Of a stretch of DNA of 64,000 nucleotides, positions 1-64,000 are shown one piece after another (within the stretch, counting starts at the first letter, position 1; each line of letters starts with the position of its first letter). The notes under the pieces were generated by a model. It saw only the letters and a program-made list of their open reading frames with translations. It was not told the DNA's origin and did no database searches. The DNA is taken from NCBI RefSeq assembly GCF_000325665.1, contig NC_019908.1:806001-870000 (forward strand), written 5' to 3'. The DNA comes from Brachyspira pilosicoli P43/6/78. Its GTDB lineage: Bacteria; Spirochaetota; Brachyspiria; Brachyspirales; Brachyspiraceae. The position numbers and the translations under genes were made by a program.

Positions 1-1
1 A

Positions 2-595
2 AAAATTAATTGGAACACAGAACAGGCAGTAGACAGAACAAAATCTGAAATAGCTGTATATAATAATAAAGTAATAGCTACATATTTTAGTGCTTTATGC
101 GGAGGATATACTGACAGTGCTAAAAATGTGTTTGGTGCTAATGTACCTTATTTAGAAGGAATTGAATGTCCTTATTGTAATGCTCAAATAAAACCTTGGA
201 CTAATGCTTTAAGTTATAAGGAATTAAATAATGATTTTGCTTTAGAAGCTAATGAAAACTCTTCTATAAAAGTAAATAAAGACCCTAAATCTGGAAAGGC
301 TTTAAATATAAAAATAGATGAAAAAGATATACCTTCAAGAGATTTCAGAAATAAATTATCTCCTGCAATAGTGCCTTCTTTACAGTTTAATATAGAGAAA
401 GTTGATAATGGAATAATAATCACTGGTAAAGGAAGCGGACATGGTGTTGGTATGTGTCAGTGGGGAGCATTTGGTATGGCTCAAGTAAAAAAAGACTATA
501 AAGAAATTTTGAAATTCTACTACAAAGGAATAGAAATAGTTGATTACAATAAAGTAAATATAAAACTTGAACCAGATATATGGATTGAAAATTAA
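2..595 (+). CDS. SpoIID/LytB-domain protein, 3' end only
   Basis: The frame is open from the window edge, so the start lies outside; the first Met at 128 is internal. The visible part has two hallmarks of the SpoIID family: a SALCGGYT-like segment around 90-125 and the GSGHGVGMCQWGAFGMA block near the C-terminus. SpoIID proteins are lytic transglycosylases that cut peptidoglycan glycan strands stripped of their stem peptides. In spirochaetes the cellular role is not settled. A clear intrinsic terminator follows directly. The gene is chromosomal and marks the left flank of the prophage. The family call is firm; the role is inferred from the family. Confidence 0.85.
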   Translation, partial: KINWNTEQAVDRTKSEIAVYNNKVIATYFSALCGGYTDSAKNVFGANVPYLEGIECPYCNAQIKPWTNALSYKELNNDFALEANENSSIKVNKDPKSGKALNIKIDEKDIPSRDFRNKLSPAIVPSLQFNIEKVDNGIIITGKGSGHGVGMCQWGAFGMAQVKKDYKEILKFYYKGIEIVDYNKVNIKLEPDIWIEN

Positions 596-621
596 TTTAT
601 TTTTTAATAATTAAATATAAA

Positions 622-650
622 CGCTCTTTTATTAAAGGGCGTTTTTTATT
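622..650 (+). terminator. Intrinsic terminator after the SpoIID gene
   Basis: Stem CGCTCTTT (622-629), loop TATT and AAAGGGCG (634-641), with one T-G pair, is followed at once by six T (642-647). It lies 27 bases after the stop codon of the SpoIID gene. Confidence 0.85.
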
Positions 651-714
651 TATAAAATTTATTTCAAAAGTAAATTAATAAATATTTTAACGAATTTTAA
701 AATCAAAAAGATAT

Positions 715-975
715 ATAGAAAGCGGTACAAGGCTTTATTTTTATTGCAAACTAAAATACAAGCAGGATAGAAACTATTTGAGTGATAGTTTTTCACACTT
801 GTACCGCATTTCAAGCTTATTAAATTAAAAGAACTATTACATTTTATTTTCTTCTGAGTATACAACTCTTTAGAAGATAGTATTATACCTCTATCGTCTT
901 TCATTTTCTACCCTTTAATGCTTCAAAAGTTTCTCAGGCTTTTGTTCTTGATGCATTTTTATTTTAGTTTGCATT
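715..975 (-). ncRNA. Candidate structured RNA of about 255 nt with terminal helix and pseudoknot
   Basis: A near-consensus promoter (980-1007, minus) would start a transcript at about 973. That is exactly where the 5' strand of a perfect 13-bp helix begins: 961-973 pairs with 745-757. The rest folds well. One hairpin pairs 917-921 with 953-957 and 924-929 with 939-944. A second lies at 851-876 (CTTCT and GAGT pairing with AGAAG and ACTC). A third pairs AAACTA with TAGTTT (771-791). A perfect 10-bp pairing (798-807 with 722-731) crosses the terminal helix, giving a pseudoknot. The 81-codon minus-strand frame inside (659-904) looks non-coding. I do not recognise the family; tmRNA and RNase P signatures are absent. 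Confidence 0.55.
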
Positions 976-979
976 AACT

Positions 980-1007
980 ACTATACACAAAATAATTTTA
1001 AAGTCAA
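980..1007 (-). promoter_or_regulatory. Sigma-70-type promoter for the 715-975 RNA
   Basis: On the minus strand: -35 TTGACT (1007-1002), a 16-bp spacer and -10 TATAGT (985-980). Each hexamer is one base off consensus. The expected start point, about 7 bases after the -10, falls at the first base of the RNA's terminal helix. Confidence 0.65.
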
Positions 1008-1303
1008 GAAAAAGATATATTTTTTTAAAAATTTAAAATACGGCTATAAACGGCGATTTTTGAAATGATATATGTAAATGTATACCGAAGTAAAAAAGTC
1101 CCTAAAATAAGGCTCTACGCTTCAAATAAAGGCATTGTAATAAATATTCTATCAGCAAAATTATATTATATTATCGCAATAGCATTAAAATATTTTTTTG
1201 CTTTAGCTTTTATTCAAAAAATAAAAAATCTGCATAAGTTAGTTAGTTTAGTCTTTAATAAGTCATTAAGTTAATATTTAAAAGTCTTTAAATAATCTTT
1301 AAA
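1008..1303. other. Gene-free AT-rich stretch at the left prophage flank
   Basis: I see no convincing gene here. A 69-codon plus-strand frame (1065-1274) lacks a good ribosome binding site and has no recognisable protein character. The prophage/chromosome junction should lie in or near this stretch, but I could not find a clean direct-repeat att core. Confidence 0.4.
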
Positions 1304-1308
1304 CTCAT

Positions 1309-1458
1309 ACTCCATTTTGTTGACTGATCATACTCCATTTTGTTGACTGATCATACTCCATTTTGCTGACTAGGCACACTCCATTTTGCTGACTAGGCAC
1401 ACTCCATTTTGTTGACTAGGCACACTCCATTTTGTTGACTGGTAACTCAACAAAATGG
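1309..1458. repeat. Six 23-bp tandem repeats plus one inverted partial copy
   Basis: The core ACTCCATTTTG[TC]TGACT begins at 1309, 1332, 1355, 1378, 1401 and 1424, an exact 23-bp period. Units differ at a few bases (T/C in TTGTTG, GATCAT against AGGCAC). After the last unit an inverted partial copy (TCAACAAAATGG, 1447-1458) makes a perfect 12-bp hairpin with 1427-1438 and an 8-base loop. The array lies just 3' of the left integrase gene at the edge of the prophage. Integrase arm sites or iterons are possible; no T-run follows, so a simple terminator is unlikely. Confidence 0.85.
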
Positions 1459-1488
1459 TGGTTTAACTTATATATATATGCAATTTTT

Positions 1489-2652
1489 TTAAGCCTTTTT
1501 TAAATCTGTTTCTCTGGGCAGATGATTTATAATATCATTCATTTTTTGAGATAAATCTTTCCACTCATCAAGCATATTTTTTATTGATTCAGCTTCAGCA
1601 CTTTTTATATTTTTATCTGAATTAGCACAGTCTTGTTTCGTACTATTTTGCTTTTCTCTATCTTTGGCAAATGGATGATTTTGCATAGCCTCTTTTATTA
1701 TGCTAGCCATAACATAAATATATCTTGATACTGTTGTATTAATATTTTGATGCCCAAGCATTTTTGATATTACATAAATGTCTGTTCCGCTTTCTGCCAT
1801 ATCAGTTGCAAAGCCTCTTCGTAGAGAATGACAGGTAACTTTTATATTTGTCTTTTTAGAGATGATATCCATTATTGTGCTTATAGTATTTATATTCAAA
1901 GGCTCACTATTTTTTTTAATGAATAACATGTTATGCTTTTTATTTTTACGATTTAATCTTTCTTCTCTTAATTTTAAGTATTCAATTAATTTAGATTTTA
2001 TTGAATCAGAAAAAGAAATAATTCTCGGTTTATCCCCTTTCGTTTTATAAATAGTTATGGTATTATTATTCATATTGATGTTTGTTATGTCTATGCAGGC
2101 AAGCTCTTTTCTGCGAATGCCTGTATTAGACATAAGCAAAAGCATAAAGATATTTCTTTGATCTAAAAAAAATAGATTTGGTGATTTTGATTTTTCGGCT
2201 ATTGCTTTTGTGATAGATAAAGTTTTATCGGCTTTTATTAAGAGTTGTTTTTTTACAATTATCTTTGGAGTTTTAAGCTCATCAAAAATATCAAAAAAAG
2301 TTTCTGTACTTATTTTTTTTAACTTAAGTAAATATTTAAAATAATTTTTGACTGCCATTATCATGCAGTGAATAAAATCAGCACTTACTTTTTTATTAAC
2401 TTGATAAGCTATATAGTCTTCAATGCATTTTCTATCTACTTTATTATACAGTACTGTAGTATAGTATGATTGAGTATTTTCAGATTGTCGGTTGTCATAA
2501 TAAAAAAATAAAAAATCATAAAATCTTTTTAGACAACTTGAATAAATCTGTATAGTTGCTTTTGATTTATATAGTTTAGAATATTCAAGATATTGAATAA
2601 TTAAATTAGAATTATTATTATCATATAGTTTTAGACATTCTATTGTTTTCAT
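1489..2652 (-). CDS. Phage-type tyrosine recombinase (integrase)
   Basis: About 387 residues. The C-terminal catalytic domain shows the full set: Arg in NTGIRRKEL (about R180), a beta-hairpin Lys (YKTKGDKPR), HSLRR (about H275 and R278), LGH (H301) and the nucleophile Tyr in VSRYIYV (about Y311). The N-terminal 130 residues form a SAM-like core-binding domain. The longest frame starts at a TTG (2709), but the ATG at 2652 has GGAG 8 bases upstream and is preferred. It lies at the left edge of the prophage beside the 23-bp repeats, so it is the likely prophage integrase. A charged tail of about 60 residues follows the catalytic Tyr. Confidence 0.9.
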   Translation of the reverse strand: MKTIECLKLYDNNNSNLIIQYLEYSKLYKSKATIQIYSSCLKRFYDFLFFYYDNRQSENTQSYYTTVLYNKVDRKCIEDYIAYQVNKKVSADFIHCMIMAVKNYFKYLLKLKKISTETFFDIFDELKTPKIIVKKQLLIKADKTLSITKAIAEKSKSPNLFFLDQRNIFMLLLMSNTGIRRKELACIDITNINMNNNTITIYKTKGDKPRIISFSDSIKSKLIEYLKLREERLNRKNKKHNMLFIKKNSEPLNINTISTIMDIISKKTNIKVTCHSLRRGFATDMAESGTDIYVISKMLGHQNINTTVSRYIYVMASIIKEAMQNHPFAKDREKQNSTKQDCANSDKNIKSAEAESIKNMLDEWKDLSQKMNDIINHLPRETDLKKA

Positions 2653-3303
2653 AAAAATAGCTCCATTTTTTATTAGGCATATACATGCCTTAATTAAAAA
2701 GTTTGGCAACGTTTTTTTATAATAAAAACAGAGCTATTTTAATTTGTGTATATATTATCGGTTTATTTATTTTTAATAATAATTGACAAGTTAAATATTT
2801 ATTATATTATTATTTTTATAATAATTTCTATTTCTTTCTCATATCTATTTTTATGTTTTGTTGCAATACTTAGTTGCAGCAAAACATAAAAAATATTTTT
2901 AAATAAAAAAGGTTTTATTAATAAGAGTAGTTTGTTAGATTATAAAAAATTATTGAGATTATAGGAGAGCTAATAGCAGAAGCTTTTTAAGTTGCTGCTA
3001 TTAGCTTGCTAAAGAAAAAATATTAAAAAAGGAATAATGAATAATAATGAACAAAGATATTAGTATGCGATGAATATAAGCTTTTATGGAGGTGACAGCA
3101 GAAGCTCTTAAAAAACTTCCGCTGCCCTAGCAAATGAGAAATACCATATTAGAAGTTGCTGTGTAAAAACTAAAGGTTGAGATCATACTAATATATTAAT
3201 ATATGTTAAATATAAGTTTTTATTATTATTATATTAATAATGTTATAAATCAAAAAGTTTTTTATTTTTAAAGAATCATTTACAAATTAAAAAGTGTTAT
3301 AAA
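2653..3303. other. Gene-free stretch of 650 bp with strong inverted repeats
   Basis: No supported gene, but the stretch is dense in secondary structure. A 13-bp hairpin at 2854-2886 has one G-T pair and a 7-base loop. A perfect 12-bp hairpin pairs 2968-2979 with 2995-3006. An 11-bp inverted repeat (ATATTAGTATG at 3057-3067 with its complement at 3184-3194) encloses an inner stem CAGCAGAAG with CTTCCGCTG (about 3096-3124). The two inner hairpins share AGCAGAAGCT followed by TTAA. It lies between the leftward late operon and the integrase. It may hold a small RNA or terminators; strand and function are unknown. Confidence 0.45.
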
Positions 3304-3528
3304 TTATTTATCTCCTTCAAACTTAGCTTGATAACTTTTAAAACCAGCAAGTCCTAATAACCCACCAATAAAAAAAGGAAGTGCCTCTATAAGCCTCTCA
3401 TCTTTAGAAAAAACTAAAAAAGATACACAAACAAGCATTACGGCAGAACCTAATAAACTTATTAAACGCATAGATGATAAATGCCCTGTTTTTGAAGATG
3501 ATATTAAATCTTTAAAACAATTTAACAT
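3304..3528 (-). CDS. Putative holin (two-TM small protein)
   Basis: 74 residues with two hydrophobic segments (about 22-40 and 48-62) and a charged C-terminus ending FKSYQAKFEGDK. This is the usual look of a class II phage holin, which forms the membrane lesions that release endolysin. It is the last gene of the leftward late transcript, downstream of endolysin, spanins and tail fibre. Assignment rests on topology and context only. Confidence 0.5.
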   Translation of the reverse strand: MLNCFKDLISSSKTGHLSSMRLISLLGSAVMLVCVSFLVFSKDERLIEALPFFIGGLLGLAGFKSYQAKFEGDK

Positions 3529-3553
3529 AAATGAATCCTTAGAAATAAATAGT

Positions 3554-3763
3554 TTATAATATCATAGCAATAAAAAACATTACACTTCCATAAACCGATC
3601 TAATAAAATAATATATGGAAGTCTTATTTTTTATAAAAGCTTTTAATCTATTTTCATAAGTTCCAGCATACGCATTCATGAACTTATAATAATATTTGCC
3701 TAGAGATATAAAACTATAAAAAACAAAAATACCTATTAAAGAAATTAAAATTAATTTTAACAT
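3554..3763 (-). CDS. Small membrane protein of the lysis/tail-end region
   Basis: 69 residues with an N-terminal hydrophobic segment (about 2-20) and a C-terminal one (about 54-69), joined by a basic, Tyr-rich middle. It lies between the tail-fibre gene and the holin candidate on the same strand. I recognise no family. A second holin or an antiholin would fit the position, but nothing in the sequence proves it. Confidence 0.45.
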   Translation of the reverse strand: MLKLILISLIGIFVFYSFISLGKYYYKFMNAYAGTYENRLKAFIKNKTSIYYFIRSVYGSVMFFIAMIL

Positions 3764-3774
3764 ATAAACTCCTT

Positions 3775-5583
3775 TTATATTTGTTTAGGTAAAACCCAAT
3801 CTATATTATAAGTAGTTCCAGCATTTCCCTGAAACTCTAGTCCGCACATAATATTATTATTTCTATGATAAATTGCTTTTAAAGTGCCTTCATTTGTATT
3901 AATACTATATTCTTCATTATTTTCAAAGAAATCTGAAATACCATTGTTTGTAATAGAATTAAAACTAGCTTCTTCATTTGAGAAAGTTAATTGCCCTTTT
4001 ATTTTATACTTTCCACCTTCATATACTATTCCAAAATCATCACTTACTTTTGTAGAGGACATTTCATTTACAAGTTTATTATTAAACAATACTATATTAC
4101 TATCTATTAATTTTATATTATCAAAACTTTCCTCAATAACAGGATTTTCATTTATTTTTTGTATCATGAGATATATATAATTCTCATGTGCTAAACTAGC
4201 AATATATAAATTATCTGTCATTGTATAAGGTATTATATTTTTTATATCGCAGCCTATTGTATTTATTGTATTTGCAGTTTTTATTATCATAGAAGACGAG
4301 CTATTGGCATTTTTATACAATTCTATATTTCCTTTCAAGCTATAAGAATTATCAGCATTTTTTACAAGTAATAATTGACTGCAATCTTTAACTTTATTAT
4401 CAATTATTGTAGGATTGAATAAATATGAAACAATATTAAAATTAGATATTTTTTCTTCAAGCGGTGAATCAAAATCATTGCCATAATTATCACTTAATGC
4501 TTCTAGAGCATCTTGAATATTTTCTATTACTTTTTCCGTAACTTCTATTTCAGCATTTTTGTCAGGAGTTAAATCAAAAGTTATTATTTCATTTTGAGAT
4601 ATTCTAGTACCATCCTGATTAGCTATTTTTAAACAGTAAATATAAGGTTGATCATTATATCTCATAAATCCAAACTTTTTGGGCTTTCCTGAACTTGAAG
4701 TAATTCCATCAGTATTTATTAAATCATCATTACTGCCTATAATATTAAAATATTTTTCTAATATAGGACTATAGCATATCAATGAAGATATACCGCTAAT
4801 ATGCTGATAAGATCCTATAACTTTTACTTTATTGTCTTTTCTTACTAGTTCTAATCTAAAAAAAGGAGGCTGTAAATTATTACTAAAAAATAGATTTCTA
4901 TCTAATCTATTTAATACTCTATTTTTTATATTTAAAAAAATATTGTAATTATTTGCAGCTAAGTATTTATTCTTTATTATAATAAAGAAACATAATTCTC
5001 TATTATTTATTGAAATATTGAAGAAAATATCTTCTTCAGAAATTGTAGATACGCTAACCTCATCACTATCTAAATTATAAACTTTATTTATATTTACATC
5101 AAAAAATTGAGAAAGGATGGAATACATTTTTTCTGGTGTATTAAATGCCGAAACAAATATTATTCTTCCGCCAAAACCAATATTACAATAATAATCTGAT
5201 ATATTAGAATTAAATCTATATGTGCCGTCATTTAGGTTTTCTATAAATGCCTGACATACTCTCTCGCCTTCACCATCGGTAAATATTATTTCATATTTTT
5301 CTGGTATATCTAACTTAAACTTTGGGAAATTATATTTTATATATTTAAGCTGAGCTTTTGTATTATCAAAGTAAATACTAGAAGCATTAAGAGAACCATT
5401 TGTTGTTAATTTATCTAATATCTCTTTTAATTCTTTAATATTAGATACAGGAGCTTCATTAGCTTTGCCGCCTTTTAATTGTTCTATATTTGCTATTATC
5501 TGATTATGATCTTGAGCATATACAGTTTCACCATCTTGAAGGGTTTGCACTTCTTTATAAATATCAGGTTTTTCTAATGGCAT
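3775..5583 (-). CDS. Putative phage tail fibre / receptor-binding protein
   Basis: 602 residues. The N-terminus has the GETVYAQDHNQIIANIEQLK pattern seen at the start of many phage fibres that attach to the tail tip. The remainder is Asn/Ile-rich and repetitive in texture, with many short beta-type stretches, and has no enzymatic motif I can recognise. It follows the spanin genes and precedes the small membrane genes. Host-receptor binding is the likely role, inferred from the N-terminus, size and place in the late operon. Confidence 0.6.
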   Translation of the reverse strand: MPLEKPDIYKEVQTLQDGETVYAQDHNQIIANIEQLKGGKANEAPVSNIKELKEILDKLTTNGSLNASSIYFDNTKAQLKYIKYNFPKFKLDIPEKYEIIFTDGEGERVCQAFIENLNDGTYRFNSNISDYYCNIGFGGRIIFVSAFNTPEKMYSILSQFFDVNINKVYNLDSDEVSVSTISEEDIFFNISINNRELCFFIIIKNKYLAANNYNIFLNIKNRVLNRLDRNLFFSNNLQPPFFRLELVRKDNKVKVIGSYQHISGISSLICYSPILEKYFNIIGSNDDLINTDGITSSSGKPKKFGFMRYNDQPYIYCLKIANQDGTRISQNEIITFDLTPDKNAEIEVTEKVIENIQDALEALSDNYGNDFDSPLEEKISNFNIVSYLFNPTIIDNKVKDCSQLLLVKNADNSYSLKGNIELYKNANSSSSMIIKTANTINTIGCDIKNIIPYTMTDNLYIASLAHENYIYLMIQKINENPVIEESFDNIKLIDSNIVLFNNKLVNEMSSTKVSDDFGIVYEGGKYKIKGQLTFSNEEASFNSITNNGISDFFENNEEYSINTNEGTLKAIYHRNNNIMCGLEFQGNAGTTYNIDWVLPKQI

Positions 5584-5613
5584 AATGAAGCTCCTATAAT
5601 TCCTATTTTGGCA

Positions 5614-5859
5614 TTATTTTTTATAGTAAAAATAATTCGTTCCAACTTGGGCGTTGTACCATATTTGCCACTCTCCTATTTTTATAATACTCTCTTGATA
5701 TCTTTTCATTAAATCCTGTCTGTTTGTAGCCTCTTTTATAATGAATATTTCTGGTGGAGTAGAAAGCGGTATTTTTACATATTTTACTTGTGCTTGACAG
5801 GAAGGTAATATTATTAAAATAATTATAAAAGTTATTAGATATGCTATTAAATGTTTCAT
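5614..5859 (-). CDS. o-spanin (Rz1-like lipoprotein), overlapping the i-spanin
   Basis: 81 residues. A hydrophobic signal peptide (about 4-20) ends in a lipobox-like LPSC with Cys near 21, so the mature protein would be an outer-membrane lipoprotein. The gene starts inside the 5621-6160 frame in a different reading frame and runs 7 bases past its stop. This is the classic embedded Rz/Rz1 arrangement, in which the two proteins join inner and outer membranes and fuse them at lysis. The function is assigned from architecture, as spanins share little sequence. This is consistent with a diderm host. Confidence 0.7.
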   Translation of the reverse strand: MKHLIAYLITFIIILIILPSCQAQVKYVKIPLSTPPEIFIIKEATNRQDLMKRYQESIIKIGEWQIWYNAQVGTNYFYYKK

Positions 5860-6160
5860 GTTCTATCCTTGTTAGTGATTCTTTATCTATATTTTTAATT
5901 ATAGCATCTGAATTACTAAAGCTATTTTGCAACTTTTGATTTTCCTGTATAAATTGTATTTCACTTTGAAGCGTTTGAGTTTTAAGCTCCAAGCCATTAA
6001 TATTTTCTTGATACTCAGCAATCTCTTTTTCTTTCTGACGTATTTCACTATCTTTAACAGCCATTAATATAATAAAAATAGCTACGAAAAGAACTATTCC
6101 AATAGCTATAAATATTCTCTTGTCTATTTTGCTTAAAAAAGCAGTTATTATTGGCATCAT
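5621..6160 (-). CDS. i-spanin (Rz-like inner-membrane protein)
   Basis: 179 residues. One N-terminal membrane span (about 14-34) is followed by a long heptad-type coiled coil (about 38-80, rich in E, K, Q and L) facing the periplasm. The C-terminal third is overprinted by the o-spanin gene, and its odd composition (Asn/Tyr/Arg-rich) reflects that double coding. It follows the XhlA-like gene and endolysin in the lysis cassette. Topology and gene overlap are clear; the family call is by architecture. Confidence 0.65.
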   Translation of the reverse strand: MMPIITAFLSKIDKRIFIAIGIVLFVAIFIILMAVKDSEIRQKEKEIAEYQENINGLELKTQTLQSEIQFIQENQKLQNSFSNSDAIIKNIDKESLTRIEHETFNSISNNFYNYFNNITFLSSTSKICKNTAFYSTRNIHYKRGYKQTGFNEKISREYYKNRRVANMVQRPSWNELFLL

Positions 6161-6181
6161 GTTAGCTCCTATTATTTTTTA

Positions 6182-6607
6182 TTATTTAGCAAAATGAATT
6201 ATAAAACCTATTATAGTTCCTAATCCTGTTAGGACGGCAGCAATTCCCACTATAGCTTTACGAATATTACTTAAAGTGTTAATATTGATATTACCTTCTA
6301 AACTCTTTTTTATTTCTTTTAATTCATCTAAAAAATCTTTAATTTGAGTTTCCAGTCTTTCTAATCTAAAATCTATTTTAATTATATCTTCTGATAAATT
6401 ATCTAAATATGTATCATAACTTTTTATATCATCGCTGAGGTTTTTAATTTGTTCTTTTACCTCTTCTATTTTATGTATAAGACCGTTGCCATTTTTTGTG
6501 CCATCTTCATTTATACCAACAGTATGTTCCACATGCATTAATCTTTTTTCAAGAGTACTAATTGTATTTTCTTGCGAAGCTGTTTGAGTTGTTTTTTTAG
6601 GGGACAT
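6182..6607 (-). CDS. Coiled-coil protein with C-terminal TM (XhlA-like)
   Basis: 141 residues. An N-terminal polar segment is followed by a long coiled coil (about 15-105) and a single C-terminal membrane span (about 116-138, GIAAVLTGLGTIIGFIIHFA). This is the layout of XhlA-type phage proteins, which act with holin and endolysin. It lies between endolysin and spanin genes, in keeping with a lysis role. No catalytic motif is visible. Confidence 0.55.
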   Translation of the reverse strand: MSPKKTTQTASQENTISTLEKRLMHVEHTVGINEDGTKNGNGLIHKIEEVKEQIKNLSDDIKSYDTYLDNLSEDIIKIDFRLERLETQIKDFLDELKEIKKSLEGNININTLSNIRKAIVGIAAVLTGLGTIIGFIIHFAK

Positions 6608-6627
6608 TTATTAACCTTCTAATATTT

Positions 6628-7203
6628 TTAATATTTTTTATACCTTTCTTCTCTGTCTTCCAGTCCGTTATATCCGCCATTAATAAGTTTAGTAACACCC
6701 TTCACATCTCCTTGACAAGCAAGTAAACTGCAGCCTCTCTCCTGCCAGAATAATAATGCAATCTCTATTGCATTGTTTGTTTTTTTTGCTAAATCTGGAT
6801 TATTAACTAAATCAACATTTATTTTTTTACCATATTTCTTATAGTTACTTTTTCCAGTAAGCTGTATTATTCCTCTGCCTCTATATTTATAGCCTTCATC
6901 TTCAGCATTGCCTAAACGTCCGCCATAAACAAAATTAGCTATAGCTTCAGCTCCTTGAAGACATAATTGTTTAGCATTTTCTAAACTTCCAACTCTTTTT
7001 CTAAATACATCATAAAGTCTTGGCGGAGTATATTTGAAGCTCTCTTCAAGTCTTTTATAATTATTACTTTCATGAGTTGTTTGTGCTAAAAACATTGCAG
7101 CTTCTTTAGTGTCTGTAATATTGTATTTATTAAAAGCATTATTTAATGGATCAAGCCATTTCTTATTTATACCTATTTTTTCTAAAATATTTTCATTAAG
7201 CAT
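6628..7203 (-). CDS. Phage endolysin, glycoside hydrolase family 19 type
   Basis: 191 residues. It shows the GH19 (chitinase-like) signature AMFLAQTTHES with the catalytic acid at about E45, a second acidic site in RLEESFKY, and the conserved YRGRGIIQLTGKSNY block (about 106-120). Phage GH19 enzymes cut the glycan strands of peptidoglycan during lysis. There is no signal peptide, so it should need the holin. It is followed downstream by the XhlA-like and spanin genes. Confidence 0.85.
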   Translation of the reverse strand: MLNENILEKIGINKKWLDPLNNAFNKYNITDTKEAAMFLAQTTHESNNYKRLEESFKYTPPRLYDVFRKRVGSLENAKQLCLQGAEAIANFVYGGRLGNAEDEGYKYRGRGIIQLTGKSNYKKYGKKINVDLVNNPDLAKKTNNAIEIALLFWQERGCSLLACQGDVKGVTKLINGGYNGLEDREERYKKY

Positions 7204-7209
7204 ATAAAA

Positions 7210-7552
7210 TTACTCCTTATCATCTTCTTCAGGATCATAAACTTTTACATATTCTGTTGTTTTAGATACATTTGCTATTTGAAGTGTTTGTTCTCTTTCT
7301 TTTAGAACTTTAAGTTCTGTTTCTATATTTTCTATAGCCTCGCTATATCGATATGTTACCTTTTTTCCTTTTATAATACTGCGACCATCATACTCTATTT
7401 TATTGTTATGGGCACTTACTATCTTAATAACATCTTCTTTTATAGATTCAATATTTTCTTTATTTTTTTTCTCTTCATCTTTTAATTTGAGATATTTTTC
7501 TATTAATGCAGTTTCTTTTTTTAGTAAGTTCTTTTACATCAGTTTTTGACAT
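7210..7552 (-). pseudogene. Coiled-coil phage protein, frame broken at an A7 run
   Basis: An ATG at 7552 with a GGATAG-type ribosome site opens MSKTDVKELTKK. The frame then breaks at seven A (about 7517-7523) and stops after 25 codons. With one A fewer it continues in a sensible frame to the TAA at 7210, giving about 113 residues rich in K, E and I and ending VKVYDPEEDDKE. The continuation has no start codon of its own. It may be a mutation, a sequencing artefact, or expression through slippage. It lies between the regulator and endolysin; function unknown. Confidence 0.6.
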
Positions 7553-7605
7553 AATCTATCCTTATATCTTTATTTATACCTATTAATGAAAAATATAAGG
7601 ATAAT

Positions 7606-8001
7606 TCAAACTAAATATGATAAAACTGCTACAATACTATCTTTTAAAGATTTTTTTATATGTTCTAATTTCTGTGAAATACTGCTTTGACTGACATTTA
7701 ATTTTTCGCCGATTTCTTTTTGAGTATATCCATTGGAATATAATTTTAATACTTCTATATGATCTTTAGGAAGTATTGCAATTATAATACGTTTCACATC
7801 ACGTTCTTGAACTTTAGATAGACCATAAGTATATAAACTTAAATCTTCAACATCATCTATATTTTTATCAGAATTATAAGACGTCATATCTAAGTATGAT
7901 AATTTTTTGCCGCTAATTGTTTGTAAATGCTCTATCATTGAAGGACATAATTTAGTGCATTTTTCTCTTTTATCACAAATATTGCAACTTATATCTTTCA
8001 T
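7606..8001 (-). CDS. Sigma region 4-like HTH regulator with N-terminal Cys cluster
   Basis: 131 residues. The N-terminus carries a likely metal-binding cluster, Cys at 6, 9, 15 and 19. The C-terminal half is a helix-turn-helix of the sigma-70 region 4/LuxR type (LKLYSNGYTQKEIGEKLNVS, about 83-102, followed by SSISQKLEHIKKSL). Many phages encode such proteins to switch on late or lysis genes. It overlaps the small gene upstream by 4 bases (ATGA) and precedes the lysis genes. The regulatory role is inferred. Confidence 0.6.
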   Translation of the reverse strand: MKDISCNICDKREKCTKLCPSMIEHLQTISGKKLSYLDMTSYNSDKNIDDVEDLSLYTYGLSKVQERDVKRIIIAILPKDHIEVLKLYSNGYTQKEIGEKLNVSQSSISQKLEHIKKSLKDSIVAVLSYLV

Positions 8002-8195
8002 AACCTATTATCCTCCATATTCATATAATCAGATATTTCAATTGCATCTCTTACAGAAAATGGCTTTTTAATATTAAGTTTCTCAGCTACTCTTTCTATA
8101 TCTATTTTTAATTCTATGCAATTATAGCAATCTATTCTATATGCTATATCATCTGTATCCATTTCGCTTATGGCTAAAACGCCCAATGATGTCAT
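7998..8195 (-). CDS. Small hypothetical phage protein
   Basis: 65 residues, acidic, with two Cys in YNCIELKID and no membrane span. It lies between the tail-hub-like gene and the HTH regulator, and its stop overlaps the regulator's start (ATGA), so the two are likely translationally coupled. I recognise no family. Confidence 0.5.
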   Translation of the reverse strand: MTSLGVLAISEMDTDDIAYRIDCYNCIELKIDIERVAEKLNIKKPFSVRDAIEISDYMNMEDNRL

Positions 8196-8212
8196 TATAT
8201 AAACTCCTGTTT

Positions 8213-10132
8213 TTATATTTGTCTTAGCTTTATTACATTATCAAATATGTTTAATTTGATAATTTCACAAAGACATGGTTTTATATAATAACTTCCGTTT
8301 TCTCTTTCATATTCTATTTCTACTATATCAAACAACTTTAGAAAATCTAAAGTTTCATAATATTCAAATGTATAATATTCTTTTAGCAAGTATCTGCTTT
8401 TCATTATTTCGTTAGATAAGCTAATAGCATCTTCTTTTAGTTTTAATAAAGTTTCAAACTCTTCATGAGCATTTATTCTATGCTTCTTTTTAGCTTCTTC
8501 TTCAAACTCAGTATTTTTATATGTTGATTTTAATAAATCATATTTAATACTGCAGCTTGATAAATACTCATCGCTTTCTACTGTCTTATCAACCCTGCCC
8601 ATGCAGTATTGTTTTAATTTGTATTTAGCTTTATTCTCACGAAACCTTGTACTAATGAAATCTATTTTATTATCATAGATTTCTAATCTTCCTTGCTCTA
8701 AAAAAGATAGTTCCCCTATTAAATCAAGTGTAGTCTTTTTGTTATCATTATCAAGAAGAACGGCTATTTCCCTTGAACGTTCTTCTTCAAGCTGCCAATT
8801 CTCTATGTTATAATTTTCTTTAATGTATGCTATGTTCTCATAATCTTCTAAAACCTCCCTCATTAAAGTTAAAGATTTATAAGGCGGAATATCTATTTCA
8901 GCATATATTTCATATAAATTATCATTAGTATCTGTTATAGAATGTACTTGTTTATGTCCTCTAAAAATTAATTGACCTTTTTCTTTATCTAAAGTCCAGA
9001 CTCTTTGACTTCCTTTTCCATCGTTATAATCTTTAAACTCAGGAATAAAGATTTCTAATTCACCGCTTATAACTGTTCCGTTCTTTTCTAATATTTCATT
9101 TTCACTTTCTGGTGTTTCTATAAAATATACATGCGGTTTTAATTTATTATTATCAAGCTTGTCATTCCTATTAACAATATTTTCTATAGCATGCCTTGAA
9201 GTGTCGCATATTTCAAAAATTACCTCTGGTATTAAATCAGGGTTTAATATATCAGGAGTATAATATTTTATAGGCTTTAATTTTACTGTAATGCCATGCC
9301 CTGCTGCTAAAGTTCTGCATGTATCAATATTATCTTCACCGCTTTCTACATTCTCTGGGAAGTTTTTTAAATCAGGATATTCTTTTTCACTGAAAACATT
9401 TTTAGGAAGTTCAGTAGAGAAAGAAGCTCTCATATCTGATGCAGTAATAGTTACTGTTTCTAAAAAAGAATATTCAGGCTTTTGAATAAAACCTGAGAAT
9501 ATTATCTTTGAATCCTCAAAATCACTGCTGTCAAATATCTGCCTAACTAAAAATCTATTGCCATATAAATTAGCAAAATCATCAAATAGCCCATCCTCAT
9601 TTCTTAAAGTAACAGACATTTCATTTGTTTGAATAGTGTCAAATGCAAGTGAATCTCCTTCTATATCTGCAGTATCTATTTCCTCAACTCTAGGCTCTAT
9701 ATACATATTATTTAATTCAGTAATAAAATCATTATTACTATCAAGCCATTCACGAGTAGAGAATAATTTTTTTATATTTATAATAATATTCTTTTTGCTA
9801 TAAATAGTTTCAAAGTTATTAAAATGTATAGCTATATAACTAATATTATCTTTTTTATATTGATAGTAAGATTTATTTTGTTTATATAGAGCTTCTAAAG
9901 AAAATACTTCTACATATCCTCTATCATTATCAACACTTATAGAACCGATATTAAATAAATTATATAACTCACTTTCTTTAATATTAAATAATTCATTAAA
10001 ATATGAATTGCTGTATGATGAATATATTTCATTAATGCTGGCAATCCACACACCTCCAGAAGGTGCAAATATTAATTTAGTATCAGGGCTAGAAATATCA
10101 AGCTCTATAATATTGGCGAAACTTTTAAGCAT
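8213..10132 (-). CDS. Large tail-tip / baseplate-like structural protein
   Basis: 639 residues, mostly beta-type and acidic, with no signal peptide or membrane span. It contains segments such as MSVTLRNEDGLFDDFANLYG and FSGFIQKPEYSFLETVTITA, typical in texture of tail hub or baseplate proteins that report deviations from a reference axis. It follows the glycine-rich fibre gene by 9 bases. The size and position after tape measure and distal tail genes fit a tail-hub/Tal-like protein. Exact homology is not certain. Confidence 0.5.
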   Translation of the reverse strand: MLKSFANIIELDISSPDTKLIFAPSGGVWIASINEIYSSYSNSYFNELFNIKESELYNLFNIGSISVDNDRGYVEVFSLEALYKQNKSYYQYKKDNISYIAIHFNNFETIYSKKNIIINIKKLFSTREWLDSNNDFITELNNMYIEPRVEEIDTADIEGDSLAFDTIQTNEMSVTLRNEDGLFDDFANLYGNRFLVRQIFDSSDFEDSKIIFSGFIQKPEYSFLETVTITASDMRASFSTELPKNVFSEKEYPDLKNFPENVESGEDNIDTCRTLAAGHGITVKLKPIKYYTPDILNPDLIPEVIFEICDTSRHAIENIVNRNDKLDNNKLKPHVYFIETPESENEILEKNGTVISGELEIFIPEFKDYNDGKGSQRVWTLDKEKGQLIFRGHKQVHSITDTNDNLYEIYAEIDIPPYKSLTLMREVLEDYENIAYIKENYNIENWQLEEERSREIAVLLDNDNKKTTLDLIGELSFLEQGRLEIYDNKIDFISTRFRENKAKYKLKQYCMGRVDKTVESDEYLSSCSIKYDLLKSTYKNTEFEEEAKKKHRINAHEEFETLLKLKEDAISLSNEIMKSRYLLKEYYTFEYYETLDFLKLFDIVEIEYERENGSYYIKPCLCEIIKLNIFDNVIKLRQI

Positions 10133-10141
10133 TCATAAAAC

Positions 10142-11230
10142 CTATTTTTGCATATACTCTATAACTGCTGAACCATCTTGTCCTCTTGCTCCATTTGCAT
10201 TATTTGAAGGGTTCACACCAGCAGCACCGCCAGCTCCAACTACTATTTTTACTTTTTGTGAAGCTCCTAACATTGATCTTGTAATATCTACTATAGCAGC
10301 ACTTCCGCTTCCTCCGCCGCCTGAAGCATAACCGACTGTAGAACCATTACCACCATTTCCGCCTTTTGCTAAAGTGGTATTATTGCTAAATATTGCACCT
10401 GTATTTGGATTTATTTGATCATATCTTGTAACAGTTCCATTGTTTCCATTAATTAATTTTCCTTGTCCGCTTGGAACTCCGCCTCTTCCTCCACTAAAAG
10501 TGGTAGTACCTGTCTTTACTGCTATTTGCCCTCCTTGACAGGTTGTTATAGCTCTATCATTTATTAATATTTGAGAGTCTCCGCCTGCTGTTGGGGCTGT
10601 ACCTGCTTGCTGTCCAAGTCCATAATATCCGCCGCCGCCGCCAGAACATATATGAACTGTAATGCTATTAACATCGCTTGGGAAAGTAAACTCATGAGTA
10701 CCTGCTACAAAGCTAACTGTTTTTCTTTTTAATATAAGTCCCTTTCTTTGAAAGTCATTAATATTCCAATATTGTTTTTCTACATATCCGCCTGAAGCAC
10801 TGCTATACTTCATACTAAGCCTTAAATATTTATCTAAACATCTGCCTTGTGAGTCTAAATGATAAAAACCTCTATTATTGTAATCATAAGATGGAAAATT
10901 ATTAGATACAACTTGAACTTCTAAATAATCATTATTGCTATTATTAGCATCTCTAACTATTGCTAATTTAATAAATCTTGAACCTTCTGATGATGAAGAA
11001 TCTGATAGCTTAATTGTTTCATTAGTTTCAAAAAGTCTGCCCTCAAACTCACAGATACTTCCTGCTAAAATATCAGGCAGCTCTCTATCACTATCACCCC
11101 AATGGTTTATTTTTATACCATCAAAAGCAGTATGAAGCATACGCATTTTTTGCATAATAATATTCTGCTGCCTATAGCTATTTAGTAAATCGCTTGGATT
11201 TTCTTCAGCTTCTCTAATTACTCTAAACAT
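10142..11230 (-). CDS. Tail protein with C-terminal glycine-rich adhesin-like domain
   Basis: 362 residues. The N-terminal ~150 residues are clearly similar to the neighbouring 11230-11682 product (shared LHTAF-GIKI, GSIC-F and S-SE-YI patterns). From about residue 190 the protein becomes a glycine-rich domain with many GG runs (for example SGGRGGVPSG and GGNGGNGST), ending in VEY-like GQDGSAVIEYMQK. This is the glycine-rich domain found at the tips of many phage fibres and in Gp38-type adhesins. Probable receptor contact. Confidence 0.65.
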   Translation of the reverse strand: MFRVIREAEENPSDLLNSYRQQNIIMQKMRMLHTAFDGIKINHWGDSDRELPDILAGSICEFEGRLFETNETIKLSDSSSSEGSRFIKLAIVRDANNSNNDYLEVQVVSNNFPSYDYNNRGFYHLDSQGRCLDKYLRLSMKYSSASGGYVEKQYWNINDFQRKGLILKRKTVSFVAGTHEFTFPSDVNSITVHICSGGGGGYYGLGQQAGTAPTAGGDSQILINDRAITTCQGGQIAVKTGTTTFSGGRGGVPSGQGKLINGNNGTVTRYDQINPNTGAIFSNNTTLAKGGNGGNGSTVGYASGGGGSGSAAIVDITRSMLGASQKVKIVVGAGGAAGVNPSNNANGARGQDGSAVIEYMQK

Positions 11231-11682
11231 CAGCTTACCTCATTATTATACATATTAAAATAATCTATTTGATAATATCCTGCTTTAGTTATAACCAATG
11301 GAATATATTTGCTTATTCCTTCACTACTAATCAAATAAAAACCGCCTAGCTCCTCATTATAATAGCAGTCCAAGCTATTAACTACTTGTGCTTCTAGGTT
11401 TTGTCCATTGTTAATTAATTTAAGCAGTATATATTTATTGCTTTCACTATTAGTGTTATCATTTAATATAATATCTTCTTTAGCTTCATATAGGGAATAA
11501 CAAAACATACATATAGAGCCTTTCTTAATAAATGGCATTTTGCTATTATTAGAAAAATCTATTTTTATTCCTTCAAAAGCAGTATGCAAAAATCTTATAT
11601 GCTTTAATAAATAATTTTGTTTTTTATATGCCTCTTCAAGTGTAAGAGGAATGCATGAAGGCTCATATATTAACTCAAACAT
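11230..11682 (-). CDS. Small tail protein, paralogue of the next fibre's N-terminus
   Basis: 150 residues. It aligns with the first ~150 residues of the 10142-11230 product, including RFLHTAFEGIKID, GSICMF and a serine/asparagine-rich middle. It lacks the glycine-rich tip. The two genes overlap by one base, consistent with a tandem duplication in which one copy acquired an adhesin domain. Likely a tail-tip connector or baseplate piece; the precise role is unknown. Confidence 0.6.
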   Translation of the reverse strand: MFELIYEPSCIPLTLEEAYKKQNYLLKHIRFLHTAFEGIKIDFSNNSKMPFIKKGSICMFCYSLYEAKEDIILNDNTNSESNKYILLKLINNGQNLEAQVVNSLDCYYNEELGGFYLISSEGISKYIPLVITKAGYYQIDYFNMYNNEVS

Positions 11683-11683
11683 A

Positions 11684-11884
11684 TTATTTAATTTCCCTAA
11701 AAGTCAATTCCGTAGAATATTGATATAAATCACTCTTTCCTTTTTTGAAATCTATTTCTTGATTAGTACATACATAAAGCCCAGACTTCATATAATATTT
11801 AGGATAAGTAACTTTTGTTCTATCTACATATACTGCTTGTCCATATTTTCCAATATTATATATGTTGTGCCTTATGTTTGGCAT
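11684..11884 (-). CDS. Small hypothetical tail-region protein
   Basis: 66 residues from the ATG at 11884, ten bases after the stop of the upstream gene. An in-frame GTG at 11914 would overlap that gene and has no clear ribosome site, so the ATG is preferred. The product is basic and Tyr-rich (MPNIRHNIYNIGKYGQAVYV). It lies tightly packed between tail genes. No family recognised. Confidence 0.5.
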   Translation of the reverse strand: MPNIRHNIYNIGKYGQAVYVDRTKVTYPKYYMKSGLYVCTNQEIDFKKGKSDLYQYSTELTFREIK

Positions 11885-11894
11885 AATAGTTTCT

Positions 11895-12503
11895 TCAATC
11901 CATACTTGAAGCACAAAAGGTTACAAAATTATTAACTTCAAAAAAATTAATTATTTTTTCTCTATCAGCATTAGTTAAGTATGGAAAAGATACTTTCCAA
12001 GTATCATATTTTTTAACAGGAAGCCTTCTGCAAAAATAATGATTACTTGTAGAAAAAAATTGTTCATGAGTATAATTTACAGTATAGTTTTTTTGTTTAT
12101 CATGCGGAGGAAAATCTACAGCTTCCCCTATAATAAGATATCCGCATTCAAGCATATTTCCGTCTGGTTTTTTATGAAAAGTTATTTTTATTCTTGTAAA
12201 CTCTACAGGAGATATATTATAAACTCCAAAATTATTTTTTATAGAAACAGTATAGTTAATTATTTTACCATATATATTTTCTATTTCTACTGTTAAATAT
12301 TCCACATTAGTATTAAATATAGCAAAAGAGTTTATTATCCCTTTCCCATCTACAAATAAACTTGCTCTTTCATCTGTTTTGAATCTTCCCACTTCTAAAG
12401 TCTGATAGTTAAACATATTTGAAACAGGGAAAAAATCATCTTCTTCAGCTTCTAATATACTAACTGGAAAAAGATTAAGTATATTATTATGTAATAACCT
12501 CAT
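11895..12503 (-). CDS. Tail structural protein (distal tail-like position)
   Basis: 202 residues, beta-rich, no membrane span. It follows the tape measure gene directly with a 4-base overlap (ATGA), the place usually held by the distal tail protein in siphophages. Nothing in the sequence gives a firm family. Its ending (REKIINFFEVNNFVTFCASS) is compatible with a structural beta-sandwich. The call is positional. Confidence 0.5.
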   Translation of the reverse strand: MRLLHNNILNLFPVSILEAEEDDFFPVSNMFNYQTLEVGRFKTDERASLFVDGKGIINSFAIFNTNVEYLTVEIENIYGKIINYTVSIKNNFGVYNISPVEFTRIKITFHKKPDGNMLECGYLIIGEAVDFPPHDKQKNYTVNYTHEQFFSTSNHYFCRRLPVKKYDTWKVSFPYLTNADREKIINFFEVNNFVTFCASSMD

Positions 12504-15500
12504 AATATACCTCTCTGGCTAACAACTTTAACTCCACGTTTGCTTAAATTAAGCATTGTAGCTGCTACTATCTTACCATCAAGCATTAAGTAAATAGGCT
12601 GATTATATGAAACATCAGATGCATCTTTTACACTATAGCTTTGATCATTATTAGCAGTAGCCTCAAAAATGCTGCTTCCTATTTTAGATAGTATTTTATC
12701 TTCAAGAGGAATAACAGCTTCATCATTAGCACCCTCACCAATAACAGCATTAATTCCTCCCTGTCTTCTCTCTACAACTCCGCCTCTTGCCAAATATTTA
12801 GGCTCTTGAGGTTTAGCTTGACTGAGTGTTGCTAAATTAATACTGCCGCTTGCTATTACGCCTAAAAGAGTAGCATAAGCTACTAAATTGGCAGGGAAAG
12901 GAACTGCCATCGCAGATGCTAAGGCATTAATGGCTGCTTGTGCCATTGAAGCTGTACCTTGTGCTAAAGACATTTTCCAGTTTTCTAATCTTGAATTATA
13001 TTCAAGCCTCATTTTTTCATTATTGTAATTTTTTTCTATTTCTAACTGTTTTGCCTTTGCCTCTTCTTCTATTTGTATTTTAGACAGCTCTTTCTGTTTT
13101 TCCTCAAGCTCTGCTTTTATTCTTTCCTGTTCATAAAGTCCTAAGGCTACATTTTGTCTATTTTTAAGCTGTTTAATTTCATTTAATAAACTCTGCTTTT
13201 GAGAGTTTTCCATTATTCCTAAAGCTTCAAGCCTTGCTGCTTTCTCTTCTTCTATAGCTTTTAATGCTAATTCTTTACGCTCTTCTGTTTTATCTATTTC
13301 AAACTCTATAGCTTGTATTTTTAAATCTTGTACAGCAGTATATAGATCGCTCATATTATCTGCTACATCATTAAACATGTTGCTCCAGTTTGAAGCAAAA
13401 TAAGAGCTAAAATCTAAAGTATTAACTTTCCATAAATCTCCAAACTTCTGCTTTAATATCTCTACTTGTTCATTTGTAAGCTTTATTTCGTTTGTTATAC
13501 TTTCTATGCCGCTTCGAACTATTTCACTTTTAGCACCTTCTCTTTCAGCTTCGCTTATTTTTTCTCCAAACTCTTCTGCTACTTCAACATTTCTTTCATA
13601 AGCTGTTATGCTGTTTTCTATCTCTTTTACTAATTCATCAAATCTATCAGTCTTTATACTATCAAAAGCATAACCATAATTCTGACTTAAATATTTTATC
13701 TGATTAGCATTCAAGTTTAATGCTGTACTCATTTCTGTAAGTATAGAACTTACTTTGTTTTTTTTAGCTTCTAAAGCATCAGCATCGCTTATTTCAGCAC
13801 CTAAAGCATTAAGATTTTTTACTCTTCTAGTTTCATCTTCTTCAGCTTTTTTTAATTCTTTTAAATAATCTTCATAAGTTTTAGTATGTTCTTTTACAGT
13901 ATCAGATTTCTTTTTTATGGCATCTATAGATTTTTGATTAGCCTTCTGCTCTTTAGTTTCTAAATCTATTCCGTCCCTTGTCAAGGACTGCCTTAATTGC
14001 ATGTTCTGATTTAAGTCATTTCTTTGTTTTTCTAATTTTGCTAATTCATCTTCTACTTTCTTTAATTCGTTATAATCAGATGAATTACCAAGATCTAGTT
14101 CTCTTTGTATATAATTATCATCAGCACCTATAGCATATAAAGATTGTTTCCATCCTTCGAGGGCTTTTTGATAAATCTTTCTTTGCTTTTCTAATTCTTT
14201 AATTGTTGATTCTATAGTTTGTATATTAGTGGCTTCTTCTGCTGTTCTATAATCTTCAAGCTTCATAGTAGCAGAATCTATATATGTTATGCCGTCTAAA
14301 ACTACTGTTTTTAAATTAGGATAAAGTCTAGTAAGCTTTTCAGTAACTTGATTTAATCTTTCTGTTGCCGCTGCATCAAGTTCTTTAGAACTTGCTAATT
14401 TTTGATACTCTTGGAATAAACCTAAATCTTTAAAAGCATTGTCATTTAATTCTTTTGTGCTGCTAGTGAGTTTTTGAGAGCTTTCTATTAATTGTTTATA
14501 TTCTTGATTTAATTTATATGCTTTTAAAGCTAAAGCTCCAAGTCCTGCTGTTAAAGCAGTTACAACTCCTACAGGGCTTGCAAGTACAACTGTATTAAAA
14601 CCTTTCCAAACAGTGCTTAATGCTTGGATAGAACTTACAGATGTTTTTAATGAGCCAATAGCACCTTTAAAATCATTAAGTATTTTTTTAGTTTCTACAA
14701 AAGATTTTCTCAAAGTTCCTATACCTTGCAAAGCGGGTCCCAAGCCAGCTGTAATTCCTATAATTCCAACTGTTGTCGCTTGCAAAGGAGCTGGAAGATT
14801 ATTAAATGCTTTTATTAATGATGATATAGTTCTAATCGCATCATCAATTATTGGCACTAAAGTATCTCTAAATAATGGGATAAAGCTTTCGTTAATTAAT
14901 GGAAGAGCATTATTGCCTAACTCTATAACTAAAGCACTGAGTTCTGCTTTAAGTCTTTCAAATTGTCTTGCCGCACCATCATCTATTTTTTTGAATGCTT
15001 CAGAAGTAGCTCCAACGCTATTTCTCACTTGATCCAAATAGTCTTTGAACTTACTTGCATTTTTACCAGATAAAGCTAAAACAGCGTTGCCAGCTTCTAC
15101 ACTGCTAAACATACTTGTAACTTCTTTTCCTGTTTTTTCAGCATGATCGCTCATCATTTGAAGAGCTTCTTGAAGGTTGCCTCCTCCTGCTATAAAGTCT
15201 TTGAAGCTTTCACCTGATATCTGTTTAAATGTTTCGTAAGCAACTGAACCTTCTTTATTAAGTTCTACTAAAGATTGTCTAATTTGTGTCGTTGCCACAG
15301 ATGTAGGAACACCCTGAGCAGTCATTGCCGCAATGGCTGCTCCTATATCCTCAAACTGAACACCTATAGCAGAAGCTATTGGAATAACATTAAATAAGCT
15401 ATTTGATAATTGTGTAAAATCAGTTTTGCCTAATTTTACTGTTTGAAACATTATATCAGAGGCTTTTTGAGCATTTAATATTTCTGAGCCATAAGCATTA

Positions 15501-15973
15501 GTAACACTTGTTAATCCATCAACTGAAGTTTTTAAATCACTAACTCCAGCAATAGAAGCCTCTCCTGCTGTTTTTAAGAACTCAAATACATTTTCACGTG
15601 GTATGCCTGCAGATAAAGCTTGATAGAGTGCTTTTACTGTTTCTTCTGGTGCTTTACCTATATCCTTTGAAAAAGATAAAGCTTGATTCTTTAATTTCTC
15701 AAAACTTTCATTGCCTAACTCTGGAAGCAAAGTAAGAACTTCACGCATTCCATTATCAAACTCTATTGCTTTTTTAGAAGCGAGTCCCATTGCTGTGGTA
15801 CTAGCAACTATTGGGACAGTTAAACTTTTGGTAGCTAAAGAACCAAAATTAGAAAAAGCCTTTCCTATTTTATTAAAACCTTTTTCTAAATCAGTAGTTC
15901 TGTCTTTAAGTTTGCCGAATGCTTCAATGGCTTGTGATGCATCAGCATATATACTAACATTTAAACTACTCAT
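12500..15973 (-). CDS. Tail tape measure protein, TP901 type
   Basis: 1157 residues. Residues about 60-340 match the TP901 core of tape measure proteins: KAIEFDNGMREVLTLLPE, then repeated motifs on attachment and turnover (SIAGVSDLKTSVDGLTSV, QGVPTSVATTQIRQSLVELN). The middle has hydrophobic stretches (about 400-490) and the last half long coiled coils (about 590-990). It sets tail length and is ejected ahead of the DNA. A size near 1150 residues predicts a tail of roughly 170 nm by the usual 1.5 angstrom per residue rule. It is flanked by chaperone genes upstream, as expected. Confidence 0.9.
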   Translation of the reverse strand: MSSLNVSIYADASQAIEAFGKLKDRTTDLEKGFNKIGKAFSNFGSLATKSLTVPIVASTTAMGLASKKAIEFDNGMREVLTLLPELGNESFEKLKNQALSFSKDIGKAPEETVKALYQALSAGIPRENVFEFLKTAGEASIAGVSDLKTSVDGLTSVTNAYGSEILNAQKASDIMFQTVKLGKTDFTQLSNSLFNVIPIASAIGVQFEDIGAAIAAMTAQGVPTSVATTQIRQSLVELNKEGSVAYETFKQISGESFKDFIAGGGNLQEALQMMSDHAEKTGKEVTSMFSSVEAGNAVLALSGKNASKFKDYLDQVRNSVGATSEAFKKIDDGAARQFERLKAELSALVIELGNNALPLINESFIPLFRDTLVPIIDDAIRTISSLIKAFNNLPAPLQATTVGIIGITAGLGPALQGIGTLRKSFVETKKILNDFKGAIGSLKTSVSSIQALSTVWKGFNTVVLASPVGVVTALTAGLGALALKAYKLNQEYKQLIESSQKLTSSTKELNDNAFKDLGLFQEYQKLASSKELDAAATERLNQVTEKLTRLYPNLKTVVLDGITYIDSATMKLEDYRTAEEATNIQTIESTIKELEKQRKIYQKALEGWKQSLYAIGADDNYIQRELDLGNSSDYNELKKVEDELAKLEKQRNDLNQNMQLRQSLTRDGIDLETKEQKANQKSIDAIKKKSDTVKEHTKTYEDYLKELKKAEEDETRRVKNLNALGAEISDADALEAKKNKVSSILTEMSTALNLNANQIKYLSQNYGYAFDSIKTDRFDELVKEIENSITAYERNVEVAEEFGEKISEAEREGAKSEIVRSGIESITNEIKLTNEQVEILKQKFGDLWKVNTLDFSSYFASNWSNMFNDVADNMSDLYTAVQDLKIQAIEFEIDKTEERKELALKAIEEEKAARLEALGIMENSQKQSLLNEIKQLKNRQNVALGLYEQERIKAELEEKQKELSKIQIEEEAKAKQLEIEKNYNNEKMRLEYNSRLENWKMSLAQGTASMAQAAINALASAMAVPFPANLVAYATLLGVIASGSINLATLSQAKPQEPKYLARGGVVERRQGGINAVIGEGANDEAVIPLEDKILSKIGSSIFEATANNDQSYSVKDASDVSYNQPIYLMLDGKIVAATMLNLSKRGVKVVSQRGIL

Positions 15974-16000
15974 TAATCTTTAACTCCAATAGTTCCGCTA

Positions 16001-16279
16001 TTAATTATCAATTGTAATGGTTTCTACTTCCCAAAGTCCTTGCTTTTCTCTTTTTATTTTCTTATTTCTTTCTTGTGTTTCAGTAATATTACCATCATTA
16101 TATGTTTCATATTCTATTGTATATGGCAGCTGCAATGATGCAGTATAATAGAGCATAAGTCTTGAAAGACTCATGCTCAGCATATACTCTTCTGTCCAAC
16201 CGAAACAGTTGGCTAAATGGGCAAGTAACTTAATTAATTCTACTTTTAACCTTTTTTTTATTATCTTCTTTTTTAGGTT
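16001..16279 (-). CDS. Tail assembly chaperone, T-like frame (no own start)
   Basis: The frame is open from just after a TGA at 16282-16280 to the TAA at 16003. It encodes KLLAHLANCFGWTEEYMLSM, a pattern typical of the second tail assembly chaperone. An ATG at 16183 exists, but it would remove the conserved FGW-EE block. In lambda and many siphophages this frame is reached by a -1 frameshift from the first chaperone gene (16273-16590). Here the two frames overlap by only 7 bases, and I see no canonical slippery heptamer there, so the mechanism is open. Confidence 0.55.
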   Translation of the reverse strand, partial: NLKKKIIKKRLKVELIKLLAHLANCFGWTEEYMLSMSLSRLMLYYTASLQLPYTIEYETYNDGNITETQERNKKIKREKQGLWEVETITIDN

Positions 16280-16590
16280 TCAGTTCCTGCTGAGAAAAAG
16301 CAATCAAATATCATATTCATTACTTTCATTATTTGATCATAACTAAACTTATTTAAAATATCTTCCTTTGTAAGATCTTCATTAGTTCGCTTTATTACAG
16401 GTATTACGACTTCATCTATTAGAAGTCCTATGTCTACTGATTCTCCAGTTCTTATGTTATTATGATATTCGTTAACTTTTAATGCCACTTGTACTGGTAC
16501 ATCATTAACATTAATCTTATAATCACCTAATTTAGCATAAACTGCTTTTTTCTTTGTAAACTCTTCTAAATCTACAATAGTTACTTCCAT
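16273..16590 (-). CDS. Tail assembly chaperone, G-like
   Basis: 105 residues, between the major tail protein and the tape measure, which is the fixed place of the tail assembly chaperone. The sequence is mixed alpha/beta with a charged middle (VNEYHNNIRTGESVDIG) and ends FFSAGTET. The chaperone coats the tape measure protein during tail assembly. A second frame downstream (16001-16279) probably supplies the T extension. The call is mainly positional. Confidence 0.6.
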   Translation of the reverse strand: MEVTIVDLEEFTKKKAVYAKLGDYKINVNDVPVQVALKVNEYHNNIRTGESVDIGLLIDEVVIPVIKRTNEDLTKEDILNKFSYDQIMKVMNMIFDCFFSAGTET

Positions 16591-16614
16591 TATTCTATTA
16601 TCCCCCTAATTATT

Positions 16615-17703
16615 TTATTCTTGTATATTAATATCTATATCTAAAGTTTTGTCTTCAGAGCCTGCTTTTTTAGCTGTGATTTTTAGTGTAGCTTGTCCTG
16701 GAGTTTTTCCTTTGAAAGTGAAAGTTTTAGTTTCCTCTTCATAGCTTATATCACAAAAACCTTGTTCTGAAGGCTCTACTGCATATTTTATCTCATCAGC
16801 ATTTGAAGTTAATACAACTGTATCACTTCCAGTGCCTGATATATCTACATTTTGTTTATTGCTTTCTAAAGTAAGAGGCTCTATTATTGTTTCATTTTCA
16901 TCATTGCTTACAGATTGTTCATCTTCATACCAAGCCAACTGTTCGCCGCTTTCCTGACTTCCTGATGTACTTGCTGAGAAACTTAATTTTCCAACTAGTA
17001 CATCTTGCGATTTGTCAGCAGGGAAACTAAACTCTAAACCGCCTGTTATAGCAGCCTGAGGTAAATATACTCTTAATTCTTTACCTTCTGCATTTGTATT
17101 AACTAACATTATGCATTTAGGTTTAACAATAGAGCTTTTTCCGCCTGTAGTCATACGAACCATCTTAGGCATTATTCTTTTATATGTAATAACTAAAGTA
17201 TCTGTGCTTGGAGATATATTATTATCTGTAATTTTTATTCCATTAGTTCCTATTTTCTCATAGCTTGTTTCTTCTATCAAAATATTTCCTGTAGAGCTTT
17301 TCTTTTCTACTTTTGTGATGGTAACATCACTTCCATCTGCGTTCTTAAATGGAACTTTTATCTCTTCGCCTCTTTTATATGTATCTGATCCAACTATATA
17401 TGCTTTTGTTATTTCTGTTTTTCCATCATAAGTATCTATATTATCTATGCCGCCTCTTGTCATAGCATATTTCTCAAAGTTTATTTCTAAACTATCAAGA
17501 GTTACTTCCATTTTATGTTCTGTAGTTAATGTATTTACAACGCCTGCATTATCACTTTCTATATCTGCTGTGGTAATAGTTTCTTTAAGGGCAATACTTC
17601 TTGCAGCTCCTATGTCTACAAGTTTATCAAACCTATCTCCTATTAGAAGTTTGGCACTTCCAGTTCTTATTGTTCTTTTATTTTGTACATATGTTTGACT
17701 CAT
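16615..17703 (-). CDS. Major tail protein with C-terminal Ig-like domain
   Basis: 362 residues. The N-terminal part (about 1-235) reads as a tail tube protein: RTGSAKLLIGD near the start, ADIESDNAGVVNTLTTEHKM, and a late GLEFSFPADKSQDVLVGKLSF. The C-terminus (about 265-362) is a bacterial Ig-like fold (ESNKQNVDISGTGSDTVVLT, then GQATLKITAKKAGSEDKTL), commonly added to tail tube proteins as a surface decoration. Spacing to the next chaperone gene is short. Confident as a tail tube; the Ig assignment is by pattern. Confidence 0.8.
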   Translation of the reverse strand: MSQTYVQNKRTIRTGSAKLLIGDRFDKLVDIGAARSIALKETITTADIESDNAGVVNTLTTEHKMEVTLDSLEINFEKYAMTRGGIDNIDTYDGKTEITKAYIVGSDTYKRGEEIKVPFKNADGSDVTITKVEKKSSTGNILIEETSYEKIGTNGIKITDNNISPSTDTLVITYKRIMPKMVRMTTGGKSSIVKPKCIMLVNTNAEGKELRVYLPQAAITGGLEFSFPADKSQDVLVGKLSFSASTSGSQESGEQLAWYEDEQSVSNDENETIIEPLTLESNKQNVDISGTGSDTVVLTSNADEIKYAVEPSEQGFCDISYEEETKTFTFKGKTPGQATLKITAKKAGSEDKTLDIDINIQE

Positions 17704-17714
17704 GATGTCTCCTT

Positions 17715-18083
17715 TTAATATTTATATAATATATTTATTATGCTGATAGCTTGATAAAAGCCTTCGACATAGCTATGTGTCTCATTTGAAACATCACATC
17801 CGCATATTTCTGTATCTTCAATAATATCTATTAAATTGCTAAAATGTTTCCCTATATCTCTTTGAATATTTAATGCTTTACTAAGATCATTAGAATATAC
17901 AGCTATTTGATAAACATTCCTGCCATATTCAAAATTATAATGCGGTGTGCTGCTTATTAAAGAATAAACTATATATGTCTTATTTTTATCTATTGTTGAA
18001 TCATTAACAAAATCTAAATAAACACCATCTGCTTTATCTTCTGTTAATTCTTTAAGTATTGTATATATGGCATTTTCAATCAT
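17715..18083 (-). CDS. Tail terminator / completion protein (DUF3168-like)
   Basis: 122 residues. It begins with MIENAIYTILKE, followed by PHYNFEYGRNVYQIAVYS and a C-terminal HSYVEGFYQAISIINILY, which fits the DUF3168 tail terminator fold. It overlaps the preceding HK97 gp10-like gene by 4 bases (ATGA) and precedes the tail tube gene, the normal order. Its job would be to cap the tail tube at the head-proximal end. Confidence 0.7.
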   Translation of the reverse strand: MIENAIYTILKELTEDKADGVYLDFVNDSTIDKNKTYIVYSLISSTPHYNFEYGRNVYQIAVYSNDLSKALNIQRDIGKHFSNLIDIIEDTEICGCDVSNETHSYVEGFYQAISIINILYKY

Positions 18084-18550
18084 TTCTTTTTATTTGCCTT
18101 GTCTATTGCTTTTTGTAAGCTTTCTTTTATATATTGTTCTATAACAGGTCTCTTCTTTTCAAAAGTAGGAATTAAAAGAGGCTGCGGTGCTTGAGTAACT
18201 GTACCATACTCTGGGAAACGAACATAATATCTATCACCCTTCTTTTTATACCATATTATTTTATTTTTTGATGGAGCACCTGTGCCGCTAACTTCTAAAG
18301 TACCAACTTTTATTGCAACTGAAGTATCGCTTCCTTTTGATGACTTTTTTTCTTTTACATCATAGTATTTATCTTCAGTCCAACCTCTGCTTTTAGCTTC
18401 TGCATTAGCTTCTTTTGCTATTTCATTTCCTGCTTTTCTAGCACCTGCTTTTATTGCTTTTTTGAAATCGCCGCCTAATTCTTCTAAAGTTTTTCTAAAC
18501 TCATCAAGTCCTTGTATACTTATAGAAGTTTTTCTGCTTACGCCTGACAT
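18080..18550 (-). CDS. HK97 gp10-like head-tail joining protein
   Basis: 156 residues, basic. The start ISIQGLDEFRKTLEELGG and the following KKAIKAGARKAGNEIAKEAN are characteristic of HK97 gp10-like proteins (PF04883-type). These contribute to the head-tail interface or neck. The gene sits in the expected order between head-tail adaptor and tail terminator. Confidence 0.8.
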   Translation of the reverse strand: MSGVSRKTSISIQGLDEFRKTLEELGGDFKKAIKAGARKAGNEIAKEANAEAKSRGWTEDKYYDVKEKKSSKGSDTSVAIKVGTLEVSGTGAPSKNKIIWYKKKGDRYYVRFPEYGTVTQAPQPLLIPTFEKKRPVIEQYIKESLQKAIDKANKKK

Positions 18551-18551
18551 A

Positions 18552-18893
18552 TTATCCGTTTTTATTATTTACTAATTTCTTTATTGTAAAAATACACTCT
18601 ATATTTTTATATGAAACATTTTCTCTATAAATGACTTCATAAATGTCATCTTCATGATTTATTTTGGCCATCATTCCTTTGGTATCAAACTCTTTGAAAT
18701 AATGTGTATGCACCTTCAATGTACTTTCTAAATCTTTTCTTTTTCCCTGCTCTATATCTTTGTATGTTATATCTTCAATAGAACATTTAACTTTTTTAAG
18801 CTCTACTAATTCATTATTTCCTGTTCCGTTTCCATTATCTATATATGTGCTAGTATAAAAAGTGATAGTATGAATTAATTTCCCTACTTTCAT
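18552..18893 (-). CDS. Phage head-tail adaptor (SPP1 gp16/PF05521 type)
   Basis: 113 residues. It has the family's layout: LIHTITFYTSTYIDNGNGTG near the N-terminus, a central basic stretch (KRKDLESTLKVHTHYF), and a late IECIFTIKKLV. This stopper/adaptor closes the connector after DNA packaging. It overlaps the upstream gp6-like gene by 4 bases. Confidence 0.75.
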   Translation of the reverse strand: MKVGKLIHTITFYTSTYIDNGNGTGNNELVELKKVKCSIEDITYKDIEQGKRKDLESTLKVHTHYFKEFDTKGMMAKINHEDDIYEVIYRENVSYKNIECIFTIKKLVNNKNG

Positions 18894-19255
18894 AAGGTTA
18901 TATTTTCCCTTGCTATAGTTAACAGCCTATGAACTCCTTTCAAAGCTACGTCTTCACTTTGACTTGCTTCTCCTGTTTTAGTTTCAAAATAATGAGCAGC
19001 AAGCCCAAGTATTGCATATCGAACTTCAGGAGGACAATCAATTCTTTTGTATTCAGTTTCATTAGCTTTATTACAATAGCTGATTGCACTGTCTAAAGTT
19101 AATTGCAATATATCATCATCATAATCAATGCCTTCTAAGTTTAGAAACTTTTTGAACTCTGACAAAGTAACAACTCTGTCATCATCTCCGCTTTCCACAA
19201 CACTAGAGACATCAATATCTATATTTTCATTAATATCCTCAGGTTTGCTACTCAT
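18890..19255 (-). CDS. Head-tail connector, HK97 gp6-like
   Basis: 121 residues. VTLSEFKKFLNLEGIDYDDD followed by ISYCNKANETEYKRIDCPPE and ILGLAAHYFETKTGEASQ matches the gp6-like DNA packaging/connector family (PF05135-type). It forms a ring under the portal. The acidic N-terminal extension of about 28 residues is unusual but not disruptive. It follows the capsid gene. Confidence 0.8.
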   Translation of the reverse strand: MSSKPEDINENIDIDVSSVVESGDDDRVVTLSEFKKFLNLEGIDYDDDILQLTLDSAISYCNKANETEYKRIDCPPEVRYAILGLAAHYFETKTGEASQSEDVALKGVHRLLTIARENITL

Positions 19256-19281
19256 TTTTATATCCTAAAACTAATTATTTA

Positions 19282-20583
19282 TTAACCAGCTGGCTCAGCA
19301 ACTGATTTTGCAAATGGTTTATCATGTGCTACCAATCTTACAAAAGCCTCTTTTTGAACAGGAGCACCATCTCCATAGTATCCTACTTGGAATCCAACTT
19401 GATTTGTTGCACTATATAATTCATATAAAACTTGAAGTTCCATAGATAAGCTGTCCATTATCCAATAATGAGATAAATTAGCTAAGAATCCAAAATATTT
19501 TGTAGATTCTAATTTATCCTCAATAAAGTCATTTTGCACAACAGGTATTCCTAAAAGCATGCTAGGCTGTCCTGCTTGTAAACTTTCATTCCAAATAGGA
19601 CGGTCTTGTTTATCTTTTAGTTTTCTTAATGCCGCAACTGCTTTTTTATTAAGCATCCATACAGCTCCATGTTGATATCCGCTTTTTAAACCGCTTACAG
19701 CATCTACTAATCCATCATAGGTTATAGCAGCTGTTGTAGTTCCAACAGCTATATCTCTATCAGTTGGAATACTAGAACTGTTGTCTGAAGTCTGAGCGAA
19801 AATACCAAGAGGTTTTCCTGTACCATTTCCATATAAATAATTATGTTCTAAAGTAGCAGATAGCTTGTATGCTATTCTTTCTTGAACTAATTTTTGAACA
19901 TCTATATTGCTGTCTCTAATTAATTTTTTGCTTACCTTAACTAATTTAGTTAATTGATTAGCTTTCATTTCTCTTTTACCAAAAGACATATTTTTATCTT
20001 CTGTAACTTCGCCTATTTCTGGTGTCCAGTCTAAATCATTTAAATCATTTTCAAGTGTAGGTATTCCTATGCTTGCATAACCATTCATAGCAGGAATTAT
20101 ATATGCTCTTTTTCTCACTTCTACAGATGAATCCAATCCTTTTATTATATCTTTTACAAGATATTGAGGTGCTATAGTATTGCCGCCTGCTTCTGCCACT
20201 CCTGCCTGAAGTTCTTCTCTTACTTCTTTATCATCTCCTGTTCTTAACCATCTAGTAACTTTATCTCTTAATTCTGTGTCATTGTTAGCAGTAGAAGAGT
20301 CTAAATCATCAACTATATTTCTTTTATTCATAGAAGATTTAGTTTGAAGTGATAAAAGTTTATCATTTCTTTCTATCTCCTTATTTCTATTTTCTATATT
20401 TTGCATTAAAGTATCTATATCATTATCTAGCTTTGATATATCTTCTTTCTTGTTTGCTCTCTCCTCTAAGCTCATAGCAGAATATGAATCTCTTTGAGAC
20501 ATAAGGTCTTCAACTTTTGTTAAGTCTGAAGCATTTTCTGATTTCAAGTTTGCTATTTTAGTTCTTAAATCTTCTGGTGTCAT
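19282..20583 (-). CDS. Major capsid protein, HK97 fold
   Basis: 433 residues. The N-terminal ~100 residues are a charged coiled coil (the delta/scaffold domain normally removed by the protease). Then comes the HK97 capsid body with EAGGNTIAPQYLVKDIIKGL, SFGKREMKANQLTKLVKVSK, NYLYGNGTGKPLGIF and GAVWMLNKKAVAALRKLKD. It is preceded upstream by protease and portal, the standard HK97 order. Confidence 0.92.
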   Translation of the reverse strand: MTPEDLRTKIANLKSENASDLTKVEDLMSQRDSYSAMSLEERANKKEDISKLDNDIDTLMQNIENRNKEIERNDKLLSLQTKSSMNKRNIVDDLDSSTANNDTELRDKVTRWLRTGDDKEVREELQAGVAEAGGNTIAPQYLVKDIIKGLDSSVEVRKRAYIIPAMNGYASIGIPTLENDLNDLDWTPEIGEVTEDKNMSFGKREMKANQLTKLVKVSKKLIRDSNIDVQKLVQERIAYKLSATLEHNYLYGNGTGKPLGIFAQTSDNSSSIPTDRDIAVGTTTAAITYDGLVDAVSGLKSGYQHGAVWMLNKKAVAALRKLKDKQDRPIWNESLQAGQPSMLLGIPVVQNDFIEDKLESTKYFGFLANLSHYWIMDSLSMELQVLYELYSATNQVGFQVGYYGDGAPVQKEAFVRLVAHDKPFAKSVAEPAG

Positions 20584-20618
20584 AAAAGCTCCTTAATTAT
20601 TTTTGATTTTTAATAGAT

Positions 20619-21215
20619 TTAATTTTTTTTGTATGTTATAGTTCTATCTTCAAAGCCATCATCAGTAATTTTTATTGGCGGCTTTGGAACATATATATCA
20701 TTTTTATCTCTAACATTTGTTTGAGGGTAGGCTGGAAATGTAACTAATGATATTTCACGCAAAACAATTTCTTTTACTTCACGAATTGGCATTCCATATT
20801 CTTTTATTATGTCTTCATCATCAATCCATTCATCTTCTTTTACTTTGAAGCCAAAAGACATTTGCTTTATATCGCCTCTGTTTACGCTTTCTTTTAAATC
20901 TCTTGCCCAAGTAGTATTTGGAAGTTCCACTTCAAAATATAAGCCTTTTTCATCTTCTCTTAAAATCAATGTACCAGCACTTTTTCTGCCTAAAACATAT
21001 CTTGTATCATGCCCCCACAAGCATACTTGATCATCTTGTGCTAAAGACTTAGTAAAAGCACCACTTTTTATACGCTCTCTAAATAAATCACCATAAAGAG
21101 GTTCACTTAAAGCATTATAGACTATAGCATAACCTCTTAATTTAAGAGGTTCATCTTCTGTGTTGTTTTCAAACCTAATGTCTATATTTCTAATTTCACT
21201 ATTGTTTGCTGGCAT
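20619..21215 (-). CDS. HK97-type prohead protease
   Basis: 198 residues, family U35/S78. LRGYAIVYN and RIKSGAFTKSL are family signatures. The likely catalytic residues are His in CLWGHDT (about H69) and Ser in KQMSFGFKV (about S120), followed by REISLVTFPAYPQT. It cleaves the capsid scaffold domain during maturation. It overlaps the portal gene by 17 bases, consistent with translational coupling. Confidence 0.9.
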   Translation of the reverse strand: MPANNSEIRNIDIRFENNTEDEPLKLRGYAIVYNALSEPLYGDLFRERIKSGAFTKSLAQDDQVCLWGHDTRYVLGRKSAGTLILREDEKGLYFEVELPNTTWARDLKESVNRGDIKQMSFGFKVKEDEWIDDEDIIKEYGMPIREVKEIVLREISLVTFPAYPQTNVRDKNDIYVPKPPIKITDDGFEDRTITYKKN

Positions 21216-22521
21216 CTTTATTGTCCTTTTCTATTTTTTTATTTTTATCATTTATATTAGAATCTTCTTTATTTATAGGCTCATAAGTATCATCTTCAGA
21301 AATGGGTTCATAAGTATCATCTTCAGAAATAGCTCCCTCAATGTCTTCTATTAACCTTGATTGCTGACTAATAAAATATTTATCTCCGTATTCATCTGAT
21401 ACTTCATTAAGGTTTTCCATCTGTCGCCATTCATTTCTACTTAGAACACCATTGTTAAATTTTATTTGATTAGCTTGTTGTCTTGTAAGAGTATCACCTC
21501 TTAAAAGTCCATCTAAATTAAACTCTATATAATATTTTTTTCTCTCTGAACTGCTTAATAAATAACTATTTAATGCTTTTTCTATACGAACACACCAGGG
21601 TCTTATAGTATGCGTTACAAACTCAATGCTTTGATGTTCTATATTATTATTTGTACTTCTGCTTAAATCACCTATTAAATGCGGAGGTACACGAAACACT
21701 CGGCATATTTCTTCTACTGAAAATCTTCTGCTTTCTAAGAATTGAGCATCTGAGAGGTTCATTGTTACAGGTTCTACTTTCATGCCTTCTTCAAGCACAA
21801 CGATACCCTTGTCCCAAGCCTCTCTGAAGCTTTCTTTAAGATTATTTTTTGCTTCTTTGCTTAATTTATTTGGATGTGTAATTATTGGAACTTTTTTAAC
21901 ACCATTTGAAAAGAAATTGAGTGCGAAATTATCTTGATAAAGTCCTGTAGTGATTTGCTTACGCATCATACCTATTGGACTATAACCTATTATGCCATTC
22001 CATCCAAGCCCTGCTATATGCATAACTTGTGCTGAAGACATAGTTATTATTTGGCCATCATCATAATATTCAAACATTTTATTGCCGCTTGAATCTCTAT
22101 ATACTTTTATCTTATTTGAATCTATTAAATAAAGTTCTGTTACTCTATTAAAATTATCTTTTACAACTTCTACAAAGCCATTGCCTTGCAAAAGTATTTG
22201 GGTAATTAAACTTTCTATAAATGATACTGATGTGCATTCATCATTAGGAGCATCATGCAGTAAACTATATAGAGGATGATTTATTGCTTTTGTTTTATTA
22301 TTCCCATTTTTCTCATATACAAATAATGGAAGAGTAGCTATACTTTCTGCTATTACCCTCACGCAGGCAAATACAGTAGAAAAAGTTAAAGCAGTATTTG
22401 GATTTACCGCTGATAAAGTTTTATCATTTTGTATTGATAAAAAGTTACTTCCATTAAAATGACTAAAATCAGGGAATAGCCACTTAGTTATAGTATTACT
22501 TATTTTTTTAAACACAGCCAT
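21199..22521 (-). CDS. Portal protein, HK97 type
   Basis: 440 residues. TFSTVFACVRVIAESIATLP, the VMHIAGLGWNGIIGYSPIG block and EEICRVFRVPPHLIGDLSRS mark the HK97/lambda-like portal family. It forms the 12-fold ring through which DNA enters and leaves. The C-terminus has a perfect short tandem duplication of ISEDDTYEP (27-bp DNA repeat near 21270-21326), then a Lys/Asp-rich tail that is probably disordered and includes the bases shared with the protease gene. Confidence 0.92.
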   Translation of the reverse strand: MAVFKKISNTITKWLFPDFSHFNGSNFLSIQNDKTLSAVNPNTALTFSTVFACVRVIAESIATLPLFVYEKNGNNKTKAINHPLYSLLHDAPNDECTSVSFIESLITQILLQGNGFVEVVKDNFNRVTELYLIDSNKIKVYRDSSGNKMFEYYDDGQIITMSSAQVMHIAGLGWNGIIGYSPIGMMRKQITTGLYQDNFALNFFSNGVKKVPIITHPNKLSKEAKNNLKESFREAWDKGIVVLEEGMKVEPVTMNLSDAQFLESRRFSVEEICRVFRVPPHLIGDLSRSTNNNIEHQSIEFVTHTIRPWCVRIEKALNSYLLSSSERKKYYIEFNLDGLLRGDTLTRQQANQIKFNNGVLSRNEWRQMENLNEVSDEYGDKYFISQQSRLIEDIEGAISEDDTYEPISEDDTYEPINKEDSNINDKNKKIEKDNKDASKQ

Positions 22522-22592
22522 ATTTTATGGTAAAAATATAAGCAAATATAAGGAATTATAAGCTATTAAAAAGCAATTTTATTATAGTACAA

Positions 22593-23504
22593 TTATGCTG
22601 CTTTCTCATTATTAAGCTCATTTTCTTTATCTTGATATGCCTTAGTTATACGATTTACTGCAGTATCAAAATATTCATCATCTAATTCTATACCTATAAA
22701 CTTTCTATTAACATTGATACAAGCTACACCTGTACTGCCGCCGCCCATAAATGGATCTAAGATAGTATCATTTTCATTTGAAATTAATTTTACTATTCTC
22801 TCCATCAAGGCAACAGGCTTTTGAGTTGGATGCTGATATTTATACCACTCTCTATTACAACGCATAATTGAAGTTTCTATTTTTCCAACTTTTACTGTTT
22901 TAAATAAATTGACCCCTCTTTTTGAACGTAGATGTCTTCGTGCAGTTATTTCATATTTTTCTTTGGTTTCACAATTAAATTCTCTTATACCTGTTTCTAT
23001 ATATTTAATAACATCATCTTTATCTTTGTTGTTTAATGCTCTTCTCAAACTTTTCCATATATCAACAATTCTATCTAATTTATTTTTATTTATGTAATAT
23101 TCCAAATAGTCAACATATTCCCTTCTTAAATAAGCATTCCCCAAACTGCGAAAAGATATATCTTCATGTATTCTTAAAAAATTATTAAGATAATTTGAAC
23201 CATTTTCTTTTTCCCATACAGCACTCTCTTTAAATTTAAATCCTAATTTCTCTAATATTAAGTTCCATCTAAAAAATGCATCCCCTCTTCCAAAAAAAGC
23301 TATCATTGAGTTATCTTTTAATAATCTTTTCCATTCTCCAAATACTTTATCTTCATTAAAAGGGATATCTAATTTATGTTTCAAATACAAATAAGGAGGG
23401 TCAGATGCAATTGCATTTATAGAATTACTTTCTAATTCTTCCATTACATTTTCGCAATTTCCTTTTATTAAAATACAGTTCCCAATTACAACTTTTCTAA
23501 ACAT
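22593..23504 (-). CDS. DNA methyltransferase, DPPY type (beta class)
   Basis: 303 residues. Motif IV DPPY lies at about 35-38, ahead of the SAM-binding motif DPFMGGGSTGVA (about 254-265). This IV-before-I order defines the beta class, which makes N6-methyladenine or N4-methylcytosine. HPTQKPVALMERIV is the usual segment just before motif I. No partner endonuclease gene is nearby, so it is an orphan phage enzyme, perhaps protecting phage DNA from restriction. It is divergent from the terminase pair. Confidence 0.88.
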   Translation of the reverse strand: MFRKVVIGNCILIKGNCENVMEELESNSINAIASDPPYLYLKHKLDIPFNEDKVFGEWKRLLKDNSMIAFFGRGDAFFRWNLILEKLGFKFKESAVWEKENGSNYLNNFLRIHEDISFRSLGNAYLRREYVDYLEYYINKNKLDRIVDIWKSLRRALNNKDKDDVIKYIETGIREFNCETKEKYEITARRHLRSKRGVNLFKTVKVGKIETSIMRCNREWYKYQHPTQKPVALMERIVKLISNENDTILDPFMGGGSTGVACINVNRKFIGIELDDEYFDTAVNRITKAYQDKENELNNEKAA

Positions 23505-23601
23505 AAAAAGCTCCTAAATTATTTTTTCTTATAGTTATAAAATATTATATTACTCATTATTAATATAGATTTTTAACTCAAATTGTAAGTAAGGAGTATA
23601 A

Positions 23602-24030
23602 ATGCCTGAGAAAGCTAAAAAAGCCCCAAAAAACGCCCAAAATAAGCCAAAAAAAGCCTCAAAAATACCTAATCCGCCAGAATATTTTTGTGGGTATTCT
23701 CTGAAAAAATGGAATGAATTAGCCCCAATTTTTGTTGAAAAAAACATGTTAAATGGAGCTGATTTATCAGCTTTTGAGCTCTTATGCCTACACTATGGCG
23801 ATGCTATGGATCTTTATGAGGCTATGATTGATGAAGGCGGTTCTATAGCAGGTTATTTAGCAGGAAAAAACTCACAAACTATGGGCGAATATTTAGCTTA
23901 TCATAAAGCTATAACTGCATATACTAAAATGCTTACTGAGTTTGGCTTAACTCCTGCCTCCAAAAAGAAAGTCCCTGTTCCTGAAATAGTGGATACAGAT
24001 GATCCGCTTGAAAAATTAATGAATGGTTAA
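23602..24030 (+). CDS. Terminase small subunit, P27 family
   Basis: 142 residues. The N-terminus is a Lys/Pro/Ala-rich tail (KAKKAPKNAQNKPKKASK). The body has the P27 pattern: CGYSLKKWNELAPIFVEKNM, LSAFELLCLHYGDAMDLYEA, MGEYLAYHKAITAYTKMLTE. The subunit recognises the phage packaging site. An AAGGAG ribosome site lies about 8 bases before the ATG. Together with the large subunit it is the only structural-module unit on the plus strand. Confidence 0.85.
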   Translation: MPEKAKKAPKNAQNKPKKASKIPNPPEYFCGYSLKKWNELAPIFVEKNMLNGADLSAFELLCLHYGDAMDLYEAMIDEGGSIAGYLAGKNSQTMGEYLAYHKAITAYTKMLTEFGLTPASKKKVPVPEIVDTDDPLEKLMNG

Positions 24031-24035
24031 ATATA

Positions 24036-25808
24036 ATGTATAGCTATGAAGAATATATTAATAAAGTTATAAATAAAGAATTGCCTGTATGTCAGGCTGC
24101 TTTTTTAGCAGTAAAAAGACATTTAGATGATATAGAAAAATCAAAAAACAATGATTATCCTTTTTATTTTGATGAAAATGAAGCTAAACGTCCTATTACT
24201 TTTATTCAATCTTTAGTTCACACAAAAGGAGAATGGGCAAATCATAATATTATACTTGAATCTTGGGAACAATTTATTATAGCAAGTATATTTGGATGGA
24301 GAAGAAAAGAAAATAAACTTAGACGTTACAAAAAAGCATACGTTCAGGTAAGCAGAAAAAATGGAAAAACTACTTTTGCATCTGGTATTGGTAATTATTG
24401 CTTTTTTTGTGATAGTCCTGCAGAGGCTGGTGTTGAAATATATTATATAGCCACTAAAAAGGATCAAGCTAAAATTGCATGGAGTGAAAGCGAAAGACAA
24501 ATAAGAAAAGCAAAAGCTCTCAATAAAGAAGCGATTACATATAAACAAACTTCTACAATTACAAAGAAAAAAGATACTGCCTCAAAATCAAAACCACTGG
24601 GACAGGACAGTAATACTGAAGATGGTTTAAATCCGCATTTAGTTATAGTAGATGAATATCATGCTCACCCAGATAATGAACTTCTAAATGTTCTTGAATC
24701 TGGAATGGGAGCTAGAAGACAGCCTCTCACTTTTATTATTACAACTGCTGGATTTGATAAAACTTCTGTTTGTTTTTCTGAATATGAATACGCTAAACAA
24801 ATATTACAAGGTTCTCTAAATAATGATGAATACTTTTGCATAATATATGAACCTGATAATATAAAAGATATTTGGATATTCATGAGTGAGTATAAAGAAA
24901 AATTAAACAATAATCAAAATACTCAAGAACAAGAAGAACTTATTAATAATATTATTTTCCAAGCTAATCCTAATATTAATATTTCTGTAAAGGATAGTTA
25001 TTTAAAATCTAGGTTATTTGAAGGATTAGATAAACCTGTACAGAGAACAGATATACTTACAAAAAACTTAAATGTTTGGACTCAAGCTAGTGAAGTATGG
25101 ATTTCTTCTGACAGATGGCTTAAGTCCTATTTACATCAAAATATAAATATAAATGAATTAAAAGGAAAGAGAGCTTGTATTGGATTAGATTTAGCAACTA
25201 CAAGAGATATAGCCGCTTATGTTTTATGTTTTGACACGATTGATAATGATCCATATATACTTTTGCCTCGCTTTTTTATGCCTAAAGAAAATATAAGGCA
25301 ACGTTCTAAAGAGGACAGAGTGCCTTATGAATTATGGGCTTCGCAAGGTTTAATTACTTTAACAAATGGTGATATTATAGATTTTGATATTATAGAATCT
25401 TCAATATTACAAGATGCTAAAGATTTTGAAATTATAGAGATAGCTTATGATCCCTGGAAAGCTATTGAAATAATAACTCACTTAGAAAATGAAGGCTTCA
25501 AAATGCAGCAAGTTAGGCAGTCTTTTGCAGTCGGAGGTTTGTCTGAAGGTACTTCTTTATTTGAAAAAACAATAGATGAACGCAAACTTCTACATGGTAA
25601 TAATCCTGTTCTTAATTGGATGATAAGCTGTTGTGAAGTTAAAACAGACGGAAGAGATAATTATTTGCCTGTTAAACCTGATAGGCGAAGATCATATAAA
25701 AGAATTGATGGTGTTGTAGCTTCTATTATGGCTCTTCATAGAGTTATTAAAAATCACTTTGAAGATACAAAAAGTATTTATGAATCTGAAGGTGTATTTA
25801 GCTTATAA
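24036..25808 (+). CDS. Terminase large subunit
   Basis: 590 residues. The ATPase domain has Walker A VSRKNGKTTF (about 105-114) and Walker B LVIVDEYHAH (about 202-211, D206 and E207). The nuclease domain starts near CIGLDLATTRDIAAYVL (about 378-395), with further acidic residues in EIAYDPWKAIE. It pumps DNA into the prohead and cuts it. It lies 5 bases after the small subunit and ends at a strong hairpin. Confidence 0.93.
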   Translation: MYSYEEYINKVINKELPVCQAAFLAVKRHLDDIEKSKNNDYPFYFDENEAKRPITFIQSLVHTKGEWANHNIILESWEQFIIASIFGWRRKENKLRRYKKAYVQVSRKNGKTTFASGIGNYCFFCDSPAEAGVEIYYIATKKDQAKIAWSESERQIRKAKALNKEAITYKQTSTITKKKDTASKSKPLGQDSNTEDGLNPHLVIVDEYHAHPDNELLNVLESGMGARRQPLTFIITTAGFDKTSVCFSEYEYAKQILQGSLNNDEYFCIIYEPDNIKDIWIFMSEYKEKLNNNQNTQEQEELINNIIFQANPNINISVKDSYLKSRLFEGLDKPVQRTDILTKNLNVWTQASEVWISSDRWLKSYLHQNININELKGKRACIGLDLATTRDIAAYVLCFDTIDNDPYILLPRFFMPKENIRQRSKEDRVPYELWASQGLITLTNGDIIDFDIIESSILQDAKDFEIIEIAYDPWKAIEIITHLENEGFKMQQVRQSFAVGGLSEGTSLFEKTIDERKLLHGNNPVLNWMISCCEVKTDGRDNYLPVKPDRRRSYKRIDGVVASIMALHRVIKNHFEDTKSIYESEGVFSL

Positions 25809-25810
25809 TC

Positions 25811-25843
25811 TTGGTACTTTATATATTATATATAAAGTACCAA
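25811..25843. terminator. Bidirectional hairpin between terminase and the leftward small genes
   Basis: Perfect 15-bp stem (25811-25825 with 25829-25843) and a 3-base loop, two bases after the terminase stop codon, between convergent genes. There is no long T-run, so efficiency is uncertain. Confidence 0.65.
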
Positions 25844-25865
25844 TTAATAAATAATTAAAAAAGAT

Positions 25866-26264
25866 TCACGATACTTTCGAATTGTCTATTTCATATTTTA
25901 TTTTATTCATATACCTATCTAATATTTCATTAATTTTATTTCTAATAGTCTTTTTTTCTAATATTTTTGAGGATAATCTTAACAATGCTGCATAATGTTC
26001 CATAATATCTTCGTTTGTTTCATCATTTATATAAGTAGAGTAAATTGGATAATTGCATACAGTTTTATTGTCTTTAATGTTAGCTCCTATAATTTCAATA
26101 CGTTTTCTTTTCCCATTTATATAATATTCAATATATACTGCCGCATCATATTCTCTTATATCTGCAAATAAATTATTATTATTTAATAATTTCCTTATTT
26201 CTTTTGTAGCCTCTTCATTATTACTTTTTATTATTGCTAATTCTTTTTTTAATTGTTTATTCAT
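25866..26264 (-). CDS. Small hypothetical phage protein (leader-copy A gene)
   Basis: 132 residues, charged, no membrane span. Its pattern (INGKRKRIEIIGANIKDNKT, then ETNEDIMEHYAALLRLSSKI) resembles in layout the 26430-26819 product: N-terminal coiled region, beta centre, C-terminal helices. The two may be distant paralogues. It has its own conserved 70-bp leader upstream (26271-26340). Function unknown. Confidence 0.55.
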   Translation of the reverse strand: MNKQLKKELAIIKSNNEEATKEIRKLLNNNNLFADIREYDAAVYIEYYINGKRKRIEIIGANIKDNKTVCNYPIYSTYINDETNEDIMEHYAALLRLSSKILEKKTIRNKINEILDRYMNKIKYEIDNSKVS

Positions 26265-26270
26265 TTTTAA

Positions 26271-26340
26271 TTACCTCTTCTTTAATTATTTATGTGATGA
26301 CAATAACTCTGTTCCTAAAGATAGCAAGTTCTTTTCCTCC
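26271..26340 (-). promoter_or_regulatory. Conserved leader element, copy A
   Basis: On the gene strand it reads GAGGAAAAGAACTTGCTATC, then a variable TTTAGGAACAGAG, then TTATTGTCATCACATAAATA and the ribosome site AAGAGGTAA before the ATG at 26264. It shares nearly all of its 70 bases with copies B and C. Likely a promoter with an operator. Confidence 0.6.
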
Positions 26341-26385
26341 AAAAATACAACTTTTTTCTCATTTATCGATTAAAAATTAAGGCAA

Positions 26386-26415
26386 AAAATAAGGGGCTTT
26401 TATGCCCCTTATTTT
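26386..26415. terminator. Strong bidirectional terminator
   Basis: Perfect 12-bp stem AAAATAAGGGGC with GCCCCTTATTTT and a 6-base loop; the A and T flanks give a U-tract on either strand. It lies after the 26430-26819 gene and shields the copy A leader. Confidence 0.85.
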
Positions 26416-26429
26416 GTTAAATTATTAAA

Positions 26430-26819
26430 TTATGCTGCTAATGTATCAAAAATAAAATCATGGAATATAAAAATATCTTCTTCTAATATTTTAGATACTT
26501 TATTTTTGATATTATCTTTTCTTAATAAATCAAAAGCATTAAATATATTTCTATATAAATCAAACTTAACATCATCTATATTATCAGTTAAATATATTCT
26601 CTCATAAGAGTATTTTATACTTATTTTTTTATGTATATCTAATGACGCCCTTATTATAATTTCATCTTTTATCTTTACTATAATATCAAATGGAGTGATT
26701 TCTATGTTTATATTTTCTATGCCTGTTAATATACTAGATATTTTTACTTTTATATTTTCTTTTGTTTCATTATATTTTCTATTTAGAAGTTTCTCTTTTT
26801 CTTGATTAGTTATTTGCAT
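26430..26819 (-). CDS. Small hypothetical phage protein
   Basis: 129 residues. An N-terminal charged helix, a beta-type centre (NIEITPFDIIVKIKDEIIIR) and a C-terminal helical part. Its layout resembles the 25866-26264 product. An AGAGGTAAG ribosome site precedes the ATG. It lacks the full conserved leader and probably belongs to the transcript of the 26881 gene, with a GC-rich hairpin between them. No family recognised. Confidence 0.55.
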   Translation of the reverse strand: MQITNQEKEKLLNRKYNETKENIKVKISSILTGIENINIEITPFDIIVKIKDEIIIRASLDIHKKISIKYSYERIYLTDNIDDVKFDLYRNIFNAFDLLRKDNIKNKVSKILEEDIFIFHDFIFDTLAA

Positions 26820-26850
26820 TTTTCTTACCTCTTTTAAATTATTTATATAA

Positions 26851-26867
26851 GGGGCATATAATGCCCC
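26851..26867. terminator. GC-rich hairpin between two small genes
   Basis: GGGGCAT and ATGCCCC around ATA. On the gene strand it is followed by TTATATAAAT, so termination is at most partial; it could be an attenuator for the next gene. Confidence 0.45.
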
Positions 26868-26880
26868 ACTATGATATCTA

Positions 26881-27087
26881 TTAAAATCCTTTCATTAATA
26901 GCTTACATCCTTCTATATTATTCTTAATGCATTCTTTTAATTCTTTATAATCTGATATAGTATCTTTGTTATAATCAAGCATTTCAATTAAAGATTCAAA
27001 GCGAGTTATTGCAGAACTATATTTACCTTCTTTTAATAAGTCTGAACCTTGTTGATAATCAATCAAAAATAATGTTAAGTTAATCAT
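26881..27087 (-). CDS. Small TPR-like helical protein (leader-copy B gene)
   Basis: 68 residues, all-helical by pattern (DYQQGSDLLKEGKYSSAITR, then ESLIEMLDYNKD). It is a paralogue of the 27197-27403 product: both share a helix of the form A/S-F-KEGKY/KNY followed by a second helix and the ending N-IE-CK/N. The pattern resembles a single TPR/MIT hairpin. The gene has leader copy B. Function unknown. Confidence 0.55.
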   Translation of the reverse strand: MINLTLFLIDYQQGSDLLKEGKYSSAITRFESLIEMLDYNKDTISDYKELKECIKNNIEGCKLLMKGF

Positions 27088-27092
27088 GTTAT

Positions 27093-27160
27093 TTACCTCT
27101 TCTTAATTATTTATGTGATGACAATAACTCTGTTGCGAAAGATAGCAAGTTCTTTTCCTC
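27093..27160 (-). promoter_or_regulatory. Conserved leader element, copy B
   Basis: Best preserved copy. On the gene strand it contains TTGCTATCTTTCGCAACAG (an interrupted TTGC/GCAA inverted repeat), AGTTATTGTCATCACATAAA and the ribosome site AGAGGTAA. TTGCAACAG-like and CATAAAT blocks are about 17 bases apart, so a promoter with operator is likely. Confidence 0.6.
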
Positions 27161-27196
27161 AAAAAGTTATTTTTTTCATTTTTTATTTTCAATAAA

Positions 27197-27403
27197 TTAA
27201 AAAAAGTTTTCTATTTTATTACATAACTCTATATTACTTTCTATGCTTAATTTTAAATCAGTATAATCATTTATATATTCCTTATTCTCTTCTAAAAGTG
27301 TTAGTAATACTTTATATTGAAATGAAGCTTCATTATAATTTTTCTCTTCAAATGACTTAAATGCTTTTTTGTGTATGATAAAAAGTTCTTTTAAATTAAC
27401 CAT
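27197..27403 (-). CDS. Small TPR-like helical protein (leader-copy C gene)
   Basis: 68 residues, paralogue of the 26881-27087 product (KAFKSFEEKNYNEASFQYKV, then LLTLLEENKEYINDYTDLKL). Same length and same position of conserved Lys, Tyr and Asp. It has leader copy C. Adjacent duplicated genes with duplicated leaders suggest co-regulated expression in the lysogen or early infection; the role is unknown. Confidence 0.55.
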   Translation of the reverse strand: MVNLKELFIIHKKAFKSFEEKNYNEASFQYKVLLTLLEENKEYINDYTDLKLSIESNIELCNKIENFF

Positions 27404-27410
27404 TTTTTAA

Positions 27411-27467
27411 TACCTCTTTTAATTATTTATATGATGACAATAACTCTGTTGCAAAAGATAGCAACTC
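27411..27467 (-). promoter_or_regulatory. Conserved leader element, copy C
   Basis: Third copy of the leader, with ATATGATGACAATAACTCTG (plus strand) intact and the TTGC/GCAA pair preserved as GTTGCAAAAGATAGCAAC. It diverges upstream of 27467, which defines the outer border of the element. Confidence 0.6.
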
Positions 27468-27489
27468 ATTATCATATAAAAAAATAATG

Positions 27490-27523
27490 TTTTACACCCA
27501 AAATATTATTTTGTGTGTGAAAA
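27490..27523. promoter_or_regulatory. 34-bp imperfect palindrome, probable operator
   Basis: Left arm TTTTACACCCAAAATA and right arm TATTTTGTGTGTGAAAA are near-perfect complements. It lies between the divergent leader C and the 27578 gene, just upstream of a TATAAT at 27547-27552. A dimeric repressor, perhaps the 27578 product, could bind here. Confidence 0.5.
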
Positions 27524-27577
27524 TAATTTTTATTAGTCATAAATACTATAATTATAATAATATCTTAAGGAGATTTT

Positions 27578-27847
27578 ATGGATTCAAGGAATAGTGTATC
27601 AATTAATTTTAATCAGGATTTATATCGATGGATTGTAAAAATGGTAAAAAATAGCAAAGCAGATCCATTTAACTATTCAAATGCCACATTTGGAGGTTTT
27701 GTGCAGGCTTGTGTTGCAAAAGCTAAAAAAGAATACGAAGAGAAAGGAAGTGAAATGCAGAAATTAAAAAAAAGAGTTGTAGAATTAGAAATAAAGTACA
27801 AAAAAATTGAAGAATTAGAAAATAAAATTAAAGAGTTAGAAAAATAA
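27578..27847 (+). CDS. Small DNA-binding-like protein with C-terminal coiled coil
   Basis: 89 residues. The N-terminal half (SVSINFNQDLYRWIVKMVKN, then ATFGGFVQACVAKAKKEYEE) resembles a ribbon-helix-helix layout: a beta strand followed by two helices. The C-terminal 35 residues are a heptad coiled coil (LKKRVVELEIKYKKIEELEN). AAGGAG lies 5 bases before the ATG. It is divergent from the leader-bearing small genes, with a palindrome between. A regulator role is an inference. Confidence 0.5.
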   Translation: MDSRNSVSINFNQDLYRWIVKMVKNSKADPFNYSNATFGGFVQACVAKAKKEYEEKGSEMQKLKKRVVELEIKYKKIEELENKIKELEK

Positions 27848-27854
27848 TTTCATA

Positions 27855-27881
27855 CCCCCTAATAAAAAAATTATCGCCACA
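27855..27881. other. Degenerate dif-like site at the left edge of the defence island
   Basis: Right arm TTATCGCCACA (27871-27881) differs in one base from the TTATCGCAACA arm at 32064 and 33815. The left arm ends in CTAATAA but is otherwise unlike, and the spacer would be 5 rather than 6. It starts 7 bases after the stop of the 27578 gene. Supported only as a partial match. Confidence 0.35.
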
Positions 27882-28028
27882 TATAAAAGACTCCCCACTC
27901 GTTGCACAACTTAAAAGCTTGTAGAGATTTTACCCACCCCCTAGCCATTAAAACATATAAAGAATCCATATTACTAATATAAAAAATTATCAATTTAATT
28001 TGAATTGCATTATATTCAAAATAACATC

Positions 28029-28056
28029 TGTTGCGATAATTTGTCTTATTGAAATA
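28029..28056. other. dif-like 11-6-11 site 1
   Basis: Left arm TGTTGCGATAA (28029-28039), 6-base spacer TTTGTC, right arm TTATTGAAATA (28046-28056). The left arm equals the exact complement of the right arms of sites 3 and 4. The right arm keeps the TTAT start typical of Xer sites but has diverged. The site abuts the stop codon of the Abi-alpha gene. Confidence 0.55.
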
Positions 28057-28806
28057 TTATTTTTTTAGTATACTTTCAAAATAATTTTTAATATCTATTA
28101 TCTCAAGTAATTCTTTACATTTATCATTATAACAAACTTTTATAAAATATTCACCAAATGAAGTAAGTTTTAGTCTATCATGTACAATATAATTATATTC
28201 ATTAATACAAACATCTAATTTAGGCATATTTATAGTGCTATCTTCAAAATAAATTAAATTTAAAGATTTTAATCTATCAAAAATATATGAATAATTTAAA
28301 TTTGCATTATTTTTATATATAATTTTTCGATTATTTTTATTAATGATATCTATTTGATTTATTCTATAATCATCCAAGCAGTAAGCATCGTATATTCTAT
28401 ATATTTCATAATTATTTGATACATCTAACAATCCTCTTGCTTCTTGAGAAGACATTTGTTTTAGGATTTGTGTAAATGCTGGATGTACTAAATTTGATGT
28501 ATTTTTATCCATAGAGGATTTTAAAAGATTGTAAAACATTTCATGTAAAGGTGTTTCCTTTTCATTTAATAATATACCTTCCATACTTGGTATTAATATA
28601 TTTCTTTCTGGTTCTACAATTTCTTTATCTTTTAAATCTTTTGATAATCTATTATTTAAATATTCAAAAAAATTATCTCTATCTTTAATAAATGATTTTA
28701 TCTTATCTAAAAAAGTACAAGCAATATAAGCACCTGCACCTTCTATAGCCCCATCTCTAAAAGAAGAAATCATGTCATTTATAATTCTAATTAAATCATT
28801 ATTCAT
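28057..28806 (-). CDS. Abortive infection Abi-alpha-like protein (DUF4393)
   Basis: 249 residues. The pattern of EGAGAYIACTFLDKIKSFIK, PERNILIPSMEGILLNEKET, PLHEMFYNLLKSSMD and LVHPAFTQILKQMSSQEARG is that of the Abi-alpha/DUF4393 family, linked with abortive phage infection. The C-terminal part has a winged-helix feel (LTSFGEYFIKVCYNDKCKEL). It is a single-gene cassette between a dif-like site (28029) and a half-site (28819) in a prophage defence island. The family is recognised by pattern; activity is not shown. Confidence 0.7.
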   Translation of the reverse strand: MNNDLIRIINDMISSFRDGAIEGAGAYIACTFLDKIKSFIKDRDNFFEYLNNRLSKDLKDKEIVEPERNILIPSMEGILLNEKETPLHEMFYNLLKSSMDKNTSNLVHPAFTQILKQMSSQEARGLLDVSNNYEIYRIYDAYCLDDYRINQIDIINKNNRKIIYKNNANLNYSYIFDRLKSLNLIYFEDSTINMPKLDVCINEYNYIVHDRLKLTSFGEYFIKVCYNDKCKELLEIIDIKNYFESILKK

Positions 28807-28818
28807 TTTTTATTTACC

Positions 28819-28829
28819 TGTTACGATTA
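28819..28829. other. Half-site resembling the dif-like arm
   Basis: TGTTACGATTA matches the left arm of site 3 (TGTTACGATAA) except for one base, but no TTAT arm follows at 6 bases. It lies between the Abi-alpha start and the end of the 28936 gene, the next expected cassette boundary. Confidence 0.35.
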
Positions 28830-28935
28830 ATAATATAAATTACTTATATTATTTATGAACTTTATTCATAAATATATTTTTATTTAATAAAGTGGACTTT
28901 TTCAAATAAATGTTATATCAAATAAAATAATATTA

Positions 28936-29934
28936 CTAATCAATATTAATATAACTATATAACTTATGAGTTTCTTTTCTATTAAATAATTTTTTATTTT
29001 TACATGTTAATTCTAAAAATAGTTTATTTGGCATAATAGTATTAAAGCCCAATTCTAATAATTTTACATAGTCTGAATAAATGATATTAATAGGTATTTC
29101 TTCTGTATTATAAAAATTATCATAATATTCTTCCATTAATTCTTGTAAACTATTAACTTTTTTTAACGATTCATTAACTAATTTTACTCCTTCTTCTTGT
29201 AATAGTTCTGATTTACTTAAAGTAATTAAAAATGTCCTTAGTTGATTAGCAAAATTGTGTTCATATAATTGATTTTCTAAAAATCTTTTTCCAGCTGAAA
29301 GATAATTTATCATATAAGAGAAAGCATCTAATAAAGGATATGAACTATTAGCAATTAATAAATCAAATCCTAATTTTTTATATAATTCAGGTAAGATATT
29401 TTTATAAACTAGAACAGATTCAGTGCATATAGTTTTTATTCTTTCATTTATATTAAAAGTATCATACTCTTTGAATTGTGGATATCTATAAACTATAATA
29501 TTAGTTTTATCATAGGTAGAAACTATTTTTCCATAGTCAATTTCTTTAATGTCAAGTATATTACTAGAACCTAATAGTTTTTCTATATCTTTTATTCTAT
29601 TTTGATATATAATTTCACATAATTTTTTGTTATCTAATACTTGTAAATACCTGCAAACATAATCACTATACTTACTGAAATCAGGTTTGTCTGATGTTAT
29701 TTTTATATACATAGTTCCCTTTTTATCAAAAACACTCATTACTGTTTCTTTATTTAAATTTTTTAATTGTAATTTTACATCAGGATTACTATCATTTTGC
29801 TCCTTTATTAACTCTAAATTGCAATCTATTTTATATTTATTTAATGATGACACGACTGATACTATAGCCCCTATAACTGATACTATAGCTCCTATAATCG
29901 ATACTATAATTGATATTATTTGGCTTAAATTCAT
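28936..29934 (-). CDS. Membrane-anchored protein of the defence island
   Basis: 332 residues. One N-terminal hydrophobic segment (about 5-30, IISIIVSIIGAIVSVIGAIV, with a short internal repeat IGAIVSV) is followed by a cytoplasmic mixed alpha/beta domain of about 300 residues without known motifs. It is transcribed with the GHKL/Shedu-like gene upstream (33-base gap), so the two may form a two-gene defence unit with a membrane-linked part. I do not recognise the family. Confidence 0.55.
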   Translation of the reverse strand: MNLSQIISIIVSIIGAIVSVIGAIVSVVSSLNKYKIDCNLELIKEQNDSNPDVKLQLKNLNKETVMSVFDKKGTMYIKITSDKPDFSKYSDYVCRYLQVLDNKKLCEIIYQNRIKDIEKLLGSSNILDIKEIDYGKIVSTYDKTNIIVYRYPQFKEYDTFNINERIKTICTESVLVYKNILPELYKKLGFDLLIANSSYPLLDAFSYMINYLSAGKRFLENQLYEHNFANQLRTFLITLSKSELLQEEGVKLVNESLKKVNSLQELMEEYYDNFYNTEEIPINIIYSDYVKLLELGFNTIMPNKLFLELTCKNKKLFNRKETHKLYSYINID

Positions 29935-29967
29935 TTTTATTTTCCTTTTAATATTATTATATAAATA

Positions 29968-31983
29968 TCACTTTTTTAGATTCATTTTAGATTCTATTTT
30001 TTTTATATTTATATCTGGATAATTATTTTTTATATATTCTAGAGCATTCATATCCTTAGTTTTTAAATATGAACCTAAATAAGACAATTTTTGTTTATTT
30101 TCACTTATTATATCTGACCATCTTAGAATATAAACATTTAAATCACAACTATTTGAAGTTTCTAATAAACCAGTTTTAGGATCTGCTAATTTGCTTTCTG
30201 CAAATTCCGATATATAACTGCTTATTAAAATTAATTTATATGAGTAATTTATTTTTGATAATGCTTGCTCTTTTTCAATAGCAAATTTATATTCAGAAAT
30301 TTGATTTATTTCTTTTCTATCTATTTCTTTAGAAAATCTTTTTAGCTCTATTACTAATATTTCTTTTTTTTGAGCACTTCCTTTATCTATTTCTGTCCAT
30401 ACAAATAAATCCATTCTATCTTTATTTTCTTTTATTGTAGACAAATCAGCATCATCTCCAAAAACACTTTTTCTTAATCTTTCAAATGTTTTAGATATAG
30501 TTTTATCAGATTGTACTATTTTAGTACCATTATATTCAGAACCAAATATCCATAAATTATTTTCTATTAGTTTATGTAAGTGGTCTCTTTCATTTATATA
30601 TTCATTATAATCTTTATTATATGCTAATTCAGAAAGGTTTTCTATAAATAATTGTTTTGAAGCTACTTCATTTGCAAATGGTACTATATATTCTAAATCT
30701 GCCTTATCTAATAAAGATTTTAATTCATCAACTTGGGGTTTTGGTAAATCTCCTAGTTTATCCAATATAATTGCTATATTTCCATCTGCTATACATTTAT
30801 TAACTAAAGGATATATAATATTTTTTAGTTTATTTTGTTTCTCTAATAGTTTAAATTTTTTTTCTATACAATAACAAAATCTTATATAAACCATTTCTTC
30901 AGATTCTGATGGAGTATTTTTTTTATAAGGATATGTATTATCTTTTTTCAAATTAGTTTCAAAATCATAATAATCTTTATATTCTTTGTAGAAAAAGTCA
31001 TCCAAATGTTTTTTTATTTCATCTTTTAAATGAGTAAGATTTTCATCTATATTATTAATATCTATATTTCTAAATGCATCTTTTTCTTTATTAAACATAT
31101 CTGAATATATGTATATTACCCAAGAAGATACATTTGGAGTTGATAAATGATATTCGTAAGATGCTGCTATACTTTTTATATTATCATTATCAACTAATAA
31201 TGATACAATTTTATTATTATTATTTTTTGTATCTTTATATTCAATAGCTTCATAATTAAAATTATATTTATTTCCATCCAATGAAATAAATTCTTTATCA
31301 AATTTTTGAGATGATATCTTATATTTATTAGGATCTAATTCTTTATTATTTATAATAAATGATACTTTTTTATCTATTATATAGAGGTAATAATGTATAA
31401 ATATGTTTTCCCAAATATTATTTTTAGCTTTTTCTTCTGTTGAAAGTTTTTCGCTAATTTTATATTGTTTTTTGTCTTTATAATCTGCATCATTTGAATA
31501 ACCATCTTCTATTGTTACTTGGAAATAAGATTCTGAATTAATACCAATATTTTCATATTGTACATTTATATCAAGGTGTTCAAAAGTAAGATCTTTTATA
31601 TTTTCTAAAGATAGGACAAAACTTGATTTTATAAAAGCATTTTCTTTCATATCATATGCAACAGTTTCAAAAGTTACAATTTTTCCAAGCTGAAATGAAG
31701 AAAATCTACCAACACCTCTACCTGTTATTTTGCTATTATTTGCCATTTCCAAAAGTTTTTTATTTAAATCTGATTTTGATACACCAACTCCATTGTCTTT
31801 TATAATGATCTTATTTATGGAGTTTTCTATAAATTCATCCTTATCATTCACACTAGTATCAATAGTTATTTCTATTTTAGATGCAGATGCTTGTATAGAA
31901 TTATTAATTAATTCACATAATGCTAAAAATGTATCTTTATTCGTTGCTAGAGTATTTTGTATTATTCTAGCATTGACTTTCAT
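29968..31983 (-). CDS. GHKL ATPase fused to a Shedu-like PD-(D/E)xK nuclease
   Basis: 671 residues. The N-terminal 330 residues are a GHKL (HSP90/MutL-type) ATPase: N-box ELINNS (about 24-29), G1 box IKDNGVG (61-67) and G2 box GRGVGRFSS (88-96). The C-terminal domain has NLWIFG (476-481), D525 in DRMDLFVWTE, E546-x-K548 in VIELKR and Q561 in EINQISEY. This is the order of the Shedu (DUF4263) nuclease core. Shedu proteins are anti-phage nucleases with varied N-terminal sensors. Here ATP-driven opening of the GHKL clamp could control cutting; that is inference. A 16-codon leader ORF overlaps the start. Confidence 0.75.
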   Translation of the reverse strand: MKVNARIIQNTLATNKDTFLALCELINNSIQASASKIEITIDTSVNDKDEFIENSINKIIIKDNGVGVSKSDLNKKLLEMANNSKITGRGVGRFSSFQLGKIVTFETVAYDMKENAFIKSSFVLSLENIKDLTFEHLDINVQYENIGINSESYFQVTIEDGYSNDADYKDKKQYKISEKLSTEEKAKNNIWENIFIHYYLYIIDKKVSFIINNKELDPNKYKISSQKFDKEFISLDGNKYNFNYEAIEYKDTKNNNNKIVSLLVDNDNIKSIAASYEYHLSTPNVSSWVIYIYSDMFNKEKDAFRNIDINNIDENLTHLKDEIKKHLDDFFYKEYKDYYDFETNLKKDNTYPYKKNTPSESEEMVYIRFCYCIEKKFKLLEKQNKLKNIIYPLVNKCIADGNIAIILDKLGDLPKPQVDELKSLLDKADLEYIVPFANEVASKQLFIENLSELAYNKDYNEYINERDHLHKLIENNLWIFGSEYNGTKIVQSDKTISKTFERLRKSVFGDDADLSTIKENKDRMDLFVWTEIDKGSAQKKEILVIELKRFSKEIDRKEINQISEYKFAIEKEQALSKINYSYKLILISSYISEFAESKLADPKTGLLETSNSCDLNVYILRWSDIISENKQKLSYLGSYLKTKDMNALEYIKNNYPDINIKKIESKMNLKK

Positions 31984-32017
31984 TTACTTCAATATTGTTT
32001 CTAGATGATACACTCAT
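31967..32017 (-). CDS. 16-residue leader ORF overlapping the GHKL/Shedu start
   Basis: ATG at 32017 with AGGAAT upstream opens MSVSSRNNIEVNESQC and stops at 31967, overlapping the start of the nuclease gene at 31983 by 17 bases. The nuclease gene's own ribosome site is weak. Translational coupling through this leader is plausible; a chance ORF cannot be excluded. Confidence 0.3.
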   Translation of the reverse strand: MSVSSRNNIEVNESQC

Positions 32018-32046
32018 ATTTATTCCTATAATTTTAATAATTTTTA

Positions 32047-32074
32047 TGTTACGATAACCTTTATTATCGCAACA
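32047..32074. other. dif-like 11-6-11 site 3
   Basis: Left arm TGTTACGATAA (32047-32057), spacer CCTTTA, right arm TTATCGCAACA (32064-32074). The arms are inverted repeats with one mismatch. The right arm supplies the last codons and stop (Val-Leu-Arg-stop) of the RHH gene, so the site marks the 3' end of that cassette. Confidence 0.65.
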
Positions 32075-32303
32075 CCCTATTTATATTTTCTAATGCACAT
32101 TTCCTCACATATTGCCCTATACTCATTCCTTCTTCTTTGGCTATTTCTTTAAGCATTTCATTTTCTTCTTCATTTAATCTAAATGATATTCTATAACTAG
32201 TCTTTTTATCCCTATCATCTTTCTTTTTTCTGCCAGCACCTTCACGAGCACCACCTGTATTTGGTCTAGCTCCACCCCTATTATTTTTTTTTATTATTTC
32301 CAT
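32064..32303 (-). CDS. Ribbon-helix-helix (CopG/MobC-like) protein
   Basis: 79 residues. A Gly/Arg/Lys-rich N-terminus (GGARPNTGGAREGAGRKKK) precedes an RHH domain: beta strand SYRISFRLNEEEN, then helices EMLKEIAKEEGMSIGQYVRK and CALENINRVL. Such proteins bind DNA as dimers and often repress their own or neighbouring genes. It is divergent from the promoter of the DUF3800 unit, 95 bases away. AGGA lies 7 bases before the ATG. Its stop codon is inside a dif-like site. Confidence 0.75.
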   Translation of the reverse strand: MEIIKKNNRGGARPNTGGAREGAGRKKKDDRDKKTSYRISFRLNEEENEMLKEIAKEEGMSIGQYVRKCALENINRVLR

Positions 32304-32397
32304 TATTTATTCCTATTATTTAATTTTACTATAATAATTACCAAACATATAATTATTATTATACTTAAAATTATATCAATAATTTGAAAGTTTATAC

Positions 32398-32425
32398 TTG
32401 ACACTCAATATATATGCTATATAAT
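32398..32425 (+). promoter_or_regulatory. Consensus sigma-70 promoter of the DUF3800 unit
   Basis: Perfect -35 TTGACA (32398-32403), 16-bp spacer and perfect -10 TATAAT (32420-32425). It is the strongest promoter in the window. It lies 258 bases before the DUF3800 start, leaving a long structured leader. Confidence 0.8.
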
Positions 32426-32431
32426 AACCAT

Positions 32432-32610
32432 ATAAGAAGTGAAGGTTGAGTGTTTCCACCCAATCACTTTGGCTAGTTATAAATTAGACTATTTGATCTG
32501 CTTTATAACCACAACTAAAGTTATAATCACCGTAGTAAGTTATATAACCTTAGTAACCAAAGTAATCATTTTATCCATTCGGTTTTCCTTACTTTTCTTA
32601 TTGGAATTAA
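32432..32610 (+). ncRNA. Candidate structured leader RNA upstream of DUF3800 gene
   Basis: From the promoter at 32398 a leader of about 250 nt runs to the DUF3800 gene with no convincing ORF. It folds readily. Hairpin 1: AAGTGA (32437-32442) with TCACTT (32464-32469), continued by TTGAGTG with CACCCAA around a TTTC loop. A closing helix ACTTTGG (32466-32472) with CCAAAGT (32557-32563) would exclude the base of hairpin 1. Inside it lie TTATAAC with GTTATAA (32503-32526) and the palindrome GTTATATAAC (32539-32548). RNA motifs upstream of DUF3800 genes have been described in general (DUF3800 RNA motif series); I cannot say whether this is one of them. Confidence 0.55.
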
Positions 32611-32682
32611 TTATAATATTTGATGAAAAAATGTCAACAATTTTTCTACAAAAATAATATATTATTTATAAAGGATTTACTA

Positions 32683-33783
32683 ATGTTAAAAGAAACTGTA
32701 TTCAATTTATATATAGATGAAAGTGGGAATACTGGTGCTAATATGATTGATAATGAACAAAAATTTTTTACATATGGAGCTTGGTTAATACAAAAATCTA
32801 TAGAAAATAGATCAATAAAAAATTTATCAAATAAATATTATTATTTATTTGATAAAAATAATGTTGAAATAAAAGCTACAAAGTATTTTTATAAAGATAA
32901 ATATTATAAAAAGTATAAAGAATTATTTAATGATATCTTAAAAGAAAAAATGTACCCATTTGTGTTATTATTGGAAAAAAAATATATCATAAGCTGTTTT
33001 ATAGTTGAAGTGTTTTTTAAAACAAAAAATATTATTAATCCCATTGAATATAAAGAATTGCAAGAATTTAAAACAGCTATTAGTAATATTATACATAATA
33101 ATATTACATTTTATAATTCCAATATTTTTAATGAATTTTGGTCAAAAAATTATAATAGTAAATATACAAATCAACAAATATTATATAATACTAAACAAGA
33201 AATATCAAAAATTTTAGATTCTAATAACTTAAATTATTTATCTAATTATCTTGATAATATTAATACTAATATTAATATTGATGAACTAAAAGCAGAAGAA
33301 TTTTTTGCTGGTCTTTTATCAAAACTATTAACCCATATAATTGTTTATATAAACTATGTCAATAATTACAATAATTATAAGATAAACTATAAAATAAATG
33401 TTTTTCATGACAACCTTGATGGATTTAAATATATAAAAAAAGTTATAAAAAAATCTAACATTGAAAGTATGTTAGAAAATAATATTAATTTTCCATTAAA
33501 TACAATAGATTCAAAAAATAATAAAATAATTCAATTAGCCGATTTATTAGCAGGTTTTTTTAGAATCTTGTTAAATGAAAAAAACATTAACAAATATGCA
33601 AAACAAATAATAAACCAATATTTTATAGATACATTTGGTGTATTGAAAGGGAATAGCGTTATATATTTATCATATGATACTGAATATAAATTTTTATCTA
33701 ATATTAGTAAAAATGGATTTCCAAAAATAGATATTGATAATAAAAAATTAATACAATATTTTAATAAATATATTGAACATTAA
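32683..33783 (+). CDS. DUF3800 protein
   Basis: 366 residues from the ATG at 32683, which has AAGGA 7 bases upstream; the longer frame from 32620 lacks a ribosome site. Signature motifs: YIDESGNTG at 10-18 (D12, E13) and QLADLLAGFF near 284-293 (D287). These belong to the RNase H-like DUF3800 family, frequent in phage and defence islands. The middle is Asn/Ile/Lys-rich. Transcribed from a consensus promoter through a structured leader, divergent from an RHH gene. The biochemical activity of the family is not established. Confidence 0.8.
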   Translation: MLKETVFNLYIDESGNTGANMIDNEQKFFTYGAWLIQKSIENRSIKNLSNKYYYLFDKNNVEIKATKYFYKDKYYKKYKELFNDILKEKMYPFVLLLEKKYIISCFIVEVFFKTKNIINPIEYKELQEFKTAISNIIHNNITFYNSNIFNEFWSKNYNSKYTNQQILYNTKQEISKILDSNNLNYLSNYLDNINTNINIDELKAEEFFAGLLSKLLTHIIVYINYVNNYNNYKINYKINVFHDNLDGFKYIKKVIKKSNIESMLENNINFPLNTIDSKNNKIIQLADLLAGFFRILLNEKNINKYAKQIINQYFIDTFGVLKGNSVIYLSYDTEYKFLSNISKNGFPKIDIDNKKLIQYFNKYIEH

Positions 33784-33797
33784 TTATATTTTATAAG

Positions 33798-33825
33798 TGT
33801 TGTGATAACAGTAATTATCGCAACA
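33798..33825. other. dif-like 11-6-11 site 4, next to the recombinase gene
   Basis: Left arm TGTTGTGATAA, spacer CAGTAA, right arm TTATCGCAACA. With flanking AAG and CTT the inverted repeat extends to 14 bp per arm (33795-33828), with a single mismatch. It lies between the convergent DUF3800 gene and the tyrosine recombinase gene, 9 bases from the latter's stop codon. It could also work as a hairpin terminator, but no T-run follows on either strand. Confidence 0.65.
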
Positions 33826-33834
33826 CTTAAAATA

Positions 33835-34764
33835 TTATTCTACTTCCAAACTTCTTAAGTATAGTCCTGTTATAGCTATATTACTATGGTTTAATGCTTT
33901 TCTAATAAGTTCTATGTCTCTGGTTTTTTTATATAAAGTAACAGCAAAATAATGTCTTATATCATGTATAGAGTAAGAGGCTTTTATTTTACCTTGTTCA
34001 TATAAACGCTTTGAACTCCTATAAAAAACATTTCTTATTACTTCAGAGCTTTTATTTTTGAAAGGAGCATTAAAAGCGAGATTATACTTTTTTAATTCTT
34101 TTATAACCTTGTCAGTAACTTTCCAACTTATCTCTTTTCCTTTTGAATAGGAATAATATTTATTGTTTCTTATTTCAAGTTTAGGTAAAGCACCAACACG
34201 CACACCGCATTCCATTATAAAAATGATGGCCATCTTTATCAAAGGGTCAGATATATCTTTAATTATTAATTCAATTTCTTTTTTAGTTGGAACTTCAAGT
34301 CTTTTTTTATTTTTAACAGGAGGACGAGCTTTTGTACCACGAAAAGGATTTTTAATAAATGGATATCTTCTCTCTAAAAATGAGAAGAAAGAAGAACAAG
34401 AAGAAACTAAGGCACGTATACTTAAATTAGAAAGTTCACTTGAATTGACTTCTATTATAAAGTCATCAGCTTCTCTGGCTTTAATAAATAAAATATTTTT
34501 ATTATTTATACGGCAATATTCTTCTAGCTTATTGAGCCCATTTTTATATTGTCTTTTTGTATGATTGCTTTTTGTCTTTGAGCATTGCTTAAAAAAGTTT
34601 TCTTTTTCTGTTTCATAATCTATCTGCTTAATAAGCTGCTCTTCTTTCATATAGTCAAGTATATTTAAATAATTAGCTTGCTTAATAAGAAGTTCTGCTT
34701 GCTCTTCAGTTATTATATTATTATTATTTTGTGATATTAGTTGATTCTTATTTTTAGAAGCCAT
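33835..34764 (-). CDS. Second tyrosine recombinase, beside the defence cassettes
   Basis: 309 residues. Catalytic residues: R189 (CGVRVG), a Lys in YYSYSKGKE (about 208-210), H267 and R270 (HDIRH), H293 (LNHS) and nucleophile Y302 (GLYLRS). A core-binding N-terminal domain spans about 55-150. It differs clearly from the 1489-2652 integrase. Its gene ends 9 bases from dif-like site 4. A role in moving the neighbouring cassettes is the attractive reading; it may instead be the prophage integrase or act in early phage DNA processing. Confidence 0.88.
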   Translation of the reverse strand: MASKNKNQLISQNNNNIITEEQAELLIKQANYLNILDYMKEEQLIKQIDYETEKENFFKQCSKTKSNHTKRQYKNGLNKLEEYCRINNKNILFIKAREADDFIIEVNSSELSNLSIRALVSSCSSFFSFLERRYPFIKNPFRGTKARPPVKNKKRLEVPTKKEIELIIKDISDPLIKMAIIFIMECGVRVGALPKLEIRNNKYYSYSKGKEISWKVTDKVIKELKKYNLAFNAPFKNKSSEVIRNVFYRSSKRLYEQGKIKASYSIHDIRHYFAVTLYKKTRDIELIRKALNHSNIAITGLYLRSLEVE

Positions 34765-34885
34765 GTTTATACCTTTCTATAAATTAAAGACAAAAGCCTT
34801 TACCTATAGAAAAGAATATAAACTTTTATAACTATGTTCTATAAAAACATTAATGTTAAATTATTATGATATGACATAATAATTT

Positions 34886-35053
34886 CTAGTTTAATTTTAT
34901 TACTATATCACAAAGTAAAGCAACAATATTTGATAAAAAGAAACAAAGTATATAAAAAGCTTTAGCTATTTCATTTTTTGATGTTATGCTTATAAAAATA
35001 AAAACAATACTAAATAATCCAAAGCTTATAGATCCAATTTCATAAATCATCAT
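34886..35053 (-). CDS. Small membrane protein, 55 residues
   Basis: ATG at 35053 with AAGGA 7 bases upstream. Two hydrophobic segments (about 6-24 and 31-52) around a short polar loop (TSKNEIAKA). It ends at a TAG (34886) 121 bases before the recombinase start. Size and topology resemble small phage membrane proteins (superinfection exclusion, toxin or holin-like); none can be preferred. Confidence 0.5.
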   Translation of the reverse strand: MMIYEIGSISFGLFSIVFIFISITSKNEIAKAFYILCFFLSNIVALLCDIVIKLN

Positions 35054-35095
35054 TTATATATCCTTAGTTTAATGATTTTTCAAGAAGTTTTTATC

Positions 35096-35581
35096 TCATT
35101 CCATATCAAATAATTCTTGTATTTCTTCCTCAAACTCTTTATATATGTCTTTTAAGCATTTTCTTACTTTGTCATCATTGTCTGATATATCTTGGTATGT
35201 AGTACCTTTGTTAATGCGGACAATTCTACCATGCATAGATAGCTCTATAAATAGTAATTTATCTTCTTCTTCATTCATCATTACATTAAACTCTAAATGA
35301 TTAAAAGTAAGAGTTTCTTTTAATGCTTTATAAATCCTTTCTTTTAATTGCATTTTTGAATCCTCATTTAATATATTTTCAACTGTTTGCATATAAAACT
35401 CTAAAGAGTAATTACAATCTAATTTCTCATTATTGATGGTAACAAATAATTTACTTTTATTTTTTCTTTTTTTATATTTAATAACAATATTTTTATATTG
35501 ATGTTTTAATATTCCAAAGATGTCATTGATTCTTCTAAACTCATTATCTGTATCATAATGATGTATAACAGCTTCAATCAT
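35096..35581 (-). CDS. Hypothetical early phage protein
   Basis: 161 residues, mixed alpha/beta, acidic C-terminus (KEFEEEIQELFDME). It overlaps the upstream 70-residue gene by 8 bases, so they are co-translated. No motif recognised. It belongs to the leftward early operon. Confidence 0.5.
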   Translation of the reverse strand: MIEAVIHHYDTDNEFRRINDIFGILKHQYKNIVIKYKKRKNKSKLFVTINNEKLDCNYSLEFYMQTVENILNEDSKMQLKERIYKALKETLTFNHLEFNVMMNEEEDKLLFIELSMHGRIVRINKGTTYQDISDNDDKVRKCLKDIYKEFEEEIQELFDME

Positions 35582-35786
35582 TTTTTCTCTCTATTACTAA
35601 TTTAAATAATGAGCGTAGAAGTTTATAATATTTGTTATATTCTTCTTTTGTTTTAAATGTTATAGCTGTAGGCAATCCACTATCTATAGTAATTATTATT
35701 ATTTTTTTCTTTTCTTCTTGAAAATGAATGATTGCTATATGGTCTATATTTATTAAACAATTATTAATTAATATCCCTTTTGGCAT
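35574..35786 (-). CDS. Small hypothetical early phage protein
   Basis: 70 residues, mainly beta in the first half (CLINIDHIAIIHFQEEKKKI) with a helical end. GAGGAG, provided by the 3' end of the tiny upstream ORF, lies 7 bases before the ATG. The pattern is that of a small PH-like or DUF-type phage protein; no firm family. Confidence 0.5.
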   Translation of the reverse strand: MPKGILINNCLINIDHIAIIHFQEEKKKIIIITIDSGLPTAITFKTKEEYNKYYKLLRSLFKLVIERKND

Positions 35787-35789
35787 AAA

Positions 35790-35858
35790 TTACTCCTCAT
35801 CTTCAAAATCACTAATTATTGGAATATTTAAATCATTATTGAATATAGCAGAAATCAT
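35790..35858 (-). CDS. Possible 22-residue peptide
   Basis: ATG at 35858, one base after the stop of the preceding gene, with AAGAAGG as ribosome site. The product MISAIFNNDLNIPIISDFED plus two Glu is acidic. Its final codons contain the next gene's ribosome site. It fits tight early-operon packing but is short enough to be chance. Confidence 0.3.
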   Translation of the reverse strand: MISAIFNNDLNIPIISDFEDEE

Positions 35859-35859
35859 T

Positions 35860-36300
35860 TTATATACCTTCTTCACTAAAAAGTAATTTATTGCCCTCTC
35901 CATCTACTTTATCCCCATCCTCATCAAAATCCCATCTATTTATATTGCTATCTGAACTTAATGGATCTTCGTCTATTTTATAATGTGCTTCTTCTTCATC
36001 TTCACTAAAAGAGATTATTGAGTTATCTTTTTGTAATTGTTCTTCAAATGATTCTTTTTTTCTCTTATCAATTTCTTCTTGTATATCTTCTATTGTTGTC
36101 TGAGCTTTTTTAGATTCTGCCTTACTTTTTGCTTTGCTTTTCTTCTTACTAGTATAATCTTCATTATTATTGGATATATTCTCTCTCGTTAATATGAATC
36201 TCTGTATAGCCCTCATAACGGTATTGGCTTCTTCTTTATCATCAGACTTAAAAGTGATACCAAAAAGTCCTTTATCTTCTATAATGTTTAGTTCTCTCAT
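35860..36300 (-). CDS. Charged hypothetical early phage protein
   Basis: 146 residues. An N-terminal folded part (LNIEDKGLFGITFKSDDKEE) is followed by a Lys-rich linker (KKKSKAKSKAESKK) and an acidic tail with NRWDFDEDGDKVDGEG. The acidic end recalls DNA mimics or SSB-type tails that recruit partners, but this is only a resemblance. It overlaps the upstream small Cys-rich gene by 4 bases (ATGA). Confidence 0.5.
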   Translation of the reverse strand: MRELNIIEDKGLFGITFKSDDKEEANTVMRAIQRFILTRENISNNNEDYTSKKKSKAKSKAESKKAQTTIEDIQEEIDKRKKESFEEQLQKDNSIISFSEDEEEAHYKIDEDPLSSDSNINRWDFDEDGDKVDGEGNKLLFSEEGI

Positions 36301-36446
36301 TTTTCCCTCTTTTTATTTAATTTATATTTTTTACAGATATTATTTATATTTGCTATAGCTATAATATCTTTTTTATGCTTACAGAAATAAGATGATTTTA
36401 TTTCTAAACAATATATACAATCTTTACAACTATTCTTTACTATCAT
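36297..36446 (-). CDS. Small Cys-rich (zinc-ribbon-like) protein, 49 residues
   Basis: The product starts MIVKNSCKDCIYCLEIKSSY and carries Cys at 7, 10, 13, 22 and 38 with a nearby His (FCKHKK). The frame ends in an ATGA overlap with the next gene, which supports real translation. The pattern suggests a small metal-binding protein. Ribosome site weak; function unknown. Confidence 0.5.
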   Translation of the reverse strand: MIVKNSCKDCIYCLEIKSSYFCKHKKDIIAIANINNICKKYKLNKKREK

Positions 36447-36460
36447 ATATTTTATAAATC

Positions 36461-36706
36461 TTAATTACCCTCACTGTGATTTCCTTTTTCTTTCTCCAAT
36501 TTCATTTTATATTGTACTGCCTTTTTAATTATATCTACAAAACCATCTGCAGGTTTATTATTTGCATTAGATATGAAATATATAAACTCTGTTAATAAAT
36601 AAACAGTATCTTCACTATTAATATTTTCAGCATCAATAACAAGTCTCCCATCTTCTAATTTATCTATATGTATATATTTTCTTTCATTACTATTATTTAT
36701 ATTCAT
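36461..36706 (-). CDS. Small hypothetical early phage protein
   Basis: 81 residues (YIHIDKLEDGRLVIDAENIN, then VYLLTEFIYFISNANNKPAD), acidic to neutral with a basic C-terminal helix. It lies 11 bases after the HNH gene on the same transcript. No family recognised. Confidence 0.5.
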   Translation of the reverse strand: MNINNSNERKYIHIDKLEDGRLVIDAENINSEDTVYLLTEFIYFISNANNKPADGFVDIIKKAVQYKMKLEKEKGNHSEGN

Positions 36707-36717
36707 AAAATCTCCTG

Positions 36718-36987
36718 CTAATAATCTTTCTTTTTATTTCCAAAAGCTCCGTCTTCTTTTGCTGTTTTTCTAGAATGGCATCTTTTGCATAATGCTTGCA
36801 AATTACTTTCATCATAAAACAATGGATCATCTTCACTTTCTACACGCTTTATATGATCCACATGTTCAGCAAAGCTATGGCATTCATTAAAGTTTTTACA
36901 TAGAGGATTTTTATCTAAAAACTGTTTTCTAAATACACGCCATTTTTTACTTTTATATCTTTTATATGCTTGATTATCACTTCTCAT
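36718..36987 (-). CDS. HNH endonuclease
   Basis: 89 residues. HNH pattern: AEHVDHIKRVESEDDPLFYD with central His-His, NLQALCKRCHSRKT with Asn and Cys-x2-Cys, and an upstream Cys pair (CKNFNECH) completing the zinc site. In many HK97-type phages a small HNH protein works with terminase; here it lies in the early region, far from terminase. It is preceded by a cluster of DnaA-box-like 9-mers. Confidence 0.85.
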   Translation of the reverse strand: MRSDNQAYKRYKSKKWRVFRKQFLDKNPLCKNFNECHSFAEHVDHIKRVESEDDPLFYDESNLQALCKRCHSRKTAKEDGAFGNKKKDY

Positions 36988-36999
36988 TTTATAAACATT

Positions 37000-37039
37000 T
37001 TATTCACAACTTATCAACATTGTTGACAAGTTATTAACA
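37000..37039. promoter_or_regulatory. Cluster of DnaA-box-like 9-mers, candidate prophage origin
   Basis: TTATTCACA (37000), TTATCAACA (37011), TGTTGACAA (37021, reverse) and TTATTAACA (37031) lie 10-11 bases apart. They differ by one or two bases from the TTATCCACA DnaA box. The middle two form a 12-bp inverted repeat with one mismatch around 37020. The spot is a 57-bp intergenic gap among replication genes. An operator is an alternative. Confidence 0.45.
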
Positions 37040-37044
37040 TACTA

Positions 37045-37323
37045 TTATTCATTAGCAGCTATTTGCTCTCCAATATCTACTAACACAGATTCAAGGTCTT
37101 CATAGCAATATGGAGTTTGCCCATCAATACATATCTTGAATGTTTCATTTTCTATATCTATATAACAACAGCATAAATCACTATTAATTTCTAATCTGTT
37201 TCTTTTAATACCCATAGAATCTTTTAACTCTGGATATTCGGAGATTATTTTATTTTCTATTCCTTCTAAAATAGCTAATTTAGTTTGATTGTAATGTGTT
37301 AGCATTTTTTCTAAAAATGACAT
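37045..37323 (-). CDS. Small hypothetical early phage protein
   Basis: 92 residues. Helical N-terminus (LEKMLTHYNQTKLAILEGIE), then Cys-rich beta part (LCCCYIDIENETFKICIDGQ) and acidic end. It follows the 37326 gene after 2 bases. The origin-like cluster lies just after its stop codon. No family recognised. Confidence 0.5.
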   Translation of the reverse strand: MSFLEKMLTHYNQTKLAILEGIENKIISEYPELKDSMGIKRNRLEINSDLCCCYIDIENETFKICIDGQTPYCYEDLESVLVDIGEQIAANE

Positions 37324-37325
37324 TT

Positions 37326-37652
37326 TTATTCTCCCTTTTTATTAATTTTATTTTTTAATTGATCTATATATTGTTTTCTTATATCATCCATAACTTTGTA
37401 ATCTGTAATCCAACCATCATACATACATAAATAATCTCCTACTTCCAAACTTTTTAACCAGTTAGAAAACTTTACATCCCAATTAGATTCTTTATAATTT
37501 GGCTCATAACTTTTTAGCAACTCTTTTAATTCCTTTGTGATTAAATTAGCATAAGACGGTTCTCCAAGATGTTTTAAAAATTTCTCTAATTCTAAACATC
37601 CCAATACAAAATACTTTTTAGTATTAATACTGAAAACCATTAATTTTAGCAT
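37326..37652 (-). CDS. Small hypothetical early phage protein
   Basis: 108 residues, helical, with aromatic-rich patches (NYKESNWDVKFSNWLKSLEV, then YLCMYDGWITDYKVMDDIRK). Placed between the DnaC-like gene and the origin-like cluster. No family recognised. Confidence 0.5.
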   Translation of the reverse strand: MLKLMVFSINTKKYFVLGCLELEKFLKHLGEPSYANLITKELKELLKSYEPNYKESNWDVKFSNWLKSLEVGDYLCMYDGWITDYKVMDDIRKQYIDQLKNKINKKGE

Positions 37653-37708
37653 ACATATACCTTATTAATAAAATCTTATAAAAATATCCGTTATGTTATT
37701 TTGACTAT

Positions 37709-38569
37709 TTAAGCTGTTATTAATTCTTTCACCTTCTGCATTTTTAGTTCTATAATATTTAAGTTTAATAATCTGCTTGTCAGTCTTCCTTTGATTTCCT
37801 CAATGTTATCTTTTCTTGTTTTTATATTTAAGCTATTCATCAAACTACAGTAATTTTTATTTGATGTAATAATAACCGTTTTTTCTAATGCTCTTATTTT
37901 ATCAAATAATTTATAATAGCCTTCTGCTGCATAATGAAAGCCTACACTGTCAACATCATCAATCATGATAATATCTGCATGTTTTACATTTTCTATTTTT
38001 GAATCTATGTTTGATTTTAAATCTTTGTCCTGAGCATTTTTATTAAATAGGTTTTTATGCATATCTTCAAAATTAGATGCTTCTATATACAATACCTTGA
38101 TATTATTAATAGCATATATTTGCCATAACATTTTAAGTATTGTTGTTTTACCTGTTCCGCTTTCCCCTTCAAGATATAAAGAACTCATACTTCCTAATTC
38201 TAAATATTTTTTAATTGTATCTACTAGCTTTTGATTGTTAAACCTATTTGCAAAAATATCTAATGTCATGTTAATATCTAAAGAATTAAATATATCATTA
38301 TATTTAACTATAATTTTTTCAAGCTTATCTAATTTATTAGATATTTCAGTTTTTTCATTTTTAACACAATCACACATCTCAGGTAAAAAAACTTTTCTTC
38401 CTGAAAATATTGATGACTGAGAAACTTTTTTAAATCCATCTTCATCACATTTTTTGCAATTTGGGTCTTTTCCATCTCTTGCTATTTGTTTCAATTCTTC
38501 TAAATATTTCTTATAGTTTTGTAAACAGTAGCTGCTATCCGCAATTTGCAATTTTAGAATACGCTTCAT
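37709..38569 (-). CDS. DnaC-like AAA+ helicase loader
   Basis: 286 residues from the ATG at 38569 (GGAGG 8 bases upstream; a TTG one codon earlier is less likely). N-terminal zinc-type Cys (PNCKKCDEDGF and MCDCVKN). Walker A GESGTGKTT (about 135-143), Walker B IIMIDDVDS (about 198-206) and sensor segment KTVIITSNK. It loads the replicative helicase at the phage origin. It directly follows the replication initiator-like gene. Confidence 0.85.
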   Translation of the reverse strand: MKRILKLQIADSSYCLQNYKKYLEELKQIARDGKDPNCKKCDEDGFKKVSQSSIFSGRKVFLPEMCDCVKNEKTEISNKLDKLEKIIVKYNDIFNSLDINMTLDIFANRFNNQKLVDTIKKYLELGSMSSLYLEGESGTGKTTILKMLWQIYAINNIKVLYIEASNFEDMHKNLFNKNAQDKDLKSNIDSKIENVKHADIIMIDDVDSVGFHYAAEGYYKLFDKIRALEKTVIITSNKNYCSLMNSLNIKTRKDNIEEIKGRLTSRLLNLNIIELKMQKVKELITA

Positions 38570-38694
38570 CAATACTTCCTCCTCTTTCTATTTCTTTTAA
38601 TAAAAACTCTAATTTCTCAATTCCGCTTGGTATTGTATATTTTTTATCTTCTTCCGATTTTTGATTTCCTTTGTTGGTATTATTTTTATTACTT

Positions 38695-39486
38695 TCATTT
38701 TTTTGTACACAAAGCCATTCTTAATAAATCCTGAAGTTTTAATGAGTATCTTTTATTTAATGGTAATTTTAAGAAATTAAACTTTACAATTGATAAGGCT
38801 TCATCAAAGTTATCATGCACACGATTTTTAAATATATCAATTAAAAACTTGGTATATGTAATATGAAGTCCATATCTTATTCTACAACCTACTAATTCTT
38901 TATGAAGATCATTATATTTTTCTAAAAACTCATTTTTCTTTTTGTCTTCTTCTTTTTCTTCTGAAGTTTTTTCTTCTTCAGGTTTTTCTTTTTCCTCTTT
39001 GATTAATTTATGAGGCTGTAATGGTTCTGTGTTTATATCATCTCCGAATAAGCTAGGCTCATCATATTTATGCTCTACAGGAGCATCCATATTTCTTATA
39101 GCTCTATCTTCTTCAACAAACATCTCTATAGCTTTTTTTAATCCTGATAAATTATACACAGTTCCTGTTCCTGCAAATCTATCTCCTCTATAAACATTTC
39201 TGCTTGAAAAAGTTAGATACCCCTTAGCATAAAGGCTTTGCCTTTGTCTGTAATAATGCTGCCCCATTGGATTTATTTCTCTATCTCTAATTTCTTTTTC
39301 ATTTTTCCAGCTTAAACTTATTATAGCAATTATAAACTCAAACTCACTTGCTGTAAGTCCTAATCTTTTTCTATAATAAATTAATGTATTAGGTATCGAT
39401 GTAAAACCTCTCTCAAGCATAGCATCGCCAAACGTTGCTATTAAGTATTCATTTTTCACTTCTGTTTTATTGTTCTCAGTTTGCAT
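38695..39486 (-). CDS. Winged-helix replication initiator-like protein; possible longer form
   Basis: 263 residues. The N-terminal domain (NTLIYYRKRLGLTASEFEFI, then QRQSLYAKGYLTFSSRNVYR) is a winged-helix typical of phage replication initiators of the DnaD/RepA kind. A charged linker (about 160-185) and a helical C-terminus follow. The frame stops right after an A7 run (38698-38704). With one A fewer it would continue through ESNKNNTNKGNQKSEEDKKY and KLEFLLKEIERGGSIDEAYS to 38535, adding over 50 residues and overlapping the loader gene. Either the end is frameshifted or the tail is not used. Confidence 0.7.
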   Translation of the reverse strand: MQTENNKTEVKNEYLIATFGDAMLERGFTSIPNTLIYYRKRLGLTASEFEFIIAIISLSWKNEKEIRDREINPMGQHYYRQRQSLYAKGYLTFSSRNVYRGDRFAGTGTVYNLSGLKKAIEMFVEEDRAIRNMDAPVEHKYDEPSLFGDDINTEPLQPHKLIKEEKEKPEEEKTSEEKEEDKKKNEFLEKYNDLHKELVGCRIRYGLHITYTKFLIDIFKNRVHDNFDEALSIVKFNFLKLPLNKRYSLKLQDLLRMALCTKK

Positions 39487-39844
39487 TTTTTTCTACCTCT
39501 GGAAATAATTTTTTTGCTAATTCATACAAGTTATTAATATGACTTGTGTTATTATTCTTATCAAGCTCAATAGCCATTTCTATAGTTTTTATGTTTCTAT
39601 TTTTTGCCAATTTTTGAAGATTAATTTTTTTTATTCTTGAATATTCTGTATATAAAAGCTCATATCTTAATTTTATTAATTTTATGTTTCCAAAACTTGT
39701 ATTATGAATATGCTCATAAAGTTTTCTTCTGATGATATTATTTGATGCATGCTCTTCTTCAAAGTGTAATAAATCTTTTTTATTAAATATTTTTTTTATT
39801 ATATATTTTAATAATTCTTTTATTCCTATTTTTTGAATTATCAT
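39476..39844 (-). CDS. Hypothetical first gene of the early operon
   Basis: 122 residues, basic and helical (KIGIKELLKYIIKKIFNKKD, then KLIKLRYELLYTEYSRIKKI). It overlaps the initiator-like gene by 11 bases. A run of six G precedes AAG before the ATG at 39844. It is the most upstream leftward gene found, so the early promoter should lie just beyond. Function unknown. Confidence 0.5.
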   Translation of the reverse strand: MIIQKIGIKELLKYIIKKIFNKKDLLHFEEEHASNNIIRRKLYEHIHNTSFGNIKLIKLRYELLYTEYSRIKKINLQKLAKNRNIKTIEMAIELDKNNNTSHINNLYELAKKLFPEVEKNAN

Positions 39845-40385
39845 TTTAAACTTCCCCCCATAACCATATTATTTAAAAAATGCTCCTCCTTCTGCAGTAA
39901 TAAATATTATGACATCAAAGAGTGATGTTAAAGATTTAAATAAATTTCTACTGCATTTGTTTTTGATATTTTTTAGCAGGAATGCTAATTGATAAAATAT
40001 ATTCTGTTTTTTATTATAAAAGTTGATGCCAAACTTTTTATCTAATTTTATTTTCGATATTTGTAATACTTGTTTTTGATTAGAATCTAAAATGTTTTTA
40101 AGACATATTATATTTTTTAATTTGTTGATAAATAAGATTTTTGAAACTTGTACCGCTTCCCATACTCTTTTTAAATTCGTTGAAATAAATATTTATATTG
40201 TTTTTGTTTTAATTTAATAATTTATATTAATAATATAATTAGTATTATTTTATTATTTGCACTTTTTGCAACTTTGACGAAGTCCGCACCGCGAAGGCGG
40301 GAAAAAGTTGATAGAAAATTATTGTTTCAACTATATTGAAAATTTTTAAGTTTGTCAAAATTTAGTTTTTATTTTTTTATTGTTA
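39845..40385. other. Right prophage flank, no gene
   Basis: No supported gene. It contains an inverted repeat TGCAGTA with TACTGCA (39893-39955) around a small ACATC/GATGT hairpin, the CTTGTACCGC element at 40147, and a hairpin at 40269-40310 (CAACTTT with AAAGTTG, inner CCGC with GCGG). The right prophage junction should lie here; no direct-repeat att core was found by eye. Confidence 0.4.
40147..40190 (+). repeat. Inverted partner of the left-flank CTTGTACCGC element
   Basis: CTTGTACCGCTT, then C-ATA, CTTTTT, AAATTCGTT and AAATA blocks match in order the minus strand of 731-675 at the left flank, the 3' end of the RNA candidate. The two copies point outwards from the prophage. Confidence 0.45.
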
Positions 40386-40476
40386 TCGGGGACTAGCCCC
40401 CGAGCCCCCAGTTCTTTTGCCGATAGGCACCTACTCGGTATTGGTATAAAAGAACCAAAAGAACTGCATTTTTATA
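40386..40476. repeat. Dispersed intergenic repeat, copy 1
   Basis: Hairpin TCGGGG with CCCCGA (40386-40403). A stem GTTCTTTT (40411-40418) with AAAAGAAC (40448-40455) holds an inner CCGATAGG/CCTACTCGG hairpin and is followed by CAAAAGAACTGCATTTTTA. It lies downstream of the aldehyde dehydrogenase gene. Confidence 0.8.
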
Positions 40477-40537
40477 AATTAATACTCAAATATATTCAAA
40501 AATATAATATAGATTTGAACTAATATAATTAAATATC

Positions 40538-41905
40538 TTATTTCTTAAATAACTCAAACAAAAACTTTAATGCTTTTATATTTTTGCTGTAAGGTGGATA
40601 TTTGGTATTAAGCTCGAAATTATAATTCTTTTTTAATACTGTAGTTTTATTTGTAAAGCATTCAAAACTATAATAACCATGATACTCCCCTATTCCGCTT
40701 GTTGACACTCCTCCAAAAGGAGCATTATTGTTTAATATATGGCTTATAGTGTCATTTACAGATGCACCGCCAAAAGAAATATTGTTTAAAAAATAGTCTA
40801 TAAAATTATTATCATCAGAAAAAACATACATAGCCAAAGGGTGAGAACATACTTTATCTATAATATCTCTTGCCTCTTCTTTAGTGCTGTAATAAACTAT
40901 AGGAAAAATACTTCCAAATATCTCATCTTTCATTACATTATTTTCTAAACTGTTAGGCTCTAATAATGTAATTGCAAGAGATAATGACTCATCATCATAT
41001 TCACCGCCGTATAATATTTTGCCGTCATTTAAATAACTTTTTAATCTTTCATAATGACTTTTATTAATAATTCTGTTTAATTTCCTCTCATCTTCAAATA
41101 ATTTTATTTCTGTATTGAATACATCTAAAAACTTATCTTTAATATTTTTGTTTACTAATAAATAATCAGGCGACACGCAAGTTTGCCCAGAATTAATAAA
41201 CTTCCCCCATATTATTCTCTTTAGAGCTTTGTTAATATTTTTTATATTATCATCAACTATAACAGGAGATTTTCCCCCAAGTTCTAATGTAAGAGAAGTT
41301 AAAAAATTAGAAGCATTATTCATTATAATTTTTCCAACTCTAGGAGAGCCTGTAAAAAATATTTTATTATATTCTATTTTTGTAGTCTCTTCTGCAGGAA
41401 AAGATTTATCTACAACGGCAATATACTCTTCATCAAATGTTTCTTTTACAGAAGAATATATTGCATCATAAACATTAGTAGTTAATTGAGAAGGAAGTAT
41501 TATAGAAGTATTTCCTCCTGCAATAGAGCCTATAAGAGGAAGAAAAGTTAATTGCAAAGGATAATTCCAAGGAGATATTATAAGTGATACTCCATAAGGC
41601 TTATTCATTATAATTGTTTTAGAATCTATTGTGAGGAAATTTCTTTTAACTTTTTTATCTTTCATCCAAGTTTTTAATTTTTTTATAAAAAGATTTATCT
41701 CATCAATTATAATAAATAATTCAGTACCAATAGCCTCAAACTCAAGTTTAGCCATATCTTTATTTAGAGCATCAATAAAATTAGCCCCATTTTTTATAAT
41801 CATAGCCTTTAGTTTTTTTAGCTGCTCTATTCTAAAAGAATATTCTAAAGTAGCACCGCTTTTAAAAAACTCTCTTTGCTTATTTCTTAACTCTTCTATA
41901 TACAT
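40538..41905 (-). CDS. Aldehyde dehydrogenase (class 3-like)
   Basis: 455 residues. Conserved ISPWNYPL (about 110-117), FFTGSPRVGK (183-192), general base Glu in LTLELGGKSP (E208) and the nucleophile in SGQTCVSPDY (C243), with FGGASVNDT late in the chain. It oxidises aldehydes to acids with NAD(P)+. The length and the PFGGVSTSGIGEYHGYYSF ending fit the short class-3 group. It stands alone between two repeat copies, next to the prophage. Confidence 0.9.
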   Translation of the reverse strand: MYIEELRNKQREFFKSGATLEYSFRIEQLKKLKAMIIKNGANFIDALNKDMAKLEFEAIGTELFIIIDEINLFIKKLKTWMKDKKVKRNFLTIDSKTIIMNKPYGVSLIISPWNYPLQLTFLPLIGSIAGGNTSIILPSQLTTNVYDAIYSSVKETFDEEYIAVVDKSFPAEETTKIEYNKIFFTGSPRVGKIIMNNASNFLTSLTLELGGKSPVIVDDNIKNINKALKRIIWGKFINSGQTCVSPDYLLVNKNIKDKFLDVFNTEIKLFEDERKLNRIINKSHYERLKSYLNDGKILYGGEYDDESLSLAITLLEPNSLENNVMKDEIFGSIFPIVYYSTKEEARDIIDKVCSHPLAMYVFSDDNNFIDYFLNNISFGGASVNDTISHILNNNAPFGGVSTSGIGEYHGYYSFECFTNKTTVLKKNYNFELNTKYPPYSKNIKALKFLFELFKK

Positions 41906-41986
41906 AAAAAATAGTATCCTTTAAAATATCTAATATATATTAAAATTTCATATTTATCAAAATAAAGTTATATTTTAGTTTTGATA

Positions 41987-42077
41987 TCTGGGGCTTTGCC
42001 CCAGACCACACTTCTTTTACGACCGTAGGAAGTGCCTTCGGTATTGGTATAAAAGAAGCAAAAGAACCGCATTTTTA
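41987..42077. repeat. Dispersed intergenic repeat, copy 2
   Basis: Hairpin TCTGGGGC with GCCCCAGA (41987-42005). A stem CTTCTTTTA (42011-42019) with TAAAAGAAG (42050-42058) holds an inner ACCG-AGG with CCT-CGGT hairpin and is followed by CAAAAGAACCGCATTTTTA. It lies downstream of deoD. Confidence 0.85.
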
Positions 42078-42182
42078 CGAAGTAATACTTAAGTATATTC
42101 AAAAATACAATGTATTACTTGTACTTTTTGCTGAACGAAAAGGAACAAGAAAAATCTTGAAAAACAATAATCTTCGTATATC

Positions 42183-42881
42183 TCAAGCAAGCGATAAAGC
42201 CACTTCCATCATATTAGTAAAAGTTTTCTCTCTCTGCTCTGCTGTTGTAGCTTCTCCTGTAACTAATGAATCTGATATAGTTACCATACAAAGAGCATTC
42301 ACTCCTGCATATGCTGCATTCATATATAAAGCAGCAGCTTCCATCTCTACAGCTAATACTCCCATTTTTGCCCATTTAGGTGTAGCATTGTTAGCTCCAT
42401 AAAATACATCAGATGATACAATATTACCTACATGATAATTTATTTTCATCTCATCAGCCTTATTAACAGCCTTTCTAAGTAAATCATAACTAGCAATAGG
42501 AGCATAAGTACCAGGAAGTTCATACTGTGAAGCATAATTAGAATCAGTACAAGCTCCCATTCCTATAACTAAATCACCAATATGAAGCTTATCAACTAAA
42601 GCTCCAGCAGTACCAATACGTATTAAATTCTTACAATCATAAAAATGTATAAGCTCATAAGAATAAATACTGCAAGAAGGCATTCCCATACCAGTACCCT
42701 GAACAGAAACTCTTTTGCCTTTATATGTTCCAGTATATCCAAACATATTTCTTACACTATTATACTGCTTTACATTCTCCAAAAAATTCTCAGCTATAAA
42801 CTTAGCCCTCAAAGGGTCTCCAGGAAGAAGAATAGTTTCTGCAATGTCGCCTTTGTTTGCTGATATATGAGGTGTAGCCAT
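42183..42881 (-). CDS. deoD: Purine nucleoside phosphorylase, DeoD type
   Basis: 232 residues, full length for the hexameric bacterial form. [46 protein letters not shown] and the late active-site Asp in [10 protein letters not shown] are all present. It splits purine (deoxy)nucleosides with phosphate for salvage. It heads a small minus-strand run with the HAD phosphatase upstream. Confidence 0.95.
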
Positions 42882-42942
42882 AATATATAAACTCCTTTTT
42901 TAATATAATTAATTATAACATAATAAAACTTTAATATATATA

Positions 42943-43713
42943 TCAAAGTTTATCAACATCTATTTCTGCCACAGAATTAAATACATAATTTGGTTTATAA
43001 GGAAACTCTTTTAGCATCTCCATTTTTGTAACACCGGATAATACTAAACAAGTTCTCATTCCAGCACCAAGCCCACCAAGTATATCAGTATCCATTCTGT
43101 CACCTATCATAACAGTATTTTCACTATGTGCATTAATTTTATTTTTTGCAATAGACATCATGATTGGATTAGGCTTACCTACTATATAAGGCTTTTTTCC
43201 AGTGGCAGTTTCTATAGCAGCAAGTATAGGTCCAACTGCCGGTATAAGTTCTCCATCTGGAGCAGGGTCTGTTATGTCTGGATTACAGCCTATAAACCTA
43301 GCACCTTTATTTATAAGTGAAACAGCTTTTTTAAGCATATCAAAATTAAAAGCACTAGTTTTACCAACTACAACATAATCTGGATTAACATCATTTATAC
43401 TATAGCCTATGTTATAAAGCTCGCTCACTAATCCGCCCGTACCTATTACATAAGCACTTCCATTCTCTTGCTGAGTCTTTATAAACTTTGCTGTTGCCTG
43501 TGCTGCTGTAAAAAAATGTTTCTCTTCTAAACCATCTATGCCAAGAGATTCTAATTTTCTTTTTAAATCAATTGGTGTCTGCTCTGCATTATTTGTTAGA
43601 AATAAAAAAGATACATTTTTCTCTAAAAGCATATTAACAAAATCTTTAGCACCATCTATTAAATTATTTCCTCTATATATTACTCCGTCCATATCTGATA
43701 TTATACTAACCAT
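42943..43713 (-). CDS. HAD-IIA family phosphatase (NagD/AraL-like)
   Basis: 256 residues. Motif I SDMDGVIYRG with D7 and D9, motif II LTNNAEQTP, and the late GKPNPIMMSIA and VMIGDRMDTDILGG for motifs III and IV define the HAD-IIA subgroup. The substrate is unknown; relatives act on sugar phosphates, nucleotides or pyridoxal phosphate. Near deoD, a nucleotide role is possible. Confidence 0.88.
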   Translation of the reverse strand: MVSIISDMDGVIYRGNNLIDGAKDFVNMLLEKNVSFLFLTNNAEQTPIDLKRKLESLGIDGLEEKHFFTAAQATAKFIKTQQENGSAYVIGTGGLVSELYNIGYSINDVNPDYVVVGKTSAFNFDMLKKAVSLINKGARFIGCNPDITDPAPDGELIPAVGPILAAIETATGKKPYIVGKPNPIMMSIAKNKINAHSENTVMIGDRMDTDILGGLGAGMRTCLVLSGVTKMEMLKEFPYKPNYVFNSVAEIDVDKL

Positions 43714-43743
43714 ATTATTTTTACCTCTTTATCTATACAAATA

Positions 43744-45438
43744 TTATTTTTTATATAAAGTTTTTCCTTCTTTTATTGTCTCTAAAACTTCTATACTGTT
43801 CATGTCTTTTGCATCTATTTTTAATGGGTCATCAGAAAGTATTACTAAATCTGCTAATTTGCCTTCTTTCAAACTGCCCTTTATATCCTCTTCTCCATTT
43901 TGATAAGCAGCATTTATTGTAATAGCCTTGAAAGCATTTAGAGCATCTATCTTCTGATTTTCTCCAAGTAATACTCCATCTTTTGTAGTTCTATTTAAAG
44001 CACAACTTATAGTCTCTATCATATTAGGTTTTATAACAGGGGTGTCTTGATGATATGTAAAAGGCAAGTTGTTATCTAATGCAGTTTTGCTTGCACTTAT
44101 TTGAGAAGCCCTCTCCATTCCTAAATTTGCTATATGTGTGTCTCCCCAATAATATATATGAGCAACAAATAAAGAAGGTATTATATTAAACTCTCTCATT
44201 CTTTTATATTCATTCTCTTTTACAATCTGGCTATGAACCAACACAGCTCTATAATTATTTGTAGTGTTTCTCTCTGTCATAACCTCTGATATTGCATCAA
44301 CATATTGTTCAGCAGCTGCATCTCCATTACAATGAGCCTGTAATTGCATTTTATCATCAAAAGATTTTCTTACATATTCTTTTACAGTGTTGTAATCATG
44401 TATAGGATATCCTCTGTAGCCTTTCTCTCCTGTTATATAAGGCTCTTTTAGCCAAGCAGTTTTAGCCTGAGGCGAACCATCTAAAAATATTTTGTAGCCT
44501 GATATTTTAAATCTATTACTGTATTTACCAATTAAATCTTTATGTTCATCAAAAATATTAGGAGCATTCTTTAAATCTATAAAACCTATTATATCTATTT
44601 TAAATCTATTATTTGTTATCATATTCTCTATTAAAGGCAAATCACCATTTACAATTAAAGAGTTTTGAGCAGTTGTAATACCATAACTTAAATAAACATC
44701 TTCTGCCTGATTAACAAAGTTCATCATGTCTTCATCAGTAACTTTAAAATCAACCTCTCTAGCATATTTCATAAAAGCAGCCTCTTCCATATAACCAGTA
44801 GGCTTTTTGCTATTAGGATATCTTTCTATAACTCCGCCTTCTATATCTGGAGTATTTTCATCTACACCAAAATATTCTAATGCTTTAGAGTTCATGCTTC
44901 CAACATGTCCAGATGCATGCGTAATAAATATAGCTAAGTTTGTAGAAACTTTATCTAAATCATCTCTTGTAGGATTTTTTTTACCTGGAAGTAAATTATT
45001 ATCATAACCAAAACCTATAACCCAAGCACCGTTTGTAAGCTTATTATTTTTTATATAGTCTTCTAATCTTGAATCAATTTCTGCTATGTTTGTACATCCT
45101 GATAAATCTACAGTTGTGAGAGCTTGTGCAAAACTTATTATATGGCTATGAGGGTCTATAAAAGAAGGCATTAAAGTTTTACCTTTCAAATCTACTAGCG
45201 ATTTATTTTTTATTAAATTATTTGCTTCTTCATCAGTGTATGCTACTTTTGTGATGATTCCGTTGCTTACTTCTAAAGCTTTAGCATATAGAGTCTCTTC
45301 TGTGTTTCCTTCCATAGTGATAATATTACCATTATAATACACTTGCAAATTGCTATTTTGTTTATTAGAGCAAGATATAAAAATAGCCAAAATAAACAAT
45401 ACATATAAATAGAATAATTTCTTCATAATATTCCTCAT
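43744..45438 (-). CDS. Lipoprotein amidohydrolase (YtcJ-like)
   Basis: 564 residues. N-terminal signal with lipobox IFISC (Cys about 23), so probably a membrane-bound lipoprotein. Amidohydrolase metal site FIDPHSHI (about 92-99), GAWVIGFGYD, LDGSPQAKTAWL, QAHCNGDAA and HSQIVKENE follow the YtcJ layout. The Zn-dependent hydrolysis substrate is unknown. The ending EGKLADLVILSDDPLKID is the usual close of such enzymes. Confidence 0.88.
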   Translation of the reverse strand: MRNIMKKLFYLYVLFILAIFISCSNKQNSNLQVYYNGNIITMEGNTEETLYAKALEVSNGIITKVAYTDEEANNLIKNKSLVDLKGKTLMPSFIDPHSHIISFAQALTTVDLSGCTNIAEIDSRLEDYIKNNKLTNGAWVIGFGYDNNLLPGKKNPTRDDLDKVSTNLAIFITHASGHVGSMNSKALEYFGVDENTPDIEGGVIERYPNSKKPTGYMEEAAFMKYAREVDFKVTDEDMMNFVNQAEDVYLSYGITTAQNSLIVNGDLPLIENMITNNRFKIDIIGFIDLKNAPNIFDEHKDLIGKYSNRFKISGYKIFLDGSPQAKTAWLKEPYITGEKGYRGYPIHDYNTVKEYVRKSFDDKMQLQAHCNGDAAAEQYVDAISEVMTERNTTNNYRAVLVHSQIVKENEYKRMREFNIIPSLFVAHIYYWGDTHIANLGMERASQISASKTALDNNLPFTYHQDTPVIKPNMIETISCALNRTTKDGVLLGENQKIDALNAFKAITINAAYQNGEEDIKGSLKEGKLADLVILSDDPLKIDAKDMNSIEVLETIKEGKTLYKK

Positions 45439-45559
45439 TATTATTTATTGATAACAAAATTATATATTATAAAGTAAAAATTACATAACACTTTTTATTC
45501 TGTTAAATATCCAAAAACCATATTTTATAAAAATATTTTTAATTTTTTTATTTGCGGTG

Positions 45560-45667
45560 GCTTTGCCCTTAACGAAGTACACACCGTGCAGCACCCCCAC
45601 TTCTTTTACGACCGAAGGAAGTGCTTATGGTATTGGTATAAAAGAAGCAAAAGAACTGCATTTTTAC
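45560..45667. repeat. Dispersed intergenic repeat, copy 3
   Basis: Stem CTTCTTTTA (45600-45608) with TAAAAGAAG (45639-45647), an inner ACCGAAGG-type hairpin and the CAAAAGAACTGCATTTTTA tail. The upstream hairpin is less perfect (GGTGGCTTTGCCC). It lies downstream of folA. Confidence 0.8.
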
Positions 45668-45732
45668 ATAAAGAATTATCAGTATAATAAGTAATAACGG
45701 GAGAAAAATTCTGCAACTTACGGTTGACAAAG

Positions 45733-46233
45733 TTAAAAATCTTTAGTATATTCCACAATACTAACATCTATATCATCATAAACAAAGTTCTTCAATATCC
45801 TTGAAGAAAATAATTTACTATCTACTTCTGGAAAAAATCTGTCGCAATTATAATTTTTATTTATATGAGTAAGATATATTTTATCTGCATAATCCATTGC
45901 TCTTTTATAAATGGACTCCCCTCCTATAATAAATATTTGATTATGCTTTTCTAATAATAATTTAGAAATAGCATTTTCAAAACTATTTTCATAAAAAAGG
46001 TTATCGTATTTATCTGAAAGCTCATTTTTATTAGATGATATAACAATGTTTTTTCTATTTGGAAGCGGCTTTCCCCCTAATGACTCAAAAGTAACTCTCC
46101 CCATAACAACAGCATATCCTGTGGTAGTGCTTCTAAAAAACTGCATATCCTCTTTAATGTGTCCCCAAGGCATTACACCATTTAATCCTATGCCGTTTTT
46201 TGAATCAACAGCAGCGATTAATGAAACTATCAA
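45733..46233 (-). CDS. folA: Dihydrofolate reductase
   Basis: 166 residues. IAAVDSKNGIGLNGVMPWG, the YAVVMGRVTFESLGGKPLPN loop, RKNIVISS and FIIGGESIYKRAM are standard. It reduces dihydrofolate made by thymidylate synthase. Its start overlaps the thyA stop (ATGA), so the pair is coupled. Chromosomal, not phage. Confidence 0.95.
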   Translation of the reverse strand: MIVSLIAAVDSKNGIGLNGVMPWGHIKEDMQFFRSTTTGYAVVMGRVTFESLGGKPLPNRKNIVISSNKNELSDKYDNLFYENSFENAISKLLLEKHNQIFIIGGESIYKRAMDYADKIYLTHINKNYNCDRFFPEVDSKLFSSRILKNFVYDDIDVSIVEYTKDF

Positions 46234-47030
46234 ACAGCTACCTCCGCTTTTATAGTTGGGTGATATTTATAGCCTTCTAATCTAAAATCCTCATAAACAT
46301 GACTAAATATATTCGGACGCTCTTCTATAAATAATTCTGTAGTCTGTTCATAAGGCTCTCTTGAAAGCTGAAGTTTAACTTGCTCCATATGATTATTATA
46401 AATATGTGCATCTCCAAATGTCATTATTAATTCTGAAGCTTTAAGTCCGCTATGCATAGCTAAAAGTCTTGTGAGTATAGCATAAGAGCTTATATTAAAA
46501 GGAACACCTAAAAATAAATCAGCAGAACGTTGATACAAATGTGTTATTATACCACCTTCATTGTTAACAAAAAATTGACACATCATATGACAAGGAGGCA
46601 AATGCATTTTATCAATCTCTCCCACATTCCATGCATTCAAAATATTTCTTCTGCTTGTTGGATTATTTCTTAATGTATTAACAACATTAGAAATTTGATC
46701 TATTTTATTTCCTTCTTTAGTCTCCCAAGCTCTCCACTGCTTTCCGTATACAGGACCAAGCTCACCCATATCATCAGCCCACTCGTCCCATATATGAACA
46801 TTATTCTCAAGCAAAAATTTTATATTTGTTGAGCCTTGCAAAAACCATAATAATTCTATAATAACACCTTTCATAAATACTCTTTTTGTAGTTATAATAG
46901 GTATTTTATTTCCTTCAAATTTAAATCTTAACTGCGGAGCAAATATTCTTCTAGTGCCAACTCCAGTTCTGTCTTTAGTATCTTCACCCTCTTCTAAAAC
47001 TTTTTTTAATAATTCCAAATAGTTTTTCAT
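46230..47030 (-). CDS. thyA: Thymidylate synthase
   Basis: 266 residues from the ATG at 47030, which has AGGA 6 bases upstream; a TTG two codons earlier is unlikely. DRTGVGTRRIFAPQLRF, ELLWFLQGSTNI, GPVYGKQWRAW, catalytic Cys in LPPCHMMCQF, QRSADLFLGVPFNI and HIYNNH are intact. It makes dTMP from dUMP using methylene-tetrahydrofolate; folA follows. Confidence 0.95.
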   Translation of the reverse strand: MKNYLELLKKVLEEGEDTKDRTGVGTRRIFAPQLRFKFEGNKIPIITTKRVFMKGVIIELLWFLQGSTNIKFLLENNVHIWDEWADDMGELGPVYGKQWRAWETKEGNKIDQISNVVNTLRNNPTSRRNILNAWNVGEIDKMHLPPCHMMCQFFVNNEGGIITHLYQRSADLFLGVPFNISSYAILTRLLAMHSGLKASELIMTFGDAHIYNNHMEQVKLQLSREPYEQTTELFIEERPNIFSHVYEDFRLEGYKYHPTIKAEVAV

Positions 47031-47135
47031 AAACAATCCTAATTTGTTTTTAGAACTAATTATACATGTTTAATTATTTTTAGCAATTATATATTTTACG
47101 ATAAAAAAACACTAATAAAAATAGCTATTGTAATT

Positions 47136-47171
47136 TTTCCTATATATTATAAAATATTAATATATAGGAAA
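47136..47171. other. 12-bp hairpin in the thyA/CNNM divergent gap
   Basis: TTTCCTATATAT (47136-47147) pairs perfectly with 47160-47171 around a 12-base loop. It lies between two divergent genes, so an operator is as likely as a structured leader. Nothing else is visible in the gap. Confidence 0.35.
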
Positions 47172-47267
47172 TTATTAACAAATATGCCGCTGAGTAATAA
47201 CATTTTCAAAAATCAATCTTATTTTTTCATGAGTAAAATCTACTACTTTTTTAAGGGAATATAATAA

Positions 47268-48539
47268 ATGGACATAATTATTGTAATAATACTTATACTT
47301 TTAAATGGAATATTTGCTATGTCTGAAATAGCTATAATATCAGCAAGAAAAAGCTCTTTAACCAAAGATATTAAAGACGGAAATAAAAAAGCACAAATAG
47401 CTTTAGATTTAGCTAATGAACCAGATAAGTTTTTATCAACCATACAAATAGGAATAACATTAATAGGCATACTAACAGGTATATATTCTGGAGACACTAT
47501 ATCAAAAGATTTATCAAACCTTTTAATAAAAATAAATATACCCAGAGCATATTCTTCTGTAATATCTCAAGTGATAATAGTAGCATTAGTTACTTACCTC
47601 ACATTGATATTTGGTGAATTAGTGCCAAAAAGGTTGGGAATGGTTATGTCAGAAAAAATAGCAAAAGCTGTGGCAAGCCCAATGACTATATTATCAAAAG
47701 TAGGAGCTCCATTTGTGTGGATATTGTCAAACAGTGCTATTATAGTTTCTAGAACTTTAGGCATAAAAGATGAAAAAACTCCTGTTACAGAAGAAGAAAT
47801 AAAATCAATGATAGAAGAAGGCAAACAAGGCGGAGAAGTAAAAGAAGTAGAACAGGATATTATAGAAAGAGCATTTTTTTTGGGTGATAGAAAAATAGAA
47901 TCAATCATGACTCATAGAGCTGATATAGTGTATTTGGATATAAATATGACTAATGATGAAATAAAAAAAACAATATCCAAAAATCCTTATACTGTATACC
48001 CTCTAATAGACAAAACTTTAGATAATATAATTGGCGTTATAAAAATAAATGAAATATTTGATAAATTAAATAATAGCAAATCAAAAATTGAAAAATATGC
48101 ACAAAAGGCAACATACTTTCACAACAATATGGAAGTTTATTTAGTATTGGAAGAAATGAAAAAAAATAACACAAAAATAGGCTTTATATCTGATGAGTTT
48201 GGAAACATAGATGGTATGATTACACAGCATGATATATTTTCTGCTTTGGTTGGTTCTATTAGCGAAACAAGTAAAAATATGGATATAAGAAAAAGAAAAA
48301 ACGGCGGTTATTTTGTTGACGGACAATGCCCTATTTATGACTTTTTAGAATATTTTGAAATAGAAGATGAAAACATATCAAACAACTATAATACTATAAG
48401 CGGACTAATATTAGAATTATTACAACATGTTCCAAAAGAAGGAGAATCTATAACATGGAAAAACTTATCTTTAGAGATAGTTGATATGGACGGAGCTAGA
48501 ATAGATAAAGTCATAGTTGAAAAATTAGAAGAGAATTAA
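47268..48539 (+). CDS. CNNM/CBS-domain membrane protein (CorC/HlyC family)
   Basis: 423 residues. The N-terminal CNNM membrane domain (about 1-165) has ILLNGIFAMSEIAIISARK, STIQIGITLIGILTGIYSG and LIFGELVPKRLGM. Then comes a CBS pair (about 210-330, with SIMTHRADIVYLDINMTNDE) and a C-terminal CorC/HlyC domain (about 340-423). Such proteins are linked with magnesium and cobalt handling; the TlyC haemolysin name in this genus belongs to the same family. Single-gene transcript. Confidence 0.9.
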   Translation: MDIIIVIILILLNGIFAMSEIAIISARKSSLTKDIKDGNKKAQIALDLANEPDKFLSTIQIGITLIGILTGIYSGDTISKDLSNLLIKINIPRAYSSVISQVIIVALVTYLTLIFGELVPKRLGMVMSEKIAKAVASPMTILSKVGAPFVWILSNSAIIVSRTLGIKDEKTPVTEEEIKSMIEEGKQGGEVKEVEQDIIERAFFLGDRKIESIMTHRADIVYLDINMTNDEIKKTISKNPYTVYPLIDKTLDNIIGVIKINEIFDKLNNSKSKIEKYAQKATYFHNNMEVYLVLEEMKKNNTKIGFISDEFGNIDGMITQHDIFSALVGSISETSKNMDIRKRKNGGYFVDGQCPIYDFLEYFEIEDENISNNYNTISGLILELLQHVPKEGESITWKNLSLEIVDMDGARIDKVIVEKLEEN

Positions 48540-48569
48540 ATATATTGTATATTTGTATAATATGTAATA

Positions 48570-48598
48570 TTGCTATAATTTTTTAGTTATGTTATAAT
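48570..48598 (+). promoter_or_regulatory. Promoter of the ferredoxin gene
   Basis: -35 TTGCTA (48570-48575), 17-bp spacer and perfect -10 TATAAT (48593-48598), 34 bases before the ferredoxin ATG. Confidence 0.7.
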
Positions 48599-48632
48599 GC
48601 TCGTACAGTTTAATTTTTTATGGAGGTAAATT

Positions 48633-48800
48633 ATGCCACGTGTTATAAATAACGATTGTGTAGCTTGCGGATCATGTCTTCCTGAGTGTGCTTTCGATGC
48701 AATTAGCGAAGGAGATATTTACAAAATAGATCCAGACAAATGTACTGATTGCGGAGCTTGTGAAGCTGTTTGTCCTAGCAACGCTATACATCAAGCTTAA
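48633..48800 (+). CDS. Ferredoxin with two [4Fe-4S] clusters
   Basis: 55 residues, starting after a strong GGAGG. It has two classic cluster motifs: CVACGSCLPEC (Cys 9, 12, 15, 19) and CTDCGACEAVC (second set), each followed by a Pro or Phe-Asp as usual. It is a clostridial-type low-potential electron carrier, fitting an anaerobic fermentative spirochaete. Own promoter upstream and terminator downstream, so it is probably monocistronic and highly expressed. Confidence 0.93.
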   Translation: MPRVINNDCVACGSCLPECAFDAISEGDIYKIDPDKCTDCGACEAVCPSNAIHQA

Positions 48801-48821
48801 TGCTTAAGTAGGCATAAGTTG

Positions 48822-48855
48822 GGGCGGGTCATTTATGATCTGCCCTTTAATTTTT
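48822..48855 (+). terminator. Intrinsic terminator after the ferredoxin gene
   Basis: Stem GGGCGG with CTGCCC and TCAT with ATGA around TT, followed by TTTAATTTTT. It contains the ATG (48835) of the longest recO frame, which argues against that start. Confidence 0.8.
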
Positions 48856-48870
48856 AAAAAGGAATTTAAT

Positions 48871-49656
48871 TTGATAAAGAATTATGAGGCTTTTATATTA
48901 TCATACAATAATTATAAAAACTCATCTATTATAGCTTCTTTTCTTACAAAAAAAAATATAATATCTTCTATCTGCTATCAGGCTAAAAAAAACTCTAAAG
49001 CGTTCGGCTCTGATTTAGAAAGCATATCAAAGCTAAATATAAACATATACGAAAAAAAATCTGACAGCCTCTCAATATTAAAAGAATCAAATATAATAAA
49101 AAATTATAATATCTTAGAAAAATCTATTTATTCATCATTGGCAGTATTTTATATAAGAGAATTATTACTCTATTTTGCAAAAGATTTTGATGAGAGATAT
49201 TTTATTTTAATGGATAAAACTCTATATTCTTTAGAAGAAAATGAAAAACAAAATCAAGATAATTTGAAATATTATATAAATATATTATTGAGAGCCTTTG
49301 AAATAAAATTGCTTTATATAGCCGGACTCTCTCCTTTGTTAGATAATTGTGTATTGTGCGAAAGAGAAAATGCAAATTATTATTCTATTAATGAAGGAGG
49401 CCTCATATGCAGCAATTGTAAAATAAATATAAAAGATGCTACAGAACTAGATTATAATGATATAGTATTCATGAAAATAATAAAACATTCTTCTATGCTC
49501 GATATAGTAAAAAATAATGATATAATAAAGTTTTATAATAATTCAATAAGCACTATAAGAGATATATTACAAAAATCAATATACAATCATATACATAGAG
49601 AATTAAAAAGCTTAAAAGTATTAGAAGAGATTTTATTTACTGATAATAATCTCTAA
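48871..49656 (+). CDS. recO: DNA repair protein RecO
   Basis: 261 residues from a TTG at 48871 with AAGGAA upstream. The ATG 36 bases earlier lies inside the terminator hairpin and is rejected. N-terminal OB-fold (YEAFILSYNNYKNSSIIASF), a helical middle (LLRAFEIKLLYIAGLSPLLD) and the zinc site CVLCERENANYYS with SNC are those of RecO. It helps RecR and RecF load RecA at gaps. Its 3' end overlaps the convergent HAD gene by 24 bases. Confidence 0.85.
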   Translation: MIKNYEAFILSYNNYKNSSIIASFLTKKNIISSICYQAKKNSKAFGSDLESISKLNINIYEKKSDSLSILKESNIIKNYNILEKSIYSSLAVFYIRELLLYFAKDFDERYFILMDKTLYSLEENEKQNQDNLKYYINILLRAFEIKLLYIAGLSPLLDNCVLCERENANYYSINEGGLICSNCKINIKDATELDYNDIVFMKIIKHSSMLDIVKNNDIIKFYNNSISTIRDILQKSIYNHIHRELKSLKVLEEILFTDNNL

Positions 49657-50307
49657 AATCTCTTTAGTATTATTTACTGTATATGTAGCATTTCTAAACT
49701 CTTCATCATTTCCAAAACCATATTTCACAGCAATAGAATCAAACCCCATATTCTTAGAAGCTTCTATATCATCTATTCTATCGCCAATCATAATAGTTTC
49801 ATTTTTATTAAAGTTTTCTTTAAGAGAAGCCTCTTTTAAAACATCAAGTTTATTTTTTATAGCTCCTCCCAAAATAGCTCCATACATATTAGTAAAATAT
49901 TTATCCAAATCAAAATGCTTTATTATTCTAACAGCAGATTCTAAAGGCTTTGCAGTTGCTAAATAAGTATTAAAATCATTATTGTACAAAGTCTTTATTA
50001 AATCATATATGCCGTCATAAAGTGTGCAATTAAAAAGACCATCATTTCCATTATAATCTTCTCTGTAATACTTTATAAACTCCATAGCCTTATCTTGATT
50101 ATCATAAATATATTTCTTAAAACTAATATCAAGAGGAGGTCCGATAAACTTTCTTAAAATATCATCTTCAGGTAAAACAATATTTAACTCAGGATAAATA
50201 TCAGACATTTTTTTTATGCCGTATTTAACAGCATTTGTAATACCATTAGCAGAATCCGTAATAGTACCATCTAAATCAAATAGAATATTTTTATATTTAC
50301 TTTTCAT
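49633..50307 (-). CDS. HAD hydrolase, phosphoglycolate phosphatase-like
   Basis: 224 residues. Motif I ILFDLDGTITDSANG (D9, D11 or nearby), cap domain with GPPLDISFKKY, motif II YLATAKPLESAV, motif III Lys in GGAIKNKLDVLK and motif IV IMIGDRIDDIEASK. Removes phosphate from small metabolites; phosphoglycolate is one candidate. The stop of the NIF3-like gene touches its start (shared base 50307), so they are co-transcribed. Confidence 0.88.
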   Translation of the reverse strand: MKSKYKNILFDLDGTITDSANGITNAVKYGIKKMSDIYPELNIVLPEDDILRKFIGPPLDISFKKYIYDNQDKAMEFIKYYREDYNGNDGLFNCTLYDGIYDLIKTLYNNDFNTYLATAKPLESAVRIIKHFDLDKYFTNMYGAILGGAIKNKLDVLKEASLKENFNKNETIMIGDRIDDIEASKNMGFDSIAVKYGFGNDEEFRNATYTVNNTKEILEIIISK

Positions 50308-51285
50308 TATCTTTCCACAAATATATATCCAGAAGCAGGAAGTATCTCAAAACTCTTTTTAGCTTTTTCTTTCATAGCCTTAAAAAGCAGATTAAGCCCC
50401 AAACTATCACTAGCCATATGCCCAGCACAAACAATATTAATATTATATTTTTTACACTCTTCTACATGATTATCAGATAAATGCATCACAACCAAAGTAC
50501 CAACACCCGCATTAGCTAAAGCAGAAATCATTCCAATATCAAAAGAAGCTCCTCCAGTCATATCTACAACAATTTTACCAGCTCTGTTTTTTTCACTTCC
50601 ATTAAAAAGTTTAGGAGGATTATTTATTTTTTGATGATATTTTATATTCCTCAATATCATTAAGTAAATCCAATATATCAGAAAGTTTATAAGGATTTTT
50701 TTCTTTTACAAGGTTAGTTAAAAAAGTTTCAACATGATTATCTGCCAATGTATGCATACACATATAATTAAGATTAAGAAGCTTAGCAGCTGTAACATCT
50801 CTATTATGATTAGAAGGAGAAACCGAACGCTCTACTCCATACATTCTTTTATTAGTGAGAGCCTCAGATACATTTACATTAACACCATTAAGATGATTTT
50901 TATCAGTCTGCATAGCTATTACTTCATAAAACTTAGCATAAGCATAACCATTAGGGTGATGAGTAACAACTAAATCAATCTTTGCTTTTTTTTCATTTAA
51001 TCTATCAGCAAGCAAAAGCTCAGCAGTCTGCATATCAATACCGCAAAATATTTTCTTTATCTCTTTATCTTCTGCAATATTTAATATTCTGCTGTCAGCA
51101 TACGGATTAAATAAATTATCCTTATCAAAGCATTCTTTTTTTCTTTTATCTTTTATAGCCTCATAATCTTTTTTTACTATATCAAGCTCTTTTTCTACAA
51201 TATCCCTTCCCCTAGGGTCAGCATCTATTGCACAATCTATAGCTGTCTTATAAAAATCATTTATATTAAAATATTTATTAGCCAA
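50307..51285 (-). pseudogene. NIF3-like metal-binding protein, split at an A6 run
   Basis: Frame 1 (51285-50620, 221 aa) has the NIF3 N-terminal half with LVVTHHPNGYA and MYGVERSVSPSNHNRD. Frame 2 (to 50307) has the matching C-terminal half with IVCAGHMASDSLGLNLLFKA. The break is at six A (about 50629-50634): with five A the protein reads through SKINNPPKLFNGSEKNRAGK as one chain of about 325 residues. The ATG at 50660 in frame 2 has no ribosome site. Either a true frameshift or a sequence artefact. Confidence 0.75.
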
Positions 51286-51300
51286 AATAAAAACTCCAAA

Positions 51301-53268
51301 TTAAATATCATTCTTCTTATCGTTTTTAGGCTCGCCTCTATATTTATCAATTTGTATCAAGCCTTTATCCTCATAGAAAGTAACAGCCTTATAAGTTTGT
51401 CTAATATCAAATTCAGCACTTCCTATAATAAGCTTAACACCAGCCAACGCTTCTTTTCCAGCACTTATTGTAGATTCTACTTTTTCTATTTCCATTTGCT
51501 GTGATAAAGCCTCTCTTCCTAAAACAACTTCCTCTCTTCTGCTATTAGCCTGCTCAAGCTGTTCTTTTAAGCTTTGCAATTGCTCTGTTTTTTCATCGTC
51601 TAATTTTCTCACTTTAGCAGCCTGTTCTAATGACTTAATACTTCTTTCTATCTCTTCTATAGCAACATCAAGTTCTTCTTTTTCTTTATCCATAGCAGCA
51701 ATATTTCTTCTCTTAGCAGGACTAACTCCCGTTTCTATAGTAGTTTTTGTTCCAGAAGGAGAACCTAATACCTTACCATTAACCTCATATAAAGCTCTTA
51801 ATACTCCGCCGCTAGCAGAAGCTCTCTTACCTGTAAGTATTATTCTATTATCAGCATCTATATTAGAATTAAGTATAGCTTCAGTAACTACAACATTATT
51901 AGCAGATTCAACATTAGAGAACTGTATAAACTTAGCTATAACATCTCCACCAGCCTTAACAAAACTATTTTCATTTCCTTGAATACCAAGTTTTACTATA
52001 ATGTCACCTTTAGCCTCGAGGTCGCATTTACCAACAGTACCATTAACCTCAATATTGCCTTCAGCTTTTATAGAGAAATTATCACTAACACTGCCCTTAA
52101 CAAGAACACTTCCTACAAAATTAATATTACCAGTCTCAGGGCCCACATCTCCAGAAACTTCAAATACAGGCTCAACACTTAATAACTTACCCTTTAATAA
52201 AACCTGTCCGCTTATACCAGCAACTATATAATCACCCTCTATAACTACATTATCCCCAAGTATATCTTTTAAATCTATATCTTTACCGTCTTTAGCCTCT
52301 ATCTTTGTACCTAAAACATTAATACCATGCTCTCCCTCTGTGGCAGGAATCTTATGTGCTAGCTTTTGTCCTTCAGATACATTTTCAACTATACTTAAAT
52401 CTTTATAATCTATAGACTCATCTTCATCTATATATTTTGGTATAATATCTTTATTAACTTTAACTAAATATTCTATTTTAGCATTCTGACCAATCTTAGG
52501 ATAAAGACCTTCAGCAGCAAGTATTGGAACATTAAAAGTACCATCTTCCAAAAGTTTTGCTATATTATCTTCTTTTACACCAAATACAATTCCACTATTT
52601 TCTAATAATTCTTTAGCATCTTGCAAGTCAATTTCTCTTCCGCCATTGTTTGGCTTACTAACAGTAATATAAGCTTGCATATTATCTTCTGTAATAGTGT
52701 ATGTAATCTTAGCATTATATACAGATTTTGAGGGGTCCCAATCAGCTATTTTTACATACTCGCCTTTTTGGTCATGCAAAACCTCTTTAGCTAAATTAGA
52801 ATCATAATGTTTAATACCAGCTTCTATTAATTTTTTCTCTAAAGCCTTAACATCTTCAATTCTGCTTCCATCAGCAGTAGGAGGAGAAACTTTTAAAAAT
52901 ACTCCGTCTCTTTTTACTCTCACTACTATGCTTGTATCTTTATCTATAACAACACTATCATTATGCTCCATACTTGAAGTAGTAGAATAATCAACAGTAT
53001 GACCATAAGTGATACTAGATTTATCATATTTTATATGAGTATATCTTATTAAATAAGGATTAGAATGAAGCTTTCTAAAAATTCCTGTACTTCTATCTCT
53101 AATGATTTTATAAGATAATTCGTATACAGGACATTGAAATATAGCAGCAGCCTGATGCATACCATCTTCCAAATTCTCAACTTCCAATTCTATAGAACGC
53201 GAATTCTGATTATTATAAATATCTTTGTAAAAATCACTCTCTAAAATTTTTCTTTTTAATTCATTCAT
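51301..53268 (-). CDS. FapA/DUF342 family flagellar assembly-type protein
   Basis: 655 residues. N-terminal variable part, then the DUF342 core: paired beta repeats with many Gly and Asp (GDVGPETGNINFVGSVLVKG, IEVNGTVGKCDLEAKGDIIV), typical of a beta-helix, then a coiled coil (about 540-610) and a short C-terminal domain. DUF342 proteins are polymerising or localising factors in several bacteria (FapA). Here it directly follows fliA in the flagellar operon, supporting a motility link. Confidence 0.75.
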   Translation of the reverse strand: MNELKRKILESDFYKDIYNNQNSRSIELEVENLEDGMHQAAAIFQCPVYELSYKIIRDRSTGIFRKLHSNPYLIRYTHIKYDKSSITYGHTVDYSTTSSMEHNDSVVIDKDTSIVVRVKRDGVFLKVSPPTADGSRIEDVKALEKKLIEAGIKHYDSNLAKEVLHDQKGEYVKIADWDPSKSVYNAKITYTITEDNMQAYITVSKPNNGGREIDLQDAKELLENSGIVFGVKEDNIAKLLEDGTFNVPILAAEGLYPKIGQNAKIEYLVKVNKDIIPKYIDEDESIDYKDLSIVENVSEGQKLAHKIPATEGEHGINVLGTKIEAKDGKDIDLKDILGDNVVIEGDYIVAGISGQVLLKGKLLSVEPVFEVSGDVGPETGNINFVGSVLVKGSVSDNFSIKAEGNIEVNGTVGKCDLEAKGDIIVKLGIQGNENSFVKAGGDVIAKFIQFSNVESANNVVVTEAILNSNIDADNRIILTGKRASASGGVLRALYEVNGKVLGSPSGTKTTIETGVSPAKRRNIAAMDKEKEELDVAIEEIERSIKSLEQAAKVRKLDDEKTEQLQSLKEQLEQANSRREEVVLGREALSQQMEIEKVESTISAGKEALAGVKLIIGSAEFDIRQTYKAVTFYEDKGLIQIDKYRGEPKNDKKNDI

Positions 53269-53281
53269 AAAAAACCACCTA

Positions 53282-54094
53282 CTATAGTAATTGTTTTTTT
53301 ATCTCTGAAAGACTGTATCTTAATTGCTGCACAGCCTTTGTATGAAGCTGAGATACCCTGCTCTCTGATACATCTAAAACTTTACCAATTTCTTTTAAAG
53401 TTAAATCCTCATAATAATATAATATAAGAACACTTCTCTCTTTTTCAGGCAGCTTATCTAAAGCCTCAACAATCTTTTTTTGCACATCTTTTCTCTCTGC
53501 AAGATATTCAGGATTATTTTTATCGCTAGCTTTTAAAGTATCCATTATAGATATCTCATCAGAATCATCACCATGATACCAAACTTCGCTTAAAGAAGTA
53601 GTAGATGCTTCTATAGAATATCTCATAGTTTCATTAATTTTACTTAAAGGTATTCCCATAGTATCTGCTATCTCTTGAGAGTTAACATTGCGTCCTAATT
53701 TGCTTTCCAAAAACTCTCTTGCAATTTCTATATCTTTTATTTCTCTTCTTATAGACCTTGGAAGTTTATCTATTTTTCTAAGTTCATCATAAATAGAACC
53801 TTTTATTCTTGTTGTAGCATAAGTTTTAAACTTAACTTCTTTATTAGGGTCATACTTTTCTATAGCATCTATTAAACCTAAAGCACCATAACCTACTAAA
53901 TCATCAAATTCTATATCCCTAGTTGCTTTCATATTGAAGTTTATCTGATTAGCAACATACTTAACCAAATTAGAATACTTTATAACCAATGCTTCTTTTA
54001 TATGAGGTGAAAGAGTTTTTTTATACTCAATCCAATACTCCTGCTCATTATCATCTGTTATATTTGGTATTATGCCTTTCTTATTCTTTTTCAT
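53282..54094 (-). CDS. fliA: Flagellar sigma factor FliA/WhiG (sigma-28)
   Basis: 270 residues. Region 2 (YVANQINFNMKATRDIEFDD, VGYGALGLIDAIEKYDPNKE, FKTYATTRIKGSIYDELRKI), region 3 (ARE to LGRNVNSQEIADTMGIPLSK) and region 4 (SVLILYYYEDLTLKEIGKVL, DVSESRVSQLHTKAVQQLR) are complete. It directs transcription of late flagellar and chemotaxis genes. Sits after flhG and a membrane protein gene, the common spirochaete order. Confidence 0.95.
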   Translation of the reverse strand: MKKNKKGIIPNITDDNEQEYWIEYKKTLSPHIKEALVIKYSNLVKYVANQINFNMKATRDIEFDDLVGYGALGLIDAIEKYDPNKEVKFKTYATTRIKGSIYDELRKIDKLPRSIRREIKDIEIAREFLESKLGRNVNSQEIADTMGIPLSKINETMRYSIEASTTSLSEVWYHGDDSDEISIMDTLKASDKNNPEYLAERKDVQKKIVEALDKLPEKERSVLILYYYEDLTLKEIGKVLDVSESRVSQLHTKAVQQLRYSLSEIKKQLL

Positions 54095-54123
54095 AATGAT
54101 ACTCTACTTTTTTATTTTTTATT

Positions 54124-54795
54124 TTATTTGCTTTCTTTTTTCTCTTCTTTAGCAAGCATAGTCCTTACTGCTTTAGCAACTTTTTCTGGGTCTTCTTTTA
54201 CTTCCCTCTCTAAACTAACTGCATCAGCACTCTCTTTCTTTAGAGGAAAATAATCACTTACATCTTCTGTATTAGAATTATTTGTAACGGAAGATATTAT
54301 GTCTCCTATATCGCCTGTATTATGATAATCTACTTTTTTATTTTTATCAATATTTATATTATCAATACTAGGCATAATATTATTATCTGACATACCATTT
54401 TCAGTAAAATTATTATCCGCCTTATTCATTTCAAAAGAATCAGTAATAGGATTTTCTGAATTATTATTATTTTCTATTATGTTATTATCATCTATATTTT
54501 CTTTAACTGCTTCAGTATTTACATCTGCTTCATTATTAGAAACATTATTATCAAAAACCCCAGAAGATTCTATAACATCAGATAAAAACTTTTTCAACAC
54601 TATAGCCAAAGTATACAATATAATACCAGTAATTACTGTAGATATAAAAGCCCTTATAATAGACACATCTATTCTATTTCTAAGCAATGTAGAAAATAAA
54701 AAAGTAAGCACAAATGATATACCCATTATAACAAGTGATAATTTACCAAAATTACTGGAAAAATATTTTTTTACCTTAGCCATAAACTCATTCAT
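54124..54795 (-). CDS. Conserved membrane protein between flhG and fliA
   Basis: 223 residues from the ATG at 54795 (AGAGG 7 bases upstream); a TTG 21 bases earlier is less likely. Two N-terminal membrane spans (about 16-36 and 45-66) are followed by a long acidic, Asn-rich cytoplasmic tail with low complexity (NNVSNNEADVNTEAVKENID) and a C-terminal charged helix (KVAKAVRTMLAKEEKKE). Its place in the flagellar regulatory operon suggests a motility-linked role; no family known to me. Confidence 0.65.
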   Translation of the reverse strand: MNEFMAKVKKYFSSNFGKLSLVIMGISFVLTFLFSTLLRNRIDVSIIRAFISTVITGIILYTLAIVLKKFLSDVIESSGVFDNNVSNNEADVNTEAVKENIDDNNIIENNNNSENPITDSFEMNKADNNFTENGMSDNNIMPSIDNINIDKNKKVDYHNTGDIGDIISSVTNNSNTEDVSDYFPLKKESADAVSLEREVKEDPEKVAKAVRTMLAKEEKKESK

Positions 54796-54820
54796 AAATA
54801 AACCTCTATAACTCAATTAT

Positions 54821-55699
54821 TTAATAAATTCTATTCTCTCTTCTGCTAACAAAAGCAAACAATGATTCCATAAAACCAGATAGCCCCCTACTATCTTTTT
54901 CTTCATCATATTCCATATCAATAATTTTTTTAGCTATATTATGTATAGAAATAGAAGCATGACATTTATTATCGTATTGATAAAAAGGAAGCTGCTGCGA
55001 TACAGAATAAGCAATAGTTTTATCTTCAAGAACATATCCCAAATATTTAATATCCATATCCAAATATCTCTTGCTCACTTCTATAATCTTATCTCCAACA
55101 TCTTTACCTTCAGATGCCTTAGTTACTCTATTAACCAAAATCTTTATATCTGCCTTAGGATTTTCTGGAGCTATAGATTTTATTACACCATAAGCATCAA
55201 GTATAGCTGTAGGCTCTGGTATAGTAACAACAATATTCTCATCTGAAGAAAGCAAAAAATATAAAACATTATCAGATATTCCAGCACCAGTATCAATTAT
55301 AATAATATCAGCATCATTTAAAGAATCCATGCTGTTTATTAATTTAGTTAAACCTCTGCTTGATAAGTTTGCCAAAGATGAAAAACCAGAAGCTCCTGCA
55401 ATATATCTAATACCATACTCAGTTTCAAGTACTACCTCATGTATTTTCTTAGTACCCTTTATAACATGATATAAATTATATTCAGGTATAGTACCTAATA
55501 TAACATTAACATTGCCAAGTCCAAGATCCGCATCTATTAGAAGCACATTCTTTCCTAATTGCTGTAATGCTATAGCTAAATTAATAGCAATATTAGTTTT
55601 TCCTACACCGCCCTTACCGCTAGTTATACTAATTATACGCTGAGGACGTTTATCTTTTACTTCCATCATCTTTCTTAATTCATCTGCTTGATCTTTCAT
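54821..55699 (-). CDS. flhG: FlhG (MinD-like flagellar number regulator)
   Basis: 292 residues. Deviant Walker A GKGGVGKTNIAINLA (about 28-42), LLIDADLGLGNVNVILG, and D-rich IIDTGAGISDNV show a ParA/MinD ATPase. The C-terminus (LSGFMESLFAFVSRRENRIY) could be the membrane-targeting helix. With FlhF it sets flagellar position and number; in spirochaetes this governs the periplasmic flagella at the cell ends. Tight order flhF-flhG. Confidence 0.92.
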   Translation of the reverse strand: MKDQADELRKMMEVKDKRPQRIISITSGKGGVGKTNIAINLAIALQQLGKNVLLIDADLGLGNVNVILGTIPEYNLYHVIKGTKKIHEVVLETEYGIRYIAGASGFSSLANLSSRGLTKLINSMDSLNDADIIIIDTGAGISDNVLYFLLSSDENIVVTIPEPTAILDAYGVIKSIAPENPKADIKILVNRVTKASEGKDVGDKIIEVSKRYLDMDIKYLGYVLEDKTIAYSVSQQLPFYQYDNKCHASISIHNIAKKIIDMEYDEEKDSRGLSGFMESLFAFVSRRENRIY

Positions 55700-55733
55700 A
55701 ATATTTTATAATTCCTATATATAAATTAATTTT

Positions 55734-57542
55734 TTATTTATCGTATCCAAATAAACCTTCTATCATCTTATGAGCGTATCTTTTAGCAGGAGCAATATCT
55801 TTAGGAACTCCCTGACCATAAGTTACATAAGTGATAGGAACTTTACTCTTAGATATAGCACATAAAGATGAAGCTAAATAATCAGTTTCATCTACCTTAG
55901 TTAAAATAATACCTTTATAGTTTGCAGGCTTAAATGCATTCATAATCTTTAGAGCATCTTTATACTTAGCAGTAGAACTCATTACAAGCTGAACGTCCAT
56001 ATCAAATCTTCCAACAGTATTAAAATATTTAGACATAGACACTATCTCTTCAACACTCTTAGGCGAACGTCCCATAGTATCTATAAAAAGTAAAGATGAA
56101 CTATCTAATTTGCGTATCTCTGCTCTCAAAGCCTCTGGAGTACTAGCACTAGTAAAAGGAACTTTCATTATACTAGCATATCTTTGAAGCTGATCAACTG
56201 CTGCTATTCTGTAATTATCTATTGTTACAAATGATACTTTCTTACCTGATCTCATATACTGAGCTGCTATTTTAGGTATTGTAGTAGTTTTACCAACACC
56301 AGTAGGTCCAACGAATACTACTATTTTCTTTTTAGAACCTATATCTATTCCATTAGCAAGAAGCAATCTGCTTGAAAAATATCTCTCTATCTCTTCTTTT
56401 ATAACATCTTTAGACTGAAAAAATCTTGCATTACTTGAAGTAAGTAAATATTCTCTTAATTCAATTAATACCTCTTCTGGAAACTCTCTGTGTCTTAAAA
56501 AATTAAAGCTATCTTCCATACTATCTGTAACAGAAGTATCTTTCGTAATAATATTTTTATCAGAATATGATACATCATCATCTTCTTCTTCAAAATCATC
56601 TTGATAAAAATTATTATTAAAATTATTTTTTAGAGAAGAGTTTAAATGACTATCCTCTCTTCTATAGTTTTTTATTTCTTCTATAGTGTTTTTTAAACTT
56701 CTCTCTTCATTTTGGAATATACTATCATAATCATTGTTTTTATAAAAATTGTTACTACTTTTTTCTCTTCTGCTATAATTTTTGGAGTTAAAATTATTTC
56801 TATCTATATTTGGTATATTGTTTTCAAAATATTCTTTAACTATATCTTTTAGTTGATCTTGAACAATTCTTTTAACATTTGCTTCTATACTATCAATGTT
56901 TGCATTATTTTTTGTTTGATATTGCTGAGAATTATATACTGAATAATCATCTTCTTTATGAGAAGTGTTTCTAGCGTATGAAGTATCCGAATCACTTAAT
57001 AAAGCACCGCCCATCATACCAAAATTATAATTACCATTAAAATCATTTAAATTATTATTTACTTTTTTCTCTTCAAATTGCATAGGCTTAAAAGATTTAT
57101 TATTATTAACAAGTTCAGCATTTTCAAATTCAGTAATATTTACAGCAGCAGCACTCTTTTTAGCCATTAAATTTTCGCTTCTTTCACGAGCAGATTTTTT
57201 CAAAGCATTATTAAGATTAATAAGTCTCTCAGCCATTTCACTAGCATCTAACACTTCTGTCTTATGCTTATTCATTTCTATTCTATCGCTATTTAATTTA
57301 CTATTATAGCTCTCTTCTTCTTCCACATTATTATTTACTTCTTTATCAGCATTTTTTTTATCATATATAGAATTATTTAGCATTATTCTAATTTCATGTT
57401 CAGTCTTTTTTCCAAGTCCCAAAAAACCGCCAACTTGAATATCTTTACTAGACAATATATAAAAATTGCTTCCGTACTCAACTCTAGCCTTAGCAAAAGC
57501 ATCAGTCTTATCTTTTCCTCTGATTGTTCTTATATCAACCAT
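55734..57542 (-). CDS. flhF: FlhF (SRP-type GTPase for flagellar placement)
   Basis: 602 residues, longer than usual (about 370-450). The N-terminal domain VDIRTIRGKDKTDAFAKARV and FYILSSKDIQVGGFLGLGKK matches FlhF-N. A long Asn/Ser-rich, likely disordered insertion (about 75-350) follows. The NG GTPase domain is complete: FVGPTGVGKTTTIPKIAAQY, FVTIDNYRIAAVDQL, LLFIDTMGRSP and ILTKVDETDYL. A stand-alone FlhF-N-like gene precedes it. Confidence 0.93.
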   Translation of the reverse strand: MVDIRTIRGKDKTDAFAKARVEYGSNFYILSSKDIQVGGFLGLGKKTEHEIRIMLNNSIYDKKNADKEVNNNVEEEESYNSKLNSDRIEMNKHKTEVLDASEMAERLINLNNALKKSARERSENLMAKKSAAAVNITEFENAELVNNNKSFKPMQFEEKKVNNNLNDFNGNYNFGMMGGALLSDSDTSYARNTSHKEDDYSVYNSQQYQTKNNANIDSIEANVKRIVQDQLKDIVKEYFENNIPNIDRNNFNSKNYSRREKSSNNFYKNNDYDSIFQNEERSLKNTIEEIKNYRREDSHLNSSLKNNFNNNFYQDDFEEEDDDVSYSDKNIITKDTSVTDSMEDSFNFLRHREFPEEVLIELREYLLTSSNARFFQSKDVIKEEIERYFSSRLLLANGIDIGSKKKIVVFVGPTGVGKTTTIPKIAAQYMRSGKKVSFVTIDNYRIAAVDQLQRYASIMKVPFTSASTPEALRAEIRKLDSSSLLFIDTMGRSPKSVEEIVSMSKYFNTVGRFDMDVQLVMSSTAKYKDALKIMNAFKPANYKGIILTKVDETDYLASSLCAISKSKVPITYVTYGQGVPKDIAPAKRYAHKMIEGLFGYDK

Positions 57543-57560
57543 CTTAATAACTCCCTAAAA

Positions 57561-57734
57561 TTAATACTGCTCTAAAACGCCGATAGATACTTCAAATTCT
57601 TTTTTTATAATACCAAATATATTTTTTCTGCTTAATTCTCTTATGCTAATAATAAAATAATTTTCACCATATTTATCCCTAGCCTGTTTTTCAATTTCTT
57701 CTCTGTTTTTACCAAAGATTTTGATAGTTTTCAT
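57561..57734 (-). CDS. Stand-alone FlhF N-terminal-like domain, 57 residues
   Basis: ATG at 57734 with GGAG 8 bases upstream. The product starts MKTIKIFGKNREEIEKQARD and ends NIFGIIKKEFEVSIGVLEQY. It matches the N-terminal domain of the FlhF next door in layout: strand, G-K loop, EE/DA-A-A helix, KYGENYFIISIREL against EYGSNFYILSSKDI, then the I/FLG loop and a final strand. It lies between flhA and flhF and is probably co-transcribed. It may modulate FlhF by mimicking its regulatory domain; that is inference. Confidence 0.65.
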   Translation of the reverse strand: MKTIKIFGKNREEIEKQARDKYGENYFIISIRELSRKNIFGIIKKEFEVSIGVLEQY

Positions 57735-57777
57735 AATCATTACTCCAATAATATTTTATTAAAAACTTGTTTATTTT

Positions 57778-59898
57778 TTATTTTATACTAGCAACACCCA
57801 TCACATTATAACCCTGTGCGATTTCAGTTGTTGCCACCACTTTATACTTACCAATATTTTTAGCAATAAATTGATACAAAGGTCTTCTTATTATAGGTGA
57901 AACTAAAAATACTATTTCATCAACTCCAGACTCTTGAACTAATTTTACTGCATCTTTTATATTTCTTATAAGAGCCTGCATACTTTCAAAACTCATAGCT
58001 ATCATTTGAGAGCCTTGTATATTTCCGCTGTCTGCTAAATTTTGAGCTATATTATTTTGAAGCTGCTGACTCAATGTAATAACTCTTATATTTCTCTGGT
58101 CATCAGCTATAATCTGCGATATTTGAGGAGCTAATCTGCTTCTTACCAATTCAGTAGCCTGCTCGCTTCCCATAATTGTTATAGCATCAGCAATACCTTC
58201 TAATATAGCAACACTGTTTCTGATAGGTATCTCCTCTTGAAGCAAGTTCTGCAATACTTTTTGTATATATCCAAGAGGACTTTCATTATGAGGTTTAGCA
58301 GCAAGCACCTCTGATACAAGAGCCTTATTATCATCTTTAATGAGGTCAAGCATATTCTGTACTTCTTCACGTCCGATAAGAAGATTAGCGTTTCTTTTAA
58401 TTGTTTCGCTGAAATGTGTAGCAATAACTGCAGTAGGCTCAAACAACATAAAGTTCTTTCTCTCAGCAGTATCTTTTTCAGCAACTCTAATCCAATAAGC
58501 AGGAAGACCAAAAGCAGGGTCTTTAACACTCTCACAATCAGGAGTAGGACCTTCTTTAGAATTAGCATTTAAAGCAAGAAGCATGTTTGGACGAACAAAA
58601 CCTCTAGCCATTTCTGTATTATTTATGCTTATAGTATATTCATCTGGCTCTATAGCCTGGTTGTCTACTATACGAACAGGAGGAACTACAAGTCCAACCT
58701 CCAAAGCAAGCTCTCTACGAATCTGGGTTATTCTATGTATTAAATCTCCGCCTTCAGATTCTAATGCCAAAGGCACTAATGATGTAGCAATTGATAATTC
58801 TATCTTCTCTACTTTTAAGAAAGGTGTAACATCTAAAGGACCATTTTGAGGCTGTTCCTGAGCTTCTGCCTTAGTGCCGTCTTCATTAAGTCCAAGCTCT
58901 TGCTGTTCTTTTCTTAGAGCATAACCTGCTAAAAATAATGCCAATGCTATAACAAATAATGCTATCTTTGGAAAACCAGGTAAGAACATTAAGAAGAATG
59001 CAAAACCAGCTCCAATAAACAAATTCTTTGGCTTAGCAAAAACTTGTACTGCAATTTGAGTAGAGAGATTATCTTCACTGCTGCTTCTAGTAACAAGCAA
59101 ACCAGTAGCAAAACTCATAAAGAAAGAAGGTATCTGGCTTACCAAACCATCACCAACAGTAAAACGAGTATAAGCATCAGCAGCCTGAGCAAATGCCTCG
59201 CCTCTCATAGTTATACCAATTATGAGTCCGCCAACAATGTTTATTATTGTAATTATGATACCTGCTATAACGTCGCCCTGAACAAACTTTGAAGCACCGT
59301 CCATAGTACCATAAAAATCACTCTCGCCTCTTATCTTTTTTCTCTTCTCTTCTGCTTCTTTATCTGTAATAGCTCCAGCCTGAAGTTCGCTTTCAACAGC
59401 CATCATCTTTGAAGGCATACTATCTAATGCAAATCTTGCAGCTACTTCTGATACTCTTGTAGCACCTTTAGTAATTACTACAAACTGAACTATTATAAGT
59501 ATGATAAATATTACAACACCAACAACTATATTATTTCCAACTACAAACTCAGCAAATGAAGTGATAACCTTACCATTAAAATTAGCACCCTGTGTAAGTA
59601 TTGCTCTTGTTGTAGAAACGTTTAATGCAAGTCTAAATGCCGTCATAACCAAAAGTACAGAAGGAAATACACTAAACTCACTAGCACTCTTTATGCTTAA
59701 AACCATAAGAAGTATAAGCAAAGATATAACTATATTTATGATAAGAAGAAAATCCAAAATCATAGAAGGAAGCGGTATAATAAGCATCATTATTACCATA
59801 ACCGCACCTATAGCAAACATTATGTCGCTGTGTCTACTAAGATTTGTAGGTAATTTTATCGAATCTAAAAGTGATTTAGCATTATTAATAGTTGCCAC
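57778..59898 (-). CDS. flhA: Flagellar export gate protein FlhA
   Basis: 706 residues. N-terminal membrane region of about 8 spans (to about 330) with GANFNGKVITSFAEFVVGNN, RVSEVAARFALDSMPSKMMA and DGASKFVQGDVIAGIIITII, then a cytoplasmic domain with ELALEVGLVVPPVRIVDN and QNLLQEEIPIRNSVAILEGI. The export gate converts proton motive force into protein export and docks chaperones. Complete and of normal length. Confidence 0.97.
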   Translation of the reverse strand: MATINNAKSLLDSIKLPTNLSRHSDIMFAIGAVMVIMMLIIPLPSMILDFLLIINIVISLLILLMVLSIKSASEFSVFPSVLLVMTAFRLALNVSTTRAILTQGANFNGKVITSFAEFVVGNNIVVGVVIFIILIIVQFVVITKGATRVSEVAARFALDSMPSKMMAVESELQAGAITDKEAEEKRKKIRGESDFYGTMDGASKFVQGDVIAGIIITIINIVGGLIIGITMRGEAFAQAADAYTRFTVGDGLVSQIPSFFMSFATGLLVTRSSSEDNLSTQIAVQVFAKPKNLFIGAGFAFFLMFLPGFPKIALFVIALALFLAGYALRKEQQELGLNEDGTKAEAQEQPQNGPLDVTPFLKVEKIELSIATSLVPLALESEGGDLIHRITQIRRELALEVGLVVPPVRIVDNQAIEPDEYTISINNTEMARGFVRPNMLLALNANSKEGPTPDCESVKDPAFGLPAYWIRVAEKDTAERKNFMLFEPTAVIATHFSETIKRNANLLIGREEVQNMLDLIKDDNKALVSEVLAAKPHNESPLGYIQKVLQNLLQEEIPIRNSVAILEGIADAITIMGSEQATELVRSRLAPQISQIIADDQRNIRVITLSQQLQNNIAQNLADSGNIQGSQMIAMSFESMQALIRNIKDAVKLVQESGVDEIVFLVSPIIRRPLYQFIAKNIGKYKVVATTEIAQGYNVMGVASIK

Positions 59899-59911
59899 TT
59901 TTTATTTCCTC

Positions 59912-61126
59912 CTATATAGCCCTTGCCATTTTTTCATTACGTATTCTATATACCTCGCCAAGTATTCTTGACACAACATGAAACAACTTCTCTGGTATAT
60001 ACTGCCCTATATCAACATTATAATAAAGCTCACGGGCTAAAGGTTTATTTTCTACTATTTCTACTTCATGTTCTTTTGCTATCTCTTTTATTTTTAAAGC
60101 AATATTGTCAACCCCTTTTGCAGTTACTATAGGAGCATAATCACCGCTTTGATATTTTAAAGCAACCGCAAAGTGTGTTGGGTTTGTGATTATTACATCT
60201 GCCTCTGGTACTGATTTAAGCATTGTTCTGCTTACAATCTTTCTAGCCATTTCTTGAAGCTGATTCTTCACTAAAGGGTCTCCTTCCATTTCTTTGAACT
60301 CTTCTTTCATCTCATGCTTTGTCATCTTTAAGCTATTAATATATTGCTTTCTTTGAAAATAATAGTCCACAACAGCAACTATTATCATAAATATCATTAC
60401 CTTTCCTATCATCTCTAAAACTATAAAGAAAAACACATTCATAGCCTGTGCTAATTCCATATGAACCATATTAAACAAATCATTGCGTCTGCCGTTTATT
60501 GTTGTAAATGTTAATATGCCAATAACAATCATTTTAAAAAGTATTTTAGCTAAGTTCATTAAGTTTTGAGAAGATATAAAAACTCTCTCTTTAAAATTTG
60601 ACCAAGTTGGTGCTATTCTTTTGAAATTAGGTTTTAATTTTTTTGTAGTAAATAAGAATTGTGTTTGTGCTAAATTTACTCCAACACCTATAATCAAAGC
60701 TGTAAGCAAAACTATACCAGCTGTTTTTGCTATTAATAAAACTATTTCTATAAATATATCAGGAAGTCCGTCCATAGTCATTGTTGCATCAGCATTTGAA
60801 ATTCTATTTAAAATATCAACAAAAAATTGTGATAATGTATTTGTAAGATAACCTATAAGCAAAGCTATTAAAACAGTAGTAACACCCAATACTAAAGTTT
60901 GATTAATTTCTACAGAGTTTACAACACGTCCCTCTTCTTCTCTTGCTCTTCTCTTTTTTCTTTCTGTAGGAAGTTCTGTTCTGCCTTCATCTTCAGCGGA
61001 TGCAAACAAAGTTAATGCAAAACCTCTGCCTGTTAAACGCAAATATTTTCTATAAAGTTTAGCTCTTATAGAAATAAATAAATCTTTTACTTGTAAATAT
61101 TTAACCAAAGAAGCAAGCATTATCAT
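59912..61126 (-). CDS. flhB: Flagellar export switch protein FlhB
   Basis: 404 residues from an ATG with AGGAGG 6 bases upstream, overlapping the fliR stop by 4 bases. Signature: KTELPTERKKRR-like start (RTELPTERKKRRAREEEGRV), four membrane spans, and the self-cleaving NPTH site in IITNPTHFAVALKYQSGDYA. Cleavage there switches export from rod/hook to filament. A 50-residue N-terminal extension before the usual start is seen. Confidence 0.96.
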   Translation of the reverse strand: MIMLASLVKYLQVKDLFISIRAKLYRKYLRLTGRGFALTLFASAEDEGRTELPTERKKRRAREEEGRVVNSVEINQTLVLGVTTVLIALLIGYLTNTLSQFFVDILNRISNADATMTMDGLPDIFIEIVLLIAKTAGIVLLTALIIGVGVNLAQTQFLFTTKKLKPNFKRIAPTWSNFKERVFISSQNLMNLAKILFKMIVIGILTFTTINGRRNDLFNMVHMELAQAMNVFFFIVLEMIGKVMIFMIIVAVVDYYFQRKQYINSLKMTKHEMKEEFKEMEGDPLVKNQLQEMARKIVSRTMLKSVPEADVIITNPTHFAVALKYQSGDYAPIVTAKGVDNIALKIKEIAKEHEVEIVENKPLARELYYNVDIGQYIPEKLFHVVSRILGEVYRIRNEKMARAI

Positions 61127-61926
61127 ACTGTGCCTCCTGACAAAAAAACAAACAAGTTATTAATATCAGCAATTGTGTTTTGCAATATCTTCATAAAATT
61201 AGCAATTAATGCAGGAATAAGTATATAATATGCAACAATTCCAACAGCTATTTGCATAGGAAAACCAAGCATTAATATATTCATTTGAGGAGCAGCTTTT
61301 GCTAATAAACCTAAACTTAATGAAAGTAAAAACAAAGTAAGCATTATAGGCAAAGCAAGCGATAAAGCAATAGAAAACATAGAACTCATATAATAAATCA
61401 TTCTATCTATTACACCTTGAAAAGAACCTAAAAACACAGCCTTTGAAGCATCGCTTAATACAGGCATAGCTTTAAAACTATTATACAAAGTTCTTATTAC
61501 CCAATTCTGACCATCTATAGCTATAAATATAAGTATTACAACTAAAGCCTGAAGCTGACCTAATACAGGAACAGTAATTTGGCTTATAGGGTCAACTGCC
61601 TCAGATATACCGAAACCCATTTGTATTTCAAAGAAGTTAGTTGTAACCTGAAAAGCTAAAAATATCATAGACATTAAAAAGCCTATTAGCAAACCTATCA
61701 ATGCTTCATTTAACAAACTTAAAAAATACTCTAAAAAAGTAGGAGCCGCTTGTACTGATATATTTGCTACTAGAGGGAAAATTGTTGCTGTTGCTACAAA
61801 TGCTAATCCTGCTTTTATAGTATTAGGAATAACATTAGAAGAGAACATAGGGGCTACTATGAGTATAGCCAAAAATCTTACCATTATGAGAAGGTAAATC
61901 TGAAAGAAATTAACAAAATTATCCAT
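61123..61926 (-). CDS. fliR: Flagellar export protein FliR
   Basis: 267 residues with about six membrane spans. FLAILIVAPMFSSNVIPNTI, LNEALIGLLIGFLMSMIFLA, the FFEIQMGFGISEAVDP segment and the late LLAKAAPQMNILMLGFPMQI are typical. Part of the FliPQR core of the export gate. Confidence 0.96.
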   Translation of the reverse strand: MDNFVNFFQIYLLIMVRFLAILIVAPMFSSNVIPNTIKAGLAFVATATIFPLVANISVQAAPTFLEYFLSLLNEALIGLLIGFLMSMIFLAFQVTTNFFEIQMGFGISEAVDPISQITVPVLGQLQALVVILIFIAIDGQNWVIRTLYNSFKAMPVLSDASKAVFLGSFQGVIDRMIYYMSSMFSIALSLALPIMLTLFLLSLSLGLLAKAAPQMNILMLGFPMQIAVGIVAYYILIPALIANFMKILQNTIADINNLFVFLSGGTV

Positions 61927-61950
61927 CTTCTAACTATTCCGTATTTATTA

Positions 61951-62220
61951 TTATCTTGCTATAGTAGGCAATATATTAAAAAGTCTAACTGTAAAACCGC
62001 TTATATAATTTATCATCCAAGAAGCTAAAAAATATATAACCGCAAGCATAGCTATCATTTTTGGTACAAAAGTTAAAGTTTGCTCTTGAATACTTGTAGT
62101 AGCCTGTATTATAGATATAATAAGACCAACTATTATAGAAACTCCCAAAACAGGAGCTGAAAGAAGCATAAAAGTCCATAAAGTTTGCTGAACTAAAACA
62201 ATAATAGAAGTATCATTCAT
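61951..62220 (-). CDS. fliQ: Flagellar export protein FliQ
   Basis: 89 residues, two membrane spans. VQQTLWTFMLLSAPVLGVSI, ISIIQATTSIQEQTLTFVPK and the following KMIAMLAVIYF are the FliQ signature. Part of the FliPQR complex. Confidence 0.96.
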   Translation of the reverse strand: MNDTSIIVLVQQTLWTFMLLSAPVLGVSIIVGLIISIIQATTSIQEQTLTFVPKMIAMLAVIYFLASWMINYISGFTVRLFNILPTIAR

Positions 62221-62244
62221 AATTTACCCTCTTATTAATATTTC

Positions 62245-63027
62245 CTAATTAAAACTTTGTACAAGCTGTAATATCAAGAGCTTCCAACCATCAACAGCTA
62301 CAAACAATATTATTTTTAAAGGCAATGATATCATAATTGGAGGAAGCATTATCATACCCATAGCCATTAATATTGAAGCTACAACCAAATCTATAACTAT
62401 AAAAGGTACAAATAAATATATACCCATCTTGAATGCTATAGTAAGCTCATTGATAATAAACGCAGGCACTACAACTATAGTTGGAATCTTTGCCAAATCT
62501 TCTACAGACTGAATATCTCTTAATCTAACATTGGTATCACTAATACTTAAGAACAAATCCAAACTCTTCATACCGTTTTCGCCTCTCAAAGAGTTGAACA
62601 TAAACATCCTTATAGGCTGTATTCCTCTGCTGTATAAATCATTAACACCTATAGTACCGTTTAAATAAGGCTGAAGTGCTTCATTATTTATTTGAGTTAA
62701 TGTTGGCATCATTATAAAAAATGTTAAAAACAAAGAAAGCCCCATTATTAATGCTCTTGGAGGTGTTTCTTGTAATGACAATGCTCTTTGAACAAAACTT
62801 AAAACTATAGAAACTCTCACAAAACTAGTAGTCATTATTATAATAGACGGAGAAAGTGAAAGTATAGTAAGCAAAAACAATACTTGAAGACCTAAGCTAA
62901 CTTGCTGAGGTGTTTGAGCTTGTGTAACATTTAATCCTATTGTAGGTATAGGTATTTGTGTTTGAGCAAAAAGAGTAATCGGAGCAAATAAACACAATAT
63001 AACAATAACAGCAAGAAACTTTTTCAT
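62245..63027 (-). CDS. fliP: Flagellar export protein FliP
   Basis: 260 residues from the ATG at 63027; a TTG at 63045 extends it by six residues, and GGAG lies between. A cleavable signal (KKFLAVIVILCLFAPITLFA) precedes ITLFAQTQIP. FVRVSIVLSFVQRALSLQET, ALIMGLSLFLTFFIMMPTL and the late MGMIMLPPIMISLPLKIILF are characteristic. It is the first gene of the leftward flagellar run here; no fliO or switch genes precede it. Confidence 0.95.
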   Translation of the reverse strand: MKKFLAVIVILCLFAPITLFAQTQIPIPTIGLNVTQAQTPQQVSLGLQVLFLLTILSLSPSIIIMTTSFVRVSIVLSFVQRALSLQETPPRALIMGLSLFLTFFIMMPTLTQINNEALQPYLNGTIGVNDLYSRGIQPIRMFMFNSLRGENGMKSLDLFLSISDTNVRLRDIQSVEDLAKIPTIVVVPAFIINELTIAFKMGIYLFVPFIVIDLVVASILMAMGMIMLPPIMISLPLKIILFVAVDGWKLLILQLVQSFN

Positions 63028-63160
63028 TTTTTTATCATACTCCAATTTTTTTATTAAATATAATCAGAATTATACCGTTAATATATAAGTTATCATATTA
63101 CAATAAAAAGTCAAGTATTATGTTAACTATTTTTAGACAAAACTATATAAAAATTATCAT

Positions 63161-63658
63161 TTATAGTAAAAGACCAAACAAATAGCAGTTATAATAAACT
63201 CCATTCAAATAAAAAAAATTTCTTATCTCTCCTTCTATTTCAAAGCCAAATTTTTTGTATAAACTTATTGCTCTATTGTTATCAGCTCTTACGTCTAACT
63301 CTATCTTTTTTAAATCATTAGCCTTGCAATAATTTATTGTGTATTCAAGCAGTTTAGAAGCTATACCTCTGCCCCAATATTCTTTTAAAACACTTATACC
63401 TAAGCTTACCCTATGTTTTACTCTCTTTTTATTAATACCTCTAATACTGCATATACCAACTATTTTTTCATCAATCTCACACAAAAACATCTTCTCTAAT
63501 ACAGATTTCTCTATTGTCTGTATAAACTCGCTTTCTTTCTCTACACTAAGCTCTCTCTCATCAGATGCACATATTAAAAAATCGCTCTCATCTGATACTT
63601 CTTTTATAAAATCAACAACATTTTTAGCATCTGTTATATGCACTTCTCTTATAATCAT
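63161..63658 (-). CDS. GNAT family N-acetyltransferase
   Basis: 165 residues. Central acetyl-CoA motif VLKEYWGRGIASKLLEYTIN (R/Q-x-x-G-x-G/A type) and the C-terminal NNRAISLYKKFGFEIEGEIR mark the RimI/SpeG-like branch. The substrate cannot be read from sequence. It has no operon partner: the fliP gene lies 134 bases downstream. Confidence 0.88.
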   Translation of the reverse strand: MIIREVHITDAKNVVDFIKEVSDESDFLICASDERELSVEKESEFIQTIEKSVLEKMFLCEIDEKIVGICSIRGINKKRVKHRVSLGISVLKEYWGRGIASKLLEYTINYCKANDLKKIELDVRADNNRAISLYKKFGFEIEGEIRNFFYLNGVYYNCYLFGLLL

Positions 63659-63857
63659 ACTAAAGCTTAAATTTTATTATGTAAACTGTAATATGATAAC
63701 TCTTTTTTTGTTTTTGTAAATACCATTAAATATTTTTTAAATAAAAAATAATAAAAAACAAATAAAATATAAAGCAAATACAAAACATTTGACAAAAAAA
63801 CATCATAGATATAATATCTTTGCTTAAATAAATTAAAAAATTATTGGTATCATTATC

Positions 63858-64000
63858 ATGCTTAGTATAGAAAATTTAATTATAGTAATTATAGGCTGCT
63901 CTATAGCGGGGTTTGTTGACGCCGCTGCTGGTGGAGGCGGACTTATAAGCTTGCCTGCATATTTAATAGCCGGTATTCCTCCGCACACTGCCCTAGCTAC
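63858..64000 (+). CDS. TauE/SafE family transporter, 5' end only
   Basis: The frame starts at the ATG at 63858 and runs off the window. The visible 47 residues include IIGCSIAGFVDAAAGGGGLI and SLPAYLIAGIPPHTALAT, the first helix and signature loop of TauE/SafE (UPF0721) anion exporters. The ribosome site is weak. Only the start is visible. Confidence 0.85.
   Translation, partial: MLSIENLIIVIIGCSIAGFVDAAAGGGGLISLPAYLIAGIPPHTALA

Follow-up and report, generated by a model that had tools for sequence, protein, structure and literature searches.

A putative phage-encoded, pdif-like cassette-exchange locus for defence genes in Brachyspira prophages

Described exchange systems and the Brachyspira locus

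The Cre/lox system of phage P1 comprises a phage-encoded tyrosine recombinase and sites with palindromic arms, in which the spacer sets orientation and specificity, and heterospecific lox sites are used for laboratory cassette exchange. In the pdif modules of Acinetobacter Rep_3 plasmids, inversely oriented 28-bp sites of 11-6-11 layout, whose 6-bp spacers vary, enclose accessory cargo that includes toxin-antitoxin genes, with inversions and swaps between equal or near-equal spacers (PMC13141974, PMC6449649). Integrons have also been reported in phages (PMC9892861), and the available part of a study of P2-like phages and P4-like satellites describes defence hotspots with variable antiphage cargo (PMC9122126). 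The Brachyspira phages pP1-pP3 and pM1-pM3, with relatives in B. pilosicoli strains and three in B. murdochii, are described in the available part of their report as carrying largely hypothetical genes, with no mention there of sites or cassettes (PMC3532143). Matched by that description and not by accession, they apparently belong to the same phage group as the array phages analyzed here.

Like Cre/lox, the Brachyspira locus pairs a phage-encoded tyrosine recombinase with palindromic arms, and Cre is among the structural matches of the enzyme; the layout is 13-8-13 there and 11-6-11 here, and the phage arrays differ further in having several natural centres per population and sites that bound swappable cargo. 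With pdif modules the locus shares the 28-bp site, its 11-bp arms and 6-bp spacer and, by sequence comparison, module exchange with boundaries at the sites. Whereas pdif sites have distinct XerC and XerD arms, use host XerC/D and lie on plasmids (PMC13141974, PMC6449649), the phage arms form one inverted repeat with no XerC/XerD distinction, and the array has its own recombinase, sits inside a prophage and carries mainly antiphage defence cargo. As in integrons, a recombinase adjoins an array of genes exchangeable at specific sites, but the integron integrase profile TIGR02249 scores 29 bits on this recombinase against a cut-off of 265. By their layout, short palindromic sites appear to take the place of attC, and cassettes are bounded on both sides by sites of opposing orientation, whereas integron cassettes all share one orientation. 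Variable antiphage cargo at a prophage locus is also found at the P2/P4 hotspots (PMC9122126), the difference being that the boundaries of the Brachyspira locus are marked by recombination sites and by a recombinase dedicated to it.

Sites and genes of the window

The window is a 64,000-nucleotide stretch of the B. pilosicoli P43/6/78 genome, and its relevant features are as follows.

1489..2709, minus strand: conventional phage integrase, 406 aa (PF00589, 1.9e-31), at the prophage left end
24036..25808, plus strand: terminase large subunit (PF03354, PF20441), backbone left of the array
27578..27960, plus strand: left backbone flank, a small coiled-coil ORF and the next bases, conserved as far as the left site
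28029-28056, minus strand: site 1 (left boundary), TGTTGCGATAA-TTTGTC-TTATTGAAATA
28057..28806, minus strand: Abi_alpha, 249 aa, cassette gene (PF14337, 1.2e-28; PADLOC candidate PDC-S47, 7e-21)
28936..29934, minus strand: cassette protein, 332 aa; same cassette in L094 and L124
29968..31983, minus strand: GHKL ATPase with an HSDR_N_2-like domain, 671 aa, cassette gene (PF13589, 3.2e-14)
32047-32074, plus strand: site 2 (internal), TGTTACGATAA-CCTTTA-TTATCGCAACA
32064..32303, minus strand: ribbon-helix-helix (RHH) protein, 79 aa (PF16777 and others)
32304..32670, minus strand: conserved RHH leader (alignment read by eye)
32683..33783, plus strand: DUF3800 protein, 366 aa, cargo (PF12686, 1.3e-10)
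33798-33825, plus strand: site 3 (recombinase-proximal), TGTTGTGATAA-CAGTAA-TTATCGCAACA
33835..34764, minus strand: cassette tyrosine recombinase, 309 aa (PF00589, PF02899)

The original prediction had placed three 28-bp sites of 11-6-11 layout at the 3' ends of gene units. All three were verified by a scan allowing up to three mismatches, against none in 100 dinucleotide shuffles, and in the whole 2,555,556-bp genome the motif occurs at these three places only. The site scan needs one good arm, and fully degenerate sites escape it. As claimed, site 1 adjoins the stop of Abi_alpha (28057), site 2 supplies the stop codon of the RHH gene (32064), and site 3 comes after DUF3800, with 9 bp between its end and the recombinase gene (33835). 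Two further partial copies were dropped, each having a single arm-like word and neither lying at a cargo junction: that at 27855 is a conserved stretch of backbone, that at 28819 a conserved stretch within the Abi cassette, and single arm-like words with up to two mismatches are frequent (33 observed against 21 expected).

The sites lie mid-prophage, between the terminase and early genes and not at the prophage ends; this position, together with the other integrase at the left end, led us to reject them as phage attP. That integrase is a second tyrosine recombinase, distinct from the array enzyme; in other genomes, its homologues are separated from each array by about 26-32 kb. A search for a prophage att direct repeat found none longer than 13 bp, and the att ends were not located. 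The 671-aa ATPase, whose homologues occur in six arrays, also matches PF13588 at 8.7e-4, under that profile's curated cut-off, while a Pfam search with the 332-aa cassette protein gave no match and an Rfam search of 26.5-36 kb no credible one. The RHH protein is present in most arrays (a family of 22 members); in relatives, its leader, as read by eye from an alignment, encodes two hydrophobic peptides of 29-30 aa and a hairpin, the first peptide being shortened in the window copy.

Cargo turnover among related prophages

The same type of site, adjoining the same tyrosine recombinase, is present at about 35 related prophage loci of Brachyspira, and several genomes hold two or three such phages. 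Across them, site-bounded cargo is replaced completely while backbone and sites are kept, so that related prophages do not hold the same genes in the same order. The terminase large subunit is 86-99% identical in most relatives and the backbone 94-99% identical as far as the site, with unrelated cargo from the inner arm on; in six flank groups, mean identity is 94-99% over the outer 40 bp and 35-44% over the inner 40 bp. The window, L121 and L123 have a close backbone in common and three different cargos, and L103, L108 and L082 are 98% identical over the 7.2 kb up to the site, beyond which stand three unrelated cargos. Conversely, a given cargo can recur beside different backbones and in both orientations: the DUF488 cassette of L092 is found inverted in L082 at 99.2% identity over 1.9 kb, in phages whose recombinase regions are 85% identical and whose left backbones differ, and the Abi cassette of the window is inverted in L124 and L094 at 92-94% identity. 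This replacement of cargo at the sites, and a cargo of mostly known or predicted defence genes, support the proposal of a mobile defence array inside a prophage.

Ordinary homologous recombination in the conserved flanks, with the sites as passive boundary marks such as terminators, is an alternative that draws on those flanks and on the location of the sites at gene 3' ends, and phage mosaicism is common. We consider it improbable, given that breakpoints fall repeatedly at the 28-bp sites, that phages whose left backbones are unrelated share cargo and that the motif is absent from the rest of the genome. Moreover, none of 72 inner-arm changes is compensated in the outer arm, so a hairpin is not what is kept; an RNA hairpin or terminator was rejected as the nature of the sites on this ground and for want of genome-wide copies.

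The exchanged unit is not always simple. In the three-site array of the window, the inferred inversion has one of its ends within the RHH leader and not at a site, and in relatives the CCTTTA site stands directly 3' of the RHH gene unit. Unit structure is more than a plain succession of cassette, site and cassette, because the RHH gene travels with the CCTTTA site.

Centres, recombinase and a proposed mechanism

Five 6-bp centres account for 56 of the 62 sites. In canonical orientation the centre of site 1 reads GACAAA, one base off the CACAAA of relatives, and its inner arm, TTATTGAAATA, is part of the Abi cassette. The two flanking centres are unequal in all arrays (arrays with an equal pair: 0 observed against 1.0 expected, P = 0.31, not significant alone). 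The original prediction had counted unequal centres as its weak point; the centres do differ, but the mismatch is systematic across arrays and, far from a weakness, tells more than any other feature. In several recurrences the centre at one end had changed, in the Abi cassette from CAGTAA to GACAAA and in the DUF488 cassette from CAGTAA to CACAAA, so either exchange tolerates some difference between centres or it passes through intermediates. The two sites around a cargo block face each other. This arrangement, with the Abi and DUF488 cassettes each seen in both orientations, would also suit a phase-variable switch, in which inversion turns defence genes on and off, in place of an exchange device. 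Such a switch is very improbable, however, since the centres of boundary sites are unequal in every array and relatives differ in the cargo itself, beyond its orientation.

The 309-aa protein has the R, K, H/R, H, Y set of Xer/Cre-like tyrosine recombinases (R189, K208, H267, R270, H293 and Y302), kept in full in 29 of 29 relatives, and its dN/dS of about 0.1 indicates purifying selection; a PDB search returned XerA, IntI, Cre and XerH folds. Sites and enzyme co-occur, six genomes without the recombinase or a fragment of it being also without a site. Could host XerC/D, as for the Acinetobacter plasmid modules, act on these sites instead? Two Xer-like genes lie on the chromosome, and the host dif, located at TCTTCCGATAA-TGTATA-TTATGTTAACT, has the 11-6-11 geometry in common with the phage sites and an XerC-side arm that the phage arm TGTTGCGATAA matches at 9 of 11 bases. 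The two host arms differ from each other, however, whereas the second phage arm is the first one inverted and agrees with the XerD-side arm of the host in no more than 7-8 of 11 bases, and a dedicated, intact recombinase lies about 10-140 bp from the site in nearly all phages of the group. We therefore regard the host enzymes as rather unlikely agents. Of the proposed Xer/dif geometry, the 11-6-11 layout held; the palindromic arms, unlike those of the true host dif, make a single recombinase in the style of Cre or XerH likelier than XerC/D.

Single-site arrays also exist, and P1 Cre/lox is a precedent for a phage dimer-resolution recombinase. That the enzyme serves dimer resolution or secondary integration, defence genes merely accumulating beside its site, nevertheless seems hardly probable at all: dimer resolution requires one invariant site, and in many arrays two or three sites with varying centres bound the cargo.

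We thus favour, with a probability of about 0.72 and from sequence comparison, a phage-encoded, Cre- or XerH-like and pdif-like cassette-exchange locus for defence genes, in which the 309-aa recombinase would drive exchange, the centres would determine partner choice and defence would be the selected benefit. The near-palindromic 28-bp site is built of arm TGTTGCGATAA, a 6-bp centre and the arm in inverted form. The recombinase probably binds both arms, in the way that Cre binds lox, and would act on pairs of sites with matching or near-matching centres. Because its boundary sites face each other with different centres, a block would be hard to excise or flip in situ. With two such phages in one cell, crossovers at two matching sites, one at each, would swap the whole block, and the block would be inverted if the matching ends were swapped. 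As the blocks encode mainly defence systems, each phage lineage could in this way re-arm with its backbone unchanged.

Wider searches bear on the reach of this mechanism. Distant homologues of the recombinase in other spirochaete lineages also lie beside restriction genes. In a distant spirochaete, a 41% homologue lies near a terminase and adjoins type I restriction genes, as the L149 and L152 homologues also do; the genome of that spirochaete holds only two AGAGGGTAG-N6-CTACCCTCT sites, with different centres, by the homologue. With the scans used, clear paired sites were found among distant homologues in L151 only, and not in L148-L150 or L152-L158. No close relative of the array recombinase was found in isolated phages, and IMG/VR pattern matches outside the genus were set aside as resembling chance palindromes, the recombinase occurring in relatives only. 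A broader form of the reading is tentative and, in our estimate, somewhat short of even odds: natural cassette exchange in which at least five distinct centres serve as addresses and blocks dock, swap or flip by centre matching through a dedicated phage recombinase, whose family does likewise in further spirochaete phages on sites of different sequence.

A small natural set of apparently orthogonal 6-bp centres would serve as a DNA-engineering tool. The movement of defence genes between phages as discrete units has mostly been attributed to mosaicism and hotspots, with no machine named. In many related phages of this group a single short segment brings together the likely machine, the sites and the cargo, which makes the question directly testable.

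Site architecture and the adjacent recombinase

The original prediction placed three dif-like 28-bp sites, each with an 11-bp arm, a 6-bp centre and an inverted 11-bp arm, beside a tyrosine recombinase within a prophage. All three were confirmed at exactly the coordinates claimed. The relevant features of the window are:

1489-2709: conventional integrase, one end of the prophage
28029-28056: left site
32047-32074: site at the ribbon-helix-helix (RHH) gene
32064-32303: RHH gene
32304-32670, minus strand: leader of the RHH gene
33798-33825: site nearest the recombinase
33835-34764, minus strand: 309-aa tyrosine recombinase

With 3 or fewer mismatches allowed, the window contains 3 matches to the 28-bp consensus (0 in 100 shuffles), and no further copy was found in the complete single-contig genome (2,555,556 bp), which disposes of the concern that the motif might be frequent genome-wide. 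The one-armed partial copies proposed at 27855 and 28819 were rejected as sites. Near-identical repeats containing TGTTGCGAAAGATAGCAA lie at 27108-27145 and 27421-27470, 5' of two paralogous small ORFs; they look operator-like and partly similar to the site arm.

The 309-aa protein was borne out as a tyrosine recombinase by its domains (Pfam PF02899 and PF00589) and by the conserved residues R189, K208, H267, R270, H293 and Y302, kept in 29/29 recombinases, with dN/dS ∼0.1. Its closest solved sequences are Xer-like, and the predicted model (mean pLDDT 77) matched the folds of XerA, IntI4, Cre and XerH with modest TM scores. The prophage runs from the conventional integrase to ∼40.2 kb, where related-prophage matches end, and because that integrase occupies the prophage end, the 309-aa enzyme is a second tyrosine recombinase and not the obvious phage integrase. 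The array sits mid-prophage, with the terminase side on one flank and early genes on the other; in other genomes end-integrase homologues lie ∼26 to 32 kb from the arrays, with three of each in G010. Tandem repeats of a ∼22-bp unit (ACTCCATTTTGTTGACT...) occupy ∼1303-1440, just outside the end integrase. Three otherwise near-identical recombinases (loci L082, L130 and L131) carry in-frame insertions of 6 to 10 residues (e.g. PTGERSF, LRRSTCGE), perhaps derived from small mobile repeats.

Cargo replacement at the sites

Among ∼35 distinct loci compared, six flank-sharing array groups had a mean identity of 94 to 99% over the outer 40 bp vs 35 to 44% over the inner 40 bp, the latter being the level of unrelated AT-rich sequence. 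As predicted, gene content between sites differs across relatives while the backbone stays close: the window, L121 and L123 carry three different cargos on close backbones, and L122 has the RHH gene alone ahead of its single site. Similarly, the 7.2 kb leading to the site is 98% identical in L103, L108 and L082, after which come a type IIG-like set, an ABC-three-component plus Hachiman-like set and a DUF488 pair, respectively.

The same cargo also recurs on different backbones. The DUF488 cassette is inverted in L092 relative to L082 (99.2% identity over 1.9 kb), the recombinase regions being 85% identical and the left backbones different, and a methylase-GmrSD cassette is shared by L102 and L110 with different flanks. 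The Abi-alpha/GHKL cassette of the window also occurs in the opposite orientation in L124 (92%) and L094 (94%), and the L094 match stops at the two sites. Compared with L124, the block running from the left site to the RHH gene is inverted in the window, where DUF3800 is an additional gene; one inversion end is the left site and the other falls inside the RHH leader. This leader is strongly conserved (alignment A1). In relatives it codes for two very short hydrophobic peptides of ∼29 and ∼30 aa, separated by a hairpin; in the window the first of these peptides is truncated. The region could be a membrane-peptide toxin or a regulatory leader.

Arms, centres and a possible exchange mechanism

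Read in canonical orientation, a site begins with the inner arm and ends with the outer arm, the centre lying between them. In almost every site the outer arm is TTATCGCAAC followed by A or T; it faces backbone, recombinase or RHH gene and carries ∼2 bits of information per position, whereas the cargo-facing inner arm differs by cargo, nearly always keeps ATAA and is low in information at positions 1, 2 and 5. The scan demanded one good arm, either one, without specifying which, so this asymmetry is real. Centres of the 62 sites were CCTTTA (14), CAGTAA (14), CATAAA (13), CACAAA (10), TATAAA (5) and six others. CCTTTA sites lie immediately 3' of the RHH gene, CACAAA is the usual centre of left backbone sites, and the site nearest the recombinase usually has CAGTAA or CATAAA. 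The latter lies ∼10 bp from the recombinase, or ∼138 bp where a 42-aa RHH-like ORF intervenes. This ORF occurs immediately 3' of the recombinase in roughly half the phages (L092, L096, L104, L110, L118 and others) and is missing from the window; it is possibly an accessory factor for recombination.

The window's genome has a single canonical host dif, TCTTCCGATAA-TGTATA-TTATGTTAACT, whose core was found in 21/21 high-quality genomes. The phage arm matches its XerC-side arm at 9/11 bases, and the phage site is symmetric; this symmetry favours a model in which one recombinase would act alone, with the centre setting direction. Unequal centres in facing boundary sites would hinder excision and in-place inversion, and site pairs matching between two phages would permit cargo exchange; we infer that exchange may proceed through such matching centres. 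Against a strict matching rule, two recurring cassettes each have one end with an altered centre, and the lack of equal-centre pairs in arrays is not significant (P = 0.31). In Acinetobacter dif modules one spacer mismatch is tolerated (PMC13141974).

Distribution and cargo content

Sites were found in 19/26 Brachyspira genomes and the recombinase or its fragment in 19/26; the sites of G003 are on a 4.5-kb contig ending short of any recombinase, and G016 has a recombinase fragment only. Six genomes without a recombinase had no site, barring the chance-level count of a reversed-pattern control scan (0 or 1 match per genome). G010 contains three related prophages (L104 to L106, at 1.52, 1.96 and 2.58 Mb) with the same array and sites in each. 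The prophage remnant L112 (G018:C13) has lost most phage genes and its cassette recombinase is broken, but its two ends, end integrase and cassette array are still present. The diverged phage L114 (G019; recombinase 78%) has IetAS-like cargo and a site ∼5 kb from the recombinase; its array as a whole is flipped with respect to the terminase side.

In G116, from a different spirochaete family, a 41% recombinase homologue lies near a terminase. After it come two palindromic sites, unique in that genome, with different centres, a 90-aa ORF between them and adjoining type I restriction genes; the pair came from a scan of that locus and arose in 0/60 shuffles. Homologues at L149 (sister genus) and L152 (G064) have type I restriction genes on the 3' side, and no paired sites were seen at these two loci. 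We found no published description of this system in the open-licence literature, which does not warrant a priority claim; part of one report describes related Brachyspira phages without it (PMC3532143).

Many cargo genes had no family match. The remainder include Abi_alpha, GHKL ATPases with a restriction-like domain, C5 methylase and GmrSD-like proteins, ABC-3C (DUF2326, CTD10), a Hachiman-like helicase, IetAS, type IIG-like methylase, KAP NTPase, caspase-like and DUF3800 proteins, and an HTH/Gp49 toxin-antitoxin-like pair; membership of these families suggests that the cargo may have defence activity.
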